Positions 1 to 44,199 of a stretch of 44,199 nucleotides of DNA are shown here, piece after piece. This DNA is from a virus. The position numbers and the translations under genes are program-made. The notes beneath the pieces are model-generated. The model had not been told where the DNA came from, ran no database searches, and saw only the letters and a list, made by a program, of their open reading frames with translations. The DNA lies in the IMG/VR virus record IMGVR_UViG_3300018080_000278, positions 1-44,199 of that record. One strand, written 5' to 3'. How positions within the stretch are numbered: the first letter of the stretch is position 1; every line of letters starts with the position of its first letter.

Positions 1-231
1 CGCGAGACCCACCAGGTCTTCGACGCCCTGCCCACCAGGCAGATGCAGAAGCTGCGCCGGCAGGTCCTGCGCGAGGCCCTTGAGGCCGAGGGGCTCGACC
101 CGAACACCAAGGCGCGCTGGAGCCGGACGGCTGGCTGCAGCTGCGGCTGCTCCCCGGGCTTCATCCTGGAGGGCGACACCGGCAAGGACATCTTCGCCGA
201 CTTCATCGCCTGCTTCGCGAAGGAGGGCTGA
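1..231 (+). CDS. C-terminal part of a Cys-rich protein (5' end outside window)
   Basis: The frame is open from base 1 to the TGA at 229-231, giving 76 visible residues with no clear start. An ATG at 43 lies in frame, but the frame stays open upstream, so the gene probably begins before the window. The visible part is a charged helix-like stretch (residues 15-40) followed by a compact Cys cluster, CSCGCSPGF, suggesting a metal-binding knuckle. The next gene starts one base after the stop, so the two are probably translationally linked. I do not recognise the family with certainty; similar CxCxCSPGF endings are familiar from small phage proteins of unknown role. It probably belongs to an early or middle gene block, because a terminator-like hairpin separates it from the late operon. 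Confidence 0.6.
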   Translation, partial: RETHQVFDALPTRQMQKLRRQVLREALEAEGLDPNTKARWSRTAGCSCGCSPGFILEGDTGKDIFADFIACFAKEG

Positions 232-232
232 A

Positions 233-685
233 ATGAAATCGCACCGCATCATGGGAACCGAGGCCACGACCCGCTTCATCCTCGCCGGCAACGCGCGCTT
301 CACGGTGCTCAACACCGGCACCGGCAACCGCATCACCTACCGCGTCAAGCGGATGCCCGAGCGCCCCGGCCGCGACGCCGGCTGGTTCGTGAGCGTGCTC
401 ACGGGCAGCAACAACGACGGCGACTACAGCTACCTCGGCTGCATCTGGGAGGACCCCCAGGGCGGAGCGCCCCGCTACTACCACGGGCGGAACAGCCGCA
501 TCGGCCGCGACGCCATGAGCGCGAAGGCCTTCGAGTGGATCGCGCGGCGGCTCTTCGGCACGGGCTACCTGCCGAGCGGCATCGAGGTCTGGCACGAGGG
601 ACGCTGCGGGCGCTGCGGGCGCGCGCTGACGGTCCCGGAGAGCATCGCCACCGGGCTCGGCCCGGTCTGCGCGAGCGCGGCATGA
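233..685 (+). CDS. DUF6011-like zinc-binding protein
   Basis: A 150-residue protein starting at ATG 233, one base after the upstream stop, preceded by AGGAGGG at 221-227. The C-terminus (about residues 122-148) reads CGRCGRALTVPESIATGLGP followed by VCA. This is the CxxCGrxLtxpxSixxGxGPxC pattern of DUF6011, a small zinc-ribbon-like module common in phage and mobile-element proteins. The N-terminal 100 residues look like a mixed alpha/beta domain with several Tyr/Trp residues (SYLGCIWED, RYYHG) and no motif I know. The role is unknown; nucleic-acid binding is a guess from the zinc module. An upstream in-frame start at 80 would read through the preceding gene and give a low-complexity Arg/Ala/Ser N-terminus, so I reject it. 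Confidence 0.75.
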   Translation: MKSHRIMGTEATTRFILAGNARFTVLNTGTGNRITYRVKRMPERPGRDAGWFVSVLTGSNNDGDYSYLGCIWEDPQGGAPRYYHGRNSRIGRDAMSAKAFEWIARRLFGTGYLPSGIEVWHEGRCGRCGRALTVPESIATGLGPVCASAA

Positions 686-695
686 ACCACGAACG

Positions 696-713
696 GCCCC
701 CCTTCGGGGGGGC
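696..713 (+). promoter_or_regulatory. UUCG-capped hairpin upstream of a ribosome binding site
   Basis: G696 plus six C (697-702) pair with six G (707-712) plus C713 around the loop TTCG (703-706). A C(UUCG)G cap is among the most stable RNA tetraloops. The hairpin sits between two genes and ends immediately before the AGGAGGA Shine-Dalgarno (714-720) of the gene at 727. There is no T tract, so it is more likely an RNA stability or translation element than a terminator. Confidence 0.6.
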
Positions 714-726
714 AGGAGGACGACGC

Positions 727-915
727 ATGAGCAAAGAGACCCAAGGCCTGAAGACCCTCTACACCGACGCCCCCCACCACCGGCTGGCACGCTCCGTCGC
801 GGCGGTCCTGAACGTCACCCTGCGGGAGGCGACCGAGCGCCTGCTCCGGGGAGACCCCGAGGCCGGCAAGGTCGCGCGCAAGCTGGCCGACACCGTCGCC
901 CCTGTTCGCGCGTAG
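727..915 (+). CDS. Small helical protein of unknown function
   Basis: A 62-residue protein starting at ATG 727, chosen because AGGAGGA (714-720) lies 6 bases upstream. The sequence is Arg/Leu-rich and predicted helical, with a Val-Thr-Leu-Arg-Glu-Ala-Thr-Glu-Arg-Leu-Leu turn-helix that could be a small DNA-binding fold, but no family is recognised. It follows a very stable UUCG hairpin, and its own stop codon lies in the loop of the terminator-like hairpin that closes this gene block. It is the last gene before the late promoter. Confidence 0.6.
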   Translation: MSKETQGLKTLYTDAPHHRLARSVAAVLNVTLREATERLLRGDPEAGKVARKLADTVAPVRA

Positions 916-936
916 CGCGTCGAACGCTTCTTTCCT
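904..936 (+). terminator. Terminator-like hairpin closing the upstream gene block
   Basis: GTTCGCGCG (904-912) pairs with CGCGTCGAAC (916-925) with one bulged T (920) and the TAG stop codon as loop. It is followed by the T-rich run GCTTCTTTCCT (926-936). The T tract is imperfect but is the most terminator-like arrangement near here. Position between the last upstream stop and the promoter at 999 supports a transcription boundary. Confidence 0.55.
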
Positions 937-998
937 ACCAACGCCCCCTCCGTTCCGGCGTCAGCCGACACGCGCCAAAACAACGCCATCCTGGGGCA

Positions 999-1027
999 TT
1001 GACGCGAAACGGTCGCGATGCGATACT
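999..1027 (+). promoter_or_regulatory. Sigma70-like promoter for the late structural operon
   Basis: TTGACG (999-1004) is followed after exactly 17 bases by GATACT (1022-1027), matching TTGACA/TATAAT at 5 and 4 of 6 positions. It lies in the only clear intergenic gap of this region (916-1070), after a terminator-like hairpin and before a gene with RBS GGAGG (1061-1065). A start near 1034 would leave a short leader. No other intergenic promoter of this quality was seen by eye in the window. Confidence 0.6.
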
Positions 1028-1070
1028 GTTGGGTGAAAGGTCCTGGACCTGGACCACGACGGAGGCCCTC

Positions 1071-1388
1071 ATGCTTGCACGACTTGAGCTTGTAGTACCC
1101 ACCGAAGTAGCCAGCGGCGACCCCGTGGAGCTGGCCCGGTTTTGCGCGCAGCCGAACGCCGGCTGGGTGCAGATCCGCGGTGGCGTGACCGGCACCTATC
1201 ACATCGAGGGCTCGATGGTCCACGACAAGGAGGACCACTGGGAGCAGATCGGTGCGAACGTCACGGGAGACATGGCGTCGCCCATCGCCATCCCGGCCGG
1301 CTGGATGTTCATCCGTGTGCGCTGCAGCGTCTACACGAGCGGGACCCCCTACGGCTTCTTCGTTGGCGAAGACGTCAGGCAGCGATAA
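1071..1388 (+). CDS. Small beta-sandwich virion-type protein, first gene of the late operon
   Basis: A 105-residue protein starting at ATG 1071, with GGAGG at 1061-1065. A longer TTG-initiated reading from 999 would begin inside the promoter, so I reject it. The protein is beta-rich: GWVQIRGGVTGTYHIEG, then WEQIGANVTG, an Ile-Pro turn, and FIRVRCSVYTSGTPYGFF. The same order of strands and the YTSGTP turn recur at the C-terminus of the Kelch protein (about 39655-39880), where it reads VVFSGTFTATLRLEAR...YTSGTPYAQM. This suggests a shared structural or carbohydrate-binding module. The stop overlaps the next start (TAATG). Probably a virion component, function unknown. Confidence 0.65.
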   Translation: MLARLELVVPTEVASGDPVELARFCAQPNAGWVQIRGGVTGTYHIEGSMVHDKEDHWEQIGANVTGDMASPIAIPAGWMFIRVRCSVYTSGTPYGFFVGEDVRQR

Positions 1389-1849
1389 TGCCGGACGGCA
1401 TGGGTGGCGCTGGAATCGGCGCTGGCGGTGGCGCGGCTGCCGCAGCAATCGTCTACGCTCTGGACCGCATCTTCGGTTCGGGCAAAGCTGTCAAGAACCT
1501 CGACGACCGCTTCAAGGAGCTGCGCGAGGCGCTGGAGAAGGACATCGACTCCTTGCGCACCCTCGCGGAGCGCGCGACGGCGTTCGCCGAGAAGCTCCAC
1601 GACTGGCACAACGTGGCGGACCCAGACGACCCCTCGGGGAAGCTCTGGTACTTCTCCGTCTCGCTGCGCCGGCACATCGACTCTCTCCAAGCGAAGGTGT
1701 CCAAGCTGCTCGAGCTGCTCGACCAACTCGTGCGGCGGTTCGACAAATACAACAACACGATGGAGAAGCTCATCACGGTCGTGGAGCAGCTACAGAAGGA
1801 CGTCAATGCTCTCGGCCTGATGGTGAGCGGGATAAACAGGAGGCCCTGA
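1388..1849 (+). CDS. Membrane-anchored coiled-coil protein (lysis-module candidate)
   Basis: A 153-residue protein whose ATG (1388) overlaps the previous stop by one base. Residues 5-27 form a Gly/Ala-rich hydrophobic segment that could be one membrane span. The rest is mostly long amphipathic helix (KNLDDRFKELREALEKDIDS; SLQAKVSKLLELLDQLVRRF; TMEKLITVVEQLQKDVNALG). This is the architecture of some phage holin-associated or spanin-like proteins and of small phage membrane proteins with a coiled-coil tail, but no diagnostic motif is present. Neighbours are a Cys-rich protein and a 34-residue membrane peptide, which would suit a small lysis or membrane cassette. It could instead be a structural coiled-coil protein. 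Confidence 0.6.
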   Translation: MPDGMGGAGIGAGGGAAAAAIVYALDRIFGSGKAVKNLDDRFKELREALEKDIDSLRTLAERATAFAEKLHDWHNVADPDDPSGKLWYFSVSLRRHIDSLQAKVSKLLELLDQLVRRFDKYNNTMEKLITVVEQLQKDVNALGLMVSGINRRP

Positions 1850-2109
1850 TGGCTGATGAGGGGAAGGGCGCTGACCCGGGGCAGATCACGGTGTCTCGCT
1901 ACGACAAGAAAGAGCTGAAGGCGGAGATGGCGGAGCGCGCAAAGGCAGCTCAGAAGACACCCGGTCTCCCGTGCGGCTGCGAAGAGTGCGTTGACTGCGG
2001 CGAGTGCAAAGCGGACCTGGCGAAGGCGCGGCTGCGCCGGCAGAACACCTTGGTTACGCGGTTGAACTCCCGTGTGCTCGCGCTGCTCGAGCAGGCCACG
2101 GCAACGTAA
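1849..2109 (+). CDS. Small charged protein with CGCEECVDCGEC cluster
   Basis: An 86-residue protein; its ATG (1849) overlaps the upstream TGA, and AGGAGG (1838-1843) lies five bases before the start. Residues 1-40 are Lys/Glu-rich. The centre holds CGCEECVDCGEC, five Cys within twelve residues, probably a metal-binding knuckle or disulfide cluster. A basic helix (KARLRRQNTLVTRLNSRVLA) follows. I recognise no family. Coupling to the membrane proteins on each side suggests they are used together, but this is inference. Confidence 0.6.
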   Translation: MADEGKGADPGQITVSRYDKKELKAEMAERAKAAQKTPGLPCGCEECVDCGECKADLAKARLRRQNTLVTRLNSRVLALLEQATAT

Positions 2110-2111
2110 AA

Positions 2112-2216
2112 ATGTCTTGCAGCGAAGGGCTGCTTCAGGGGCTGGCGGTCATCGTCGTCAGCGTTGGGGTGGCCTGGCTTATCGCCGAGCTGGTGAAGAC
2201 CCTCGGCGGTCGATGA
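2112..2216 (+). CDS. 34-residue single-span membrane peptide (holin-like candidate)
   Basis: A short ORF, ATG 2112 to TGA 2216, fitting exactly between its neighbours. The peptide is MSCSEG followed by about 22 hydrophobic residues (LLQGLAVIVVSVGVAWLIAE) and a short basic end (LVKTLGGR). This is one transmembrane helix with a positively charged C-terminus. Such peptides serve as minimal holins or lysis regulators in some phages, but size and topology alone cannot prove this. The Shine-Dalgarno is weak, so it may depend on translation of the upstream gene. Confidence 0.55.
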   Translation: MSCSEGLLQGLAVIVVSVGVAWLIAELVKTLGGR

Positions 2217-2226
2217 GAGGTGAGAA

Positions 2227-4056
2227 ATGAACGACCGCGCGATGGCCCCCGAGGTAGACATCGAGCGCGCAGCCGCTGACGGAGCAAACGTCACGGTTCA
2301 CGTGTTCAAGCACGGCGGGAAGGTTAGCAAGAGCGGCCCATCCATCCCTGCTGGAAAGTCCGAGGACGACGAGGGCAAGTCGGTGTGGTCTGGCACCGAA
2401 ACCGTCGAGCCGCTCTACCCACCAGACTCGCTGCTCTTCCTCTACAACGTCAGCGACACCCTGCGGCAGTGCGTCGATGCGATGTCGACGAACATCGACT
2501 CGCACGGGCACATGTTCGAGCCGACCATCGACTTCGCAGCGGAGGACATCAAGGAGCAGATCGTTGCTGCGCTGATGAGCGACGGCGGCACCAAGGAGCC
2601 CGACGAGGAGACCATCGACCGCACCATCAAGGAGTGGAAGCGCGAGGCCCGCATCGAGCGCATCCGGCTCAAGAGCTACTTCGAGGGCGTTTGCTTCGAG
2701 TACTCGTTCATCGACCTTCGGCGCGCGACCACCACCGACAAAGAGACCGTTGGCTGGGGTGCGTGGGAGATCATCCGCGACAAGAAGAACGGCACCCCTG
2801 TGCGGTTCAAGCACGTCCCTTCACACTCGCTGCGGCTCTCCAAGGCCAGAACGCCCGTCGAGGTCGAAGAGCACCTTCCGGCCGGCGTGCTCAAAACCCG
2901 GACCGTGAGCGTGACCAGAAAGCTGCGGCTCGTGGTCCAGCTCGATGAAAGCGGCTCTGGGTTCACCTACTTCAAGACCTTCGGCGACCCGCGGCTCATC
3001 GGAACGGACGGCGAGGACTACACCGCGCCGGACGGTGGCGAGGCGAAGCAGATGCCCGAGGGCGTCGAGCCCGCGACCGAGATCTTGATGTTCCAGACCT
3101 ACTTCCCTGGGACCCCCTACGGAGTGGTGCGCTGGCACGGCATGATCCCGCAGATCCAAGGCACGCGAGAGGCGCAAGAAAACACGCTCGACTACCTGGA
3201 GAACAGCGCCATCCCGCGCGGCATGTTGCTCGTGGCCGATGGCCGGATGGGCAGCGACTCGGTCACGAAGCTGGAGAACTTCTTCAAGACCCTGAAGGGC
3301 GAGGCCGAAAACCGGATGGTGGTCGTCGAGGCAGAAACCCCTCGCGACAAAGCGCTGGAGCAAAGCGGGCGCGTTCAGATCCAGTGGGTGTCGTTCCGAA
3401 ACGAGCAGCGCGAAGACGCAACCTTCGCTGCATACATTGCGTCGAACGCACACGGCGTCGGCAGCACCTTCCGCATCCCTCCCATCCTGCGCGGCGACAC
3501 CAAGGACTTCAACCGCGCCACGGCGGTCGCGGCGCTTGAGTATGCCGAGGAGCAGGTGTTCACCCCCGAGCGCGAAGCGTTTGACTGGGTCATGAACCGC
3601 AAGATCCTGCCGCTGCTCGACGTCCGCTTTTGGAAGTATCGCTCCAGGGCACCGCGCAAGAGCGACCCGGAGGCGATGGCGAAGATCGCCGAGAGCTTCT
3701 TGAAGCACGCCGTGGTGGTCCCGTCCGAGATGCGCCCCCTCGCGGAGCGCGTGCTCGGCGTGGACCTGCCGAACGACGCAGCCGACTTCCAGCGGCTCCC
3801 CCTGCAGGCCTGGCTGGCTGGCTTCCAGCCGCCCCCTGTGCGGTCGGCAGGAGGCGATGGGCCGATGACCCCACCCCAGGCTGCTCCGCCCGACGTGGGG
3901 CAACAGGGCGGCGACACGGGGGAGAACGAGCCCACCCCCGATGACGAAGAGGCGCTGGCCCGGAAGATCCTGACCCTGAAGGCCAGGCTGGAGCGGGTCC
4001 GGGCGGCGCGGGAAGCGGCGCGGACCCTGGCTGCCGTGAGCGGTGACGACGACTGA
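2227..4056 (+). CDS. Portal protein (PBSX/phage_portal type)
   Basis: A 609-residue protein, in the usual portal range. It forms the dodecameric ring at the head vertex through which DNA is packaged and leaves. It starts at ATG 2227 after GAGAGGTGAGAA. Portal features include PPDSLLFLYNVSDTLRQCVD near residue 60 (the clip/wing start), YFPGTPYGVVRWHGMIPQIQ near 295, and the stem-crown stretch ENTLDYLENSAIPRGMLLVA, typical of PBSX-type portals (small or large ring residues followed by a disordered Nxx-rich turn). Residues 540-609 are a Pro/Gly linker and a charged helix. The TGA overlaps the MuF start, matching the conserved portal-MuF gene order. Confidence 0.9.
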   Translation: MNDRAMAPEVDIERAAADGANVTVHVFKHGGKVSKSGPSIPAGKSEDDEGKSVWSGTETVEPLYPPDSLLFLYNVSDTLRQCVDAMSTNIDSHGHMFEPTIDFAAEDIKEQIVAALMSDGGTKEPDEETIDRTIKEWKREARIERIRLKSYFEGVCFEYSFIDLRRATTTDKETVGWGAWEIIRDKKNGTPVRFKHVPSHSLRLSKARTPVEVEEHLPAGVLKTRTVSVTRKLRLVVQLDESGSGFTYFKTFGDPRLIGTDGEDYTAPDGGEAKQMPEGVEPATEILMFQTYFPGTPYGVVRWHGMIPQIQGTREAQENTLDYLENSAIPRGMLLVADGRMGSDSVTKLENFFKTLKGEAENRMVVVEAETPRDKALEQSGRVQIQWVSFRNEQREDATFAAYIASNAHGVGSTFRIPPILRGDTKDFNRATAVAALEYAEEQVFTPEREAFDWVMNRKILPLLDVRFWKYRSRAPRKSDPEAMAKIAESFLKHAVVVPSEMRPLAERVLGVDLPNDAADFQRLPLQAWLAGFQPPPVRSAGGDGPMTPPQAAPPDVGQQGGDTGENEPTPDDEEALARKILTLKARLERVRAAREAARTLAAVSGDDD

Positions 4057-6833
4057 TGTGCTACCTGTGCGAACACGTCGCCCCCCTTGAGATCCCGGCC
4101 CAGGGGCTCTACCTCTCCGATGCCGGCCGGCTGACCTTCATGGGCAACGACGCTGTTCGCGTGGCGGCGATGCTACCGAACGCCATCCCGGCGCGCGGCT
4201 ACGTCGCCATCCACAAGACTCGCAACGGTGTGTGGAGAGCGCGACGCCTGGATGCCTTGACGCTCGCCGATGCGAAGCGCACCGCGCTGGAGATGGGGCG
4301 GCACTCGGTCACCCCCGTGGTTCTCGGCGAGGTCGCCAAGATGGGCGGCGACCCGTTCAGCCCGGTGTTCATGATCTCAGCGGTGTCCCTGTTCGAGCCC
4401 GTGACAAAAGGCGACCTGCTTCGCAAGGCCATCGAGGCAGCGGACGACATCACCGACAACCTCAAGCTGCTGCGCGTCGAGAAGGCGAGCAAGAAAGACC
4501 CGTTCAGCAAGGTCGGGTTCGACACCTACGCAGCGAACCTGGTGAAGGCGCTGGAACAAAACCTCGGCACGCTTCCACAGGACGCCATCAACAGCGTCAT
4601 CAGCGGCAGCGGCATCAACTTCGCGGCAGCAAGCGAAGAGCAGATCAAGCAGTTCGCCAACAAGATGAACGCGGCGATGCGCGGCGCGCTGGGAACCAAG
4701 GAGTGGACCTCGGTGCAGAACAGCTTCGAGGTCCATCACAACCGTGTTCGGAAAGGCACCGTCGAGAAGGTCGTCGACAAGTACAACCTCGGCGTCTCGA
4801 CCGGGCTGGACCTGAAGGACAAGCGCGCCATCGCTCGTTCAGCGTCGGCGCGGACGACCTTCGTGCGCGACTTCTACAACGGCCAAATCTGCCCGAAGAC
4901 ATCAGACCGCGCGAAGCGCATCGTGCGTGAAGGGATGGAGCAAGGCTACGGCAGCCGAGAAATCGGCCGCGAGATGCGGCGCGAGCTTGGGCGCTACGTC
5001 CAGGAGCAGAACCGCGACTACTTCAACGTCGTCGCCGATGCGGCTGTGGCGCGGGCGCGCGAGCACACCGCGATGACAAAGTATGCCGAGGCCGGCGTCT
5101 CGGTGGTGTTGCTGTCCTCGGTGCTCGATGAGGCGACCACCGAAACCTGCCGCTGGCTGGACGGCAAGGTGCTCGAGGTCGAGCACTGCATGCAGAAGTA
5201 CAACCAGATGGACGAGGCGAACCCGGAGGAGGTCAAGTGGCGTCTTCCGTGGATGCGCGAGAAGACGCTGACCGATGGTCCGAACGCTGGCAAGCGGGCG
5301 ATCTTCATGGCGCGCGAGAAGGGCTGGCGGCAGGTCGCGGTGGTTCACAAGCCAGCCATCGGGACCCAGGGCACCGGGAGCTACAAGGGTTATGGCATGC
5401 CTCAGATGCAGAAGCTCGGGCTCGGCCCTCCTCCGTACCACGGGCACTGCCGGACAACGACCGTCCCAGACGTGTCGTACCATCCGGTCGTACAGCAGGA
5501 GCTTCCTGGCATGAGAAACCCGCGCGTTCCAGATCAGCGCAAGCAGCCGAAGCAGATGCCGCGCCCACGGAAGAAGATCGTCGGCCCCCAGGCGATGCTC
5601 GACGAAAAGTTGATGGGGACACACGGTGGCCAGGCGCTCCCGCTGGATGCCGAGGACATCGAGAACCAGGTGGTGCGCTTCCGCAAGGAGCGGGACAAGC
5701 AGGGCGAGTACTACGTGGTGTCGTTCCGCGTTCCGGCTGCGCGCGGCGTGCAGATGCGCAGCGATATGAAAAGGCAAGGAGCGAAGCAGAAGTCCCACGC
5801 GTTCAAGAAAGCGAAGCCAGGCGACACCAAGAAGCCCATCCAGCGGACCGGGGAATACTCGTCCATCGGGACCACCGTTCTGGAGCAGAAGTCCGGCAAG
5901 AGCATCGTGCGGCTTCACTCCGACAGCGGCCAGTTCGCGATGGAGAACCGCGTCGAGATCAAGGTCCGCACCGGGGACCCGAAGGCCGCGTTCGCTGAGT
6001 ACCAGCGGGTCATGCAGGACCTGAAGGTCAAGGACGCCACTGCGTTCCCAAGCCCGCAGGCGGCGCGCGCTGCGATGCAGGCGCGGCTCATTACGCAATG
6101 GGACAAGAACGCAGCGCAGACCCTCTCTGGGATGCGCAAGATCGACCCGGCCGAGATCGACAAGCTCTACGAGCAGGCTTCGAAGCGCAACCCCGGGATG
6201 CGCAAGGCGCTGAAGGACATGGAGAAGCGCGAGGTCTTCCCTGGGCACCAGGCGTTCTACTCTGAGGCGCAGGCGAAGGAGGCGCAGAAGGGCGGCGTGA
6301 AGTTCCTCTACCACGAGGCGACCGACCCCGCTGCTGTTGGTCACGTCTTCGGTGGCGACGGTCTGATGTCCTCGGTCAACCGCTTCGACCGAGGGGTTTT
6401 CACCACCGGCATGAGCACCAGCTCTGACTTCAGGACTGGTGGTGCGAGCGGCGTTTTCGTGCGCGCCAGCGCTCAGGCGAACCCTGGCGGCAAGCGCGGC
6501 TTCTACAACTACGGTCCCGTCCGGTTCATCATCGACCCGAAGCAGCTCGGTCGCACGGACTGGTGGGCATACAACTCAGACAGCTTCGGGCAGACCGGGC
6601 GGCAGTCTCTCGGTGGGCGTTCCTACGTGAAAGACGTCGGCGGTCCGAAGCAATACAACGGTCGCTCGAACGAGATCATGTTCGAGCAGGGCATCCCGAA
6701 GGAGGCCATCAAAGGCGTCTACGTCCGAGGGACGACAACGCGCAGGAAGGTCCTTGCCGACCTCAAGGCGCGCGGCATCAAGGAGATCAATGGCACCCCC
6801 ATCGAGAAGTTCGTCAAGCTCGGCGGCGACTAG
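4056..6833 (+). CDS. MuF-type minor head protein with long C-terminal extension (possible effector domain)
   Basis: A 925-residue protein that starts inside the portal stop codon. About residues 190-470 resemble phage Mu gpF/SPP1 gp7 head-morphogenesis proteins: helices around RIVREGMEQGYGSREIGREM, then DEATTETCRWLDGKVL (from about residue 358) and the closing PPYHGHCRTTTVPD (near 460). This part normally sits at the portal inside the head and may be injected with DNA. The family core is much shorter than this protein. Residues 470-730 are a Lys-rich linker and helices. Residues 735-925 form a separate alpha/beta domain with FLYHEATDP (His753), RGVFTTG and SNEIMFEQGIPKEAIKGVYV (Glu873, Glu877), an order reminiscent of H-Y-E ADP-ribosyltransferases. 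The enzyme call is tentative; the MuF call is firm. Confidence 0.85.
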   Translation: MCYLCEHVAPLEIPAQGLYLSDAGRLTFMGNDAVRVAAMLPNAIPARGYVAIHKTRNGVWRARRLDALTLADAKRTALEMGRHSVTPVVLGEVAKMGGDPFSPVFMISAVSLFEPVTKGDLLRKAIEAADDITDNLKLLRVEKASKKDPFSKVGFDTYAANLVKALEQNLGTLPQDAINSVISGSGINFAAASEEQIKQFANKMNAAMRGALGTKEWTSVQNSFEVHHNRVRKGTVEKVVDKYNLGVSTGLDLKDKRAIARSASARTTFVRDFYNGQICPKTSDRAKRIVREGMEQGYGSREIGREMRRELGRYVQEQNRDYFNVVADAAVARAREHTAMTKYAEAGVSVVLLSSVLDEATTETCRWLDGKVLEVEHCMQKYNQMDEANPEEVKWRLPWMREKTLTDGPNAGKRAIFMAREKGWRQVAVVHKPAIGTQGTGSYKGYGMPQMQKLGLGPPPYHGHCRTTTVPDVSYHPVVQQELPGMRNPRVPDQRKQPKQMPRPRKKIVGPQAMLDEKLMGTHGGQALPLDAEDIENQVVRFRKERDKQGEYYVVSFRVPAARGVQMRSDMKRQGAKQKSHAFKKAKPGDTKKPIQRTGEYSSIGTTVLEQKSGKSIVRLHSDSGQFAMENRVEIKVRTGDPKAAFAEYQRVMQDLKVKDATAFPSPQAARAAMQARLITQWDKNAAQTLSGMRKIDPAEIDKLYEQASKRNPGMRKALKDMEKREVFPGHQAFYSEAQAKEAQKGGVKFLYHEATDPAAVGHVFGGDGLMSSVNRFDRGVFTTGMSTSSDFRTGGASGVFVRASAQANPGGKRGFYNYGPVRFIIDPKQLGRTDWWAYNSDSFGQTGRQSLGGRSYVKDVGGPKQYNGRSNEIMFEQGIPKEAIKGVYVRGTTTRRKVLADLKARGIKEINGTPIEKFVKLGGD

Positions 6834-6855
6834 CTTTGACTTCGCCACCCACAAG

Positions 6856-7179
6856 GTGTGCGTGTTGCTGACCGACGGCATCGGTCCGTACCTCATGGTG
6901 CGGCCGACGCGCAAGATGGTGGACGGCGTGGATAGCATCGTGTTCGACACCGGCGAGCGCATCATGGTTCGCGAGGTGGAGCGCGTGCTGAAAGAGGACC
7001 TCGACGAGCTGGAGTTCAAAGACCACGGGCGGACGCACCGCGTCATCCCGCTGACCATGAAGACCTACAAGCGGCACATCGAGTCGGTGCTCATGGATAA
7101 GCCCGACGAGAAGTTCAGGAGCGACGAGGAGCTGGTGGACTACGTTCTGGCGGCGTCGCCACAGGAGGTACTGTTATGA
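6856..7179 (+). CDS. Small acidic head-region protein, start uncertain
   Basis: The frame is open to TGA 7179, overlapping the next ATG as TTATGA. The start is uncertain: GTG 6856, GTG 6862 and ATG 6895 are in frame and none has a strong Shine-Dalgarno. A TTG at 6754 has AGGAAGG upstream, but it would add a low-complexity Arg/Ser segment encoded over the end of the MuF gene. With GTG 6856 the protein has 107 residues, beginning with strands (LLTDGIGPYLMVRP, DSIVFDTGERIMV) and ending in a charged helical half (EVERVLKEDLDELEFKDH; DEELVDYVLAASPQEVLL). No family recognised. Position between the minor head gene and the capsid protease suggests a head-assembly accessory role. Confidence 0.65.
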   Translation: MCVLLTDGIGPYLMVRPTRKMVDGVDSIVFDTGERIMVREVERVLKEDLDELEFKDHGRTHRVIPLTMKTYKRHIESVLMDKPDEKFRSDEELVDYVLAASPQEVLL

Positions 7180-7493
7180 GCGATATGATTCAGACCCTGC
7201 GAAAGGGAGGCGTCGGCGTGCGCGACCTGGCCAACCTCACGATGGGCATCGAGAAGGCTGTCGTGCTCTCCATCCAGAACAGGCCGCAGCGCGAGGGCGG
7301 CGTCACCGAACACGAGATGAAGCGGCGCGCGAAGTGGTGCGTCGACACTGCGCTGATGCTGATGAGGGACTACCAGTGGTCCTCCGAGCGCGTCTGCGAT
7401 ACCTTGCCCGAAGCGCTGGTGACGTACCTCGACACCGGCGACTTCATCCCGAGCCCGCATCGCAGCTGGGTTCAGAGGGGAGTAGAAGCATGA
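7176..7493 (+). CDS. Small head-region protein of unknown function
   Basis: A 105-residue protein with ATG 7176 overlapping the previous stop (ATGA) and CAGGAGG at 7161-7167. It is predicted mostly helical: LRKGGVGVRDLANLTMGIEK, then a Lys/Arg helix with WCVDTALMLMRDYQWSSERV. No motif I recognise. Its TGA overlaps the start of the methylase/ligase/protease fusion (CATGA), so the three genes from 6856 to 10270 form a tightly coupled translation unit between the minor head protein and the scaffold. Confidence 0.7.
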   Translation: MSDMIQTLRKGGVGVRDLANLTMGIEKAVVLSIQNRPQREGGVTEHEMKRRAKWCVDTALMLMRDYQWSSERVCDTLPEALVTYLDTGDFIPSPHRSWVQRGVEA

Positions 7494-10270
7494 CCTACGA
7501 GACCGACATCGAGAAGCGGAAGCTCGCGATCTGGGGCTCGTCGGCTGGGAAGTCCGCCATCGCCGACAAGCTCGCAGCCATGCTTCCGTCCCACCGCGTC
7601 TACGTCGAGCCGTTCGTTGGGAGCGGCGCTGTGCTCTTCGCGAAGGAGCCGGCAGAGGTGGAGGTGGTGAACGACTACGACGAGGAGATCGCCGAGGCGT
7701 TCCAGGCCATCAAGAACATGACGCCTGAGAAGCTGAAGGCGCTCGAGCGAAAAAACTGGAAGAACAGTCGGGAGCACTGGACGCGGCTGAAGGAGAACAA
7801 GCCGTCCGACGAGCTTGGCCGGCTGCATCGCTTCATGTTCCTGGCCCGGTTCAGCTACGGCAACATGCGTGGCAAGAGCTGGGACCCGGGGAGCAACGGC
7901 CAGGTGTACTCCGGTGCGGTGAAGCGCATCGAGCGGCACATGGCGCGCTGCAAGAAGCTCCACATCTACAGCGGCGACTACGAGAAGGTGGTGCGCAAGT
8001 ACGACAGCCCAGACACCGTCTTCTTCTTCGACCCACCCTACTTCGGTTACGACGCTCGGGTCCGCGAGAACAAGTTCGACGAGCAGCACTTCTACGAGGT
8101 GCTGAAGTCCATCAAGGGCAAGTGGCTCCTCACCTACGGCGAGCTGCCTGGGTTGCTGCGGAAGGGCGGATACAACGTCCGCACCTTCAGGACCTATCGC
8201 AGCATCGCCACGATGCGCGGCGTGAAGCCCACCAAGGTGCTCTCGCAGATCTGGGTCGCCAACTACAAGGTCGGCAACGCCACCAAGGCGCTGGCAAAAG
8301 CAGAGCGGCGCTCGCTGCGCGTCTCCAACCCGGCGCACCTGGTAGAACGCCTCACCGCTGGGCAACCGGCCGGCGTGCTCTCCGCCATCGACCGCAGCAC
8401 CTTCGTTGACCAAGAGCTGGTGCTCGTCAACGACATCCAGAAGGATGACGCGGCGCAGCAGGCCTTCGGCGTGGTGGTGATGAAGAGCGGCGTGCGCTTC
8501 GAAAGCGGAGCGAAGGCGGTGCAGGCCCTCGGCGAGAAGATCGACACCTTCATGGCCGACACCTATCGCAACGACCCAGAGCCTGTGTGGTTCGTGCCGC
8601 TGCGGCTGCAGACCCGCTTCGACCCTCCGCGCGAGATCGTGAAAGGGCAGCCCCTCCCGAGCGTTCCGTCACCGGAGCCCAAAGCCTACGATGACCGCGA
8701 TGCCTTCCTGGCCGAGTTCGAGAAGGAGGATGTGCTCGCTGGCGGCGTAGTGGTGGAGCCGATGCTCGCTGGCAAGAAGGTGATCGTGGCGCGCGACACC
8801 AGCGGCAAGGCGTTCGTGACCTTCAACGGGCGCGAGGACCAGTCGGCGAGCTACCCGGGCATCGCAGAAGCGGTGGCGAAGCTCTCTGATGCGTGCCTGA
8901 TGGTCGGGATGTGGGTGCCACACGACGAGGCCGGAAACCCGATGCCGGTCGATAAGGCCGTCTGGAGCACCGCGTTCATCAACGACCTCCCGGACAGCGC
9001 CTTCCTGCACATCGAGGCTGGCGGCAAGAAGGACGAGGACGGCAAGACCGTCCCGCGCAGCCTTCGGCACTTCCCCGTGCGAAACCAGGATGGCGACCTC
9101 GACGTCCCGCACCTGCGCAACGCCATCAGTCGAGCCCCGCAGGCAAAGCTGCCCAAGGAGGTGATCGAGCGCGTGCAGGCCGAGGCGCGGCGGCTGCTGG
9201 AGGAGGTCCAGAAGGCTGAGCGCCCCCGGCGTCGCGCCGACCATCCCCAGGGACGGGTCTTCATCTACGATGCCCTGCTGTGGGGCAAGGAGGACCTCAC
9301 GAAGCGCCCCTGGACCGAGCGCAAGGCTGTGCGCGACAGGGCGCTCGGACAGCGCGGCATCGGCCCGCTGGTAAACACCCCCGGCCGCGTCGTCTACTCG
9401 CGGGACGCGCTATCTGGTGCGCTCTCGTGGGCCTCCAAGCAGCCCGCGTCGGAAGGGGCGGTCGGCAAGCAGGCCAACGGGCAATATGTCCACGGCGGTC
9501 GCTTCGCCACCCTGAAGACCACCCGGGTCATCAACGCCTTGGTGGTTGGGGCTTCCAAGCAAGAGGGAGGAACCGTCTACGAGTGCGCGGTCGGTCCGCT
9601 CGCGGAAAACGAGGCTGGCCTCTGGAAGAACACGACCAACTACGACGGTCGCCTGTTCACCAAACTGGGGCCGACTCTGCCGACGAAAGTTCAGGCGTCG
9701 AACGGCGATGTTTTGCGCGTCGATGTTTCTGAATTGCTGGTCATTGACAGCGATAAAGGTCGTGCGATAACATGGGGGTCGCCGGTTGTGGCAGAGCGAG
9801 TTCGAGTTCGACCCGACGCGGTCACCGATGTCCGGTCCAAGGCGAGCCCGAACGAGATCGTGAGAAAGACTGAAGTCGCGGTTCTGAAAGCAGATGAAGA
9901 AGAACGCTATGTACTCGGGGTTGTGCTGGAGCCAAACGATGGCAAGGACGGTGCTCCGCTCGAGCCGGACGCACACCGCGACGTCTATTCTGTCGACGAC
10001 GTTCGCAAGGCAGCGCTGCGGTTTCTTGTCGAGTACAATAAGCTCGGCGTCATGCATCAGCGCATCGCCAAGCGGGCGGAGATGGTTGTGTGTGAAAACT
10101 ACGTCGCCCCGGCCGACTTCACCGTCAACGGCCAGAACGTCCGCAAGGGCTCCTGGCTGCTCGGCGCGTTCATCCTCTCGGATGACATGTGGCAGCAGGT
10201 GAAGGACGGCAAGCTCAATGCGTGGAGCATCCAGGGCAAGGCGATGAGCAGACCGGAGGTTGTTCGATGA
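7490..10270 (+). CDS. Three-part fusion: Dam-like adenine methylase + degenerate ATP-ligase-like domain + XkdF-type capsid protease
   Basis: A 926-residue protein; ATG 7490 overlaps the previous stop and AGAGGGG lies upstream. Residues 1-265 form a D12-class (Dam-like) DNA adenine methylase: YVEPFVGSGAVLF (38-50, SAM site), VVNDYD near 60, catalytic DPPY at 181-184, and an ending (VLSQIWVANY) like Dam proteins. Residues about 415-770 follow an ATP-dependent DNA ligase: VEPMLAGKKV (motif I position), FIYDALLWGKEDLTKRPWTE (IIIa), EGAVGK (655-660, IV), RFATLK (671-676, V), then an OB-like tail. The motif I Lys and Asp are Met425 and Ala427, so adenylation is doubtful. Residues about 793-926 match XkdF-type prohead protease (YVLGVVLEPND; His856; WSIQGKA with Ser913). 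The next gene is the scaffold, as expected for a maturation protease. Confidence 0.85.
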   Translation: MTYETDIEKRKLAIWGSSAGKSAIADKLAAMLPSHRVYVEPFVGSGAVLFAKEPAEVEVVNDYDEEIAEAFQAIKNMTPEKLKALERKNWKNSREHWTRLKENKPSDELGRLHRFMFLARFSYGNMRGKSWDPGSNGQVYSGAVKRIERHMARCKKLHIYSGDYEKVVRKYDSPDTVFFFDPPYFGYDARVRENKFDEQHFYEVLKSIKGKWLLTYGELPGLLRKGGYNVRTFRTYRSIATMRGVKPTKVLSQIWVANYKVGNATKALAKAERRSLRVSNPAHLVERLTAGQPAGVLSAIDRSTFVDQELVLVNDIQKDDAAQQAFGVVVMKSGVRFESGAKAVQALGEKIDTFMADTYRNDPEPVWFVPLRLQTRFDPPREIVKGQPLPSVPSPEPKAYDDRDAFLAEFEKEDVLAGGVVVEPMLAGKKVIVARDTSGKAFVTFNGREDQSASYPGIAEAVAKLSDACLMVGMWVPHDEAGNPMPVDKAVWSTAFINDLPDSAFLHIEAGGKKDEDGKTVPRSLRHFPVRNQDGDLDVPHLRNAISRAPQAKLPKEVIERVQAEARRLLEEVQKAERPRRRADHPQGRVFIYDALLWGKEDLTKRPWTERKAVRDRALGQRGIGPLVNTPGRVVYSRDALSGALSWASKQPASEGAVGKQANGQYVHGGRFATLKTTRVINALVVGASKQEGGTVYECAVGPLAENEAGLWKNTTNYDGRLFTKLGPTLPTKVQASNGDVLRVDVSELLVIDSDKGRAITWGSPVVAERVRVRPDAVTDVRSKASPNEIVRKTEVAVLKADEEERYVLGVVLEPNDGKDGAPLEPDAHRDVYSVDDVRKAALRFLVEYNKLGVMHQRIAKRAEMVVCENYVAPADFTVNGQNVRKGSWLLGAFILSDDMWQQVKDGKLNAWSIQGKAMSRPEVVR
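9744..9771 (+). promoter_or_regulatory. Possible internal promoter ahead of the protease domain
   Basis: TTGACA (9744-9749, perfect -35) is followed after 16 bases by GATAAC (9766-9771); TAACAT (9768-9773) is an alternative -10 at 18 bases. The late promoter at 999-1027 has the same look (TTGACG...TGCGATACT against TTGACA...TGCGATAAC). It lies inside the fusion gene, before the segment encoding the protease, in a locally A/T-richer stretch. It could raise expression of protease, scaffold and capsid genes. A coding-sequence coincidence cannot be excluded. Confidence 0.4.
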
Positions 10271-11406
10271 GCAGGTTGTCCAGCCTTTTCCAGGACGTCT
10301 ACAACGCGGCCGACGAGGATGACCAGAAGCAGCGCGTGCGCAGGCTCTGGGATATGGCCGTCGGAAGCGTTCACCTTGTGGACCGCGGCGCGAACAAGCG
10401 GCGGTTCCTCATCCGCAAGAGCGAGGACGGGGGCGGCGACGACGACCTGTTCGGCGATGTCATCGTCGAGAAGGACGGCGACCTCTCGTTCAGCGTTCTC
10501 GACGAGAACCCCCAGCAAGAAACCAGCGCTGCGGTAGACGCTCTCACCGAGGTCACCGAGCGTTCTCTGCTACTTCTCAAGAGCGCCCAGGAGGGCACGA
10601 TCAATGAGACCGAGTTCGCGGCGGAGGCCAACGCGATTGGCCAGGCTCTCGCAGCCGTCAGCCCGTCGCCCACCAAGGAGGAAGCCGTGAAAACCACCGA
10701 GATCGACACCATCAAGATGGCCATCGACCAGGCGAAGTCGCCTCAGAAGTGCGCCTACTGCGACAAGGCGGCCGAGTACGGGCTCGTCTACAACGAGGGG
10801 AAGGAGTTCATCCCCTGTTGCGGCGGGCACGTCATGCAGGCCACCAACGACCTGAAGGCGAAGAACATGAAGGTCGAGGAGAAGCTCACCATGCCCACGA
10901 AGGGCAAGGAGGAGGACGCCGAGAAGGCCAAGAAGAAGCCCGAGGAGGACGAGGAGGAGAAGGGGAAGAAGGCCGACACCAAGAAGGCCGACGGTCCGTC
11001 CAACGCCAGCGTCGCCGCGCGCATCATGAAGAGCGCCGACGATATGGCCATTGAGATCGAGAAGGCCGGCCGGAAGATGAGCAAGGCCCGCGTGGCGAAG
11101 CTCAAGTCCGCGCTGGTCAAGCTGCTCGAGCTGGCGAAGGAGCTGGACCCGAGCGAGGCGCAGGACATCCTGAACGCCTCCATCACGAAGCGCCTGGACG
11201 ACGTGGAGGGTGTGGAGGATGGCGCGGAGACCGAGACCGCGAAGTCGGCCGACCCCGACAAGATCGGCGACGGCAAGTCCACCGACTCGACGCCGACCGA
11301 CGTGGAGAAGGGCGAGGCCGAGGAGAGCGCGATGTGGGGGCTGAACCTGAACGACCCGTCGCTGCACGAGGGCAGCGCCGACAAGGACACTTCCTTCTTC
11401 GACTAG
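10267..11406 (+). CDS. Scaffold-like protein (XkdF C-terminal type) with Cys cluster
   Basis: A 379-residue, very acidic and Lys/Glu-rich protein. ATG 10267 overlaps the fusion gene's stop (ATGA). Residues 30-48 (MAVGSVHLVDRGANKRRFLI) match the VxLVDxxANKxxFxI signature that follows the protease part in XkdF-like proteins, so the usual single gene seems split here. Residues 160-195 hold CAYCDKAAEY and FIPCCGGHV, a possible zinc site. Residues 215-250 are a highly charged Lys/Glu stretch and 255-320 are helical (KMSKARVAKLKSALVKLLEL), typical of internal scaffolds. Position directly before the major capsid gene supports a scaffold or capsid chaperone removed by the protease. Not a typical enzyme. 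Confidence 0.75.
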   Translation: MSRLSSLFQDVYNAADEDDQKQRVRRLWDMAVGSVHLVDRGANKRRFLIRKSEDGGGDDDLFGDVIVEKDGDLSFSVLDENPQQETSAAVDALTEVTERSLLLLKSAQEGTINETEFAAEANAIGQALAAVSPSPTKEEAVKTTEIDTIKMAIDQAKSPQKCAYCDKAAEYGLVYNEGKEFIPCCGGHVMQATNDLKAKNMKVEEKLTMPTKGKEEDAEKAKKKPEEDEEEKGKKADTKKADGPSNASVAARIMKSADDMAIEIEKAGRKMSKARVAKLKSALVKLLELAKELDPSEAQDILNASITKRLDDVEGVEDGAETETAKSADPDKIGDGKSTDSTPTDVEKGEAEESAMWGLNLNDPSLHEGSADKDTSFFD

Positions 11407-11435
11407 TCGAAGAGGGCGAAGAAACCATCTTCGAC
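11406..11435 (+). promoter_or_regulatory. Hairpin upstream of the major capsid gene
   Basis: GTCGAAGA (11406-11413) is a perfect inverted repeat of TCTTCGAC (11428-11435) with a 14-base loop. It occupies most of the 53-base gap between scaffold and capsid genes and lies just before the capsid RBS AGGAGG (11445-11450). There is no T tract. It may protect or be a processing site for the abundant capsid mRNA. Confidence 0.5.
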
Positions 11436-11459
11436 GAACACTAGAGGAGGCGAAGAGAA

Positions 11460-12416
11460 ATGAAGACCAACCAGGAACATCTGGCGAAGCTCACCAACAT
11501 CGAGAAGGCGGAGTTCACGCTGGGTCACCTGCTCGGCAACGGCGGTTATCTGACCCCGGGGCAGGCCCAGAAGTTCATCCGGCTCATCATCAAGAAAGCG
11601 GTGCTGATGTCTCAGTTCACCGTGTTCGGGATGAAGGAGTTCAAGTACCGCCTGAACACCATCCGCTTCGGCGACCGAGTGCTGAAGCCCGGAACCCCGG
11701 GGCAGGCCCTCCCGAGCGCCGACCGCTCCCGTCCGGCCATCACCCAGAAGGAGCTGGACGCGAAGCTCTTCAAGTGCGAAGTGCTCGTGGACGACGAGGT
11801 GTTCGAGGACAACATCGAGCAGGCCGGTCTGCGCAACACCATCATGCAGCTGCTCGGCGAAGCCATCGCTCGCGACACCGAGTACGTGACCATCAACGGC
11901 GACACCGCGTCCGCGGACCCGCTGCTCGCCACGATGGACGGCATGCTCAAGCAGGTCGTGACCAACGTCAAGGACGCGGCCGGCGCGCGCCTCACCCGTG
12001 CGCTGCTGAAGGACGCGCTCAAGCTCCTGCCGCACGAGTACAAGGGCGACCACAAGGCGATGCGGTTCCTGACCTCGACCAACGCCGCGCTGGACTACAG
12101 CGAGGAGCTGGGCGACGCCAACGCGGCCGACATCCTGGCGCGGCACGTGGAGAACGAGCTGGGGCCGAAGTACAAGAGCATCCCCGTGGTGGCGGTGCCC
12201 GAGTTCCCCGAGAACCTCGGCGGCTCGAGCAACTACACCGAGTGCGTGCTCTGCCAGCCCAACAACTTCCACGTGGGCTTCCACCGGAAGATCCAGGTCC
12301 GCGTCACGGAGGACATCCAGAGCGGGTCCGTGATCATCGTGGGTCGGCTGCGCTTCGACGCGAAGTTCGCCAACGAAGAGGCGACCTCGAAGATCGAGAA
12401 CCTGCTCGCCACCTGA
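11460..12416 (+). CDS. Major capsid protein (HK97 fold)
   Basis: A 318-residue protein. The ATG at 11460 has a strong AGGAGG nine bases upstream, fitting high expression. The order of elements suits the XkdG-like HK97-fold coat family: N-terminal helix (EHLAKLTNIEKAEFTLGHLL), E-loop region around RFGDRVLKPGTPGQALPSAD, then FKCEVLVDDEVFEDNIEQAG, LLGEAIARDTEYVTINGD in the spine-helix region, and a beta-rich A domain ending NFHVGFHRKIQVRVTEDIQS. No cleavable pro-domain is obvious; the separate scaffold probably supplies that role. The gene is bordered by hairpins on both sides and followed by a decoration-like gene. Confidence 0.9.
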   Translation: MKTNQEHLAKLTNIEKAEFTLGHLLGNGGYLTPGQAQKFIRLIIKKAVLMSQFTVFGMKEFKYRLNTIRFGDRVLKPGTPGQALPSADRSRPAITQKELDAKLFKCEVLVDDEVFEDNIEQAGLRNTIMQLLGEAIARDTEYVTINGDTASADPLLATMDGMLKQVVTNVKDAAGARLTRALLKDALKLLPHEYKGDHKAMRFLTSTNAALDYSEELGDANAADILARHVENELGPKYKSIPVVAVPEFPENLGGSSNYTECVLCQPNNFHVGFHRKIQVRVTEDIQSGSVIIVGRLRFDAKFANEEATSKIENLLAT

Positions 12417-12457
12417 TAGGCGGCGTGCGGAGCGGAGCGGTTTTGAGCAACTGACAG

Positions 12458-12477
12458 CTGGCGCGTTGCTGCGCCGG
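12458..12477 (+). promoter_or_regulatory. Hairpin between capsid and decoration genes
   Basis: CTGGCGC (12458-12464) pairs with GCGCCGG (12471-12477), seven pairs including one G-T, with loop GTTGCT. It lies in the 77-base gap after the capsid gene, which also has short GCGGA repeats (about 12428-12440). No run of T follows. It probably stabilises the capsid transcript end or separates expression levels. Confidence 0.45.
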
Positions 12478-12493
12478 CATGAAGGAGAAGATC

Positions 12494-12814
12494 ATGGCTC
12501 TCACTTACGGAACCACCCCGGACGTGAAGTCGGCGCGCGTGAAGCAGGCCAACTTCCTCATCCAGCAGTCCATCGACCTGGACGACAGCTACCCGAGCGG
12601 CGGCTACGCGCTGACCGATCTGGCGGCGTCTCTCGGCGACAACGTCTACACCATTCTGCACGTGGATGTGCAGCCCGTGGCCGGCTACCTGTTCAGCTAC
12701 GACCGAGCGAACGACAAGCTCATCGTGCTGGACGCAGCCACCGGCGCGGAGATCGCTGGGGCCACGGACCTGCAGGCCGTGACCGGACTGGTCGCAACCA
12801 TCTGGGCCGAGTAG
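12494..12814 (+). CDS. Capsid decoration-like protein
   Basis: A 106-residue protein. I chose ATG 12494 because AAGGAG (12482-12487) lies just upstream; an in-frame ATG at 12479 would place that Shine-Dalgarno inside the gene. It is beta-rich, with a typical DLDDSYPSGGYALTDLAASL segment followed by VYTILHVDVQPVAGYLFSYD and DKLIVLDAATGAEI. I associate this SYPsGG...GY.f.YD...KL pattern with small phage proteins encoded next to the major capsid gene, thought to be head-surface or stabilising proteins. A hairpin lies on each side of the gene. The virion location is inference from position. Confidence 0.7.
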   Translation: MALTYGTTPDVKSARVKQANFLIQQSIDLDDSYPSGGYALTDLAASLGDNVYTILHVDVQPVAGYLFSYDRANDKLIVLDAATGAEIAGATDLQAVTGLVATIWAE

Positions 12815-12820
12815 AACAGA

Positions 12821-12838
12821 CGGGCCTCATGTTGCCCG
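12821..12838 (+). promoter_or_regulatory. Short hairpin after the decoration-like gene
   Basis: CGGGC (12821-12825) pairs with GCCCG (12834-12838) around the loop CTCATGTT. It is five base pairs, placed 7 bases after the stop of the decoration gene. No T tract follows, so a terminator is unlikely. Confidence 0.35.
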
Positions 12839-12854
12839 AGTTAGAGGTAAAAAG

Positions 12855-13391
12855 ATGAAGGTACGACTCAGGCCATACAACCCCGCCATCGGGAACGTGA
12901 AGCGTGCTCACGGGGCACCCTTCAAAGACGCGAACGGCCAAGCCATCACGTACCAGGCTGGCGTCTGGTACGACCTCGACGACGACGAGGAGGAGGCCAT
13001 CGCCTACCTTCGCGGCATCAGACAGGTGTCTCGCGACCCCGGGTCGCCGCTGGCGTTCGACGTCTGCACCGAGGAGGAGGCTGAGAAGCTACAAGCGGAG
13101 GAGGAGGTCATCGGCGTGGTTCGCCGCGCCGAGACCCCCCCCTCCGAAACTTCCGGCCCCGTCCAGGTGAAGCAGCGCAAGGACGCAACGCTCAACGCAC
13201 CGCGTCCGAAGCATGAGCTGTCCGCGGCTGCTGTCGCGAAGACGAAGGAGCCCCCGAAGGCCAAGCCAAGGCCAGCGAAACCATCGGCATCAAAGGCGTC
13301 CGCGGGGAGCAAGACGCCCAAGAAGTCGACGGCCAAAAAGAAGGCCGCGCCGAAGCGGAAAACCACGCCGCGGCGCAAAGGCTCCACCTGA
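12855..13391 (+). CDS. Capsid-region protein with histone H1-like C-terminal tail
   Basis: A 178-residue protein starting at ATG 12855 with AGAGGT upstream. Residues 1-75 form a small folded part (RPYNPAIGNVKRAHGAPF, QAGVWYDLDDDEEEAIAYLR, FDVCTEEEAEKLQAEEE). From about residue 130 to the end it is nearly all Lys, Arg, Ala, Pro, Ser and Thr, for example KPRPAKPSASKASAGSKTPK, like bacterial histone H1-like tails. Such a tail would bind DNA or other polyanions without sequence preference. As the gene follows the capsid genes, the protein may be packaged with the genome or sit at the capsid wall. An eight-C run (13135-13142) lies within it but the frame is intact. TGATG overlap with the next gene. 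Confidence 0.65.
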   Translation: MKVRLRPYNPAIGNVKRAHGAPFKDANGQAITYQAGVWYDLDDDEEEAIAYLRGIRQVSRDPGSPLAFDVCTEEEAEKLQAEEEVIGVVRRAETPPSETSGPVQVKQRKDATLNAPRPKHELSAAAVAKTKEPPKAKPRPAKPSASKASAGSKTPKKSTAKKKAAPKRKTTPRRKGST

Positions 13392-13705
13392 TGTCGGGCG
13401 GTGGTGGCGACCGGAATCACTTGACCACCACCGACATCGGGCTCGCTGCCTACTACATGGTCTCCGGTCTGGAGCTTGTAGGCATCGAGCGCGACCCGGA
13501 TGTTCGCAACACGCTTGACTGCGTGTTCTGCTTTCGGGACGTGGATGGTCGAGCTGACGACCTTCTGATCCGCTGGACCAACTCCCCAGAACAGCGGTTC
13601 GATAACCAGATGCGTGCCCTGCGAAAGCTGGTCGCGCAGGCGCGTCGGTCCAACCGGCAGCGCTACGGTAAAGTTAAAGGAGGCAGGCAACATGGCCCAA
13701 AATGA
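13391..13705 (+). CDS. DUF5659-like small protein
   Basis: A 104-residue protein; ATG 13391 overlaps the previous stop. The pattern TTTDIGLAAYYMVSGLELVG, then RNTLDCVFCFRD, LIRWTNSPEQRFDNQMRALR and a basic end fits DUF5659, small proteins of unknown function common in phages and prophages. The ending is Lys/Arg-rich. The last 14 bases overlap the next gene, whose perfect Shine-Dalgarno (AAAGGAGG, 13676-13683) lies inside this gene. Role unknown. Confidence 0.7.
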   Translation: MSGGGGDRNHLTTTDIGLAAYYMVSGLELVGIERDPDVRNTLDCVFCFRDVDGRADDLLIRWTNSPEQRFDNQMRALRKLVAQARRSNRQRYGKVKGGRQHGPK

Positions 13706-14042
13706 AAACGACGAGAACGGCAAGTGGGAGAACGGACCAACCCTGAGCGAAGACCAGCTGCTGCGCTGGAAGCTCACCCGGGCAGAGCAGCGAGCGGCGA
13801 CGGCCGAGTTCAGACAGGCCGAGGCGAACCTTCGCGCCTGGATCGCGTCGCAACCCGAGGTGCAACTCGCGGAGAAGCGACTCGCCCAGCTGGAGAAGGC
13901 GATGACCGCTGCCATCGATGCCGAGGGAACGATGCGCAAGCAGCTCGAAGGAGAGCTTGATGTCGACCTCGCCAAGGCCCAGGTCAACCTGGAGACCGGC
14001 GAGACGAGGGTGCCACTCACTGCCGATGATGACGAGGAGTAG
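13692..14042 (+). CDS. Coiled-coil capsid-region protein, paralogue of the gene at 14469
   Basis: A 116-residue protein; ATG 13692 was chosen for AAAGGAGG (13676-13683) eight bases upstream. It is almost entirely one long helix (LSEDQLLRWKLTRAEQRAAT, then Ala/Glu-rich heptads) and ends in AKAQVNLETGETRVPLTADD. The start of the helix and the end closely parallel the protein at 14469 (LTRPQLQKWRMLDAEMRAAA; ADCAIDPETGTVRVIPGDK), so the two look like duplicates, this copy lacking the basic tail. Probably a structural coiled-coil protein of the head; exact role unknown. Confidence 0.7.
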   Translation: MAQNENDENGKWENGPTLSEDQLLRWKLTRAEQRAATAEFRQAEANLRAWIASQPEVQLAEKRLAQLEKAMTAAIDAEGTMRKQLEGELDVDLAKAQVNLETGETRVPLTADDDEE

Positions 14043-14050
14043 AACAGGCG

Positions 14051-14458
14051 ATGCATCGGCGGAACGCGCCAACCGCCAGGCCGGTCTTCAAGGGCAGCTG
14101 TACCGTGGACGAGTCTGTCGGCGACGCGGTCTTCATCTCTGGGGAAGAGGTGGATGGCGTGTTTCCTGTTCGGCGAGCCCACTGCACGTCTTGGAGCAAG
14201 ATGCCTGCGGTCGGCTTCATCATCGCGAAACCGTCCGACGAGGTCTGCTACGTCCAACAGGCCGGCCAACTGCCGAAGGGTGTGCTCAGCGGGCTCACGC
14301 GCGGCAAGACCTACAAGGTCGGGCAAAACGGTGCGCTGGTTCAACTCGCTCCAGCGCCTGGCGCGGGCGGCTATTCAGTCGTCCAGTTCATGGGCCTGGC
14401 GATGTCGGTCGACGAGTTCCACGTCGCGGTCGACTACCAGCTCAAGGTTAATCGTTAA
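14051..14458 (+). CDS. Beta-rich head-surface protein (DUF2190-like pattern), related to C-terminus of the 594-aa fibre
   Basis: A 135-residue protein starting at ATG 14051, with GAGGAG at 14035-14040. The pattern GSCTVDESVGDAVFISG, MPAVGFIIAKPSD, GLTRGKTYKVGQNGALVQ and VVQFMGLAMSVDEFHV is a small beta-barrel often found alone or at the ends of phage head fibres. The C-terminal 110 residues of the next large gene (14986-16770) follow the same order: CGEDLALGDPVYFSAAD, KMIGVASAAAT, WTVGSIVYVATGGGLTQ, VIMAGIAASATDLFVLP. The two probably share fold and place on the virion. Related small barrels (DUF2190 type) are capsid decorators, which would suit the position. Confidence 0.65.
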   Translation: MHRRNAPTARPVFKGSCTVDESVGDAVFISGEEVDGVFPVRRAHCTSWSKMPAVGFIIAKPSDEVCYVQQAGQLPKGVLSGLTRGKTYKVGQNGALVQLAPAPGAGGYSVVQFMGLAMSVDEFHVAVDYQLKVNR

Positions 14459-14468
14459 GGAGGAGCAC

Positions 14469-14939
14469 ATGCCGAGGAAGACCAAGAAGAAGGCGGCACC
14501 GAAAAAGGCCACGAAGAAGGCTGCGCCCAAGAAGGCTGCGCCCAAGAAGACCAAGGCCGCGCCGAAGAAAAAGCGCGCCGCTGCGCTGACCGAGCACGGC
14601 ACGCACAAGCTGACCCGTCCGCAGCTGCAGAAGTGGCGGATGCTCGACGCGGAGATGCGCGCCGCTGCTGCCGAGGCTGAGAAGATCGAGGCGCAGCTGG
14701 TCACGCACCAGAAGCTGCTCGAAGAGGTCATCCTGAAGTACAAGGAGGTCGCGCACGCAAACCAGCGCGTGGTCAATGCGCTGCATGCCGTCGCGGCTGC
14801 GCGCCAGGAGTTCAAGGCTCGGCGCGACGCTCACTACGAGTACGTTCAACACCTGGGAGGCCTGCTCGGTGTGAAAATGGCCGACTGTGCCATCGACCCC
14901 GAAACCGGAACGGTGCGGGTTATCCCGGGGGACAAGTAA
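14469..14939 (+). CDS. Coiled-coil protein with N-terminal histone H1-like tail
   Basis: A 156-residue protein; ATG 14469 follows AAGGAGGAG. Residues 2-38 are repeats of Lys-Lys-Ala-Ala-Pro-Lys-Lys, as in bacterial histone H1-like proteins. The remainder is a long helix (LTRPQLQKWRMLDAEMRAAA; EEVILKYKEVAHANQRVVNA) closing with ADCAIDPETGTVRVIPGDK. Without the tail it parallels the protein at 13692. The basic tail suggests contact with packaged DNA or with a negatively charged capsid surface; both are inference. The repeated codons of the tail are a likely place for length variation between relatives. Confidence 0.7.
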   Translation: MPRKTKKKAAPKKATKKAAPKKAAPKKTKAAPKKKRAAALTEHGTHKLTRPQLQKWRMLDAEMRAAAAEAEKIEAQLVTHQKLLEEVILKYKEVAHANQRVVNALHAVAAARQEFKARRDAHYEYVQHLGGLLGVKMADCAIDPETGTVRVIPGDK

Positions 14940-14942
14940 CCA

Positions 14943-14963
14943 GCGGATGGGATGTCCCTCCGC
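14943..14963 (+). promoter_or_regulatory. Hairpin before the first fibre gene
   Basis: GCGGA (14943-14947) and GGG (14949-14951) pair with CCC (14956-14958) and TCCGC (14959-14963), eight pairs with one bulged T (14948) and the loop ATGT. It fills the gap between two genes. No T tract; AGGAGACAGGAG follows as the RBS of the gene at 14986. Confidence 0.45.
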
Positions 14964-14985
14964 GTAGCAAGAGGAGACAGGAGAA

Positions 14986-16770
14986 ATGGCAGAACGCAAG
15001 TTCCTCTACATGGACGCGGAGGGTTTCTCGACCCCCCAAGACGTCGGAGACACCATCACGCTGGGTGGTTTGACGATCACCCCAGGCAACATCAACCTGA
15101 GCGGGTCCGGCAAGGTGGTCGGGCTCGCGGACGGCACCGCTTCCGGCGACGCCGTCAACAAGGGCCAGCTGGACAGCGCGGTCATCACGGGCGGCACCGT
15201 CAAGGAGATGCTGCTCACCGAAGACCAGCTGAACGACACCGACGGCATCTACGCTGCGATGGCGCTCTACTTCGCTGCGCAGCCTGCGGCCGGCGACACC
15301 GTCGCGCTGACCGACGGGACCAACACCCGGACCTACACCTTCGTGTCCAACCAGGGCGCGGAGTCGGCCGCGACGGACGTGTCCATCGAGAGCGATGCGG
15401 CGACGGCGATGCAGCGGCTCGTGACCCGGATGAACGCGGATGCCGGGAACACCTGGTGGTCCAGCGCCTTCACCACCGAGCTGGACGAGTTCAACTCTGG
15501 CGGCGCGGTGGTTGTCTGGGAAGAGGCGACTGCTGCCGGCGACAGCACTTCCCGCATCTACGGCACCTGGGCAACCCAGGCGTCCTTCCAGGTCATCGAG
15601 TACGGTGGCGACACCGACTACCGCGGCGGCACCGTTTCGACGGCGAGCACCTCGGACCCGGCCTCTGGTGAGTTCGGCTTCCGGTCCATCCAGTCGGACC
15701 TCATCGACGGCGAGATCCACTTCGTCCGCGTCGAGGACACCATGTACTCGTGGGACGACAGCGACAACACGTGGCAGGTGCTCACCGGCCCGAGCAGCAT
15801 CCCCGATGCGACCGCTGCGAGCGGCGGCGGCGTGAAGGGCAAGATCACCGTCGACAGCGACTTCGGTCTCGCGGTGTCCAGCGGCGTGCTCTCCATCAAC
15901 CTGTCGGCCACCCCCGGGCTGGAGTTCTCGACTGGAGCGCTGCAGGCCAAGGTCGACACCACGGCTGGCCTCGAGCTGACCGCGAGCGGCATCGGCATCG
16001 ACATCGGCGTGACCAACCCCGGCATCGGGTTCGATGGCTCTGGCGACCTGGAGGCGAAGGCCAGCGACGGCATCACCAAGGACGCCAACGGCATCAAGGC
16101 CGACATCGACACGGCTGCCGGTCTGCAGTTCGATGCGACCGCATCGCCCGACAAGAAGGTGCAGGTCAACGTCGAGAGCGACGGCGGCATCCAGTTCGAC
16201 GGCGTGAACGGAGGCATCGAGATCAAGATCGTGTCCACCGACCGGCTTTCGGTTGGGGCGAGCGGTCTGGACGTGGTGGGCCTTCCGTCGCTGTTCGAGA
16301 TCAACGGCGTCGCTGTCGGAGCAACCGTCACCGCTGCGAACCTGGACACGCTCACCGACGGCAGCAACGCCGACGCGCTGCACACGCACACCGGCACCCC
16401 GGCCGCGGAGCGCATCGCCAACTCCATCACCTGCGGCGAGGACCTCGCCCTCGGTGACCCGGTCTACTTCAGCGCAGCTGACACCGTGAGCAAGGCCGAC
16501 GCGGACAAGGCCACCCCAGCGAAGGCGAAGATGATCGGCGTGGCTTCGGCTGCGGCGACCAACGGAAACCCCGCGACGATCATCTCCTACGGAGACGAGG
16601 TGGCGGGCGCTGGCTCCGGGTGGACCGTTGGCAGCATCGTGTATGTCGCCACGGGCGGCGGGCTCACGCAGACGCGGCCGAGCGGCGGCGACTACGTGAT
16701 CATGGCCGGCATCGCTGCGAGCGCGACGGACCTGTTCGTCCTGCCGCAGTACATGGGCAAGGCTCCGTAA
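14986..16770 (+). CDS. Large repeat-built fibre protein, probably on the head
   Basis: A 594-residue protein; ATG 14986 has AGGAGACAGGAG upstream. The N-terminus (residues 1-60) has a fibre-type segment, ITLGGLTITPGNINLSGSGK and DAVNKGQLDSAV, as in many phage fibre shafts. Residues 100-230 form a folded insert (VALTDGTNTRTYTFVSNQGA). Residues 280-430 are short beta repeats of the type GLEFSTGALQAKVDTTAGLE / GLELTASGIGIDIG / GIGFDGSGDLEAKASDGITK, likely a triple-stranded or helical beta shaft. Residues 480-594 repeat the barrel seen in the gene at 14051. Lying next to capsid genes, far from the tail-fibre module, it is more likely a head fibre. Confidence 0.7.
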   Translation: MAERKFLYMDAEGFSTPQDVGDTITLGGLTITPGNINLSGSGKVVGLADGTASGDAVNKGQLDSAVITGGTVKEMLLTEDQLNDTDGIYAAMALYFAAQPAAGDTVALTDGTNTRTYTFVSNQGAESAATDVSIESDAATAMQRLVTRMNADAGNTWWSSAFTTELDEFNSGGAVVVWEEATAAGDSTSRIYGTWATQASFQVIEYGGDTDYRGGTVSTASTSDPASGEFGFRSIQSDLIDGEIHFVRVEDTMYSWDDSDNTWQVLTGPSSIPDATAASGGGVKGKITVDSDFGLAVSSGVLSINLSATPGLEFSTGALQAKVDTTAGLELTASGIGIDIGVTNPGIGFDGSGDLEAKASDGITKDANGIKADIDTAAGLQFDATASPDKKVQVNVESDGGIQFDGVNGGIEIKIVSTDRLSVGASGLDVVGLPSLFEINGVAVGATVTAANLDTLTDGSNADALHTHTGTPAAERIANSITCGEDLALGDPVYFSAADTVSKADADKATPAKAKMIGVASAAATNGNPATIISYGDEVAGAGSGWTVGSIVYVATGGGLTQTRPSGGDYVIMAGIAASATDLFVLPQYMGKAP

Positions 16771-16796
16771 GGGGCTGGTGACCTCGGAGGGGTCTG

Positions 16797-17363
16797 ATGG
16801 CTGATCGAGTAAAACCACTGAAGTTCGAGAGCCCCGACAGCGGCGGCACTGAGCTTGATGAGTTTCAGACCAGCCTGGACCCCTCCGAGGACCATCTCGA
16901 TGCTCGCGGCGTCTTCATCCAGAACGACACCAGCGACGACGAGGCCGTTCACGTTACGCGCGACGCGGGCGGCAACATGCAGTTCAAGGACGCGCAGAAC
17001 ACCACCTACAAAACCCTCACCGAGCTGCTCGCAGGGAGCGGCGGGCTGACCGAGTCGGCGCATCGCACCCTGCGGCAGCTCATCCATTTCATCGACGACG
17101 GACCGGCCGAAGGGTTCGTGAGCGGAGCGTATCGCGAGGTGCTCCCCGCTGGCGACCCCTTCCCCACCAGTATCATCTGGTACGAGGACGGGACCAAGGC
17201 GAAGAAGATCGTGGAGCTTGCGCTCACCTGGAGCGGCCCTGTGACCACGCAGGAGGTGTGGAGGGTCTACGATACGGACGGCTCGACGGTGCTCGCGACC
17301 GTCACCGACACCATCACGAACAGCGGCATCTTTGAGACCAGCCGCACAAGGGCCATCGCATGA
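16797..17363 (+). CDS. Small fibre-like virion protein
   Basis: A 188-residue protein; ATG 16797 has GGAGGGG upstream. Residues 1-70 resemble a fibre base (GVFIQNDTSDDEAVHVTRDA, GNMQFKDAQNTTYKTLTELL). Residues 85-188 form a module often seen in phage virions: RTLRQLIHFIDDGPAEGFVS, then FPTSIIWYEDGTKAKKIVEL and a beta-sandwich ending (WRVYDTDGSTVLATVTDTIT). It ends with ATGA overlapping the next gene. With the genes at 17360 and 18200 it seems to form a fibre or appendage set; the exact partner order cannot be read from sequence. Confidence 0.65.
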   Translation: MADRVKPLKFESPDSGGTELDEFQTSLDPSEDHLDARGVFIQNDTSDDEAVHVTRDAGGNMQFKDAQNTTYKTLTELLAGSGGLTESAHRTLRQLIHFIDDGPAEGFVSGAYREVLPAGDPFPTSIIWYEDGTKAKKIVELALTWSGPVTTQEVWRVYDTDGSTVLATVTDTITNSGIFETSRTRAIA

Positions 17364-18199
17364 GCAAGTTCTCCCCGGCCTCCGTTCTGTATGGCCTCGT
17401 AGGCGCAACGTGGCGCGCTGTCACGGTCATTGAAGACGGGTCCGAGTATCTACTGCGGTCTGCTTCCAAGGCCGCACAGAAGGCGGACACGTCGCTTCAC
17501 TACCTGGGCATCACCAACGCGGGAGGGCTTCGCTCTGCGTTGGAAGACGCGGCGGGCAATGCGCTCGCCTCGGTGCAGGACGGCAGCTCGTGGCTGCTGC
17601 GCGCTGCCTCGAAGGTTGCGCTTCAGGACACGACGCTGAAGTACCTGACGATGAATGCTGGCGGGAGCATCGCGGCGACGCTCTACGACAAGAGCGGCAA
17701 CCCCATCGCCTTCCCTGTCGGCACGTCAGACGCTGGGCTGTGGGTTGAGGACTACGTCAGAAACGGCAGCAGCGACGACCTTCTTGTTGACGGGTCATCG
17801 ACCCCCGTCTCGTTTTCCTACAACGCTGACGCGAGCAAGGACATCGCGCTGAACGCCATCACCATCGCACTGGTGTCGAACACCCTGTCGTTCGGTGCTG
17901 AAAACCTTGGTGCCGTCAACGCGCTAACAAACGGTGTCGAGATATCAATCGACCAGGGCGGCAACTCCGGTGTGCTCGCCATCATCAAGCAGAACGAGGA
18001 CTTCCTGCACGTAGCAACGCCTGGCGGCTTCCAGCTGCTGTTTGCGAACAAGGACGTGATCTCGGCGATCATCAGCCTTGGCGGCGGAGTGGTTCTCGAG
18101 GCTGGGTCATCGGACAAGGTCACGGTCAAAATTCAAGACGACCTCTCGTCGGCGGGCGACTATTTTCGTGCGTCGGTGCAGGGGGTGAAGGAGGCTTAG
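17360..18199 (+). CDS. Fibre-like protein with two N-terminal repeats
   Basis: A 279-residue protein coupled to the preceding gene by ATGA. Residues about 8-52 and 53-98 are tandem copies of one pattern: an aromatic start, then VIEDGSEYLLRSASKAA...LHYLGITNAGGLRSALEDAA against VQDGSSWLLRAASKVA...LKYLTMNAGGSIAATLYDKS. Residues 125-279 form a beta-rich domain: VEDYVRNGSSDDLLVDGSST, then SFGAENLGAVNALTNGVEIS and SLGGGVVLEAGSSDKVTVKI, familiar from uncharacterised phage virion proteins. The stop TAG abuts the next ATG. Probably part of the same appendage as its neighbours. Confidence 0.65.
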   Translation: MSKFSPASVLYGLVGATWRAVTVIEDGSEYLLRSASKAAQKADTSLHYLGITNAGGLRSALEDAAGNALASVQDGSSWLLRAASKVALQDTTLKYLTMNAGGSIAATLYDKSGNPIAFPVGTSDAGLWVEDYVRNGSSDDLLVDGSSTPVSFSYNADASKDIALNAITIALVSNTLSFGAENLGAVNALTNGVEISIDQGGNSGVLAIIKQNEDFLHVATPGGFQLLFANKDVISAIISLGGGVVLEAGSSDKVTVKIQDDLSSAGDYFRASVQGVKEA

Positions 18200-18886
18200 A
18201 TGCCACAACGAGTATTCGGAACCATCGTCCAGGAGCTTCAGATCGCCGACGGTCTGGTGCAGGCGGACAACGACCTCACCATCGCCATCGGCGCGTTCCC
18301 CTACGAGGTGGACGGCGACAAGAAGCGCTTCAATGGCGTGACCAACCGGGCGGTGACGGACGACCAGGTCAACTACGTCTCCCTCGCGAAGGGCAGCGGG
18401 CTGACCATCGGAACCGAGTGGCCGAACGTGAGCCACATCAAGCTGGCGCGCGTGGTCGCTGCCGACGGCCTCATCCAGCAGATCATCAACGAGCGCGTGT
18501 TCCTGTCAGGCACGCTGAACCAGGACCCGCAGTATGCCTCCGATGAGAGCGAGGACACCGAGGACGCAGGCACCTGGACCCAGAAGCTGAAGCTGACCAC
18601 AAGCGAGCTGCCGGCTGGGACCTACCTCGTGCAGTGGTCGGCGGAGATGAAGCACAGCAACACCACGCTCGGCAACTACTGCAAAGCGCGGGTCACGATG
18701 GACGACGCCACCGAGATCGGTCAGAGCATCTGGCCTTATTCGGTGTGGCACGACTTCGGTGGGTTCCGGGTGTACGAGGTCGGGAGCGGTGGTTCGGCGC
18801 ACGAGATCGACATCGACTTCCGCATGCATGGCGGCGGCGTCGCCTCCATCCAGCGAGCGCGCCTCATGGTGTGGCGAATCGCGTGA
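18200..18886 (+). CDS. Fibre-like virion protein
   Basis: A 228-residue protein beginning directly after the TAG of the preceding gene; GGTGAAGGAGG (18184-18194) serves as RBS. Residues 1-90 resemble a tail- or head-fibre shaft start (RVFGTIVQELQIADGLVQAD, FNGVTNRAVTDDQVNYVSLA). Residues 115-228 form a jelly-roll-like domain (WTQKLKLTTSELPAGTYLVQ, AEMKHSNTTLGNYCKARVTM, HEIDIDFRMHGGGVASIQRA), a fold used for capsid surface or receptor contacts. No catalytic motif. Placement between capsid and neck genes suggests a head or neck appendage. Confidence 0.65.
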   Translation: MPQRVFGTIVQELQIADGLVQADNDLTIAIGAFPYEVDGDKKRFNGVTNRAVTDDQVNYVSLAKGSGLTIGTEWPNVSHIKLARVVAADGLIQQIINERVFLSGTLNQDPQYASDESEDTEDAGTWTQKLKLTTSELPAGTYLVQWSAEMKHSNTTLGNYCKARVTMDDATEIGQSIWPYSVWHDFGGFRVYEVGSGGSAHEIDIDFRMHGGGVASIQRARLMVWRIA

Positions 18887-18900
18887 TGGTGGAGTGATGC

Positions 18901-19203
18901 ATGGCTCGGCAGATCTACGAGAGCGTTCCGGCAGTCGACCAGCTGCCGGTTTTTGAGCCCGATGGTATCGACAAGCACTCAGGGCTCACCGCTGGAGACT
19001 TCACCGTTCTGGTCTGGCAGAACGGCGTCGAGCGCACTGGTTTTTCCGTTGCCATCAACGAGATCGGCGACGGCGAGTACAAGGTCGCCTGGACCCCAGA
19101 CGGGACGGGCTTCTGGCTCATCGAGGTGTCGAACGCGTATAATGACGAGAAATGGTCGGGAGAGTACGACGTGGTTAAGCCCGTCTTGCTCGGCATCACA
19201 TGA
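18901..19203 (+). CDS. Small beta-rich protein of the appendage cluster
   Basis: A 100-residue protein starting at ATG 18901, with GGTGGAG upstream (18888-18894). It is beta-rich, with a pattern like an Ig-type or macroglobulin-like sandwich: LTAGDFTVLVWQNGVERTGF, then IGDGEYKVAWTPDGTGFWLI. Patterns of this type (a parameter-limit domain, then a DGEY.V.WTP stretch) recur in phage virion proteins. It overlaps the next gene by ATGA. No enzyme motif; probably a structural element. Confidence 0.6.
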   Translation: MARQIYESVPAVDQLPVFEPDGIDKHSGLTAGDFTVLVWQNGVERTGFSVAINEIGDGEYKVAWTPDGTGFWLIEVSNAYNDEKWSGEYDVVKPVLLGIT

Positions 19204-19667
19204 CGACGCGCTACATCCCACCGGATGGCATCGCCTACGCGGCTGTCATCTTGGACCGCCCCGCTCCTCCGGGCGGGCTCGTGGTGACCTTGGAGTCGCT
19301 CGACACCGGGGTCTGCACGGTGCCTCCGAGCATCACGCTCGAGGAGGGCTGGATCGGTGGGCAGTTCCCCGTGACCTACGTCGCGGTCGGAGCCACCCAG
19401 GTGCGCGCTTCGCTCGATGCCGTGCAGGTGCTCCTCGACGTGAGCTGTGCTGGGACCGTTCCGTCCATCCGTCCGCAGCTGGCCTCGATGTCCCTGGTGG
19501 AGATCAGGCCCGATGCGGTTGGTGGCTTCGACGAGAGCCCGCGTCCGGCCGCGGAGTCGGCCGTGTCGCTGCGCCCATCTGGGACCGGGCAACCAGTCCA
19601 GGAGGACGCGCCGAAGCCCCGTGTGGCCAAGACGTTGCGACCTAAGCCGTATTTCGCAGGAGAGTAG
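19200..19667 (+). CDS. Ig-like domain protein
   Basis: A 155-residue protein coupled by ATGA. Residues 10-80 have a clear Ig-like sandwich pattern: AYAAVILDRPAPPGGLVVTL, then TVPPSITLEEGWIGGQFPVT and VGATQVRASLDAVQVLLDVS, as in bacterial Ig-like (Big) domains added to phage virion proteins. Residues 85-155 are a Pro/Arg/Ser-rich linker-like tail ending RPKPYFAGE. The tail could embed in a partner. It precedes the Ig-bearing head-tail connector. Confidence 0.65.
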   Translation: MTTRYIPPDGIAYAAVILDRPAPPGGLVVTLESLDTGVCTVPPSITLEEGWIGGQFPVTYVAVGATQVRASLDAVQVLLDVSCAGTVPSIRPQLASMSLVEIRPDAVGGFDESPRPAAESAVSLRPSGTGQPVQEDAPKPRVAKTLRPKPYFAGE

Positions 19668-19670
19668 GCG

Positions 19671-20702
19671 ATGGCCATCATCAAGATCAAATGGAGCGTG
19701 GAAGAGCTGGCGAACGTGATGACCCAGTTCGACACGCAGAAGGTCTACCGCGCCGCTTCGCAAGGCGGCACCTACAGCGAGATCACCGGCCCCGGGACCC
19801 GCGTCGACCTCGTCGCAGGGCAGACCGACTACTACTTCGACGACCTCACCGGGGACGACACCTACTGGTACAAGGTCAGCTATTTCCACACCGGCACCCT
19901 GCTCGAAAGCGAGCTGTCCGATGCCATCCCGGCGACTGGCGGCGGCAACTACGTGTCGGTGAAAGACATGCGGGACGAGGGCGTGGACGAGAGCGCCTAC
20001 GATGACGACCGGGTCATCCAGACCATCAAGCTCGCTGAGTCGTTCGTGGAGCGCGTGACCGGGCGCTGGTTCTACCCGAGGCACCTTTCGCTGCGCGTCG
20101 ATGGAACCGGCAGCGATGTGCTCCCCGTTGGTCCTGCGATCATCACCATCGAGGAGGTCCGCGTTCTCTACGAGCCTGCTGCCTGCTACCCGATCATCTA
20201 CTACAACGAAATCGACGTCGGTGCCATCCGCATCTACAACAGGCACCTGACCCAGGGGCTCCGCGAGCCAGACGACCGAGAGGCCCCGAAGCTCGTCTTC
20301 GAGGACTACGACCTCGCCACCGTCGCGAAGTGGTGGAAGGGCTCTCAGAACGTGGTGCTCACCGGCTACTTCGGTTACACCCAGCTCGGACCCTACGACG
20401 AGGTCGGCGAGACCGCGGAGTACTCGCAGGTGCCGCTCAACTACGGCAGCTGTCCTCCCGAGATCAAGGACGCGGTGAAGCGCATCGTTGCGCTCTGGCT
20501 GCCGCAGCGCGCCGACCTCGACAGCATCGACGACTCGACGCGCCGCTACGACATCGCTCGCATCAAGACCCGCGACCAGGAGATCCAGTATTCGGCGCGG
20601 GCGAGCGCTGGTTCGAGCCGCGTCTCCTGGGCGACCGGCGACCCGAACATCGACGTGCTGCTCGCAGCGTTCCGGCGACCGCCGAGCCTGGGGGTGGTCT
20701 GA
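19671..20702 (+). CDS. Head-tail connector fused to an N-terminal Ig/FN3-like domain
   Basis: A 343-residue protein; ATG 19671 has AGGAGAG upstream. Residues 18-88 look like a fibronectin-III or Ig-like domain (KVYRAASQGGTYSEITGPGT, DDTYWYKVSYFHTG). Residues 95-343 match a gp6/HK97-type connector: SVKDMRDEGVDESAYDDDRV, IKLAESFVERVTGRWFYPRH, then a DGTGSDVLPVGPAIITIEEV turn and a late helix CPPEIKDAVKRIVALWLPQR. Such connectors bind the portal ring and start the neck. The Ig-like fusion on a connector is unusual and could project from the neck. Confidence 0.8.
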   Translation: MAIIKIKWSVEELANVMTQFDTQKVYRAASQGGTYSEITGPGTRVDLVAGQTDYYFDDLTGDDTYWYKVSYFHTGTLLESELSDAIPATGGGNYVSVKDMRDEGVDESAYDDDRVIQTIKLAESFVERVTGRWFYPRHLSLRVDGTGSDVLPVGPAIITIEEVRVLYEPAACYPIIYYNEIDVGAIRIYNRHLTQGLREPDDREAPKLVFEDYDLATVAKWWKGSQNVVLTGYFGYTQLGPYDEVGETAEYSQVPLNYGSCPPEIKDAVKRIVALWLPQRADLDSIDDSTRRYDIARIKTRDQEIQYSARASAGSSRVSWATGDPNIDVLLAAFRRPPSLGVV

Positions 20703-21193
20703 TGGCGCGCGGCCGACTGCTCTTCTGGCTGTGGGCTGACATCGCTCGGCTCGACACCGATGCCACCGAAACGGCTGGTGGCTACGACGATGACTTCCGC
20801 GAGACGACCCTGTCCGACACCGACGACGACGGGCTCGGCGACCAGAGCGGGCGCGTCGAGATGGCTACCATCTCCGTGAAGGCGCAGCTCGAGACGGACC
20901 GGCAGGAGCTTCAGAAGATGACCGGCACCGGGGACGTCACCGAGACGGAGCTTGGCATCGTGGTTCACATGAAGGACATCGAGGAGCTGGGCTACGTTGA
21001 GGCGAACGGCGACCTCAAGATCCGCAAGGCCGACCGGCTCGTCCGCATCAGGAACAAGATGGGCGCGACCCGGATGGACTTCTCCCGCGTTCCCATCTAC
21101 GCGACGCACGTCCAGCGGCTCAACGCCTGGCTCGGACACGACTCCAACCTCGCCCTCATCACGTTCGGCAACCGGCCGAGAGGGAGGGCCTGA
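20702..21193 (+). CDS. Neck protein candidate (head closure)
   Basis: A 163-residue protein; its ATG overlaps the connector stop (TGATG). Residues 40-75 are strongly acidic. The C-terminal half is beta-rich with LETDRQELQKMTGTGDVTET, MKDIEELGYVEANGDLKIRK and DRLVRIRNKMG, and ends VQRLNAWLGHDSNLALITFG. I place it as head-closure or neck protein from gene order (connector, this gene, virion-morphogenesis protein, tail terminator), not from a motif. A TGATG overlap with the next gene continues the coupling. Confidence 0.65.
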   Translation: MARGRLLFWLWADIARLDTDATETAGGYDDDFRETTLSDTDDDGLGDQSGRVEMATISVKAQLETDRQELQKMTGTGDVTETELGIVVHMKDIEELGYVEANGDLKIRKADRLVRIRNKMGATRMDFSRVPIYATHVQRLNAWLGHDSNLALITFGNRPRGRA

Positions 21194-21822
21194 TGCTGAA
21201 GCTGACCGGGCAATGGCAAGAGGCCATCAAGACAACGGCAACGATGGCGCGCAACGCGAAGGTGGCCAGCGACAGGGCGGTGCGAGACGAGGCGCTACTG
21301 CTGGTGCGGATGATCCACGAGGTGTTCGTGAAGCAGGGGGCAGCAGGGAAGAAGTGGGCTCCCATCAGCTTCATGACCAGGGAGCTGCGCAAGAACGCCT
21401 CGAAGGCCGGCAAGGGCTCCAACTTCAAGGGCACCAAGGCTCTCATCAGAAGCGGCTCGCTGCGGCGGTCTGTGACCTGGGAGCGCATCGAGAGGGGGAA
21501 GTACTTCGTTGGTGTGCATCGCAAGGCCAAGGGCTCCGACGGCAAGTCGATGGTCAACGTCGCAGCGGTTCACGAGACCGGAACGACGCTCATCCCGATC
21601 ACCGAAAAGATGCGCCGTTACTTCATGTTCCTTTTCATCAAGGGGGCCATCCCCTTCATGTGGCCACCGAAGGGGAAGACCTTCATCGTGATCAGGCAGC
21701 GCTCGTTCCTCGCTTCGAGCTGGAAGGAGTCCTCGAAGAAGACGAAGGAGCGCACTTACGCGCGCTGGGTCAACTACATGACCGGCGCTGGCAAAATCAA
21801 GACCACCAAGGGAGGGAAGTAG
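21193..21822 (+). CDS. Virion morphogenesis / tail completion protein (HK97 gp10-like)
   Basis: A 209-residue basic protein coupled by TGATG. The early helix (ATMARNAKVASDRAVRDEAL), a central KKWAPISFMTRELRKNASKA with SNFKGTKALIRSGSLRRSVT (the KaL..tG.L..s pattern of P2 gpS / phage virion morphogenesis proteins), VNVAAVHETGTTLIPITEKM (the HE.G pattern), and a Lys-rich end fit the family that joins head and tail or completes the tail. AGGGAGG upstream is the RBS. It is somewhat longer than typical because of a basic C-terminal helix. Confidence 0.8.
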   Translation: MLKLTGQWQEAIKTTATMARNAKVASDRAVRDEALLLVRMIHEVFVKQGAAGKKWAPISFMTRELRKNASKAGKGSNFKGTKALIRSGSLRRSVTWERIERGKYFVGVHRKAKGSDGKSMVNVAAVHETGTTLIPITEKMRRYFMFLFIKGAIPFMWPPKGKTFIVIRQRSFLASSWKESSKKTKERTYARWVNYMTGAGKIKTTKGGK

Positions 21823-21823
21823 G

Positions 21824-22765
21824 ATGACCGTGCCGCAGATCTACACCCTCTCTCCGACCAGCGGGCTCGCCAGCGGGAGGCAGCGCGTTCTCGTGAACGG
21901 CAACTACTTCAGGCTGCCAACCGCGCCATCTCCGCTCGCCCCTCCAGGAGAGCTTCTTCCGACGGTGTCCGTGACCTTTAACGGGCGCGAAGCAGACCTC
22001 GTCGCGGTTCTCAGCTCCACACGATTGGTCGCGGTCACCCCGGCGTTCGACGGGCACCCGAGCACCCTCCCGGCCGACGTGGACCTGGTCATCACGAACC
22101 TCGACGACGACGGCAACCCGGTGCCAGGCGAGAGCGCAACCCTCGCTGGGGCCTTCCGCTTCGAGCGCCCCGACCTCACCAACGACACCGCGCTGACGTG
22201 GATCTCGCGCTATGTGCTGCGGGACATCCGGCGAAACGTCATCGATAACGTGGCGATGGCCAGCAGCCCGGACTGGTCTGACGACCCGGCGACGGCTGTC
22301 GCAGCCATCGCGGAGCTTCCGGCCGTGCTCCTGGAAGGCCCAACGCTCTCGCCGAACGCGTTCTACAACTACAGCGACGTGCGAGACGGCGACTTCAGCG
22401 ATGCCGTCGCTCAAAACGCCTCGCCCTTTACGGCAGACTTAGAATGGGATATCATCCTTCTTGCGCGACGTAAGACCGAAGCGCTGAACATGTGCGACAT
22501 CGCTTTGCGCTACTTCAGACGCAGACCGATGTTCGCGTTCCCTGTGTCGCCTTCCGACAGCACCCTGGTGGAATGTCGGCGGTTCATGGGGGACTGGCGG
22601 GCGGTTGATCGGTTCGACGACCAGGTGTTCGCCTTCGAGTCTACGTTGCGGTTGGAGGCGCTCGTGTTCGACGACACCGATGGTATGCCCGTTGACGAGG
22701 TCCTGACCTACGCGGTCGACGAAACCGAGCTGAATATCAGCGAAACGGAGGACGCCGATGCCTAA
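21824..22765 (+). CDS. Tail terminator-like protein with N-terminal IPT/TIG domain
   Basis: A 313-residue protein starting just after the previous stop, with GGGAGG upstream. Residues 3-110 have an IPT/TIG Ig-like pattern: QIYTLSPTSGLASGRQRVLV and NGNYFRL, then SVTFNGREADLVAVLSSTRL and an ending in paired strands. Residues 125-313 resemble neck or tail-terminator proteins: ISRYVLRDIRRNVIDNVAMA, DLEWDIILLARRKTEALNMC and RFDDQVFAFESTLRLEALVF. By gene order it sits where the tail-terminator gene occurs in myophages. The TIG fusion is unusual for this role. It overlaps the next gene by 8 bases. Confidence 0.7.
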   Translation: MTVPQIYTLSPTSGLASGRQRVLVNGNYFRLPTAPSPLAPPGELLPTVSVTFNGREADLVAVLSSTRLVAVTPAFDGHPSTLPADVDLVITNLDDDGNPVPGESATLAGAFRFERPDLTNDTALTWISRYVLRDIRRNVIDNVAMASSPDWSDDPATAVAAIAELPAVLLEGPTLSPNAFYNYSDVRDGDFSDAVAQNASPFTADLEWDIILLARRKTEALNMCDIALRYFRRRPMFAFPVSPSDSTLVECRRFMGDWRAVDRFDDQVFAFESTLRLEALVFDDTDGMPVDEVLTYAVDETELNISETEDADA

Positions 22766-23054
22766 GAACATCGAGCTGGTTAATGTTAGCAAGCGACCCT
22801 TCACCTTCAACCTGCCGCACCACATCTACTGCGCGGAGGCGGGCGAGTGCCGATGCACTTGGACCGACCTCATGACGCGGCAGCAGGTGCGCCACGGGGT
22901 GGTGTCGAAGGTCAAGCGCATCCGAACCCCGGCTGCGATCACTATCCCAGGACGAGGAACCACGCCAGGGCTTCATCCGGCCGTCAAGAAGGTCCCGGAA
23001 GTTAAGGCCGCTCTGCAGCAGAGCCCACGGCGTCTGATGATCAAGGGAGGCTAA
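22758..23054 (+). CDS. Small basic protein before the sheath gene
   Basis: A 98-residue, Lys/Arg/Pro-rich protein; ATG 22758 overlaps the preceding gene and ACGGAGGACG precedes it. Residues 5-40 hold short strands (VNVSKRPFTFNLPHHIYCAE) and the rest is basic with HGVVSKVKRIRTPAAITIPG and VKKVPEVKAALQQSPRRLMI. No family recognised. Genes at this place, between terminator and sheath, are usually small tail proteins. It also contains GTTAATGTTAG (22779-22789), repeated before the chaperone gene. Confidence 0.65.
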   Translation: MPKNIELVNVSKRPFTFNLPHHIYCAEAGECRCTWTDLMTRQQVRHGVVSKVKRIRTPAAITIPGRGTTPGLHPAVKKVPEVKAALQQSPRRLMIKGG

Positions 23055-23055
23055 C

Positions 23056-25275
23056 ATGACCGAGCTACTGTCTGCAGATGTCATCATCCGCGAGCAGCCC
23101 CCGGCGACCACTACCCCACCGTCGCTCCCGACGGCGGTGTGCGGAATGGTCGGGGTGGCTAAGAAAGGACCCTTCGGGAAGAAGCTGATCACCAGCTGGG
23201 ACGAGTACGTGAGGTACTACGGCAGCTGGGACGCCAACAGCGACATGACGCTCGCGGCTTACGGCTTCTTCCAGAACGGTGGGCGACAGCTCTACGTGTC
23301 GCGCATCGTTCACTACACCGACCCGAACGACGCTGGTACGAAGACCTCGGCCGCGTCGTCGGCAACGCTCACCACCACCGGGGCAGCGACCCAGGGCGAG
23401 GTGGAGAGCGGCAACGCAGAGCCGTTCGAGCTTGTGGCTGGCGGCTTCCTCGACCTCTCCGTCGATGGCGGTGGAACCGAGCAGGCGGTCTTCGATGCCG
23501 CGGCTGCGGCTCGCACCGGCAGCGGCGGCTCCTACCCCACCGGCTTCACGGGTGGCGAGGACCTCCAGGTCAAGATCGACCAGGGGACCACGCAGACCGT
23601 GGCCTTCAGCTCCGGGGCTTCCCTTCTCGCGGACGTCATCGCCGAGCTGAACGACCCGGCCACCGGGCTCAACGGCTGCACGGCCGACGACAACGGCGGC
23701 GAGCTGCGCATCACCAGCGACAAGGAGGGCACCGGCTCTTGGGTGGAGATCGTTGGCGGCTCCGCAGCGGCGACGCTGGGCATGGCTGTCGGCGCGACCC
23801 AGGGCACCGGAGACGTGGCGAACATCAAGGCCGTCACCGCTTCCGAGGTGAAGACCCGCGTCGAGGCTGACACCACCGCGCAGGTGACCGTCGAGAGCGG
23901 CGGAACCTTCAAGATCAAGACCCCGACCGTCGGCGACACGGGGTCCATCCAGGTGCTGGCGTCTTCGGACCTCGATGACGCTGCCTACTTCGACCTGGAC
24001 AACGCCGTCCACAGCGGCACCGCTGCGGGCGCTGGCAACACCGCGACCGTCGACGCGAAGACGGACGGCGCTCACGGCGACAGCCTGAAGGTCCGCATCG
24101 CGGCGGCGACCAGCGGCGACAGCGACGAGTTCAACTGGTACACCCTCGACGGCGATGTCGTGGAGGAGTTCTGGCCGAACCTGTCGACGGACCCGAACGC
24201 CACCAACTACTGGGTCACCGTCGTCAACCACATGACCACCGGCTCCGACCTGGTGGTGCTCACGGACCTGCTCGCTGGTTCGCCACCGAACAACCGACCG
24301 GACAACGGCGACTACTCTCTGAGCGGTGGAAGCGACGGGCTCACCAGCCTGAGCGACAACGACTTCATCGGCACCGACGCTGGCGGCACCGGCATGTACG
24401 CTCTGGACGACGTCGAGGACCTGACCATCCTCTGCATCCCCGGGCGTTCGACGGCGGCGGTTCACCAGGCCATGCTGACCTACTGCGAGGTCCACCGGGA
24501 CCGGCAGGCGGTCGCCATCCTCGACTCGGTCGAGGGGCACGATGCCGAGGCTTGCCGCGACTACGTTCGCAGCACCGCTGCCATCTACAACCTCTCGGAG
24601 CACGGCGCGTTCTACTGGCCTCGCATCAAGGTGCTCAACCCGAGCGAGACCGAGTTCACCAGCGACGAGAACGGGCTGATCGTCGTTCCCCCGTCCGGGC
24701 ACGTCGCGGGCGTATGGGCGCGCACCGATCAGCTCCAGGGTGGTGTGCATCAGGCCCCGGCCGGACCCGAGCGAGGCGTCATCTACGGCTGCCTGGGCTT
24801 CGAGACAGAGGAGGTGCTTCGCAAGCCGAAGCGCGACCTGGTCTACCCTGCGAACATCAACCCGATCACCACCTGGGCCGGCGTGCCTCGGCACATCGAC
24901 GGCAACCGCACGCTCAAGACCGACGGCCTCTTCGGAACCATCGGCGAGCGCCGCGGGATGTCCTACATCGAGCGGTCCATCAAGCTGCTGCTCTCCTACG
25001 CGCGGCACACGAACAACACCAAGTCGCTGCGCCGTCGCGCCGAACGCGACTGCGAGCTGTTCCTCCTCGGCGAGATGCGCAACGGCGCGTTCGCTTCGGA
25101 CGACCCGGACACCGCTTTCTTCGTGAGCTTCTCCGACGCACTGAACCCGCCCTCGGTGGTGAAGGCCAAGAAGCTCCGCGGCAACATCGGTGTGGCGAAG
25201 GCCAAGCCGACGGACTGGGTCATCATCGACATCTCCGAGGACACCCGGGCGCTCGACGAGGAGCTGGCTGGTTAA
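23056..25275 (+). CDS. Contractile tail sheath protein
   Basis: A 739-residue protein; ATG 23056 has GGGAGGC upstream. N-terminus (1-95) is typical: SADVIIREQPPATTTPPSLP, VGVAKKGPFGKKLITSWDEY and AYGFFQNGGRQLYVSRIVHY. The C-terminal sheath core runs from about 440 to the end, with ALDDVEDLTILCIPGRS, VYPANINPITTWAGVPRHID, GERRGMSYIERSIKLLLSYA and VIIDISEDTRALDEELAG. Between them lies a long Ala/Thr/Gly-rich insert (about residues 96-400), probably added surface domains. The sheath surrounds the tube and contracts to drive DNA delivery. With the tube, it fixes this phage as a myovirus. Confidence 0.92.
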   Translation: MTELLSADVIIREQPPATTTPPSLPTAVCGMVGVAKKGPFGKKLITSWDEYVRYYGSWDANSDMTLAAYGFFQNGGRQLYVSRIVHYTDPNDAGTKTSAASSATLTTTGAATQGEVESGNAEPFELVAGGFLDLSVDGGGTEQAVFDAAAAARTGSGGSYPTGFTGGEDLQVKIDQGTTQTVAFSSGASLLADVIAELNDPATGLNGCTADDNGGELRITSDKEGTGSWVEIVGGSAAATLGMAVGATQGTGDVANIKAVTASEVKTRVEADTTAQVTVESGGTFKIKTPTVGDTGSIQVLASSDLDDAAYFDLDNAVHSGTAAGAGNTATVDAKTDGAHGDSLKVRIAAATSGDSDEFNWYTLDGDVVEEFWPNLSTDPNATNYWVTVVNHMTTGSDLVVLTDLLAGSPPNNRPDNGDYSLSGGSDGLTSLSDNDFIGTDAGGTGMYALDDVEDLTILCIPGRSTAAVHQAMLTYCEVHRDRQAVAILDSVEGHDAEACRDYVRSTAAIYNLSEHGAFYWPRIKVLNPSETEFTSDENGLIVVPPSGHVAGVWARTDQLQGGVHQAPAGPERGVIYGCLGFETEEVLRKPKRDLVYPANINPITTWAGVPRHIDGNRTLKTDGLFGTIGERRGMSYIERSIKLLLSYARHTNNTKSLRRRAERDCELFLLGEMRNGAFASDDPDTAFFVSFSDALNPPSVVKAKKLRGNIGVAKAKPTDWVIIDISEDTRALDEELAG

Positions 25276-25293
25276 GCCGGAGGAGGTACGAAC

Positions 25294-25755
25294 ATGGCAC
25301 TCACTGGAAGCGCGCGGCCGGTCAACGTCCGCTACAAGTTCACCATCGAGGTCGACGGCTTCACGTCGTTCGCCTTCAACAAGATGGGCGAGCTGTCCTA
25401 CGAGGTGGCGCAGATCGACTACTTCGAGGGCGGCGCGGTCACCCCGCTCAAGATCCCTGGCAGGGTCACCGTTTCCGACGTCGAGCTTTCGCGCGGCGCT
25501 GGGCTCGACCAGGATATGTACAACTGGGTCAAGCAGGTCATCGACCTCGTGAAAGGCGGAGGCCTGCAGCAGGAGGACTACAAGCGCAACTTCGACCTGG
25601 TGCAACGCGACCGCACCGGCGCGGAGGTGTTGCGGTGGTCTTGCAAGGGAGCCTGGCCGAAGAAGTTCGTCGCGGGCGAGTGGGACAACGACAGCGACGA
25701 GGCTGTCATCCAGTCCCTCTCGCTGGCCATCGACACCTTCGAGCTGGTTCAGTAG
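25294..25755 (+). CDS. Tail tube protein
   Basis: A 153-residue protein, the usual tube length; ATG 25294 follows GGAGGAGG. The sequence fits the T4 gp19-like family: RYKFTIEVDGFTSFAFNKMG, ELSYEVAQIDYFEGGAVTPL, VTVSDVELSRGAGLDQDMYN and an ending LSLAIDTFELVQ. It polymerises into the inner tube inside the sheath and lies directly after the sheath gene, the standard order. It is followed by a strong hairpin (25764-25797), consistent with a need to keep tube expression high relative to genes downstream. Confidence 0.92.
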   Translation: MALTGSARPVNVRYKFTIEVDGFTSFAFNKMGELSYEVAQIDYFEGGAVTPLKIPGRVTVSDVELSRGAGLDQDMYNWVKQVIDLVKGGGLQQEDYKRNFDLVQRDRTGAEVLRWSCKGAWPKKFVAGEWDNDSDEAVIQSLSLAIDTFELVQ

Positions 25756-25763
25756 ACCGCTAT

Positions 25764-25797
25764 CGGGGTGCCCTGGCGCTGATGCTGGGGCACCCCG
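25764..25797 (+). terminator. Strong hairpin after the tail tube gene (partial terminator or RNA protection)
   Basis: CGGGGTGCCC (25764-25773) is a perfect 10-bp inverted repeat of GGGCACCCCG (25788-25797) with a 14-base loop. It sits 8 bases after the tube stop in an 85-base gap. Only TCGTTAATGTTA follows, so termination would be weak; a polarity or mRNA-end protection role is likely. The next gene is made in lower amounts in known myophages. Confidence 0.6.
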
Positions 25798-25840
25798 TCG
25801 TTAATGTTAGGAGCATGGCGCTGTGCGCCAGGAGGTAGCG

Positions 25841-26617
25841 ATGAACGTTAAGGAGATCGAGTGCCCCTCGGGCCTCAAGGGTGTTGTACGAAAGCTGAAA
25901 GTCTCCGACCTCGACGTCTTTGCAGACAGAAACCTGATGAAGCGTGGAGGGGCGGCGCTGGAGGCCGAATTGGCAAGTCGCATCTGGCAGGAGACCGTCG
26001 AGCGCGGACCATACGTTTTCGATGGCAGCCGTCCGCCGTGGACCACCGACATCCTGCAGGGCGACCGATTTTACGCCATCATGCAGGCGCGCATCCTTAC
26101 CCGGGGCAGCGACTACGAGTTCGACATCACCTGCGACAACCCCATCTGCCGGAACAAGTTCCGCTGGGGGTTGGACCTAGAAGACCTCCCGGTCGTGAAG
26201 CTCCCCGATAGCTCTCGGGAAGCCCTGATGGCAGACAACCGCTTCATGACTGAGCTGGAAGCGTGTGGCGACAAGGTGTTCTGGGCGCTGCCGACTGGTC
26301 GCATCCAGAAGCGCATCGACAAATACGTGAAGCAACACGGCCAGTCTCTCTCGACCGTGTTCGCGGCGCGTCTGCTCGGCATCGAGGGACAAGAGAACGT
26401 CGACTTCGTGGGCTACATGCAGGACCTCGACATCGGCGACTTCGATCAGCTCGCCTACGAGATGGAGCGCGCCGACTGCGGTGTTGACACCAGCATCGAG
26501 GTCGAGTGCCCAAGCTGCGCGAGGCTGATGGAACAGGAGGTCGGGTTCGGGAAGGATTTTTTTACGCGCGACTTCTCCCGGACACGGTCCCAGGGGACGG
26601 CTCGTGGACAAGCGTAG
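25841..26617 (+). CDS. Tail assembly chaperone, T4 gp26-like (zero-frame product)
   Basis: A 258-residue protein; I chose ATG 25841 for AGGAGG (25830-25834) upstream rather than the GTG at 25823. The pattern matches T4 baseplate gp26-type proteins: VKEIECPSGLKGVVRKLKVS, then ILQGDRFYAIMQARILTRGS (the Dr...imqaRil..G pattern), YEFDITCDNPICRNKFRWGL with paired Cys, and near residue 220 VECPSCARLMEQEVGFGKDF with a second Cys pair. It lies between tube and tape measure, where tail assembly chaperones occur. Seven T (26557-26563) at codons for Phe-Phe form a -1 slippery site; the zero-frame stop is 18 codons further. Confidence 0.8.
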   Translation: MNVKEIECPSGLKGVVRKLKVSDLDVFADRNLMKRGGAALEAELASRIWQETVERGPYVFDGSRPPWTTDILQGDRFYAIMQARILTRGSDYEFDITCDNPICRNKFRWGLDLEDLPVVKLPDSSREALMADNRFMTELEACGDKVFWALPTGRIQKRIDKYVKQHGQSLSTVFAARLLGIEGQENVDFVGYMQDLDIGDFDQLAYEMERADCGVDTSIEVECPSCARLMEQEVGFGKDFFTRDFSRTRSQGTARGQA

Positions 26618-26760
26618 TACAACAGGTGGTCGAGCTGATGCGGCGGAGCGAGGGGACCTTCTCGATGAGCTGGACGGAGGTGATGAACCTGGACCTTGAG
26701 ACCTTCGCTCACCTGCGCGAGCTGAAGGAAGAGCTGGTGGACCTGCAGAGCGGCAGATAG
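26506..26760 (+). CDS. -1 frame extension of the tail assembly chaperone
   Basis: This frame overlaps the chaperone end and stays open to TAG 26760. Although an ATG occurs at 26506, no Shine-Dalgarno precedes it, and the reading before the slippery site looks out-of-frame (MPKLREADGTGGRVREG). I therefore read it as the -1 extension: after Phe-Phe come 65 residues, YARLLPDTVPGDGSWTSVVQ, QVVELMRRSEGTFSMSWTEV and a final helix, making a product of about 306 residues. Production of short and long forms by frameshifting is a conserved feature of tail chaperones (lambda G/GT), here between tube and tape measure. The long form would bind the tape measure during tail assembly. Confidence 0.75.
   Translation: MPKLREADGTGGRVREGFFYARLLPDTVPGDGSWTSVVQQVVELMRRSEGTFSMSWTEVMNLDLETFAHLRELKEELVDLQSGR
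26557..26563 (+). promoter_or_regulatory. Slippery heptamer T TTT TTT for -1 frameshifting
   Basis: In the chaperone frame the codons read GAT TTT TTT ACG, so T-TTT-TTT forms a perfect X-XXY-YYZ heptamer. After a -1 slip the next codon is TAC (26563-26565). The -1 frame is open to 26760. Downstream, GTCC/GGAC (26587-26590 with 26595-26598) and CACG/CGTG (26583-26586 with 26603-26606) could form a modest stem, starting about 19 bases after the heptamer. Confidence 0.75.
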
Positions 26761-26775
26761 TAGGAGGCGACCGCG

Positions 26776-29547
26776 ATGGCGCTGAACGCAATGGGCATGG
26801 GCTACACTTTCACGGCGCGCGACCTCGCGTCCGGTGTGATGGCTCGCCTCAACCTCAAGATCCAGCAGCTCGCGCATAGCTCCAAGGACCTGGAGCAGAA
26901 GTACAAGAAGGCGACCGGCAACATCAAGAAGGGGGCTGCCACCGCAGCGGTTGGCGTCGGCTTGCTCGGCGGCATCCACAAAGCGTCGAAGGCTTACGGA
27001 GACTTCCAGTTCCAGATCGTGTCCGCAGCCGGCAAGATGAAGGACGGCGCGAAGTACATGCGGGACCTGGAGAAGGCTGCGCTCGAGGCTGGCAAGCTCA
27101 CGCAGTTTTCGCCCGACGAGGCGGCGCAGGGTCTTTCGGAGTTGGGCGCGCAGGGGCTCTCGGCAAAGCAGTCCATTGAGGCCCTCAACCCGGTGTTGAA
27201 CCTCGCGGCCGGCTCTCTTGGTCAGCTGGGTGTGGCGGACGCGGCGACGGTCGCGATGGCCTCCCTGAACGCCTTCGGCAAGACGGTCGACGAGCTTCCG
27301 CAGATGGTCGACAAGCTGACGATGATCAGCGACCGCTCGGCGTTCCAGATGCGGGATTTCCAGGTCGCCATCGGGCAGGCTGCGGCCCAGGCGAAGGCTG
27401 GCCAGCAGAGCTTCGACTCGATGCTCGCCACGCTCGGCCTGTTGCGCGACGCTGGCAACGAGGCGTCCTCTGCGGCTACCGCCTATCGCGAAGCCGTTCG
27501 GCGCGTAGCGGGCGACAAGCAGGCTCTCAAGGCCATGAAGGAGCTGGGGGTCTCGTCGGTCGACCAGAGCGGCGCGATGAAGGACATCTCCCAGATCATT
27601 GCGGAGCTGCATCCGAAGCTGGAGAAGCTCGGTGTGCAGCAGCGCAACCTCGCGCTGAAGACCATCTTCGGTGTGCGAGGCATGAAGACCTACAACGCTG
27701 TAATCGCTGGCTACGAGAAGCGGCTGGCGAGCGGCGAGGCGGCGGTTGGCGACTACGCTTCCGCGCACAAGTACCTGACCGGCGAGCTGGACAAGTCAAG
27801 TGGCGCGACCAAGAAGAAGGTCTCCGCGGCGCTCAACACCGTCGGCGGGAAGTACAAGCTGCTGAAGGGCTCCTGGCAGACCCTCGTCATCCAGATCGGC
27901 AAGCTCTTCGCGGAGCACGTTGCCCCGGCGCTGACGAAGTTCATCAACATGCTGAACGACATGATCAAGTGGCTCGATGAGTTGAGCCCTGGATGGCGGT
28001 CGTTCATCTCGACGCTGGTGACTTTCGGCGCTGTCATCCTCACCATCGTTGGCACCCTACGTGTGCTGCGCGGCATCCTCGGCATCTTCTCGCTCGCGCG
28101 GATGGCAGGGAAATACGTCGCAGGGCAGCAAGCGATGGCTGCGGCAACGACGTCGACTACCGCTGCGATGCAGGCTCAGAACGCTGCGGCGAACGGAGCC
28201 CCAGGAAAGCTCGGGCGTGTCACAGGAGCTATCGGTCGGCTCGGTCGCGGCATCAGCGCTGCGCTTCCCTACGCTGGGATGGCGGTGGCTGCGGTCGGCG
28301 TCGGGCAGGCGCTCGGAAACTGGGTCGTGAAGAAGCTGTTCGCCACCGAGATCGCGGCGCTCAAGGCCGAGGAAAAATGGACCAACTTCCTGGTGTCGTT
28401 CAACCGCTTCGGGCGCGCGCTTCACAAGCAGCAGAGCCGCTTCTCGAAGTTCAACCAGCAGCTCCTTGCACACGTCGGCGCGCTGGAGAAGGCAGCGGCT
28501 GCCAGCGGAAAGGCTGCAGACCGCGTGCTTGGTAAGACCATCATGGACCTCGGGACGCTGGCGGTGAAGCGCCAGAAGATCTTGGTGCAGATGCACGCTG
28601 CCATCCGAGCCGAGGACACCAAGAAGGCGCTCAAGCTCCAGAAGGAGTACCACGAGACCCAGCTCAAGATGCGCTCCATCAGAGAGGCCCGCATCCACAT
28701 TCAAGCCAAGCAGGCCATGAAGGCGCTCGAGACCGAGACGGACGCTCAGCGTCGGTTCAACCTGTCCAAGCAGGTCGCCATCTCGCAGGGGATGAAGCTC
28801 GACGACCAGTATGCGCGATATCAAAAGTGGGTCGATAAGCAGAAGGCAGCCATCGATGGTATCCGAGACGCGGAGGGGCGGCGCGTTGCAACGCAGCGGT
28901 TCGAGGGCGAGCAGCTCATGCGATACAGCGAGCTGACCGACAAGATGACCACATACCTGAAGCTGATGAAAAAGCTCGGGCTGGCAAAAGGCAAGATCGG
29001 CATGGGCATGGACGCGGAGAAGCAGTTCCAGATGTTCATGGGAGAGCGCGTCGACCCGGCGATGGAAAAGCGCGGCCTCGGCGATTATCGCAAGATGATG
29101 AGCACCCACCTTTTCCGTTGGGTTGGCAAGGAGATACTTCCGAAGGGCTACCTCAAGCAAGCCAAGGCTGGCGAGCTGAACCCGGAGACCATTCGCACGA
29201 TGGTCCGTGTCCGCGAGGCTGGATACCTGCAGCGCGGCTTCTCGAAAGAGGGCGCTCGCAAGGAGGCGGCGTTCTACAAGTGGTCCATCGAGAACGCCAA
29301 GAGGGCACCGTGGCTGCAGCATTGGGAAGGACCGCTCGGCAAGCTCCAGCACCGCCAGCAACGCGCGGAAGGGCGCGCTGAGTTCGAAAAGCTCTGGCAG
29401 GCGAAGGCTGCGGAGATCGGTGGCGGCGAGGTCAACATCAACATCTACGGTGACAAGCTCATCGAGGACGCGCTGAAAGTGCAGCAGAAGAGCGGCGCGC
29501 GGAAGGGCGCTCGGTTGAAGGTCCGTCGGCGTTCGGGGAGCAAGTAG
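26776..29547 (+). CDS. Tape measure protein
   Basis: A 923-residue protein; ATG 26776 has AGGAGG (26762-26767). The start (ARLNLKIQQLAHSSKDLEQK) is coiled-coil. Residues 70-260 follow the TP901-type tape measure pattern: FQFQIVSAAGKMKDGAKYMR, LTQFSPDEAAQGLSELGAQG, LAAGSLGQLGVADAATVAMA and GNEASSAATAYREAVRRVAG. A hydrophobic segment (about residues 410-440, LVTFGAVILTIVGTLRVLRG) and a second near 500-520 could enter the host membrane. The rest is long helix. It sets tail length; at roughly 1.5 angstrom per residue the length would give a tail near 140 nm. The end is basic. Confidence 0.9.
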   Translation: MALNAMGMGYTFTARDLASGVMARLNLKIQQLAHSSKDLEQKYKKATGNIKKGAATAAVGVGLLGGIHKASKAYGDFQFQIVSAAGKMKDGAKYMRDLEKAALEAGKLTQFSPDEAAQGLSELGAQGLSAKQSIEALNPVLNLAAGSLGQLGVADAATVAMASLNAFGKTVDELPQMVDKLTMISDRSAFQMRDFQVAIGQAAAQAKAGQQSFDSMLATLGLLRDAGNEASSAATAYREAVRRVAGDKQALKAMKELGVSSVDQSGAMKDISQIIAELHPKLEKLGVQQRNLALKTIFGVRGMKTYNAVIAGYEKRLASGEAAVGDYASAHKYLTGELDKSSGATKKKVSAALNTVGGKYKLLKGSWQTLVIQIGKLFAEHVAPALTKFINMLNDMIKWLDELSPGWRSFISTLVTFGAVILTIVGTLRVLRGILGIFSLARMAGKYVAGQQAMAAATTSTTAAMQAQNAAANGAPGKLGRVTGAIGRLGRGISAALPYAGMAVAAVGVGQALGNWVVKKLFATEIAALKAEEKWTNFLVSFNRFGRALHKQQSRFSKFNQQLLAHVGALEKAAAASGKAADRVLGKTIMDLGTLAVKRQKILVQMHAAIRAEDTKKALKLQKEYHETQLKMRSIREARIHIQAKQAMKALETETDAQRRFNLSKQVAISQGMKLDDQYARYQKWVDKQKAAIDGIRDAEGRRVATQRFEGEQLMRYSELTDKMTTYLKLMKKLGLAKGKIGMGMDAEKQFQMFMGERVDPAMEKRGLGDYRKMMSTHLFRWVGKEILPKGYLKQAKAGELNPETIRTMVRVREAGYLQRGFSKEGARKEAAFYKWSIENAKRAPWLQHWEGPLGKLQHRQQRAEGRAEFEKLWQAKAAEIGGGEVNINIYGDKLIEDALKVQQKSGARKGARLKVRRRSGSK

Positions 29548-29548
29548 C

Positions 29549-30160
29549 ATGATCCATCCCGAGTGGGCGAACATCAGACGCGGCATCGTTCACAACGAGG
29601 ACACCGGCGAGAGCTGGCAGTTCTTCATGAACCCCGAGGAGATCACGACGCAGATCGAAGTCAACTGGACAAAGAGCGCTGCCATCGGCGCGAGCTACGA
29701 GCGGCTCTCATACCAGAACACCGCCAACGCCACGTTCGATCTGGTGCTGCGGCACAACCGCATCTGGTTTGCGGACGTGAGCCGCGCGCCAATCGACCAG
29801 GTGAACCTCTCGCCACAGGGCTTTGCGTCCGGCAGGCAACTCAACCCGTCCGAGTACGACACCATCCGCGACGAGTTCGAGAAGAAGCGGCGCTTCTTGA
29901 TGTCGCTCTGCTATCCGCGAGGGCGCGTCAACGACGTGGTTCGTCGCTCGCCTCCACACTGCATCTTGCTTTGGCCAGGCTACCTCGCGGTGCGCGTCAT
30001 CCTGCGCTCGTTGCAGATGGCCGACAGCCAGTTCGACACCAACGGGCAGCCGGTCTACTTCGAGGCGTCCTGCCAGTTCGAGGAGTACAGGACCTATCGC
30101 CTCACGAGCGCGGACGTTTTCAAGGTCGGCTTCATCCGGCAGACCGTAGGAGCGAAGTGA
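29549..30160 (+). CDS. Baseplate/inner tube-end protein next to the LysM-like gene
   Basis: A 203-residue protein starting two bases after the tape measure stop; its RBS (GGGGAG, 29534-29539) lies in the tape measure end. The pattern GESWQFFMNPEEITTQIEVN, then IGASYERLSYQNTANATFDL (the F.fNP.e beginning) resembles Afp7/Pvc7-type proteins that join tube and hub in contractile systems. Later RVILRSLQMADSQFDTNGQP and VYFEASCQFEEYR is a strand pair of tube-fold proteins. It comes before the LysM-like gene, the usual order. It overlaps the next ATG by one base. Confidence 0.7.
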   Translation: MIHPEWANIRRGIVHNEDTGESWQFFMNPEEITTQIEVNWTKSAAIGASYERLSYQNTANATFDLVLRHNRIWFADVSRAPIDQVNLSPQGFASGRQLNPSEYDTIRDEFEKKRRFLMSLCYPRGRVNDVVRRSPPHCILLWPGYLAVRVILRSLQMADSQFDTNGQPVYFEASCQFEEYRTYRLTSADVFKVGFIRQTVGAK

Positions 30161-30504
30161 TGGCATCCGAAGCGTTCGAGTCGCGCTACTACGTGACCGA
30201 GACCTACGAGGCATACAACGGGCTCACGCTGCGCGATGAGTACGTTCCCTATCGCTACGAGGTGAACGACGACAACATCATCCACACCGCGGCGGAGGGC
30301 GACACGTGGTGGAACCTGGCCTTCCGCTACTACCACCACATCAGCGAGAACGCGAGCCGGCTCTGGTGGGTGATCTGCGACTTCCAGCCGCAGCCAGTCG
30401 TTGACCCGACGGTCGCCATCGCCCCGGGCCGCATCATCATCGTTCCTCCTCCCATCGTTGTTGCCACCGAGATCCTCGGTGTTGGACGCGAGGTGTTTCT
30501 GTGA
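30160..30504 (+). CDS. LysM-like / gp53-type baseplate protein
   Basis: A 114-residue protein coupled by TGATG. The central stretch HTAAEGDTWWNLAFRYYHHI, then SRLWWVICDFQPQPVVDPTV and APGRIIIVPPP has the LysM pattern (GDTwwnLA.ryy, then lw..I.d.n...dP..l.pG..i.vP) found in P2 gpX and T4 gp53-type baseplate proteins. These stabilise contact between tube end, hub and wedges and in some cases bind peptidoglycan. It lies between the tube-end protein and the hub. The next gene starts with GTG overlapping the stop. Confidence 0.8.
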   Translation: MASEAFESRYYVTETYEAYNGLTLRDEYVPYRYEVNDDNIIHTAAEGDTWWNLAFRYYHHISENASRLWWVICDFQPQPVVDPTVAIAPGRIIIVPPPIVVATEILGVGREVFL

Positions 30505-31757
30505 GCGAGACCTCTCGGCCTATCTACGGTGCCAAGCGCACCGACTTCACGCGGCCCCTCGAGGGAGCCTCGGTGGACTTCGGTTCGCCGTTCTGCCATG
30601 TGCGCGTGAAGCAGAAGACGGGCGGATGGCTTGATGTGACCGGGCGCGTCACGGCGATGACGCACACCGACAGCGGCAGGCGCTCGACGAGCATGGTCGA
30701 CATCGAGTTCGACAACAGCGACGACTATATCCTCGCGCAGTACGACCTGATGCGGAAGGGCGCGATTTTCCGTGTGAGCTACGGCTACCCGAACCTCGTC
30801 CGCGACGCTGGCGAGTTCGTCGCCAAGGAGCACGAGGGCAACCGGCAGACCGTGTCGGTCAAAGCCTACGAGCGAAAGCGCTCGCGGATGTCTCGCAAGA
30901 TGCAGAAGCGCACCTGGCGAGACATGACCCGCTCCCATGTGGTGCGGGACATCCTGAAGAAGCAGGGCTTCAACGACCGACAACTCACGATCACCGAGAC
31001 GGAGACCAAGTACCCTTCCATCACCCAAGCGAACGAGGACGACTGGAAGTTCATCAGGGGCCTTGCGGAGCTGCAGGGCTTCGACTTCTGGGCGGACGAG
31101 GGTGGCGTCTACTGGATGAAGTCACCGCGCGACAAGAAGCCGTCGCACCTGTTCCGGCGCGTGAAAAACGCCATCGGCATCGGCTTCATCAAGGACTACT
31201 CCATCGACAGCTTCGGCGCTGGCGTTCCGGGGCGCGTGATCTTGAAAGGGCGCGACCCCTATCTGAAGATCAGCTACAGCGTCACGGTGGACAAGCAAAG
31301 CTCCGCGGACATGGTCTTCCTCACCGACGAAACCGACGACGGTGCCACACCGGAAGAGGGAGACCGCAAGGGCTCGGACGACGGCTACGAGATGGTGCGA
31401 GCCATCGGAATGCGCTCCGAAGCGGAGGCGCGCAAGCTCGCCGAGGCCATCTACAAGGAGTACAGGTACAACGCTCTGAAGCTGAAGCTCACAGTCTTTG
31501 GCGACCCGACCCTGCGCACACACCGCGTGGTGATGGTGTGGGGCATCGGCCCAGCCATCGACGGGCTCTACCAGGTCAAGGAGGTGCGGCACTCGATGAG
31601 TGGTGGCTATGACTGCGAGCTGGAGCTGCGGCGCGAAGGTCTGCGCAAAAAGAAGCGCAGCAAGTCTGACCCAGAAGACAAGGCGCGCAAGGGCATCATG
31701 GGCGCGAAGGGCAAGTGGCGAAAGCCCCGCGGCACCTACAAGGTAACAGGCGGATGA
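30501..31757 (+). CDS. Baseplate hub protein (gpD / gp27-like)
   Basis: A 418-residue protein starting with GTG 30501, which overlaps the preceding stop (GTGA). The pattern fits late control D / gp27-like hub proteins: VRVKQKTGGWLDVTGRVTAM, DIEFDNSDDYILAQYDLMRK, GEFVAKEHEGNRQTVSVKAY, SHVVRDILKKQGFNDRQLTI, QANEDDWKFIRGLAELQGFD (the hub signature), and FGDPTLRTHRVVMVWGIGPA near the end. The trimer links tube to the spike. The C-terminal 30 residues are a Lys/Arg-rich tail. The next gene (spike) overlaps by ATGA, as expected for a hub-spike pair. Confidence 0.85.
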   Translation: MSETSRPIYGAKRTDFTRPLEGASVDFGSPFCHVRVKQKTGGWLDVTGRVTAMTHTDSGRRSTSMVDIEFDNSDDYILAQYDLMRKGAIFRVSYGYPNLVRDAGEFVAKEHEGNRQTVSVKAYERKRSRMSRKMQKRTWRDMTRSHVVRDILKKQGFNDRQLTITETETKYPSITQANEDDWKFIRGLAELQGFDFWADEGGVYWMKSPRDKKPSHLFRRVKNAIGIGFIKDYSIDSFGAGVPGRVILKGRDPYLKISYSVTVDKQSSADMVFLTDETDDGATPEEGDRKGSDDGYEMVRAIGMRSEAEARKLAEAIYKEYRYNALKLKLTVFGDPTLRTHRVVMVWGIGPAIDGLYQVKEVRHSMSGGYDCELELRREGLRKKKRSKSDPEDKARKGIMGAKGKWRKPRGTYKVTGG

Positions 31758-32341
31758 CAGACAGATCTCTCGACTACGACTTCCCGAGCCCCTGGCCTTA
31801 CGAGGGCGTCATCATCTCGCGCGACGACCCCTACGGGCTCGGGCGCGTGAAGGCGACCATCGAAGGTGAGGTCAATGAGACCGAGTGGCTCTGGCCTGCA
31901 GCGCAGCCTGGCGCTGGCGCTAAAGACTACGGTGCCCTCATCGTCCCACCGCTCGGCGCTGACATCTTGATCTTCTTCGTCAGCGCCCAGAGGGAGAACG
32001 GTCGCTACGTCCCGAACAACTACGGCAAGGACGAGCTGCCCGAGGGCACCCACATCGCAAGCGATGCCGAGTGGCGCGCGGGCGAGGGCGACAACATCGT
32101 CTGGCGCAACCGGAAGACCAAGATCGAGATCGACGACCGCAGCGCTTCGACCGGCATCCGCATCGCGGACATCGCCACCGGGCTCGGCGTCAGCGTCGAC
32201 CTGAACATGACCACGCGCACCGCGACGATCACCGGGCAGCTTGGGCTCACCCTGACCTCGTCCGGCGTGGTGAACATCCTGGGCACCGGGGGAGTGACCA
32301 TCAACGGCCGACCCGTGTCTCCGGTTGGAGGACCGATATGA
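31754..32341 (+). CDS. Baseplate spike protein (OB-fold with short beta-helix)
   Basis: A 195-residue protein; ATG 31754 overlaps the hub stop, with the AGGTAACAGGCGG region upstream. Residues 10-90 form a gp5/gpV-type OB-fold: PYEGVIISRDDPYGLGRVKA, then ALIVPPLGADILIFFVSAQR. Residues 110-195 carry short repeats (TKIEIDDRSASTGIRIADIA, VSVDLNMTTRTATITGQLGL, TLTSSGVVNILGTGGVTING), a triple-stranded beta-helix that forms the membrane-piercing needle. No lysozyme domain is present. The apex may be completed by another protein; no PAAR gene is obvious nearby. Confidence 0.85.
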   Translation: MTDRSLDYDFPSPWPYEGVIISRDDPYGLGRVKATIEGEVNETEWLWPAAQPGAGAKDYGALIVPPLGADILIFFVSAQRENGRYVPNNYGKDELPEGTHIASDAEWRAGEGDNIVWRNRKTKIEIDDRSASTGIRIADIATGLGVSVDLNMTTRTATITGQLGLTLTSSGVVNILGTGGVTINGRPVSPVGGPI

Positions 32342-33042
32342 GCTGCTCCGACGCAAAGCTCCCGAGCCCTCCGTCGCCGCTCACCATCTCGCTGCCTGGC
32401 GGCATCTCCATCGAGGCGCTGCCAAGCACCCAGGGCATGATCTCGACCGAGCTGTCGATGATCAACAGCCTGATGACGCAGCTTGGTCCGGCGCTCGGTG
32501 GCATCTCCCCGGTGCTGAAGGTCATCGACGCGGTCACCGCCATGTTCACCGTCCTGCAGCGCGCCCCGGAGATCCCGGTCGACCCGGCTGGCTTCATCGA
32601 GGCCCTGGCCGAGGCGGCGGAGAAGATCGCTGCGCTCGCGCCCCTCATCCCGCAGGTGAGCGTGCCAGCGACCATCTTCTCGTCCATCCAGGCGTGCGCC
32701 TCGTTTGCGCGCGCCATCCGCGACCAGGTGGAACAGATCGCCGACACCCAGACCCAAGCCCAGGCCCTCTTCGACCAGGCCGAGGCAGCGGGAGACGCGG
32801 CCCTGAAGGAGCAAGCGCAATGCGCGCTGGACAACGTCGATGCGCTGATGGAGCACGCTGGCGCAGCGATGGGTCCGCTGACCTCGATCATGAACATCAT
32901 CACCGGGCTGATGAGCTTCATCCCCAGCCCGGTCGAGCTGCCAGGTGTGCCGGACCCGTCCTCGATGGGACCGCAGCAGCTGGCGGATGCACTCGACGTG
33001 CTGGTACAGGCGCTCGAAGGCATCCAGATCCCAGGAGCGTGA
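32338..33042 (+). CDS. Hydrophobic helical baseplate-region protein
   Basis: A 234-residue protein coupled by ATGA. It begins MSCSDAKLPSPPSPLTISLP, then a Gly/Ile strand, and continues with long Ala/Met/Leu-rich helices (LSMINSLMTQLGPALGGISP; ALAEAAEKIAALAPLIPQVS; ITGLMSFIPSPVELPGVPDP). Proteins of this composition occur between spike and gp25-like genes in several myophages, but I know no function. It may line the hub or act as a tape-measure-associated or chaperone-like protein. The Met-Ser-Cys start is not a signal peptide. Three Cys are present. Confidence 0.6.
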   Translation: MSCSDAKLPSPPSPLTISLPGGISIEALPSTQGMISTELSMINSLMTQLGPALGGISPVLKVIDAVTAMFTVLQRAPEIPVDPAGFIEALAEAAEKIAALAPLIPQVSVPATIFSSIQACASFARAIRDQVEQIADTQTQAQALFDQAEAAGDAALKEQAQCALDNVDALMEHAGAAMGPLTSIMNIITGLMSFIPSPVELPGVPDPSSMGPQQLADALDVLVQALEGIQIPGA

Positions 33043-33043
33043 G

Positions 33044-33475
33044 ATGCCGAAAGACCGAAGCACAGGCGAAGGGCTCCTCTTCCCGCTCAAGCGAGAGCAC
33101 GGCGACTTCGCGAGCGGCAAGGACGCGCCCCTCATGAAGTCGAACATCAACAACGTGCTCGGCGTGAAGGCCGCGACGCCAGATGCCAGGTGGCTCGGCG
33201 AGTACCCTTGGCAGCTGGACTTCGGCGCGTGGGTTGACCGGCTTCGGCACAGCAACCTTGACACCGCGTCCAGAGACGACCTTTCGCGCATCGCCGTCGC
33301 CGACGGTCTTGCGAAATGGGAACCGCGCGTTCGTGCCGACGTGTCCCGCGTAGGCGTGATGCGAACCGATGATGGACGCGCGACGTTGCTTAATGTAAAA
33401 TTCTCCCGCAACCTTGAGGACGAGGGTGCCAGCGCCGTCGACCCGGCCGAAACGGCGGAGGTGAAAGTTGGCTAA
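33044..33475 (+). CDS. Baseplate wedge protein, gp25-like
   Basis: A 143-residue protein; ATG 33044 has CAGGAG (33031-33036) upstream. The pattern GLLFPLKREHGDFASGKDAP, SNINNVLGVKAATPDARWLG, PWQLDFGAWVDRLRHSNLDT and VADGLAKWEPRVRADVSRVG is that of T4 gp25/P2 gpW wedge proteins, with the typical WEPR motif near residue 90. gp25 is part of the sheath-initiation ring and bridges wedges to sheath. Its end overlaps the next gene by 8 bases. Confidence 0.82.
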   Translation: MPKDRSTGEGLLFPLKREHGDFASGKDAPLMKSNINNVLGVKAATPDARWLGEYPWQLDFGAWVDRLRHSNLDTASRDDLSRIAVADGLAKWEPRVRADVSRVGVMRTDDGRATLLNVKFSRNLEDEGASAVDPAETAEVKVG

Positions 33476-35003
33476 CAGAGTTCTACCCACAGACCTCGAC
33501 TACAGCGCGAGGGACCACGACGCCCTCGACGAGCGGTTGGAGCGCGGCATCGCCAGCGTGTTCCCCAACTGGTCTGACCACGGGAAGGCCAACTTCGGGA
33601 ACATCCTGCGGAACATGATGGCGCACGTCGGCGACGTCGTTGGGAAGTACCAGTCTGCGCAGGCTGTCGAGAGCCGCTTCGTGACCTGCACGCGGCGCAT
33701 CAACGGGGTGCGGCACGCGCGACCCCTCGGCTACACCTTCTCCCAGCAGCAGGCCTCGACGGTCGATGTCCGCTTCACCCTGAGCGGCTCCTACAACACC
33801 ATCCCTGTTCTCGCTGGCTCCATCGTGCGCTCGCCATCGGCGACCAACCCGGCTCGCTACCAGCTGCTCGAGGACACCATCATCCCGGCTGGCGTCGCCT
33901 ACTACGACCTGGCTTTCGAGAACAGCCTGACCTGGATCGAGGACCACGAGTCGAGCGAGCTTGGCGACCAGGAGTTCCTGCTCGTCTACTCGCCTTACCT
34001 GGAGATCGTGAGCATCGGCGATGCGGTGACCCCTGCCGGCAGCGCAAACCCGTGGACCGAGGTGTCGACCTTCATCGACTCGGAGTCGACAGACCCACAC
34101 TACCGCATCCTTCTGAGCGACAGCGACCGCGCCATCGTGCGCTTTGGCGACGGCAACAACGGGCGCATCCCCAGCGGGACCATCACCATCACCTACAAGA
34201 CCGGAGGCGGCGAGATCCAGGTCGATGCTGGCACCTTGGTGGTGCCTGAGTTCTCCCTGGTGGACGACCTCGGCGCGCAGGTTGCCTTCTCGGTGTCGAA
34301 CCCAGCGGCTGCGTCCAGCGGTGCCGACCGCGAGACGCTTGCCGAGGCACAGGAGCGCGCGCCCAAGACGCTGCGCACCAACCAGCGCTCGGTGACCTGG
34401 GGCGACTTCAAGGTCGTCGCAGAGGGCGTCAGCAACGTGGCGCGCGCCATCATCCTGACCGCAGACCAGATGACTGGCATCGCTGAAAACTACGGGCATC
34501 TCTACGTGGTCGGAAAGGGCTCCCAGCTGTCTTCCGGCGCATACGGACCAACTGTTCCGTCGCAGGCAACCCTCGATGCGGTGCGGGCTGCCATCGACCA
34601 GGACCAGAAGTCCACCATCACCTTCGCCTACGACGTGCTGGCTGCTCCCTACGAGACCATCGACATCGTGGCGAAGATCCGGCTCGAGCAGGGCGCAAAC
34701 GAGAGCACGGTCGCCGCTGCGGTGCGCGCGAACCTCGCCGACTACTTCGCTGTCGTCGGCTCCGACGGACTGCAAAACGAAGACCTCCGGTTCGGCTACG
34801 AGATGAAAGACGAGCTGGGCGATGTGTGGAACCGGCTCCCGTGGTCTGACCTCTTCGGTGTGGTGCTCGGCACGACCGGGGTGCGCTCCGTGGCGGAGGA
34901 CGTCTTCGAGCCATACGACTACGTGGAGATCCCGCTGAACGCCATCCCGGCCCTCGGGACCGTTACGCTCTACAACGACCGCACCGGGCAGGAGATCACC
35001 TGA
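33468..35003 (+). CDS. Baseplate wedge protein, gpJ/gp6-like
   Basis: A 511-residue protein. The start is TTG 33468, with GGAGG (33457-33461) six bases upstream; the first residues (ANRVLPTDLDYSARDHDALD) agree. The pattern is that of baseplate J-like proteins: AHVGDVVGKYQSAQAVESRF, TFSQQQASTVDVRFTLSGSY, IVRFGDGNNGRIPSGTITIT (the fGdg..G..p..g..i...Y motif), ETLAEAQERAPKTLRTNQRS (eelra.ap..lr...ravt..Dy) and AVRANLADYFAVVGSDGLQN. These form the wedge arms of contractile baseplates. The gene comes after gp25, as in P2 and Mu. TGATG overlap with the next. Confidence 0.85.
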   Translation: MANRVLPTDLDYSARDHDALDERLERGIASVFPNWSDHGKANFGNILRNMMAHVGDVVGKYQSAQAVESRFVTCTRRINGVRHARPLGYTFSQQQASTVDVRFTLSGSYNTIPVLAGSIVRSPSATNPARYQLLEDTIIPAGVAYYDLAFENSLTWIEDHESSELGDQEFLLVYSPYLEIVSIGDAVTPAGSANPWTEVSTFIDSESTDPHYRILLSDSDRAIVRFGDGNNGRIPSGTITITYKTGGGEIQVDAGTLVVPEFSLVDDLGAQVAFSVSNPAAASSGADRETLAEAQERAPKTLRTNQRSVTWGDFKVVAEGVSNVARAIILTADQMTGIAENYGHLYVVGKGSQLSSGAYGPTVPSQATLDAVRAAIDQDQKSTITFAYDVLAAPYETIDIVAKIRLEQGANESTVAAAVRANLADYFAVVGSDGLQNEDLRFGYEMKDELGDVWNRLPWSDLFGVVLGTTGVRSVAEDVFEPYDYVEIPLNAIPALGTVTLYNDRTGQEIT

Positions 35004-36619
35004 TGGCGCGCATCGTTCCTCCATCGCTGTTGGTTTGCGGACAGTGGAACCAGGCGAGCCCAGCGCTCGACGAGGACATCCTCGTCATCAACGACTGCCG
35101 CTACGGCAGCGACGCGTCGGACCGGCTCTACTGGCCATACACTCGCAACGGCCAGGACGTCCAAGGCGATGACCAGGGGACCGTCGCAAACATGACCGCC
35201 ACCGGAACCAAGTGGGGCATGGCGCAGATGGTGGACCTCTCGAACGTCGGAAACAACCGCTGGGTCACGCGGGACTTCGGCGGGAGCTTTGCGCGTCCAA
35301 CCGACCTGCGCAAGATGTCCTTTGCGATGTGGGTCCAGCCGACCTACTCCGGGACACCTGCGACCAACGTCGCCTTCGGTGGACCTGGTGGACAGGGCTG
35401 GAGCGGTGGGACCTACAACGCCGGCAGCCTCTACCACGCGTCCGCCGACGGGAAGTTGAAGTACATCCAGTATGGCAGCACCCACGGCGTTGCCCTCGGG
35501 ACCACCGAGTCTTCGTCGGCGTGGAACCCGACCGCTGGTCAGTGGTACTACCTGGAGATCTGCTTCGACTACCAGGCTGGTGCGCAGTACCTCTTCATTG
35601 ACGGCGTGCTTGTCGGGACGTCCGGTTACACCGGAAGCATCAATGGGACAACGCGCGACTACTGGATCGTCGGCGCAGCGGACCCGGGCTCTTTCGCGCC
35701 CAACACCCTGGTCACTTCTCACTACATGCAGGAGCTGACCATCTACGATGGCGTGCGGCACAGCGCTGGGTACACCGTCGTCGACCGCCCGATGCTTGAG
35801 CAGATGAGCACGCCCTTCCGACTTGCCTTCGCGAGGGACCTTGCGGTTGGAGATGAGTACAAGATCGCGCCGCTGCCGCGTGGGAACAGCCTCCATCTCA
35901 ATGTCGGCATCGAGACGTCCGCGCAGAAGTTCGGCGGCGGATGTTTGGAGACCATCAACCCGCCATTTTTCCCAACGATGCGCTACGCAGGCAGCGGCCT
36001 CGTTTCTGGTGCTGGAAACGTTGGGACCATCGAGTTCTGGTTCAAGCAGAACGGCACCCCGACGTTCTCCGACGAGCAGGAGATCTGCCACATCAGACAG
36101 TACGACCCATGGAGCAGCGACGGCAGAAACGAGATCGAGGTCTACCAGCAGACCAACGGCAACCTGCACTTCAAGGTGAACGGCAGCGGCACCGTCATCA
36201 TGGACGCAGACGTGGCGACCAACCCGTTCACGCCTGGCTCTTGGCATCACGTCGAGCTGGCCTGGCAGGGCTACGGCAACGGCTTCGTGACTTGTGACGG
36301 TGGGTGTCGGTTCCTCTGCTTCATCGACGGGGTGAACACCCACGACAGCACCGGCAGCTACTGGGGCAACGTCCGCGGGAGCGGCGCGGAGGTCCTTTGC
36401 CTTGGCGACAACATCTTCGCGCAGCGGAGCTACGCGGACTTCATGCTCGACGAGTTCTGCGTCTACGACGTGATCCTGCACACCAGCGGGTTCACTCCAC
36501 CGACCGAGCAGTACGACTTCGACCCTCCGCTCGACATCGACTTGGTCAGCTACGGTCTCAACGATGTCGGCCTTGTTGGGTTCGATGGAACCCGGCTGCG
36601 AGCCGGCTTGCAGGAGTAG
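35003..36619 (+). CDS. Double LamG/concanavalin-like domain protein
   Basis: A 538-residue protein coupled by TGATG. It has two jelly-roll modules of LamG type. The first (about 60-260) includes RKMSFAMWVQPTYSGTPATN, WNPTAGQWYYLEICFDYQAG and AQYLFIDGVLVGTSGY. The second (about 325-510) includes VGTIEFWFKQNGTPTFSDEQ, TPGSWHHVELAWQGYG and RFLCFIDGVNTHDSTGSYWG. Such domains bind sugars or proteins and usually mark adhesins. The position after the wedge genes suggests a baseplate appendage or receptor-binding component. Residues 1-55 may be the anchoring part. No enzyme motif. Confidence 0.75.
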   Translation: MARIVPPSLLVCGQWNQASPALDEDILVINDCRYGSDASDRLYWPYTRNGQDVQGDDQGTVANMTATGTKWGMAQMVDLSNVGNNRWVTRDFGGSFARPTDLRKMSFAMWVQPTYSGTPATNVAFGGPGGQGWSGGTYNAGSLYHASADGKLKYIQYGSTHGVALGTTESSSAWNPTAGQWYYLEICFDYQAGAQYLFIDGVLVGTSGYTGSINGTTRDYWIVGAADPGSFAPNTLVTSHYMQELTIYDGVRHSAGYTVVDRPMLEQMSTPFRLAFARDLAVGDEYKIAPLPRGNSLHLNVGIETSAQKFGGGCLETINPPFFPTMRYAGSGLVSGAGNVGTIEFWFKQNGTPTFSDEQEICHIRQYDPWSSDGRNEIEVYQQTNGNLHFKVNGSGTVIMDADVATNPFTPGSWHHVELAWQGYGNGFVTCDGGCRFLCFIDGVNTHDSTGSYWGNVRGSGAEVLCLGDNIFAQRSYADFMLDEFCVYDVILHTSGFTPPTEQYDFDPPLDIDLVSYGLNDVGLVGFDGTRLRAGLQE

Positions 36620-36623
36620 AAAC

Positions 36624-37547
36624 ATGGCATGGGCAACTGAAAGAAACATCCAGCTCACCGGGTCCACCACCGAGGAGCGCGCGCTGCAGGCTCTCATCAT
36701 CCTGAAGGAGACCCTGGTCAGCGCTGGTTGGTCCCTCATCGGAAACGGCGATGGCGTCGACGACGTGAACGTCAACCTCGCTGGCGGAGCGACCGACTAC
36801 TTCCCGGCCTTCCCGTCCGTCACGGGGATGGCTGCTGGCGCGTGGTTCGCTGTCGAAAGCGCGAGCGGTGCGCAGCTGGTCTTCCAGGCACCGACCGGCT
36901 CGGACGTGTTCATGTATGCGTCGCCTGGCGGCAACTACACCGACGACTCGCCGACGCACTCGGTGCGCCTCGGCGCGACAACTCCACCGGCTGACGAGAT
37001 CGACTTCACCGTGAGCGGCTACGGAGACATCGGGACCTACGCTAACCGGAAGTTCACCATCGCCTACACCGACGACGCGACCTCGTTTGTTCTGTTCGGT
37101 GCCTACAGCGGCGATAACGACCTTCGTGGCTTCTGGCTGGAGTTGGACGGAGCGAAAACCGGCGACGCGACACCCTACGTTGGGAGTTGGTACTTGCGCG
37201 TCGGCTACGACTGCTGGGGAAATCTCTACAACCCGGAGGCGAACAGCATCAAAGGGTGGCACCCGGACGGCGCGGTGCAAGAGTATTGCTTCGGCAAGCC
37301 GATGTTCGACAGCGTGGACATCATCAACGTGCTTCCACCGGACCCGGTGTCCGGCGACGAGCAGATCATCGACTGCCTTGTTGGCTGCCAGGTCGCAGCG
37401 TCGTACCACATCCGCGGTGTGGCTCCTGGCATCAAGTGGTGCAGCGGGCTTCGATCCACGGGCGATATGTTCGACTCGGACCGCTACGTTTGCATCGGCG
37501 ATAATGTGATCGACGGCTGGAACAGCACCGACTCTTTCGAGAGCTAA
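36624..37547 (+). CDS. Tail appendage-region protein of unknown fold
   Basis: A 307-residue protein; ATG 36624 has CAGGAG (36611-36616) upstream. The first 45 residues (RNIQLTGSTTEERALQALII, then ETLVSAGWSLIG) resemble N-terminal parts of phage baseplate-linked proteins that begin with a helix then W.l.gngd. The rest is beta-rich with many Tyr/Trp (GYGDIGTYANRKFTIAYTDD, VGSWYLRVGYDCWGNLYNPE) and five Cys in the last 90 residues. I recognise no family. It sits between two adhesin-like genes, so a structural or receptor-related role is likely. Confidence 0.65.
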   Translation: MAWATERNIQLTGSTTEERALQALIILKETLVSAGWSLIGNGDGVDDVNVNLAGGATDYFPAFPSVTGMAAGAWFAVESASGAQLVFQAPTGSDVFMYASPGGNYTDDSPTHSVRLGATTPPADEIDFTVSGYGDIGTYANRKFTIAYTDDATSFVLFGAYSGDNDLRGFWLELDGAKTGDATPYVGSWYLRVGYDCWGNLYNPEANSIKGWHPDGAVQEYCFGKPMFDSVDIINVLPPDPVSGDEQIIDCLVGCQVAASYHIRGVAPGIKWCSGLRSTGDMFDSDRYVCIGDNVIDGWNSTDSFES

Positions 37548-37556
37548 GGAGAAACG

Positions 37557-39890
37557 ATGGTCGCCTGGGCTCAAGTCTTCCCATCGACGGTTCCACCGTC
37601 CCGTGCAGCGCACCGGATGGTGTACTACCCGACGGACAACACCGTCATCATGGCGATGGGCAGCAACAACACCGGCACCTACCGCGCCGACCTCTGGGCG
37701 TGGAACGGAAGCGACTGGGTGAGCTTGCCGAGCGGCGGGCTTCCCTACGGTGGCTACATGGGCTTCGGGATGTCGTACCACGCGAGCGCGAGCAAGCTGG
37801 TGGTCTTCCACGGCTACCGCGGCGCATACGACTGGTACACCTACGAGTACGACCTCGTCGCGAAGACCGGATGGTCCCTGCGCTCCATCAACTCGCCTTG
37901 GGGAAGCAGCGCCTGGCATGAGCAGGTCTACGTTCCGAGCACCGACCAGAGCATCGTGGTTGGTGGCTACGACAGCACCTACGGCATCTATCGCAACCTG
38001 CTCGCGGAGTACAAGCCAGCCTATTCGCAGTGGAACACGCAGGCAGTCAATGGAACACCGCCAACCGCTCGCGGCGGCGTCGCGGCGTGCTTCGACAGCA
38101 ACCGCGGCGTCATCGTGCTCCACGGCGGGAACAACAGCGGCGGCACCTTCCTGGACACCTGGGAGATCGACGTCGCCACCTGGACGTGGACCCAGAAGAG
38201 CGCTGGCGGTCCTGGCACACCTGACCAGCGCGAGTACGCTTCGATGGTGTTCGACTCGAACCGCAACGTCTGCGTTCTCTACGGTGGGCGCTTCTCGAGC
38301 AGTGGTCCGTACCTCGACGACACCTGGGAGTGGGACGGGACCAGCTGGACGCAGGTCCTCACCACCGGCCCCGGCGCTCGCAACCCGTCGATGGCCTACG
38401 ACCCGGTCGGGCACCGCATCGTGCTCTTCGGCGGTCACGCTGGCGGCGCGGCGTTCAGCGACACCTGGGTGCTGCAGTACGACATCCCTGCCTACGACGT
38501 CGACCTGAACCCGATCACGGTTGCCGATGCCGAGGCCGACAGCTTCGACAAGGACCACATCTGGTTCATCGAGGAGCCGCAGCCTGGCGGCACCGGGCTC
38601 ACGCTGGACAACCCGAGCTTCGAGATCCCAGGCGAGTACGGTGCTGGCAACGACCCGATTGTCGATGTGCCGAAGGCCTGGTTGTTCGACAGCGTTGCCA
38701 TCGACTTCGAGGCCGCGACCTTCGTCGGCCCGAACCGCTGGGTCGAAGGGTTCGAGGGCGGCTGGTACGACAACCAGGACTTCATCTCTGAGTTCGACGA
38801 GGGCACCGACCTGACGCAGGGCACCTTTGGCGCGTGGCCTCGGGAGACTACTTACGAGGGCTTCCATCAGGACTGGGGGCTCGGCAACCAGGACGCCATC
38901 GACGAGTTCGACATGAGCACGCTCCCGCAGGGCGAGTTCAACGCTGGCGGCGACACCGCCGACGGCTTTGAAGAGGAGTGGTGGTCGCGCCATGCCATCG
39001 CGGACACCGCATCGCTCATCACGGAAACCTGGCCGACGTTCGGCAACCTGACCGAGACTATCACCAGGCTGAACGAGATCAAGCTGGTGTGGAACACCCA
39101 CCTTGGGAAGGCCGACGTTCACGGCGGCACCGCGGACACCGTCAACCTGGTCACCGCGCCGGATGCCACGGACCTCGCGAGCGCAATCGCGCTGGCCGAG
39201 CACATGTGGAACAACAAGGTCTGGGACCACATCGTGGATGGCGCTCTCGCCTACCACCGCGAAGACCAGAAGACGAGCATCGAGAAGTGGCTCGGCGACA
39301 ACGACCTCTTGGTCATCGACACCCAGGACAAGGCGTGGAAGGTTGCTGCCTTCCTGACCGCCCTCTGCAACATGCACTTCACGTGGTCGAGCAACACCGG
39401 CCCTGGGTTCTACAGCGCTTACGAGGACTTCACTTTGTCGCCGACGAACATCTACGCTGTTCCGCTCCCAGCGAAGTTCGACGGCTTCGACTTCGAGAGC
39501 GACTGGGGCAACAACGGCTGGCTGCCGTCGTTTGACCCTGGCGACATCACGGCTGGGTTGTTTGTTGTCAACGCCGGCACCGAGGACTTCGACTCCTTCG
39601 AGGCCGTGATCAACATGGACGTCAAGACAAGCGTTGGGGCTGGCGACCCGTTCAATATCGACCCATCGCATGGCGCTCGCGTTGTTTTCAGCGGGACCTT
39701 CACCGCGACGCTCCGCCTGGAAGCTCGGCGCAACGAAACAGGCCAGTGGCTCAACATCGGCGAAGTCGACAACCCGATGCCGGTCACTGTCGGCGTGGAC
39801 CCAGGCTACAGCCAGCTCCGCGTCTACACCGTAACGTACACCTCCGGCACCCCCTATGCGCAGATGCGCTGGGACAAGCTGGGGACCTAG
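37557..39890 (+). CDS. Kelch beta-propeller tail protein with repeated FE-x-W modules and C-terminal beta-sandwich
   Basis: A 777-residue protein; ATG 37557 has AAGGAG upstream. Residues 1-310 form Kelch-type repeats: RAAHRMVYYPTDNTVIMAMG, DLWAWNGSDWVSLPSGG, DTWEIDVATWTWTQKSAGGP, MVFDSNRNVCVLYGGRF and DPVGHRIVLFGGHAGGAAFS, with double-Gly and Trp spacing, likely a six-bladed propeller. Residues 340-690 carry recurring motifs: VEGFEGGWYDNQDFISEFD, YEGFHQDWGLGNQDAIDEFD, DGFEEEWW and FDFESDWGNNGWLPSFD. Residues 700-777 match the small protein at 1071-1388. Propellers bind proteins or glycans, so a host-contact role is plausible. Kelch domains are rare in phage tails as far as I know. Confidence 0.78.
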   Translation: MVAWAQVFPSTVPPSRAAHRMVYYPTDNTVIMAMGSNNTGTYRADLWAWNGSDWVSLPSGGLPYGGYMGFGMSYHASASKLVVFHGYRGAYDWYTYEYDLVAKTGWSLRSINSPWGSSAWHEQVYVPSTDQSIVVGGYDSTYGIYRNLLAEYKPAYSQWNTQAVNGTPPTARGGVAACFDSNRGVIVLHGGNNSGGTFLDTWEIDVATWTWTQKSAGGPGTPDQREYASMVFDSNRNVCVLYGGRFSSSGPYLDDTWEWDGTSWTQVLTTGPGARNPSMAYDPVGHRIVLFGGHAGGAAFSDTWVLQYDIPAYDVDLNPITVADAEADSFDKDHIWFIEEPQPGGTGLTLDNPSFEIPGEYGAGNDPIVDVPKAWLFDSVAIDFEAATFVGPNRWVEGFEGGWYDNQDFISEFDEGTDLTQGTFGAWPRETTYEGFHQDWGLGNQDAIDEFDMSTLPQGEFNAGGDTADGFEEEWWSRHAIADTASLITETWPTFGNLTETITRLNEIKLVWNTHLGKADVHGGTADTVNLVTAPDATDLASAIALAEHMWNNKVWDHIVDGALAYHREDQKTSIEKWLGDNDLLVIDTQDKAWKVAAFLTALCNMHFTWSSNTGPGFYSAYEDFTLSPTNIYAVPLPAKFDGFDFESDWGNNGWLPSFDPGDITAGLFVVNAGTEDFDSFEAVINMDVKTSVGAGDPFNIDPSHGARVVFSGTFTATLRLEARRNETGQWLNIGEVDNPMPVTVGVDPGYSQLRVYTVTYTSGTPYAQMRWDKLGT

Positions 39891-39902
39891 TAGGAGGCTA
39901 TC

Positions 39903-40580
39903 ATGGCTCAAAGCGACTTCACCGAGTTCCCGGGCTCCCTCGCGACGGCGCTTGTCGACCGCGGCGTGAGCAACGGGTTCACGGTGCCCAACGGCGGCGG
40001 CAGCTGGGTCTACGGCTGGCACACCCTGCAGAGCGGCAACGGCGGCGTCGGGCTCTACTACAACAACGTGGACTTCGCCCCGACGGTTCGCGGTGGCTCG
40101 TTCCGTGTCGCCATGAAGCGGCTCGCTGGGACCAACTGTACACCCATGCTTTTCGGCTGCCTTGCTGGCGCGGACGTTGGCCACGTGGGCTATCTGTTGG
40201 GGCTGGCTCAGGACGAGAGCCCCGCGCGCCTGATCATCGTGAAGGGAGCGCCATCGAGCGGCCTCCCGCTTGCGCAGGCCATCGTTCAATCGACCGGGGC
40301 ATACCAGGTCGACCAGTGGCTTCACGTCCGGCTCGATATCATCGTGCAGCCGAGCGGCGACGTGAACCTGCAGGTGTTCCAGAACGACCTCGACACCAAC
40401 CAGGTTGACAGCCCGGTGTGGACCGCGGTGCCTGGCCTGGAGAACTTCGTTGACGACTCGCTCGGCATCAACAGCGGAAGCGCTCCGTATCTCTCTGGCT
40501 ACTGCGGCTTCGGCTACTACAGCGGCGGCGTTGGACGATATGCCTTCGTGGACCACTACGAGGCGTTCAGGCAGAACTGA
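39903..40580 (+). CDS. Jelly-roll (concanavalin-like) tail appendage protein
   Basis: A 225-residue protein; ATG 39903 has AGGAGG upstream (39892-39897). The pattern is one concanavalin-like jelly-roll: FTEFPGSLATALVDRGVSNG, FTVPNGGGSWVYGWHTLQSG, RGGSFRVAMKRLAGTNCTPM, VDQWLHVRLDIIVQPSGDVN and LSGYCGFGYYSGGVGRYAFV near the end. It is similar in fold type to the LamG units at 35003 but not an obvious copy. TGATG overlaps the next gene. Probably a carbohydrate-contact component. Confidence 0.7.
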   Translation: MAQSDFTEFPGSLATALVDRGVSNGFTVPNGGGSWVYGWHTLQSGNGGVGLYYNNVDFAPTVRGGSFRVAMKRLAGTNCTPMLFGCLAGADVGHVGYLLGLAQDESPARLIIVKGAPSSGLPLAQAIVQSTGAYQVDQWLHVRLDIIVQPSGDVNLQVFQNDLDTNQVDSPVWTAVPGLENFVDDSLGINSGSAPYLSGYCGFGYYSGGVGRYAFVDHYEAFRQN

Positions 40581-40963
40581 TGGCTGAAGGAACCCTCATC
40601 GCTGGCCGTCGCGCCGGCCGCATCCAGCCCACCGGGTGGACCCCTCCCGACGGGGACTGGTGCTTTCTGGTTGGCGCGGAGAACCCCGACGCCGAGGAGG
40701 ACGTTGTTCCCGGCGACCGATTCGGCGTGGAGCAGACCGTCGACCTCACGGACATCAAGACCATCACCTTCGCGATGAAGCTGCGCAACACCACGAGCAC
40801 CGGCATCGACTTTCGCGCGGCGTTCCTGGTGTCGGGCGTCGAGCTTTGGAGCGAGCAGATCCCTCACGGCGAGACCCGCGAGTACGTGAAGCGCACCATC
40901 AACGTGTCGCACCTTGAGGGCGACCGGCCCATCGTGCTGCGGCTGGAGGCAAAGACGCCATGA
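40580..40963 (+). CDS. Small beta-rich tail appendage protein
   Basis: A 127-residue protein coupled by TGATG. Residues 15-50 include PTGWTPPDGDWCFLVGAENP and PGDRFGVEQTVDLTDIKTIT, then FAMKLRNTTSTGIDFRAAFL with an ending in strands. The pattern is a single beta-sandwich, as often found beside tail-fibre genes. No known family. It overlaps the next gene by ATGA. Probably a linker or accessory between the appendage proteins at 39903 and the gpI-like protein. Confidence 0.6.
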   Translation: MAEGTLIAGRRAGRIQPTGWTPPDGDWCFLVGAENPDAEEDVVPGDRFGVEQTVDLTDIKTITFAMKLRNTTSTGIDFRAAFLVSGVELWSEQIPHGETREYVKRTINVSHLEGDRPIVLRLEAKTP

Positions 40964-42372
40964 GCAAGATCAAGCTCCCAGCCCTCTGGTTCGACGACTT
41001 CAAGACGACCGACGCTGACGGCATCTTCCTGGCGAACGCCTACCCGGAGGACGGCAACACCAACGTCGGCGTCAGCCAGGCTGCCATCGTTGAGATCATC
41101 TCGACCCACTTGTCCGGCGTGGACATCGACGCGACTAGCGTCGTCATCGGTGGCTCTCAGGCGATGCTCAACGGCGTTTGGCAGCCAGGGTTCACCGGCT
41201 CGTCCGCCGACCCCCTCTCGCCGCACGACTATCGGCTGACCATCGTTCACGACGCCGACTGGTTGAGCGAGCAGGTCATTGAGGTCCAGGTCACGTCGCG
41301 CACCCTCGACTCCGCTTACGCGCTGACCGAGAGCTACTCCTTCACCGTCGAGGACATCACCAAGCCGAAGCTGGTCTCCGTGACCGCCATCGGAGCGAAG
41401 AAGATTCGTGTGGTCTTCGACGAGGCGATGCTGCGCACCAGCGCGAGCGGGACCAACGATGCGCTCAACCCGAACAACTACGCTTTCGCGTTCGTGCCTG
41501 CCAACGACCGCGATGCAGGCGTCTGGGTTGCGGCGTCTTCCGTTGCGGAGGTTTCGTCCACGACGTTCGACATCACCACGGACATCGTGTTGAGCTTTGG
41601 CAAGACCTACCAGCTCACCTGCGACGATATCGCCGATGCGGCGGCGAACGCCAATCTGCTGGACGACGACTATCGCTCCGCGGAGTTCACGGCCTGGGTT
41701 CCTACCAACTGGCCTTCGACGCGCCGCTTCTCGATCTGGTACGACCTGCTTTCTGAGAAGGACCGCGAGGGCGACATCCACGGTGACCTCGAACGGATGT
41801 GCTCGGTGTGGCAGGACGTTGTCGATGTGAAGCTCTGGGAGATCGACAACTTCGACGACCTCTGGGATGTTGACCGGATGCCAGAGAGCTTCTGCGACGC
41901 GCAGCTCGCGGACCTCGGGAACCCGTTTGACTTCGATATGACGCTGACCCAGAAGCGCAAGCTCATCGACCTGCTCATCCCGAGCTACGCGCAGCGCGGA
42001 ACCGAGGACGCCATCGTGAACATGGCGCGGTTCTTCATGGGCATCACCGTCACCGTCACCGCCTACAACGGCAACGAAGAAGTGTGGGTCCTCGAGGACA
42101 TCTCCGTCGAGGACGTTTCGGGCAGCGAGATCGGGCTCGGCATCGACTCGGTCATCGGCCCCTCCGCTGGTACGCCAGAGCTTTACACCTTCGAGGTCTA
42201 CTCCGGTGTGGTACTCACTACGGACCAGCGGCGAACCCTGGCGCTCATCATCGAGGAGGTGAAGTGCGCCCACGAACACTACGTCATCAAGGACCCGAGC
42301 GATGCGACGGTCTACGACCCGTGGGAGATCGGGCTTTCGCAGATGGGTGTTGACACCTACCTGCACGAATAG
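40960..42372 (+). CDS. gpI-like baseplate/tail protein with an internal Ig-like domain
   Basis: A 470-residue protein coupled by ATGA. Residues 10-125 are beta-rich (VGVSQAAIVEIISTHLSGVD; LTIVHDADWLSEQVIEVQVT). Residues 130-240 follow an SbsA-type Ig-like domain: PKLVSVTAIGAKKIRVVFDE then NALNPNNYAF-like text (NDALNPNNYAFAFVPANDRD). Residues 255-375 match the P2 gpI type: EGDIHGDLERMCSVWQDVVD, VDRMPESFCDAQLADLGNPF, KRKLIDLLIPSYAQRGTEDA and IVNMARFFMGITVTVTAYNG. P2 gpI joins the fibres to the baseplate. The C-terminus has paired strands and a His. The next gene, the fibre, follows after 9 bases with AGGAGG. Confidence 0.8.
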   Translation: MSKIKLPALWFDDFKTTDADGIFLANAYPEDGNTNVGVSQAAIVEIISTHLSGVDIDATSVVIGGSQAMLNGVWQPGFTGSSADPLSPHDYRLTIVHDADWLSEQVIEVQVTSRTLDSAYALTESYSFTVEDITKPKLVSVTAIGAKKIRVVFDEAMLRTSASGTNDALNPNNYAFAFVPANDRDAGVWVAASSVAEVSSTTFDITTDIVLSFGKTYQLTCDDIADAAANANLLDDDYRSAEFTAWVPTNWPSTRRFSIWYDLLSEKDREGDIHGDLERMCSVWQDVVDVKLWEIDNFDDLWDVDRMPESFCDAQLADLGNPFDFDMTLTQKRKLIDLLIPSYAQRGTEDAIVNMARFFMGITVTVTAYNGNEEVWVLEDISVEDVSGSEIGLGIDSVIGPSAGTPELYTFEVYSGVVLTTDQRRTLALIIEEVKCAHEHYVIKDPSDATVYDPWEIGLSQMGVDTYLHE

Positions 42373-42381
42373 GAGGACGCG

Positions 42382-44199
42382 ATGGCTGATCGCAACTATT
42401 TCTACTTCAAGCAGCGCGTGACCGACGACGAGATGCGCGCCGCGTTCGACGGTCCAGAGCTTGCCATCTGGAACTTCGCGAAGGACCTGGGTGTGTTCGG
42501 CATCGCGACGGGCGGCGACATCACGGAGCAGTCTCCGGTCACCGGGCTCTACGTCGACATGAGCGGACCGTTCAACGGCTACACCCAGGACGGCAAGCGT
42601 GTGCAGATCGGGACCGCGCAGGTCATCGACTGCTCCGTCGACTACCTCAACAACCCGACGGTCCCGACCAGCGTCGGCGAGAGCCGCTGGATCTCCATCC
42701 ACGCGCGCTTCGACCGCTCGCTGTCTGACCAGCGCGTCGACGGCAACGGGAACGTGGTCTACTGGGTTCAGGCGGAGAGCTACGAGCTACGCATCGTGTC
42801 CGGCGTCGCAGCGAGCGGCGGCGGCCACGTCAAGCCCGACCCTCCGACCGACGCTATCCTCGTCGCGGACATCGAGCTGACCTACGGGCAGACCACGATC
42901 ACCACGGCGAACATCGACGAGACACGGAAGAACGTCCTGGTGCTCGCGACCGGCGACCTGATCTCCGTGGACACCTCCGGGTGGACCAAGCTGGACAACG
43001 CATCGCAGCACGTCCAGGACACCTTCGATGACATCGACAACCTGATCATCGACCGCGACGCGAGCGGGCTCATCGAGGAGAGCCTCAAGCCGTCTGCTGG
43101 CACCGAAGTGCTCGGCGACGCGTCGAACCGCTGGGCATCGCTGCACGTTGGCGCTGGCGGCATCGACGCAACTGGCGCTGTCGCCCTCGGCTCTACGCTC
43201 ACGGTGAGCGGTGACGTGACCGTTCGCTCGGGCAGCAAGGTGCTCCCGGAAGACGCAAGCGGTCAGGACCTCGGCGATGCAACCCACCGCTGGGACCTCT
43301 ACGGGCAGGCGCTCGACATCGCAGGCAACCTCTCTGTCGGTGGTGGACTGGAGGTCACGGCAGGCGGCGCTGTCATCACCGGCGACCTCACGATGGACAC
43401 CGGCGACAACATCCTCCCGAGCGATGCGACCGGGCAGGACCTCGGCGACGCATCGCACCGCTGGGATGCGTTCCTCGGGACCGTCAGCATCGATGGCAAC
43501 ACGACCGTTGCGTCCGGGCACACCGTCAAGCCGGCCGATGCTGCTGGGCAGGACCTTGGTGACCTGACGCACCGCTGGGACCTCTTCGCTGGCGGCATCA
43601 CGCTGTCCGGCAACCTCTCAATGGACGCAACGGCGCGCGTCAACGGCGACCTGCTGCCGAACGCAACCGGAACGAGGGACCTCGGCAGCTCCAGCTTGAA
43701 GTGGCAGAACGTCTACGCTGGTTACGTCAGCGCCACGTACATCGACGTTGGTACAGACCTCACCGTCGATGGCGACGCGACCTTCTACACCAACGCGGAG
43801 ATCACCGGGACCTTCACGTTCGGCAACACGCTGCTCGCGGGCAGCAACGGCGTCGACATCGGGAACGCGACCAACCGCTTCGACGCCTACCTGAACAACA
43901 TCTACTGCTACGGGACCCTGAACCCGAGCGCGGACGCAACCTACGACATCGGCACCGGCACCAGCGACCGCTTCCGCTATGCTTACCTGCGTTACATCCG
44001 CGGGCTGGAGAGCAGCGGCAGCGCGATCAACTACAAAACGAGCCGCACCGTGTCGAACCGTCTCATCGACATCATGGTCGACGCGCAGGACGACCAGGTG
44101 CAGCAGTGGGGACGGCGCTTCGGCAACCTTTCGCTCGGTGGCCAGAGCCCGTGGATGTGGTACTTCAACTCCGCGTCCAACGGGCTGCTCTGGATCAGC
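42382..44199 (+). CDS. Tail fibre protein, cut by the window end
   Basis: The frame runs open from ATG 42382 (AGGAGG, 42371-42375, upstream) to the window end: 606 codons without a stop. Residues 1-165 form an N-terminal baseplate-attachment domain resembling DUF4815-type fibre starts: YFYFKQRVTDDEMRAAFDGP, DLGVFGIATGGDITEQSPVT, GESRWISIHARFDRSLSDQR and ESYELRIVSGVAASGG. Residues 230-540 are tandem repeats with DLGDATHRWD-type cores, a fibre shaft. The last part (SGSAINYKTSRTVSNRLIDI, GQSPWMWYFNSASNGLLWIS) begins a new domain. The receptor-binding tip lies beyond the window. The fibre is placed right after the gpI-like gene, as in P2-type arrangements. Confidence 0.85.
   Translation, partial: MADRNYFYFKQRVTDDEMRAAFDGPELAIWNFAKDLGVFGIATGGDITEQSPVTGLYVDMSGPFNGYTQDGKRVQIGTAQVIDCSVDYLNNPTVPTSVGESRWISIHARFDRSLSDQRVDGNGNVVYWVQAESYELRIVSGVAASGGGHVKPDPPTDAILVADIELTYGQTTITTANIDETRKNVLVLATGDLISVDTSGWTKLDNASQHVQDTFDDIDNLIIDRDASGLIEESLKPSAGTEVLGDASNRWASLHVGAGGIDATGAVALGSTLTVSGDVTVRSGSKVLPEDASGQDLGDATHRWDLYGQALDIAGNLSVGGGLEVTAGGAVITGDLTMDTGDNILPSDATGQDLGDASHRWDAFLGTVSIDGNTTVASGHTVKPADAAGQDLGDLTHRWDLFAGGITLSGNLSMDATARVNGDLLPNATGTRDLGSSSLKWQNVYAGYVSATYIDVGTDLTVDGDATFYTNAEITGTFTFGNTLLAGSNGVDIGNATNRFDAYLNNIYCYGTLNPSADATYDIGTGTSDRFRYAYLRYIRGLESSGSAINYKTSRTVSNRLIDIMVDAQDDQVQQWGRRFGNLSLGGQSPWMWYFNSASNGLLWIS
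43087..43995 (+). repeat. Tandem fibre-shaft repeats (DLGDASHRWD type)
   Basis: At least seven copies of a unit of roughly 35-60 codons in the tail-fibre gene. Each has an ILPSDATGQDLGDASHRWDA-like core, followed by strands of type GNLSVGGGLEVTAGGAVITG. Copies begin near 43087, 43240, 43410, 43530, 43650, 43840 and 43920; the later ones are more diverged (DLGSSSLKWQNVYAG, DIGNATNRFDAYLNN, DIGTGTSDRFRYAYL). At DNA level the closest pairs share GACCTCGGCGAYGCA-type stretches, so unequal recombination could change shaft length. Confidence 0.8.

Follow-up and report, generated by a model that had tools for sequence, protein, structure and literature searches.

A predicted -1 frameshift in the tail assembly chaperone gene of a contractile-tailed phage and the varied slip sites of its homologues

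T4 gp26 and gp51 are reportedly a chaperone pair, TAC-N/TAC-NC, a view ascribed to Vladimirov, Gautam and Davidson in 2022 (Virology 566:9-15). A review of 2010 listed both proteins as hub assembly chaperones, gp51 being essential and of unknown function (PMC3004832). Passages citing the 2022 work describe one short and one fused long chaperone gene in some T4-like phages (PMC10885494) and polyT slip signals in the TAC-N genes of T4-like phages (PMC12846349). In Pakpunavirus Adele and other Vandenendeviridae, the chaperone gene carries a GTTTTT motif (PMC12846349). Short and long forms are also made by lambda, as gpG and gpGT (PMC5009743), while 0305phi8-36 has a two-gene form without a frameshift (PMC2147016).

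Here, we describe a locus of this kind in the IMG/VR record IMGVR_UViG_3300018080_000278. The whole record was analysed (the window, 44,199 nt, 64% GC), and profile matches of its tail genes assign it to a contractile-tailed phage. From the comparative evidence, gene A of this phage very likely yields a chaperone pair, a short A protein and a slipped A-B protein, through a -1 slip at 26557-26563. This reading is well supported by the slip heptamers found in homologous loci, by purifying selection on the B frame and by relatives whose B has no start codon of its own.

The tail locus and its slip heptamer

The following features were read in the tail region:

23056-25275, plus strand: tail sheath (PF04984, 3.5e-10; phrog_23, 7e-42)
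25294-25755, plus strand: tail tube, T4 gp19-like (PF06841, 8e-23)
25841-26617, plus strand: gene A, most likely the short form of a tail assembly chaperone (TAC-N), 258 aa (profile, model and fold matches)
25841-26760, plus strand: putative long form TAC-NC, 306 aa, expected from the slip (translation)
26535-26540, plus strand: AGGAGG, Shine-Dalgarno-like, a possible stimulator 16 nt upstream of the heptamer (dG to anti-SD -6.8)
26557-26563, plus strand: slip heptamer T TTT TTT (direct reading; homologous heptamer in relatives)
26563-26760, plus strand: -1 extension B (TAC-C), 65 aa long when counted from the slip (open frame, codon-position GC, homologues, pN/pS)
26624-26640, plus strand: possible internal start of B, AGGTGG (26624-26629) 8 nt before ATG 26638
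26776-29547, plus strand: tape measure protein (PF10145, 1.4e-35; phrog_1533, 2e-58)

The position between tube and tape measure, given in the preliminary description, was borne out by the profile matches of both neighbours. The tape measure start at 26776 is preceded by AGGAGG, and tube-like, hub and further baseplate genes lie beyond this gene. The sheath protein is 739 aa long, with a long stretch ahead of its Phage_sheath_1 domain, and matches phrog_15814, a family without an assigned function, over its full length.

The run of seven T (T7) stands exactly in the phase claimed for it. The zero frame reads GAT TTT TTT ACG, which is the phase of a -1 slip, and the two Phe codons (FF) are residues 240-241 of gene A. 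The -1 frame is open to 26760, as had also been stated: after the slip, reading restarts at TAC 26563 and ends at the stop codon 26758-26760. Counted from the A stop, the open -1 frame extends 43 codons upstream and 47 codons downstream. The claimed lack of a ribosome binding site for the pre-slip part of the -1 reading holds only roughly, as GAGG (26498-26501) lies 4 nt before GTG 26506.

T7 is the sole T run of six or more in all 44,199 bases, and runs of seven or more are expected 0.10 times per 44 kb in a first-order Markov sequence of the same make-up. The listed genes, some 11,000 codons in all, contain just four in-phase X XXY YYZ sites (Y = A/T). A separate in-phase A AAA AAC was seen at 7750-7756, inside a large ORF that ends at 10270 and seems to begin with a DNA adenine methylase-like N-terminal part; this heptamer may be a second recoding site or a chance occurrence. 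No significant RNA structure was found 3' of T7 (z -0.5 to +0.9).

A search for a second assembly covering the T7 region found none, so the length of the run rests on one contig. A homopolymer in a single contig could in principle hide an assembly or sequencing indel, in which case A and B would be one continuous gene. We regard this as hardly credible, since in the relatives, too, the frames of A and B differ, and the A stop and an open overlap are present.

Gene A and its -1 extension

Gene A matched PF12322 weakly, with E 5e-4 (20.3 bits, below the Pfam cut-off of 24.5 bits), and phrog_150, 'baseplate hub', with 1.5e-6. PF12322 was matched by 22 of 23 aligned A relatives at E<=1e-3, the best value being 1.7e-15. 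The A protein has two cysteine pairs (C98, C103, C223 and C226). Its AlphaFold2 model, built from 23 sequences, has a pLDDT of 91.8, and confidence drops past about residue 240, i.e., at the FF slip codons. The best matches among predicted viral structures were a T4-like baseplate hub assembly protein (E 1.5e-16) and the SP-15 homologue (E 8e-15), with a TM of 0.66-0.69 for the latter.

Among solved structures, the predicted fold of A is closest to that of the HK97 tail assembly chaperone. After realignment, the HK97 TAC 2ob9 was at the top (Z 7.3, rmsd 3.1, 75 aligned, A residues 1-93), followed by YqbN 3klu (Z 5.3, A residues 1-93) and an unrelated row at Z 3.5; values of Z below 8 are middling, and the match is thus supportive but not proof. 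Based on the PF12322 relatives and on these two structures, gene A most likely encodes a tail assembly chaperone (TAC-N). This would correct the annotation of A as a baseplate hub protein and of B as a hypothetical gene. There is only one A-type match in the record, which may be a genome fragment, and the T4-style arrangement of separate full-length A and A-B genes is absent from it.

Past the A stop, the GC of the three codon positions in B is 0.65/0.33/0.89, as compared with 0.61/0.45/0.86 for the listed genes overall, which supports B being coding there. In 126 myxobacterial pairs, pN/pS was 0.36 in the B frame versus 1.46 in a control frame; these sequence comparisons indicate that B is under purifying selection. 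In profile comparison, the B profiles of three groups of relatives match one another (P 1.6e-5, 1.1e-5 and 4e-7). Modelled alone, B gave low confidence (pLDDT 66.5).

B might alternatively be a separate small protein, starting in the overlap or after the A stop and translation-coupled, with T7 being incidental. The record has in-frame start codons near the beginning of B, GTG 26626 and ATG 26638, the latter with AGGTGG 8 nt before it, and in the nearest relative (locus L015) AAGGAGG precedes an equivalently placed ATG by 5 nt. Moreover, in the Pseudomonas phage Cygsa01 (L118, 2809-2982), B is an ORF of its own, entered via a TAATG overlap, without a heptamer and annotated as a baseplate hub assembly catalyst. 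However, neither ATG nor GTG nor TTG follows the slip site in the B of L040, L079 and PA5oct, and in S-CAM8 and many other relatives the first start codon lies deep inside the conserved core. In these relatives B must therefore come through A. Together with a heptamer at every locus with B in the -1 frame, this makes the separate protein improbable as the whole explanation, while an additional free B protein is possible in the phage of the record and in L015.

In several relatives, small genes after gp26-like genes sit in the B region, such as SP15_046, LuckySocke gp91, XacN1 ORF316, 121Q gp595 and CBB gp249. Their positions in the loci are as follows:

L008, 8216-8371: small gene in the B region
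L012, 3821-3940: small gene in the B region
L014, 3804-3986: small gene in the B region
L108, 2049-2216: small gene in the B region
L111, 2136-2258: small gene in the B region
L112, 2073-2231: small gene in the B region
L113, 2043-2252: small gene in the B region
L114, 1998-2174: small gene in the B region
L116, 2046-2249: small gene in the B region

Most of the annotated small genes look like fragments of frameshifted chaperone extensions read from internal starts.

Returning to the frameshift, we infer the slippage itself, its rate and the binding roles of the products as follows. Most ribosomes would stop at 26617 and release the 258-aa TAC-N. In a minority, both Phe-tRNAs would re-pair one base back on T TTT TTT at 26557-26563, after which the -1 frame would be read to 26760, giving the 306-aa TAC-NC with the junction ...KDFF-YARLLPD... 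By analogy with lambda gpG/gpGT, TAC-N may coat the adjoining tape measure, and the small helical B domain of TAC-NC may recruit tail tube subunits.

Slip sites among the relatives

Six distant A proteins, once aligned, shared no segment with enough conservation to scan with, and closer sets were taken instead. Profile scans gave 55 viral and 36 bacterial loci, and further ones were taken from phage records. The bacterial loci belong mostly to Myxococcus, Archangium and related metagenome genomes. In Myxococcus xanthus AM003, at least two copies of the tail and capsid module are present on different contigs (L072 and L083; G002 C379 and C315). The order A, B, tape measure was seen in most relatives where the sequence extends that far; the large phages put other genes after B.

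A canonical in-phase heptamer was found in the A/B overlap of all 80 distinct loci with B in the -1 frame, as compared with 2 of 170 control windows taken from more upstream parts of A. Sixty of these loci have C CCT TTC alone and 18 have T TTT TT(T/C/G) alone; L073 has both heptamers, and a single locus has C CCT TTA. Close kinship among many of the C CCT TTC loci lowers the number of independent cases (65 rows after thinning). T TTT TT(T/C/G) lies at the FF codons, and C CCT TT(C/A) usually five codons upstream. By tape measure, L015 is the relative nearest to the record (67%; its A is 39% identical), and its FF codons carry T TTT TTC in the corresponding place. The combination of T TTT TT(T/C) at FF and a -1 B was also found in the large phages XacN1, RAS14, Phosso, PA5oct, Atu_ph07, XaC1, 121Q, CBB, RaK2 and Vibrio 2.275, as well as in the cyanophage S-CAM8.

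The T run is absent from most relatives, and the myxobacterial loci read GGC TTC TTC at FF. This reading had suggested a loss of the heptamer there, which was overturned by a codon-by-codon scan: CTC CCT TTC, shortly before FF, is invariant in 33 of 33 myxobacterial rows, third positions included, while Pro elsewhere in these rows is mostly CCG or CCC, not CCT. The relatives without the T run carry C CCT TTC upstream, and the slip site has thus moved and was not lost. Both frames and a heptamer in the overlap are conserved, and among the loci with B in -1 there is none that keeps both frames without a heptamer. All comparative tests agree with the programmed -1 frameshift proposed in the preliminary description. 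A heptamer is conserved in relatives, although which one is present, and where, differs between loci.

The same sites bear on slippage of RNA polymerase, rather than of the ribosome, as the source of the long form. Homopolymers of seven T in the record and eight in L033 would suit it. Seven T is nevertheless short for bacterial transcriptional slippage, and most relatives have C CCT TTC or T6C in place of a long homopolymer. The members with C CCT TTC, lacking a homopolymer, make this explanation very unlikely.

A Shine-Dalgarno-like stretch (dG <= -6) lies upstream of the slip site in 66% of the C CCT TT(C/A) relatives versus 14% of control sites; only 26% of the T TTT TT group reach dG -6.

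In ten loci, B is in the +1 frame: SP-15, LIS04, GXN1, LuckySocke, LR756508, L063, L064, L067, L068 and L070. L063 had first been counted as a -1 locus without a heptamer; it is a +1 member and stands outside the 80. The +1 junction falls on that same Phe codon near the end of A and reads TTT C or TTT T. Three +1 members read TTT CGT at the shift codon (L067 near 3175, L070 near 3097 and L010 near 4045), and we take this UUU-CGU to be the same as the +1 site of influenza PA-X. At L069, near 2815, A seems to be cut short just after FF (DMADFFVK*), with a B-like frame further on.

In a tree of A proteins (65 rows), the record and L015 form a group (100/99) that is placed next to the C CCT TTC clade; deep branches are weak. 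Slip class requires at least 7 changes on this tree, versus 25 for shuffled labels. We see an even chance that one homologous family has remodelled its frameshift repeatedly while keeping the short/long pair, the lineage of the record being one place where the site moved. The variants would be -1 on T TTT TT(T/C) at FF, -1 on C CCT TTC five codons upstream with a Shine-Dalgarno-like stimulator, +1 on UUU-C/U at the Phe codon used at FF, and none, as in T4 gp26/gp51 and in the separate ORF of Cygsa01. If so, the family is a natural series in which to ask whether selection acts on the site, the direction or the product ratio.

Comparison with T4 and other described chaperones

A frameshifted chaperone is a known phage trick, found here in a new lineage. 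Novelty may lie in the range of slip sites and shift directions that a single family displays, and in the family's occurrence at myxobacterial loci. The gp26/gp51 type of chaperone, with its predicted frameshifted long form, extends beyond T4-like and jumbo phages: further contractile phages have it as well, and so do numerous prophage-like loci of myxobacteria. Homologous loci with differing slip sites and shift directions provide a set for experiment.

PF12322 is matched by both T4 gp26 (8.8e-64) and T4 gp51 (3.9e-52). The C-terminus of gp26 reads FFELL and no B frame follows. The C-terminus of the gp51 family matches the cyanophage-type B (P 5e-8, score 40.7; shuffled maximum 13.3) and the large-phage B (1.2e-4). 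Since gp26 is an A without B and the end of gp51 matches B, T4 encodes its short form and its long form in separate genes, a conclusion drawn independently here but already published in 2022. The PF12322 match and the B-like C-terminus rule out gp51 as an unrelated catalyst, in agreement with that publication. The preliminary description saw in the zero-frame protein a resemblance to gp26, as a baseplate protein, that links two families. The link is real but was already published, and T4 gp26 is better regarded as a chaperone than as a part of the baseplate.

The T4-like TACs share with the record mostly the same place before the tape measure, a poly-T slip at the end of TAC-N in the frameshifting members and, probably, the PF12322 family; T4 itself differs in having two genes, of which gp26 consists of A alone and gp51 of A joined to B. 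SP-15, LIS04, GXN1 and LuckySocke have a PF12322 A, a homologous B and a junction at the same Phe codon(s), but their B is in +1 and the -1 heptamer is lacking. Lambda gpG/gpGT, likened by description, has the same short and long forms; its slip site is G GGA AAG, and lambda G is smaller than gene A. The chaperones of Adele and other Vandenendeviridae differ in their GTTTTT motif but, by description, share with the record a poly-T -1 slip, an open B frame and a location upstream of the tape measure.
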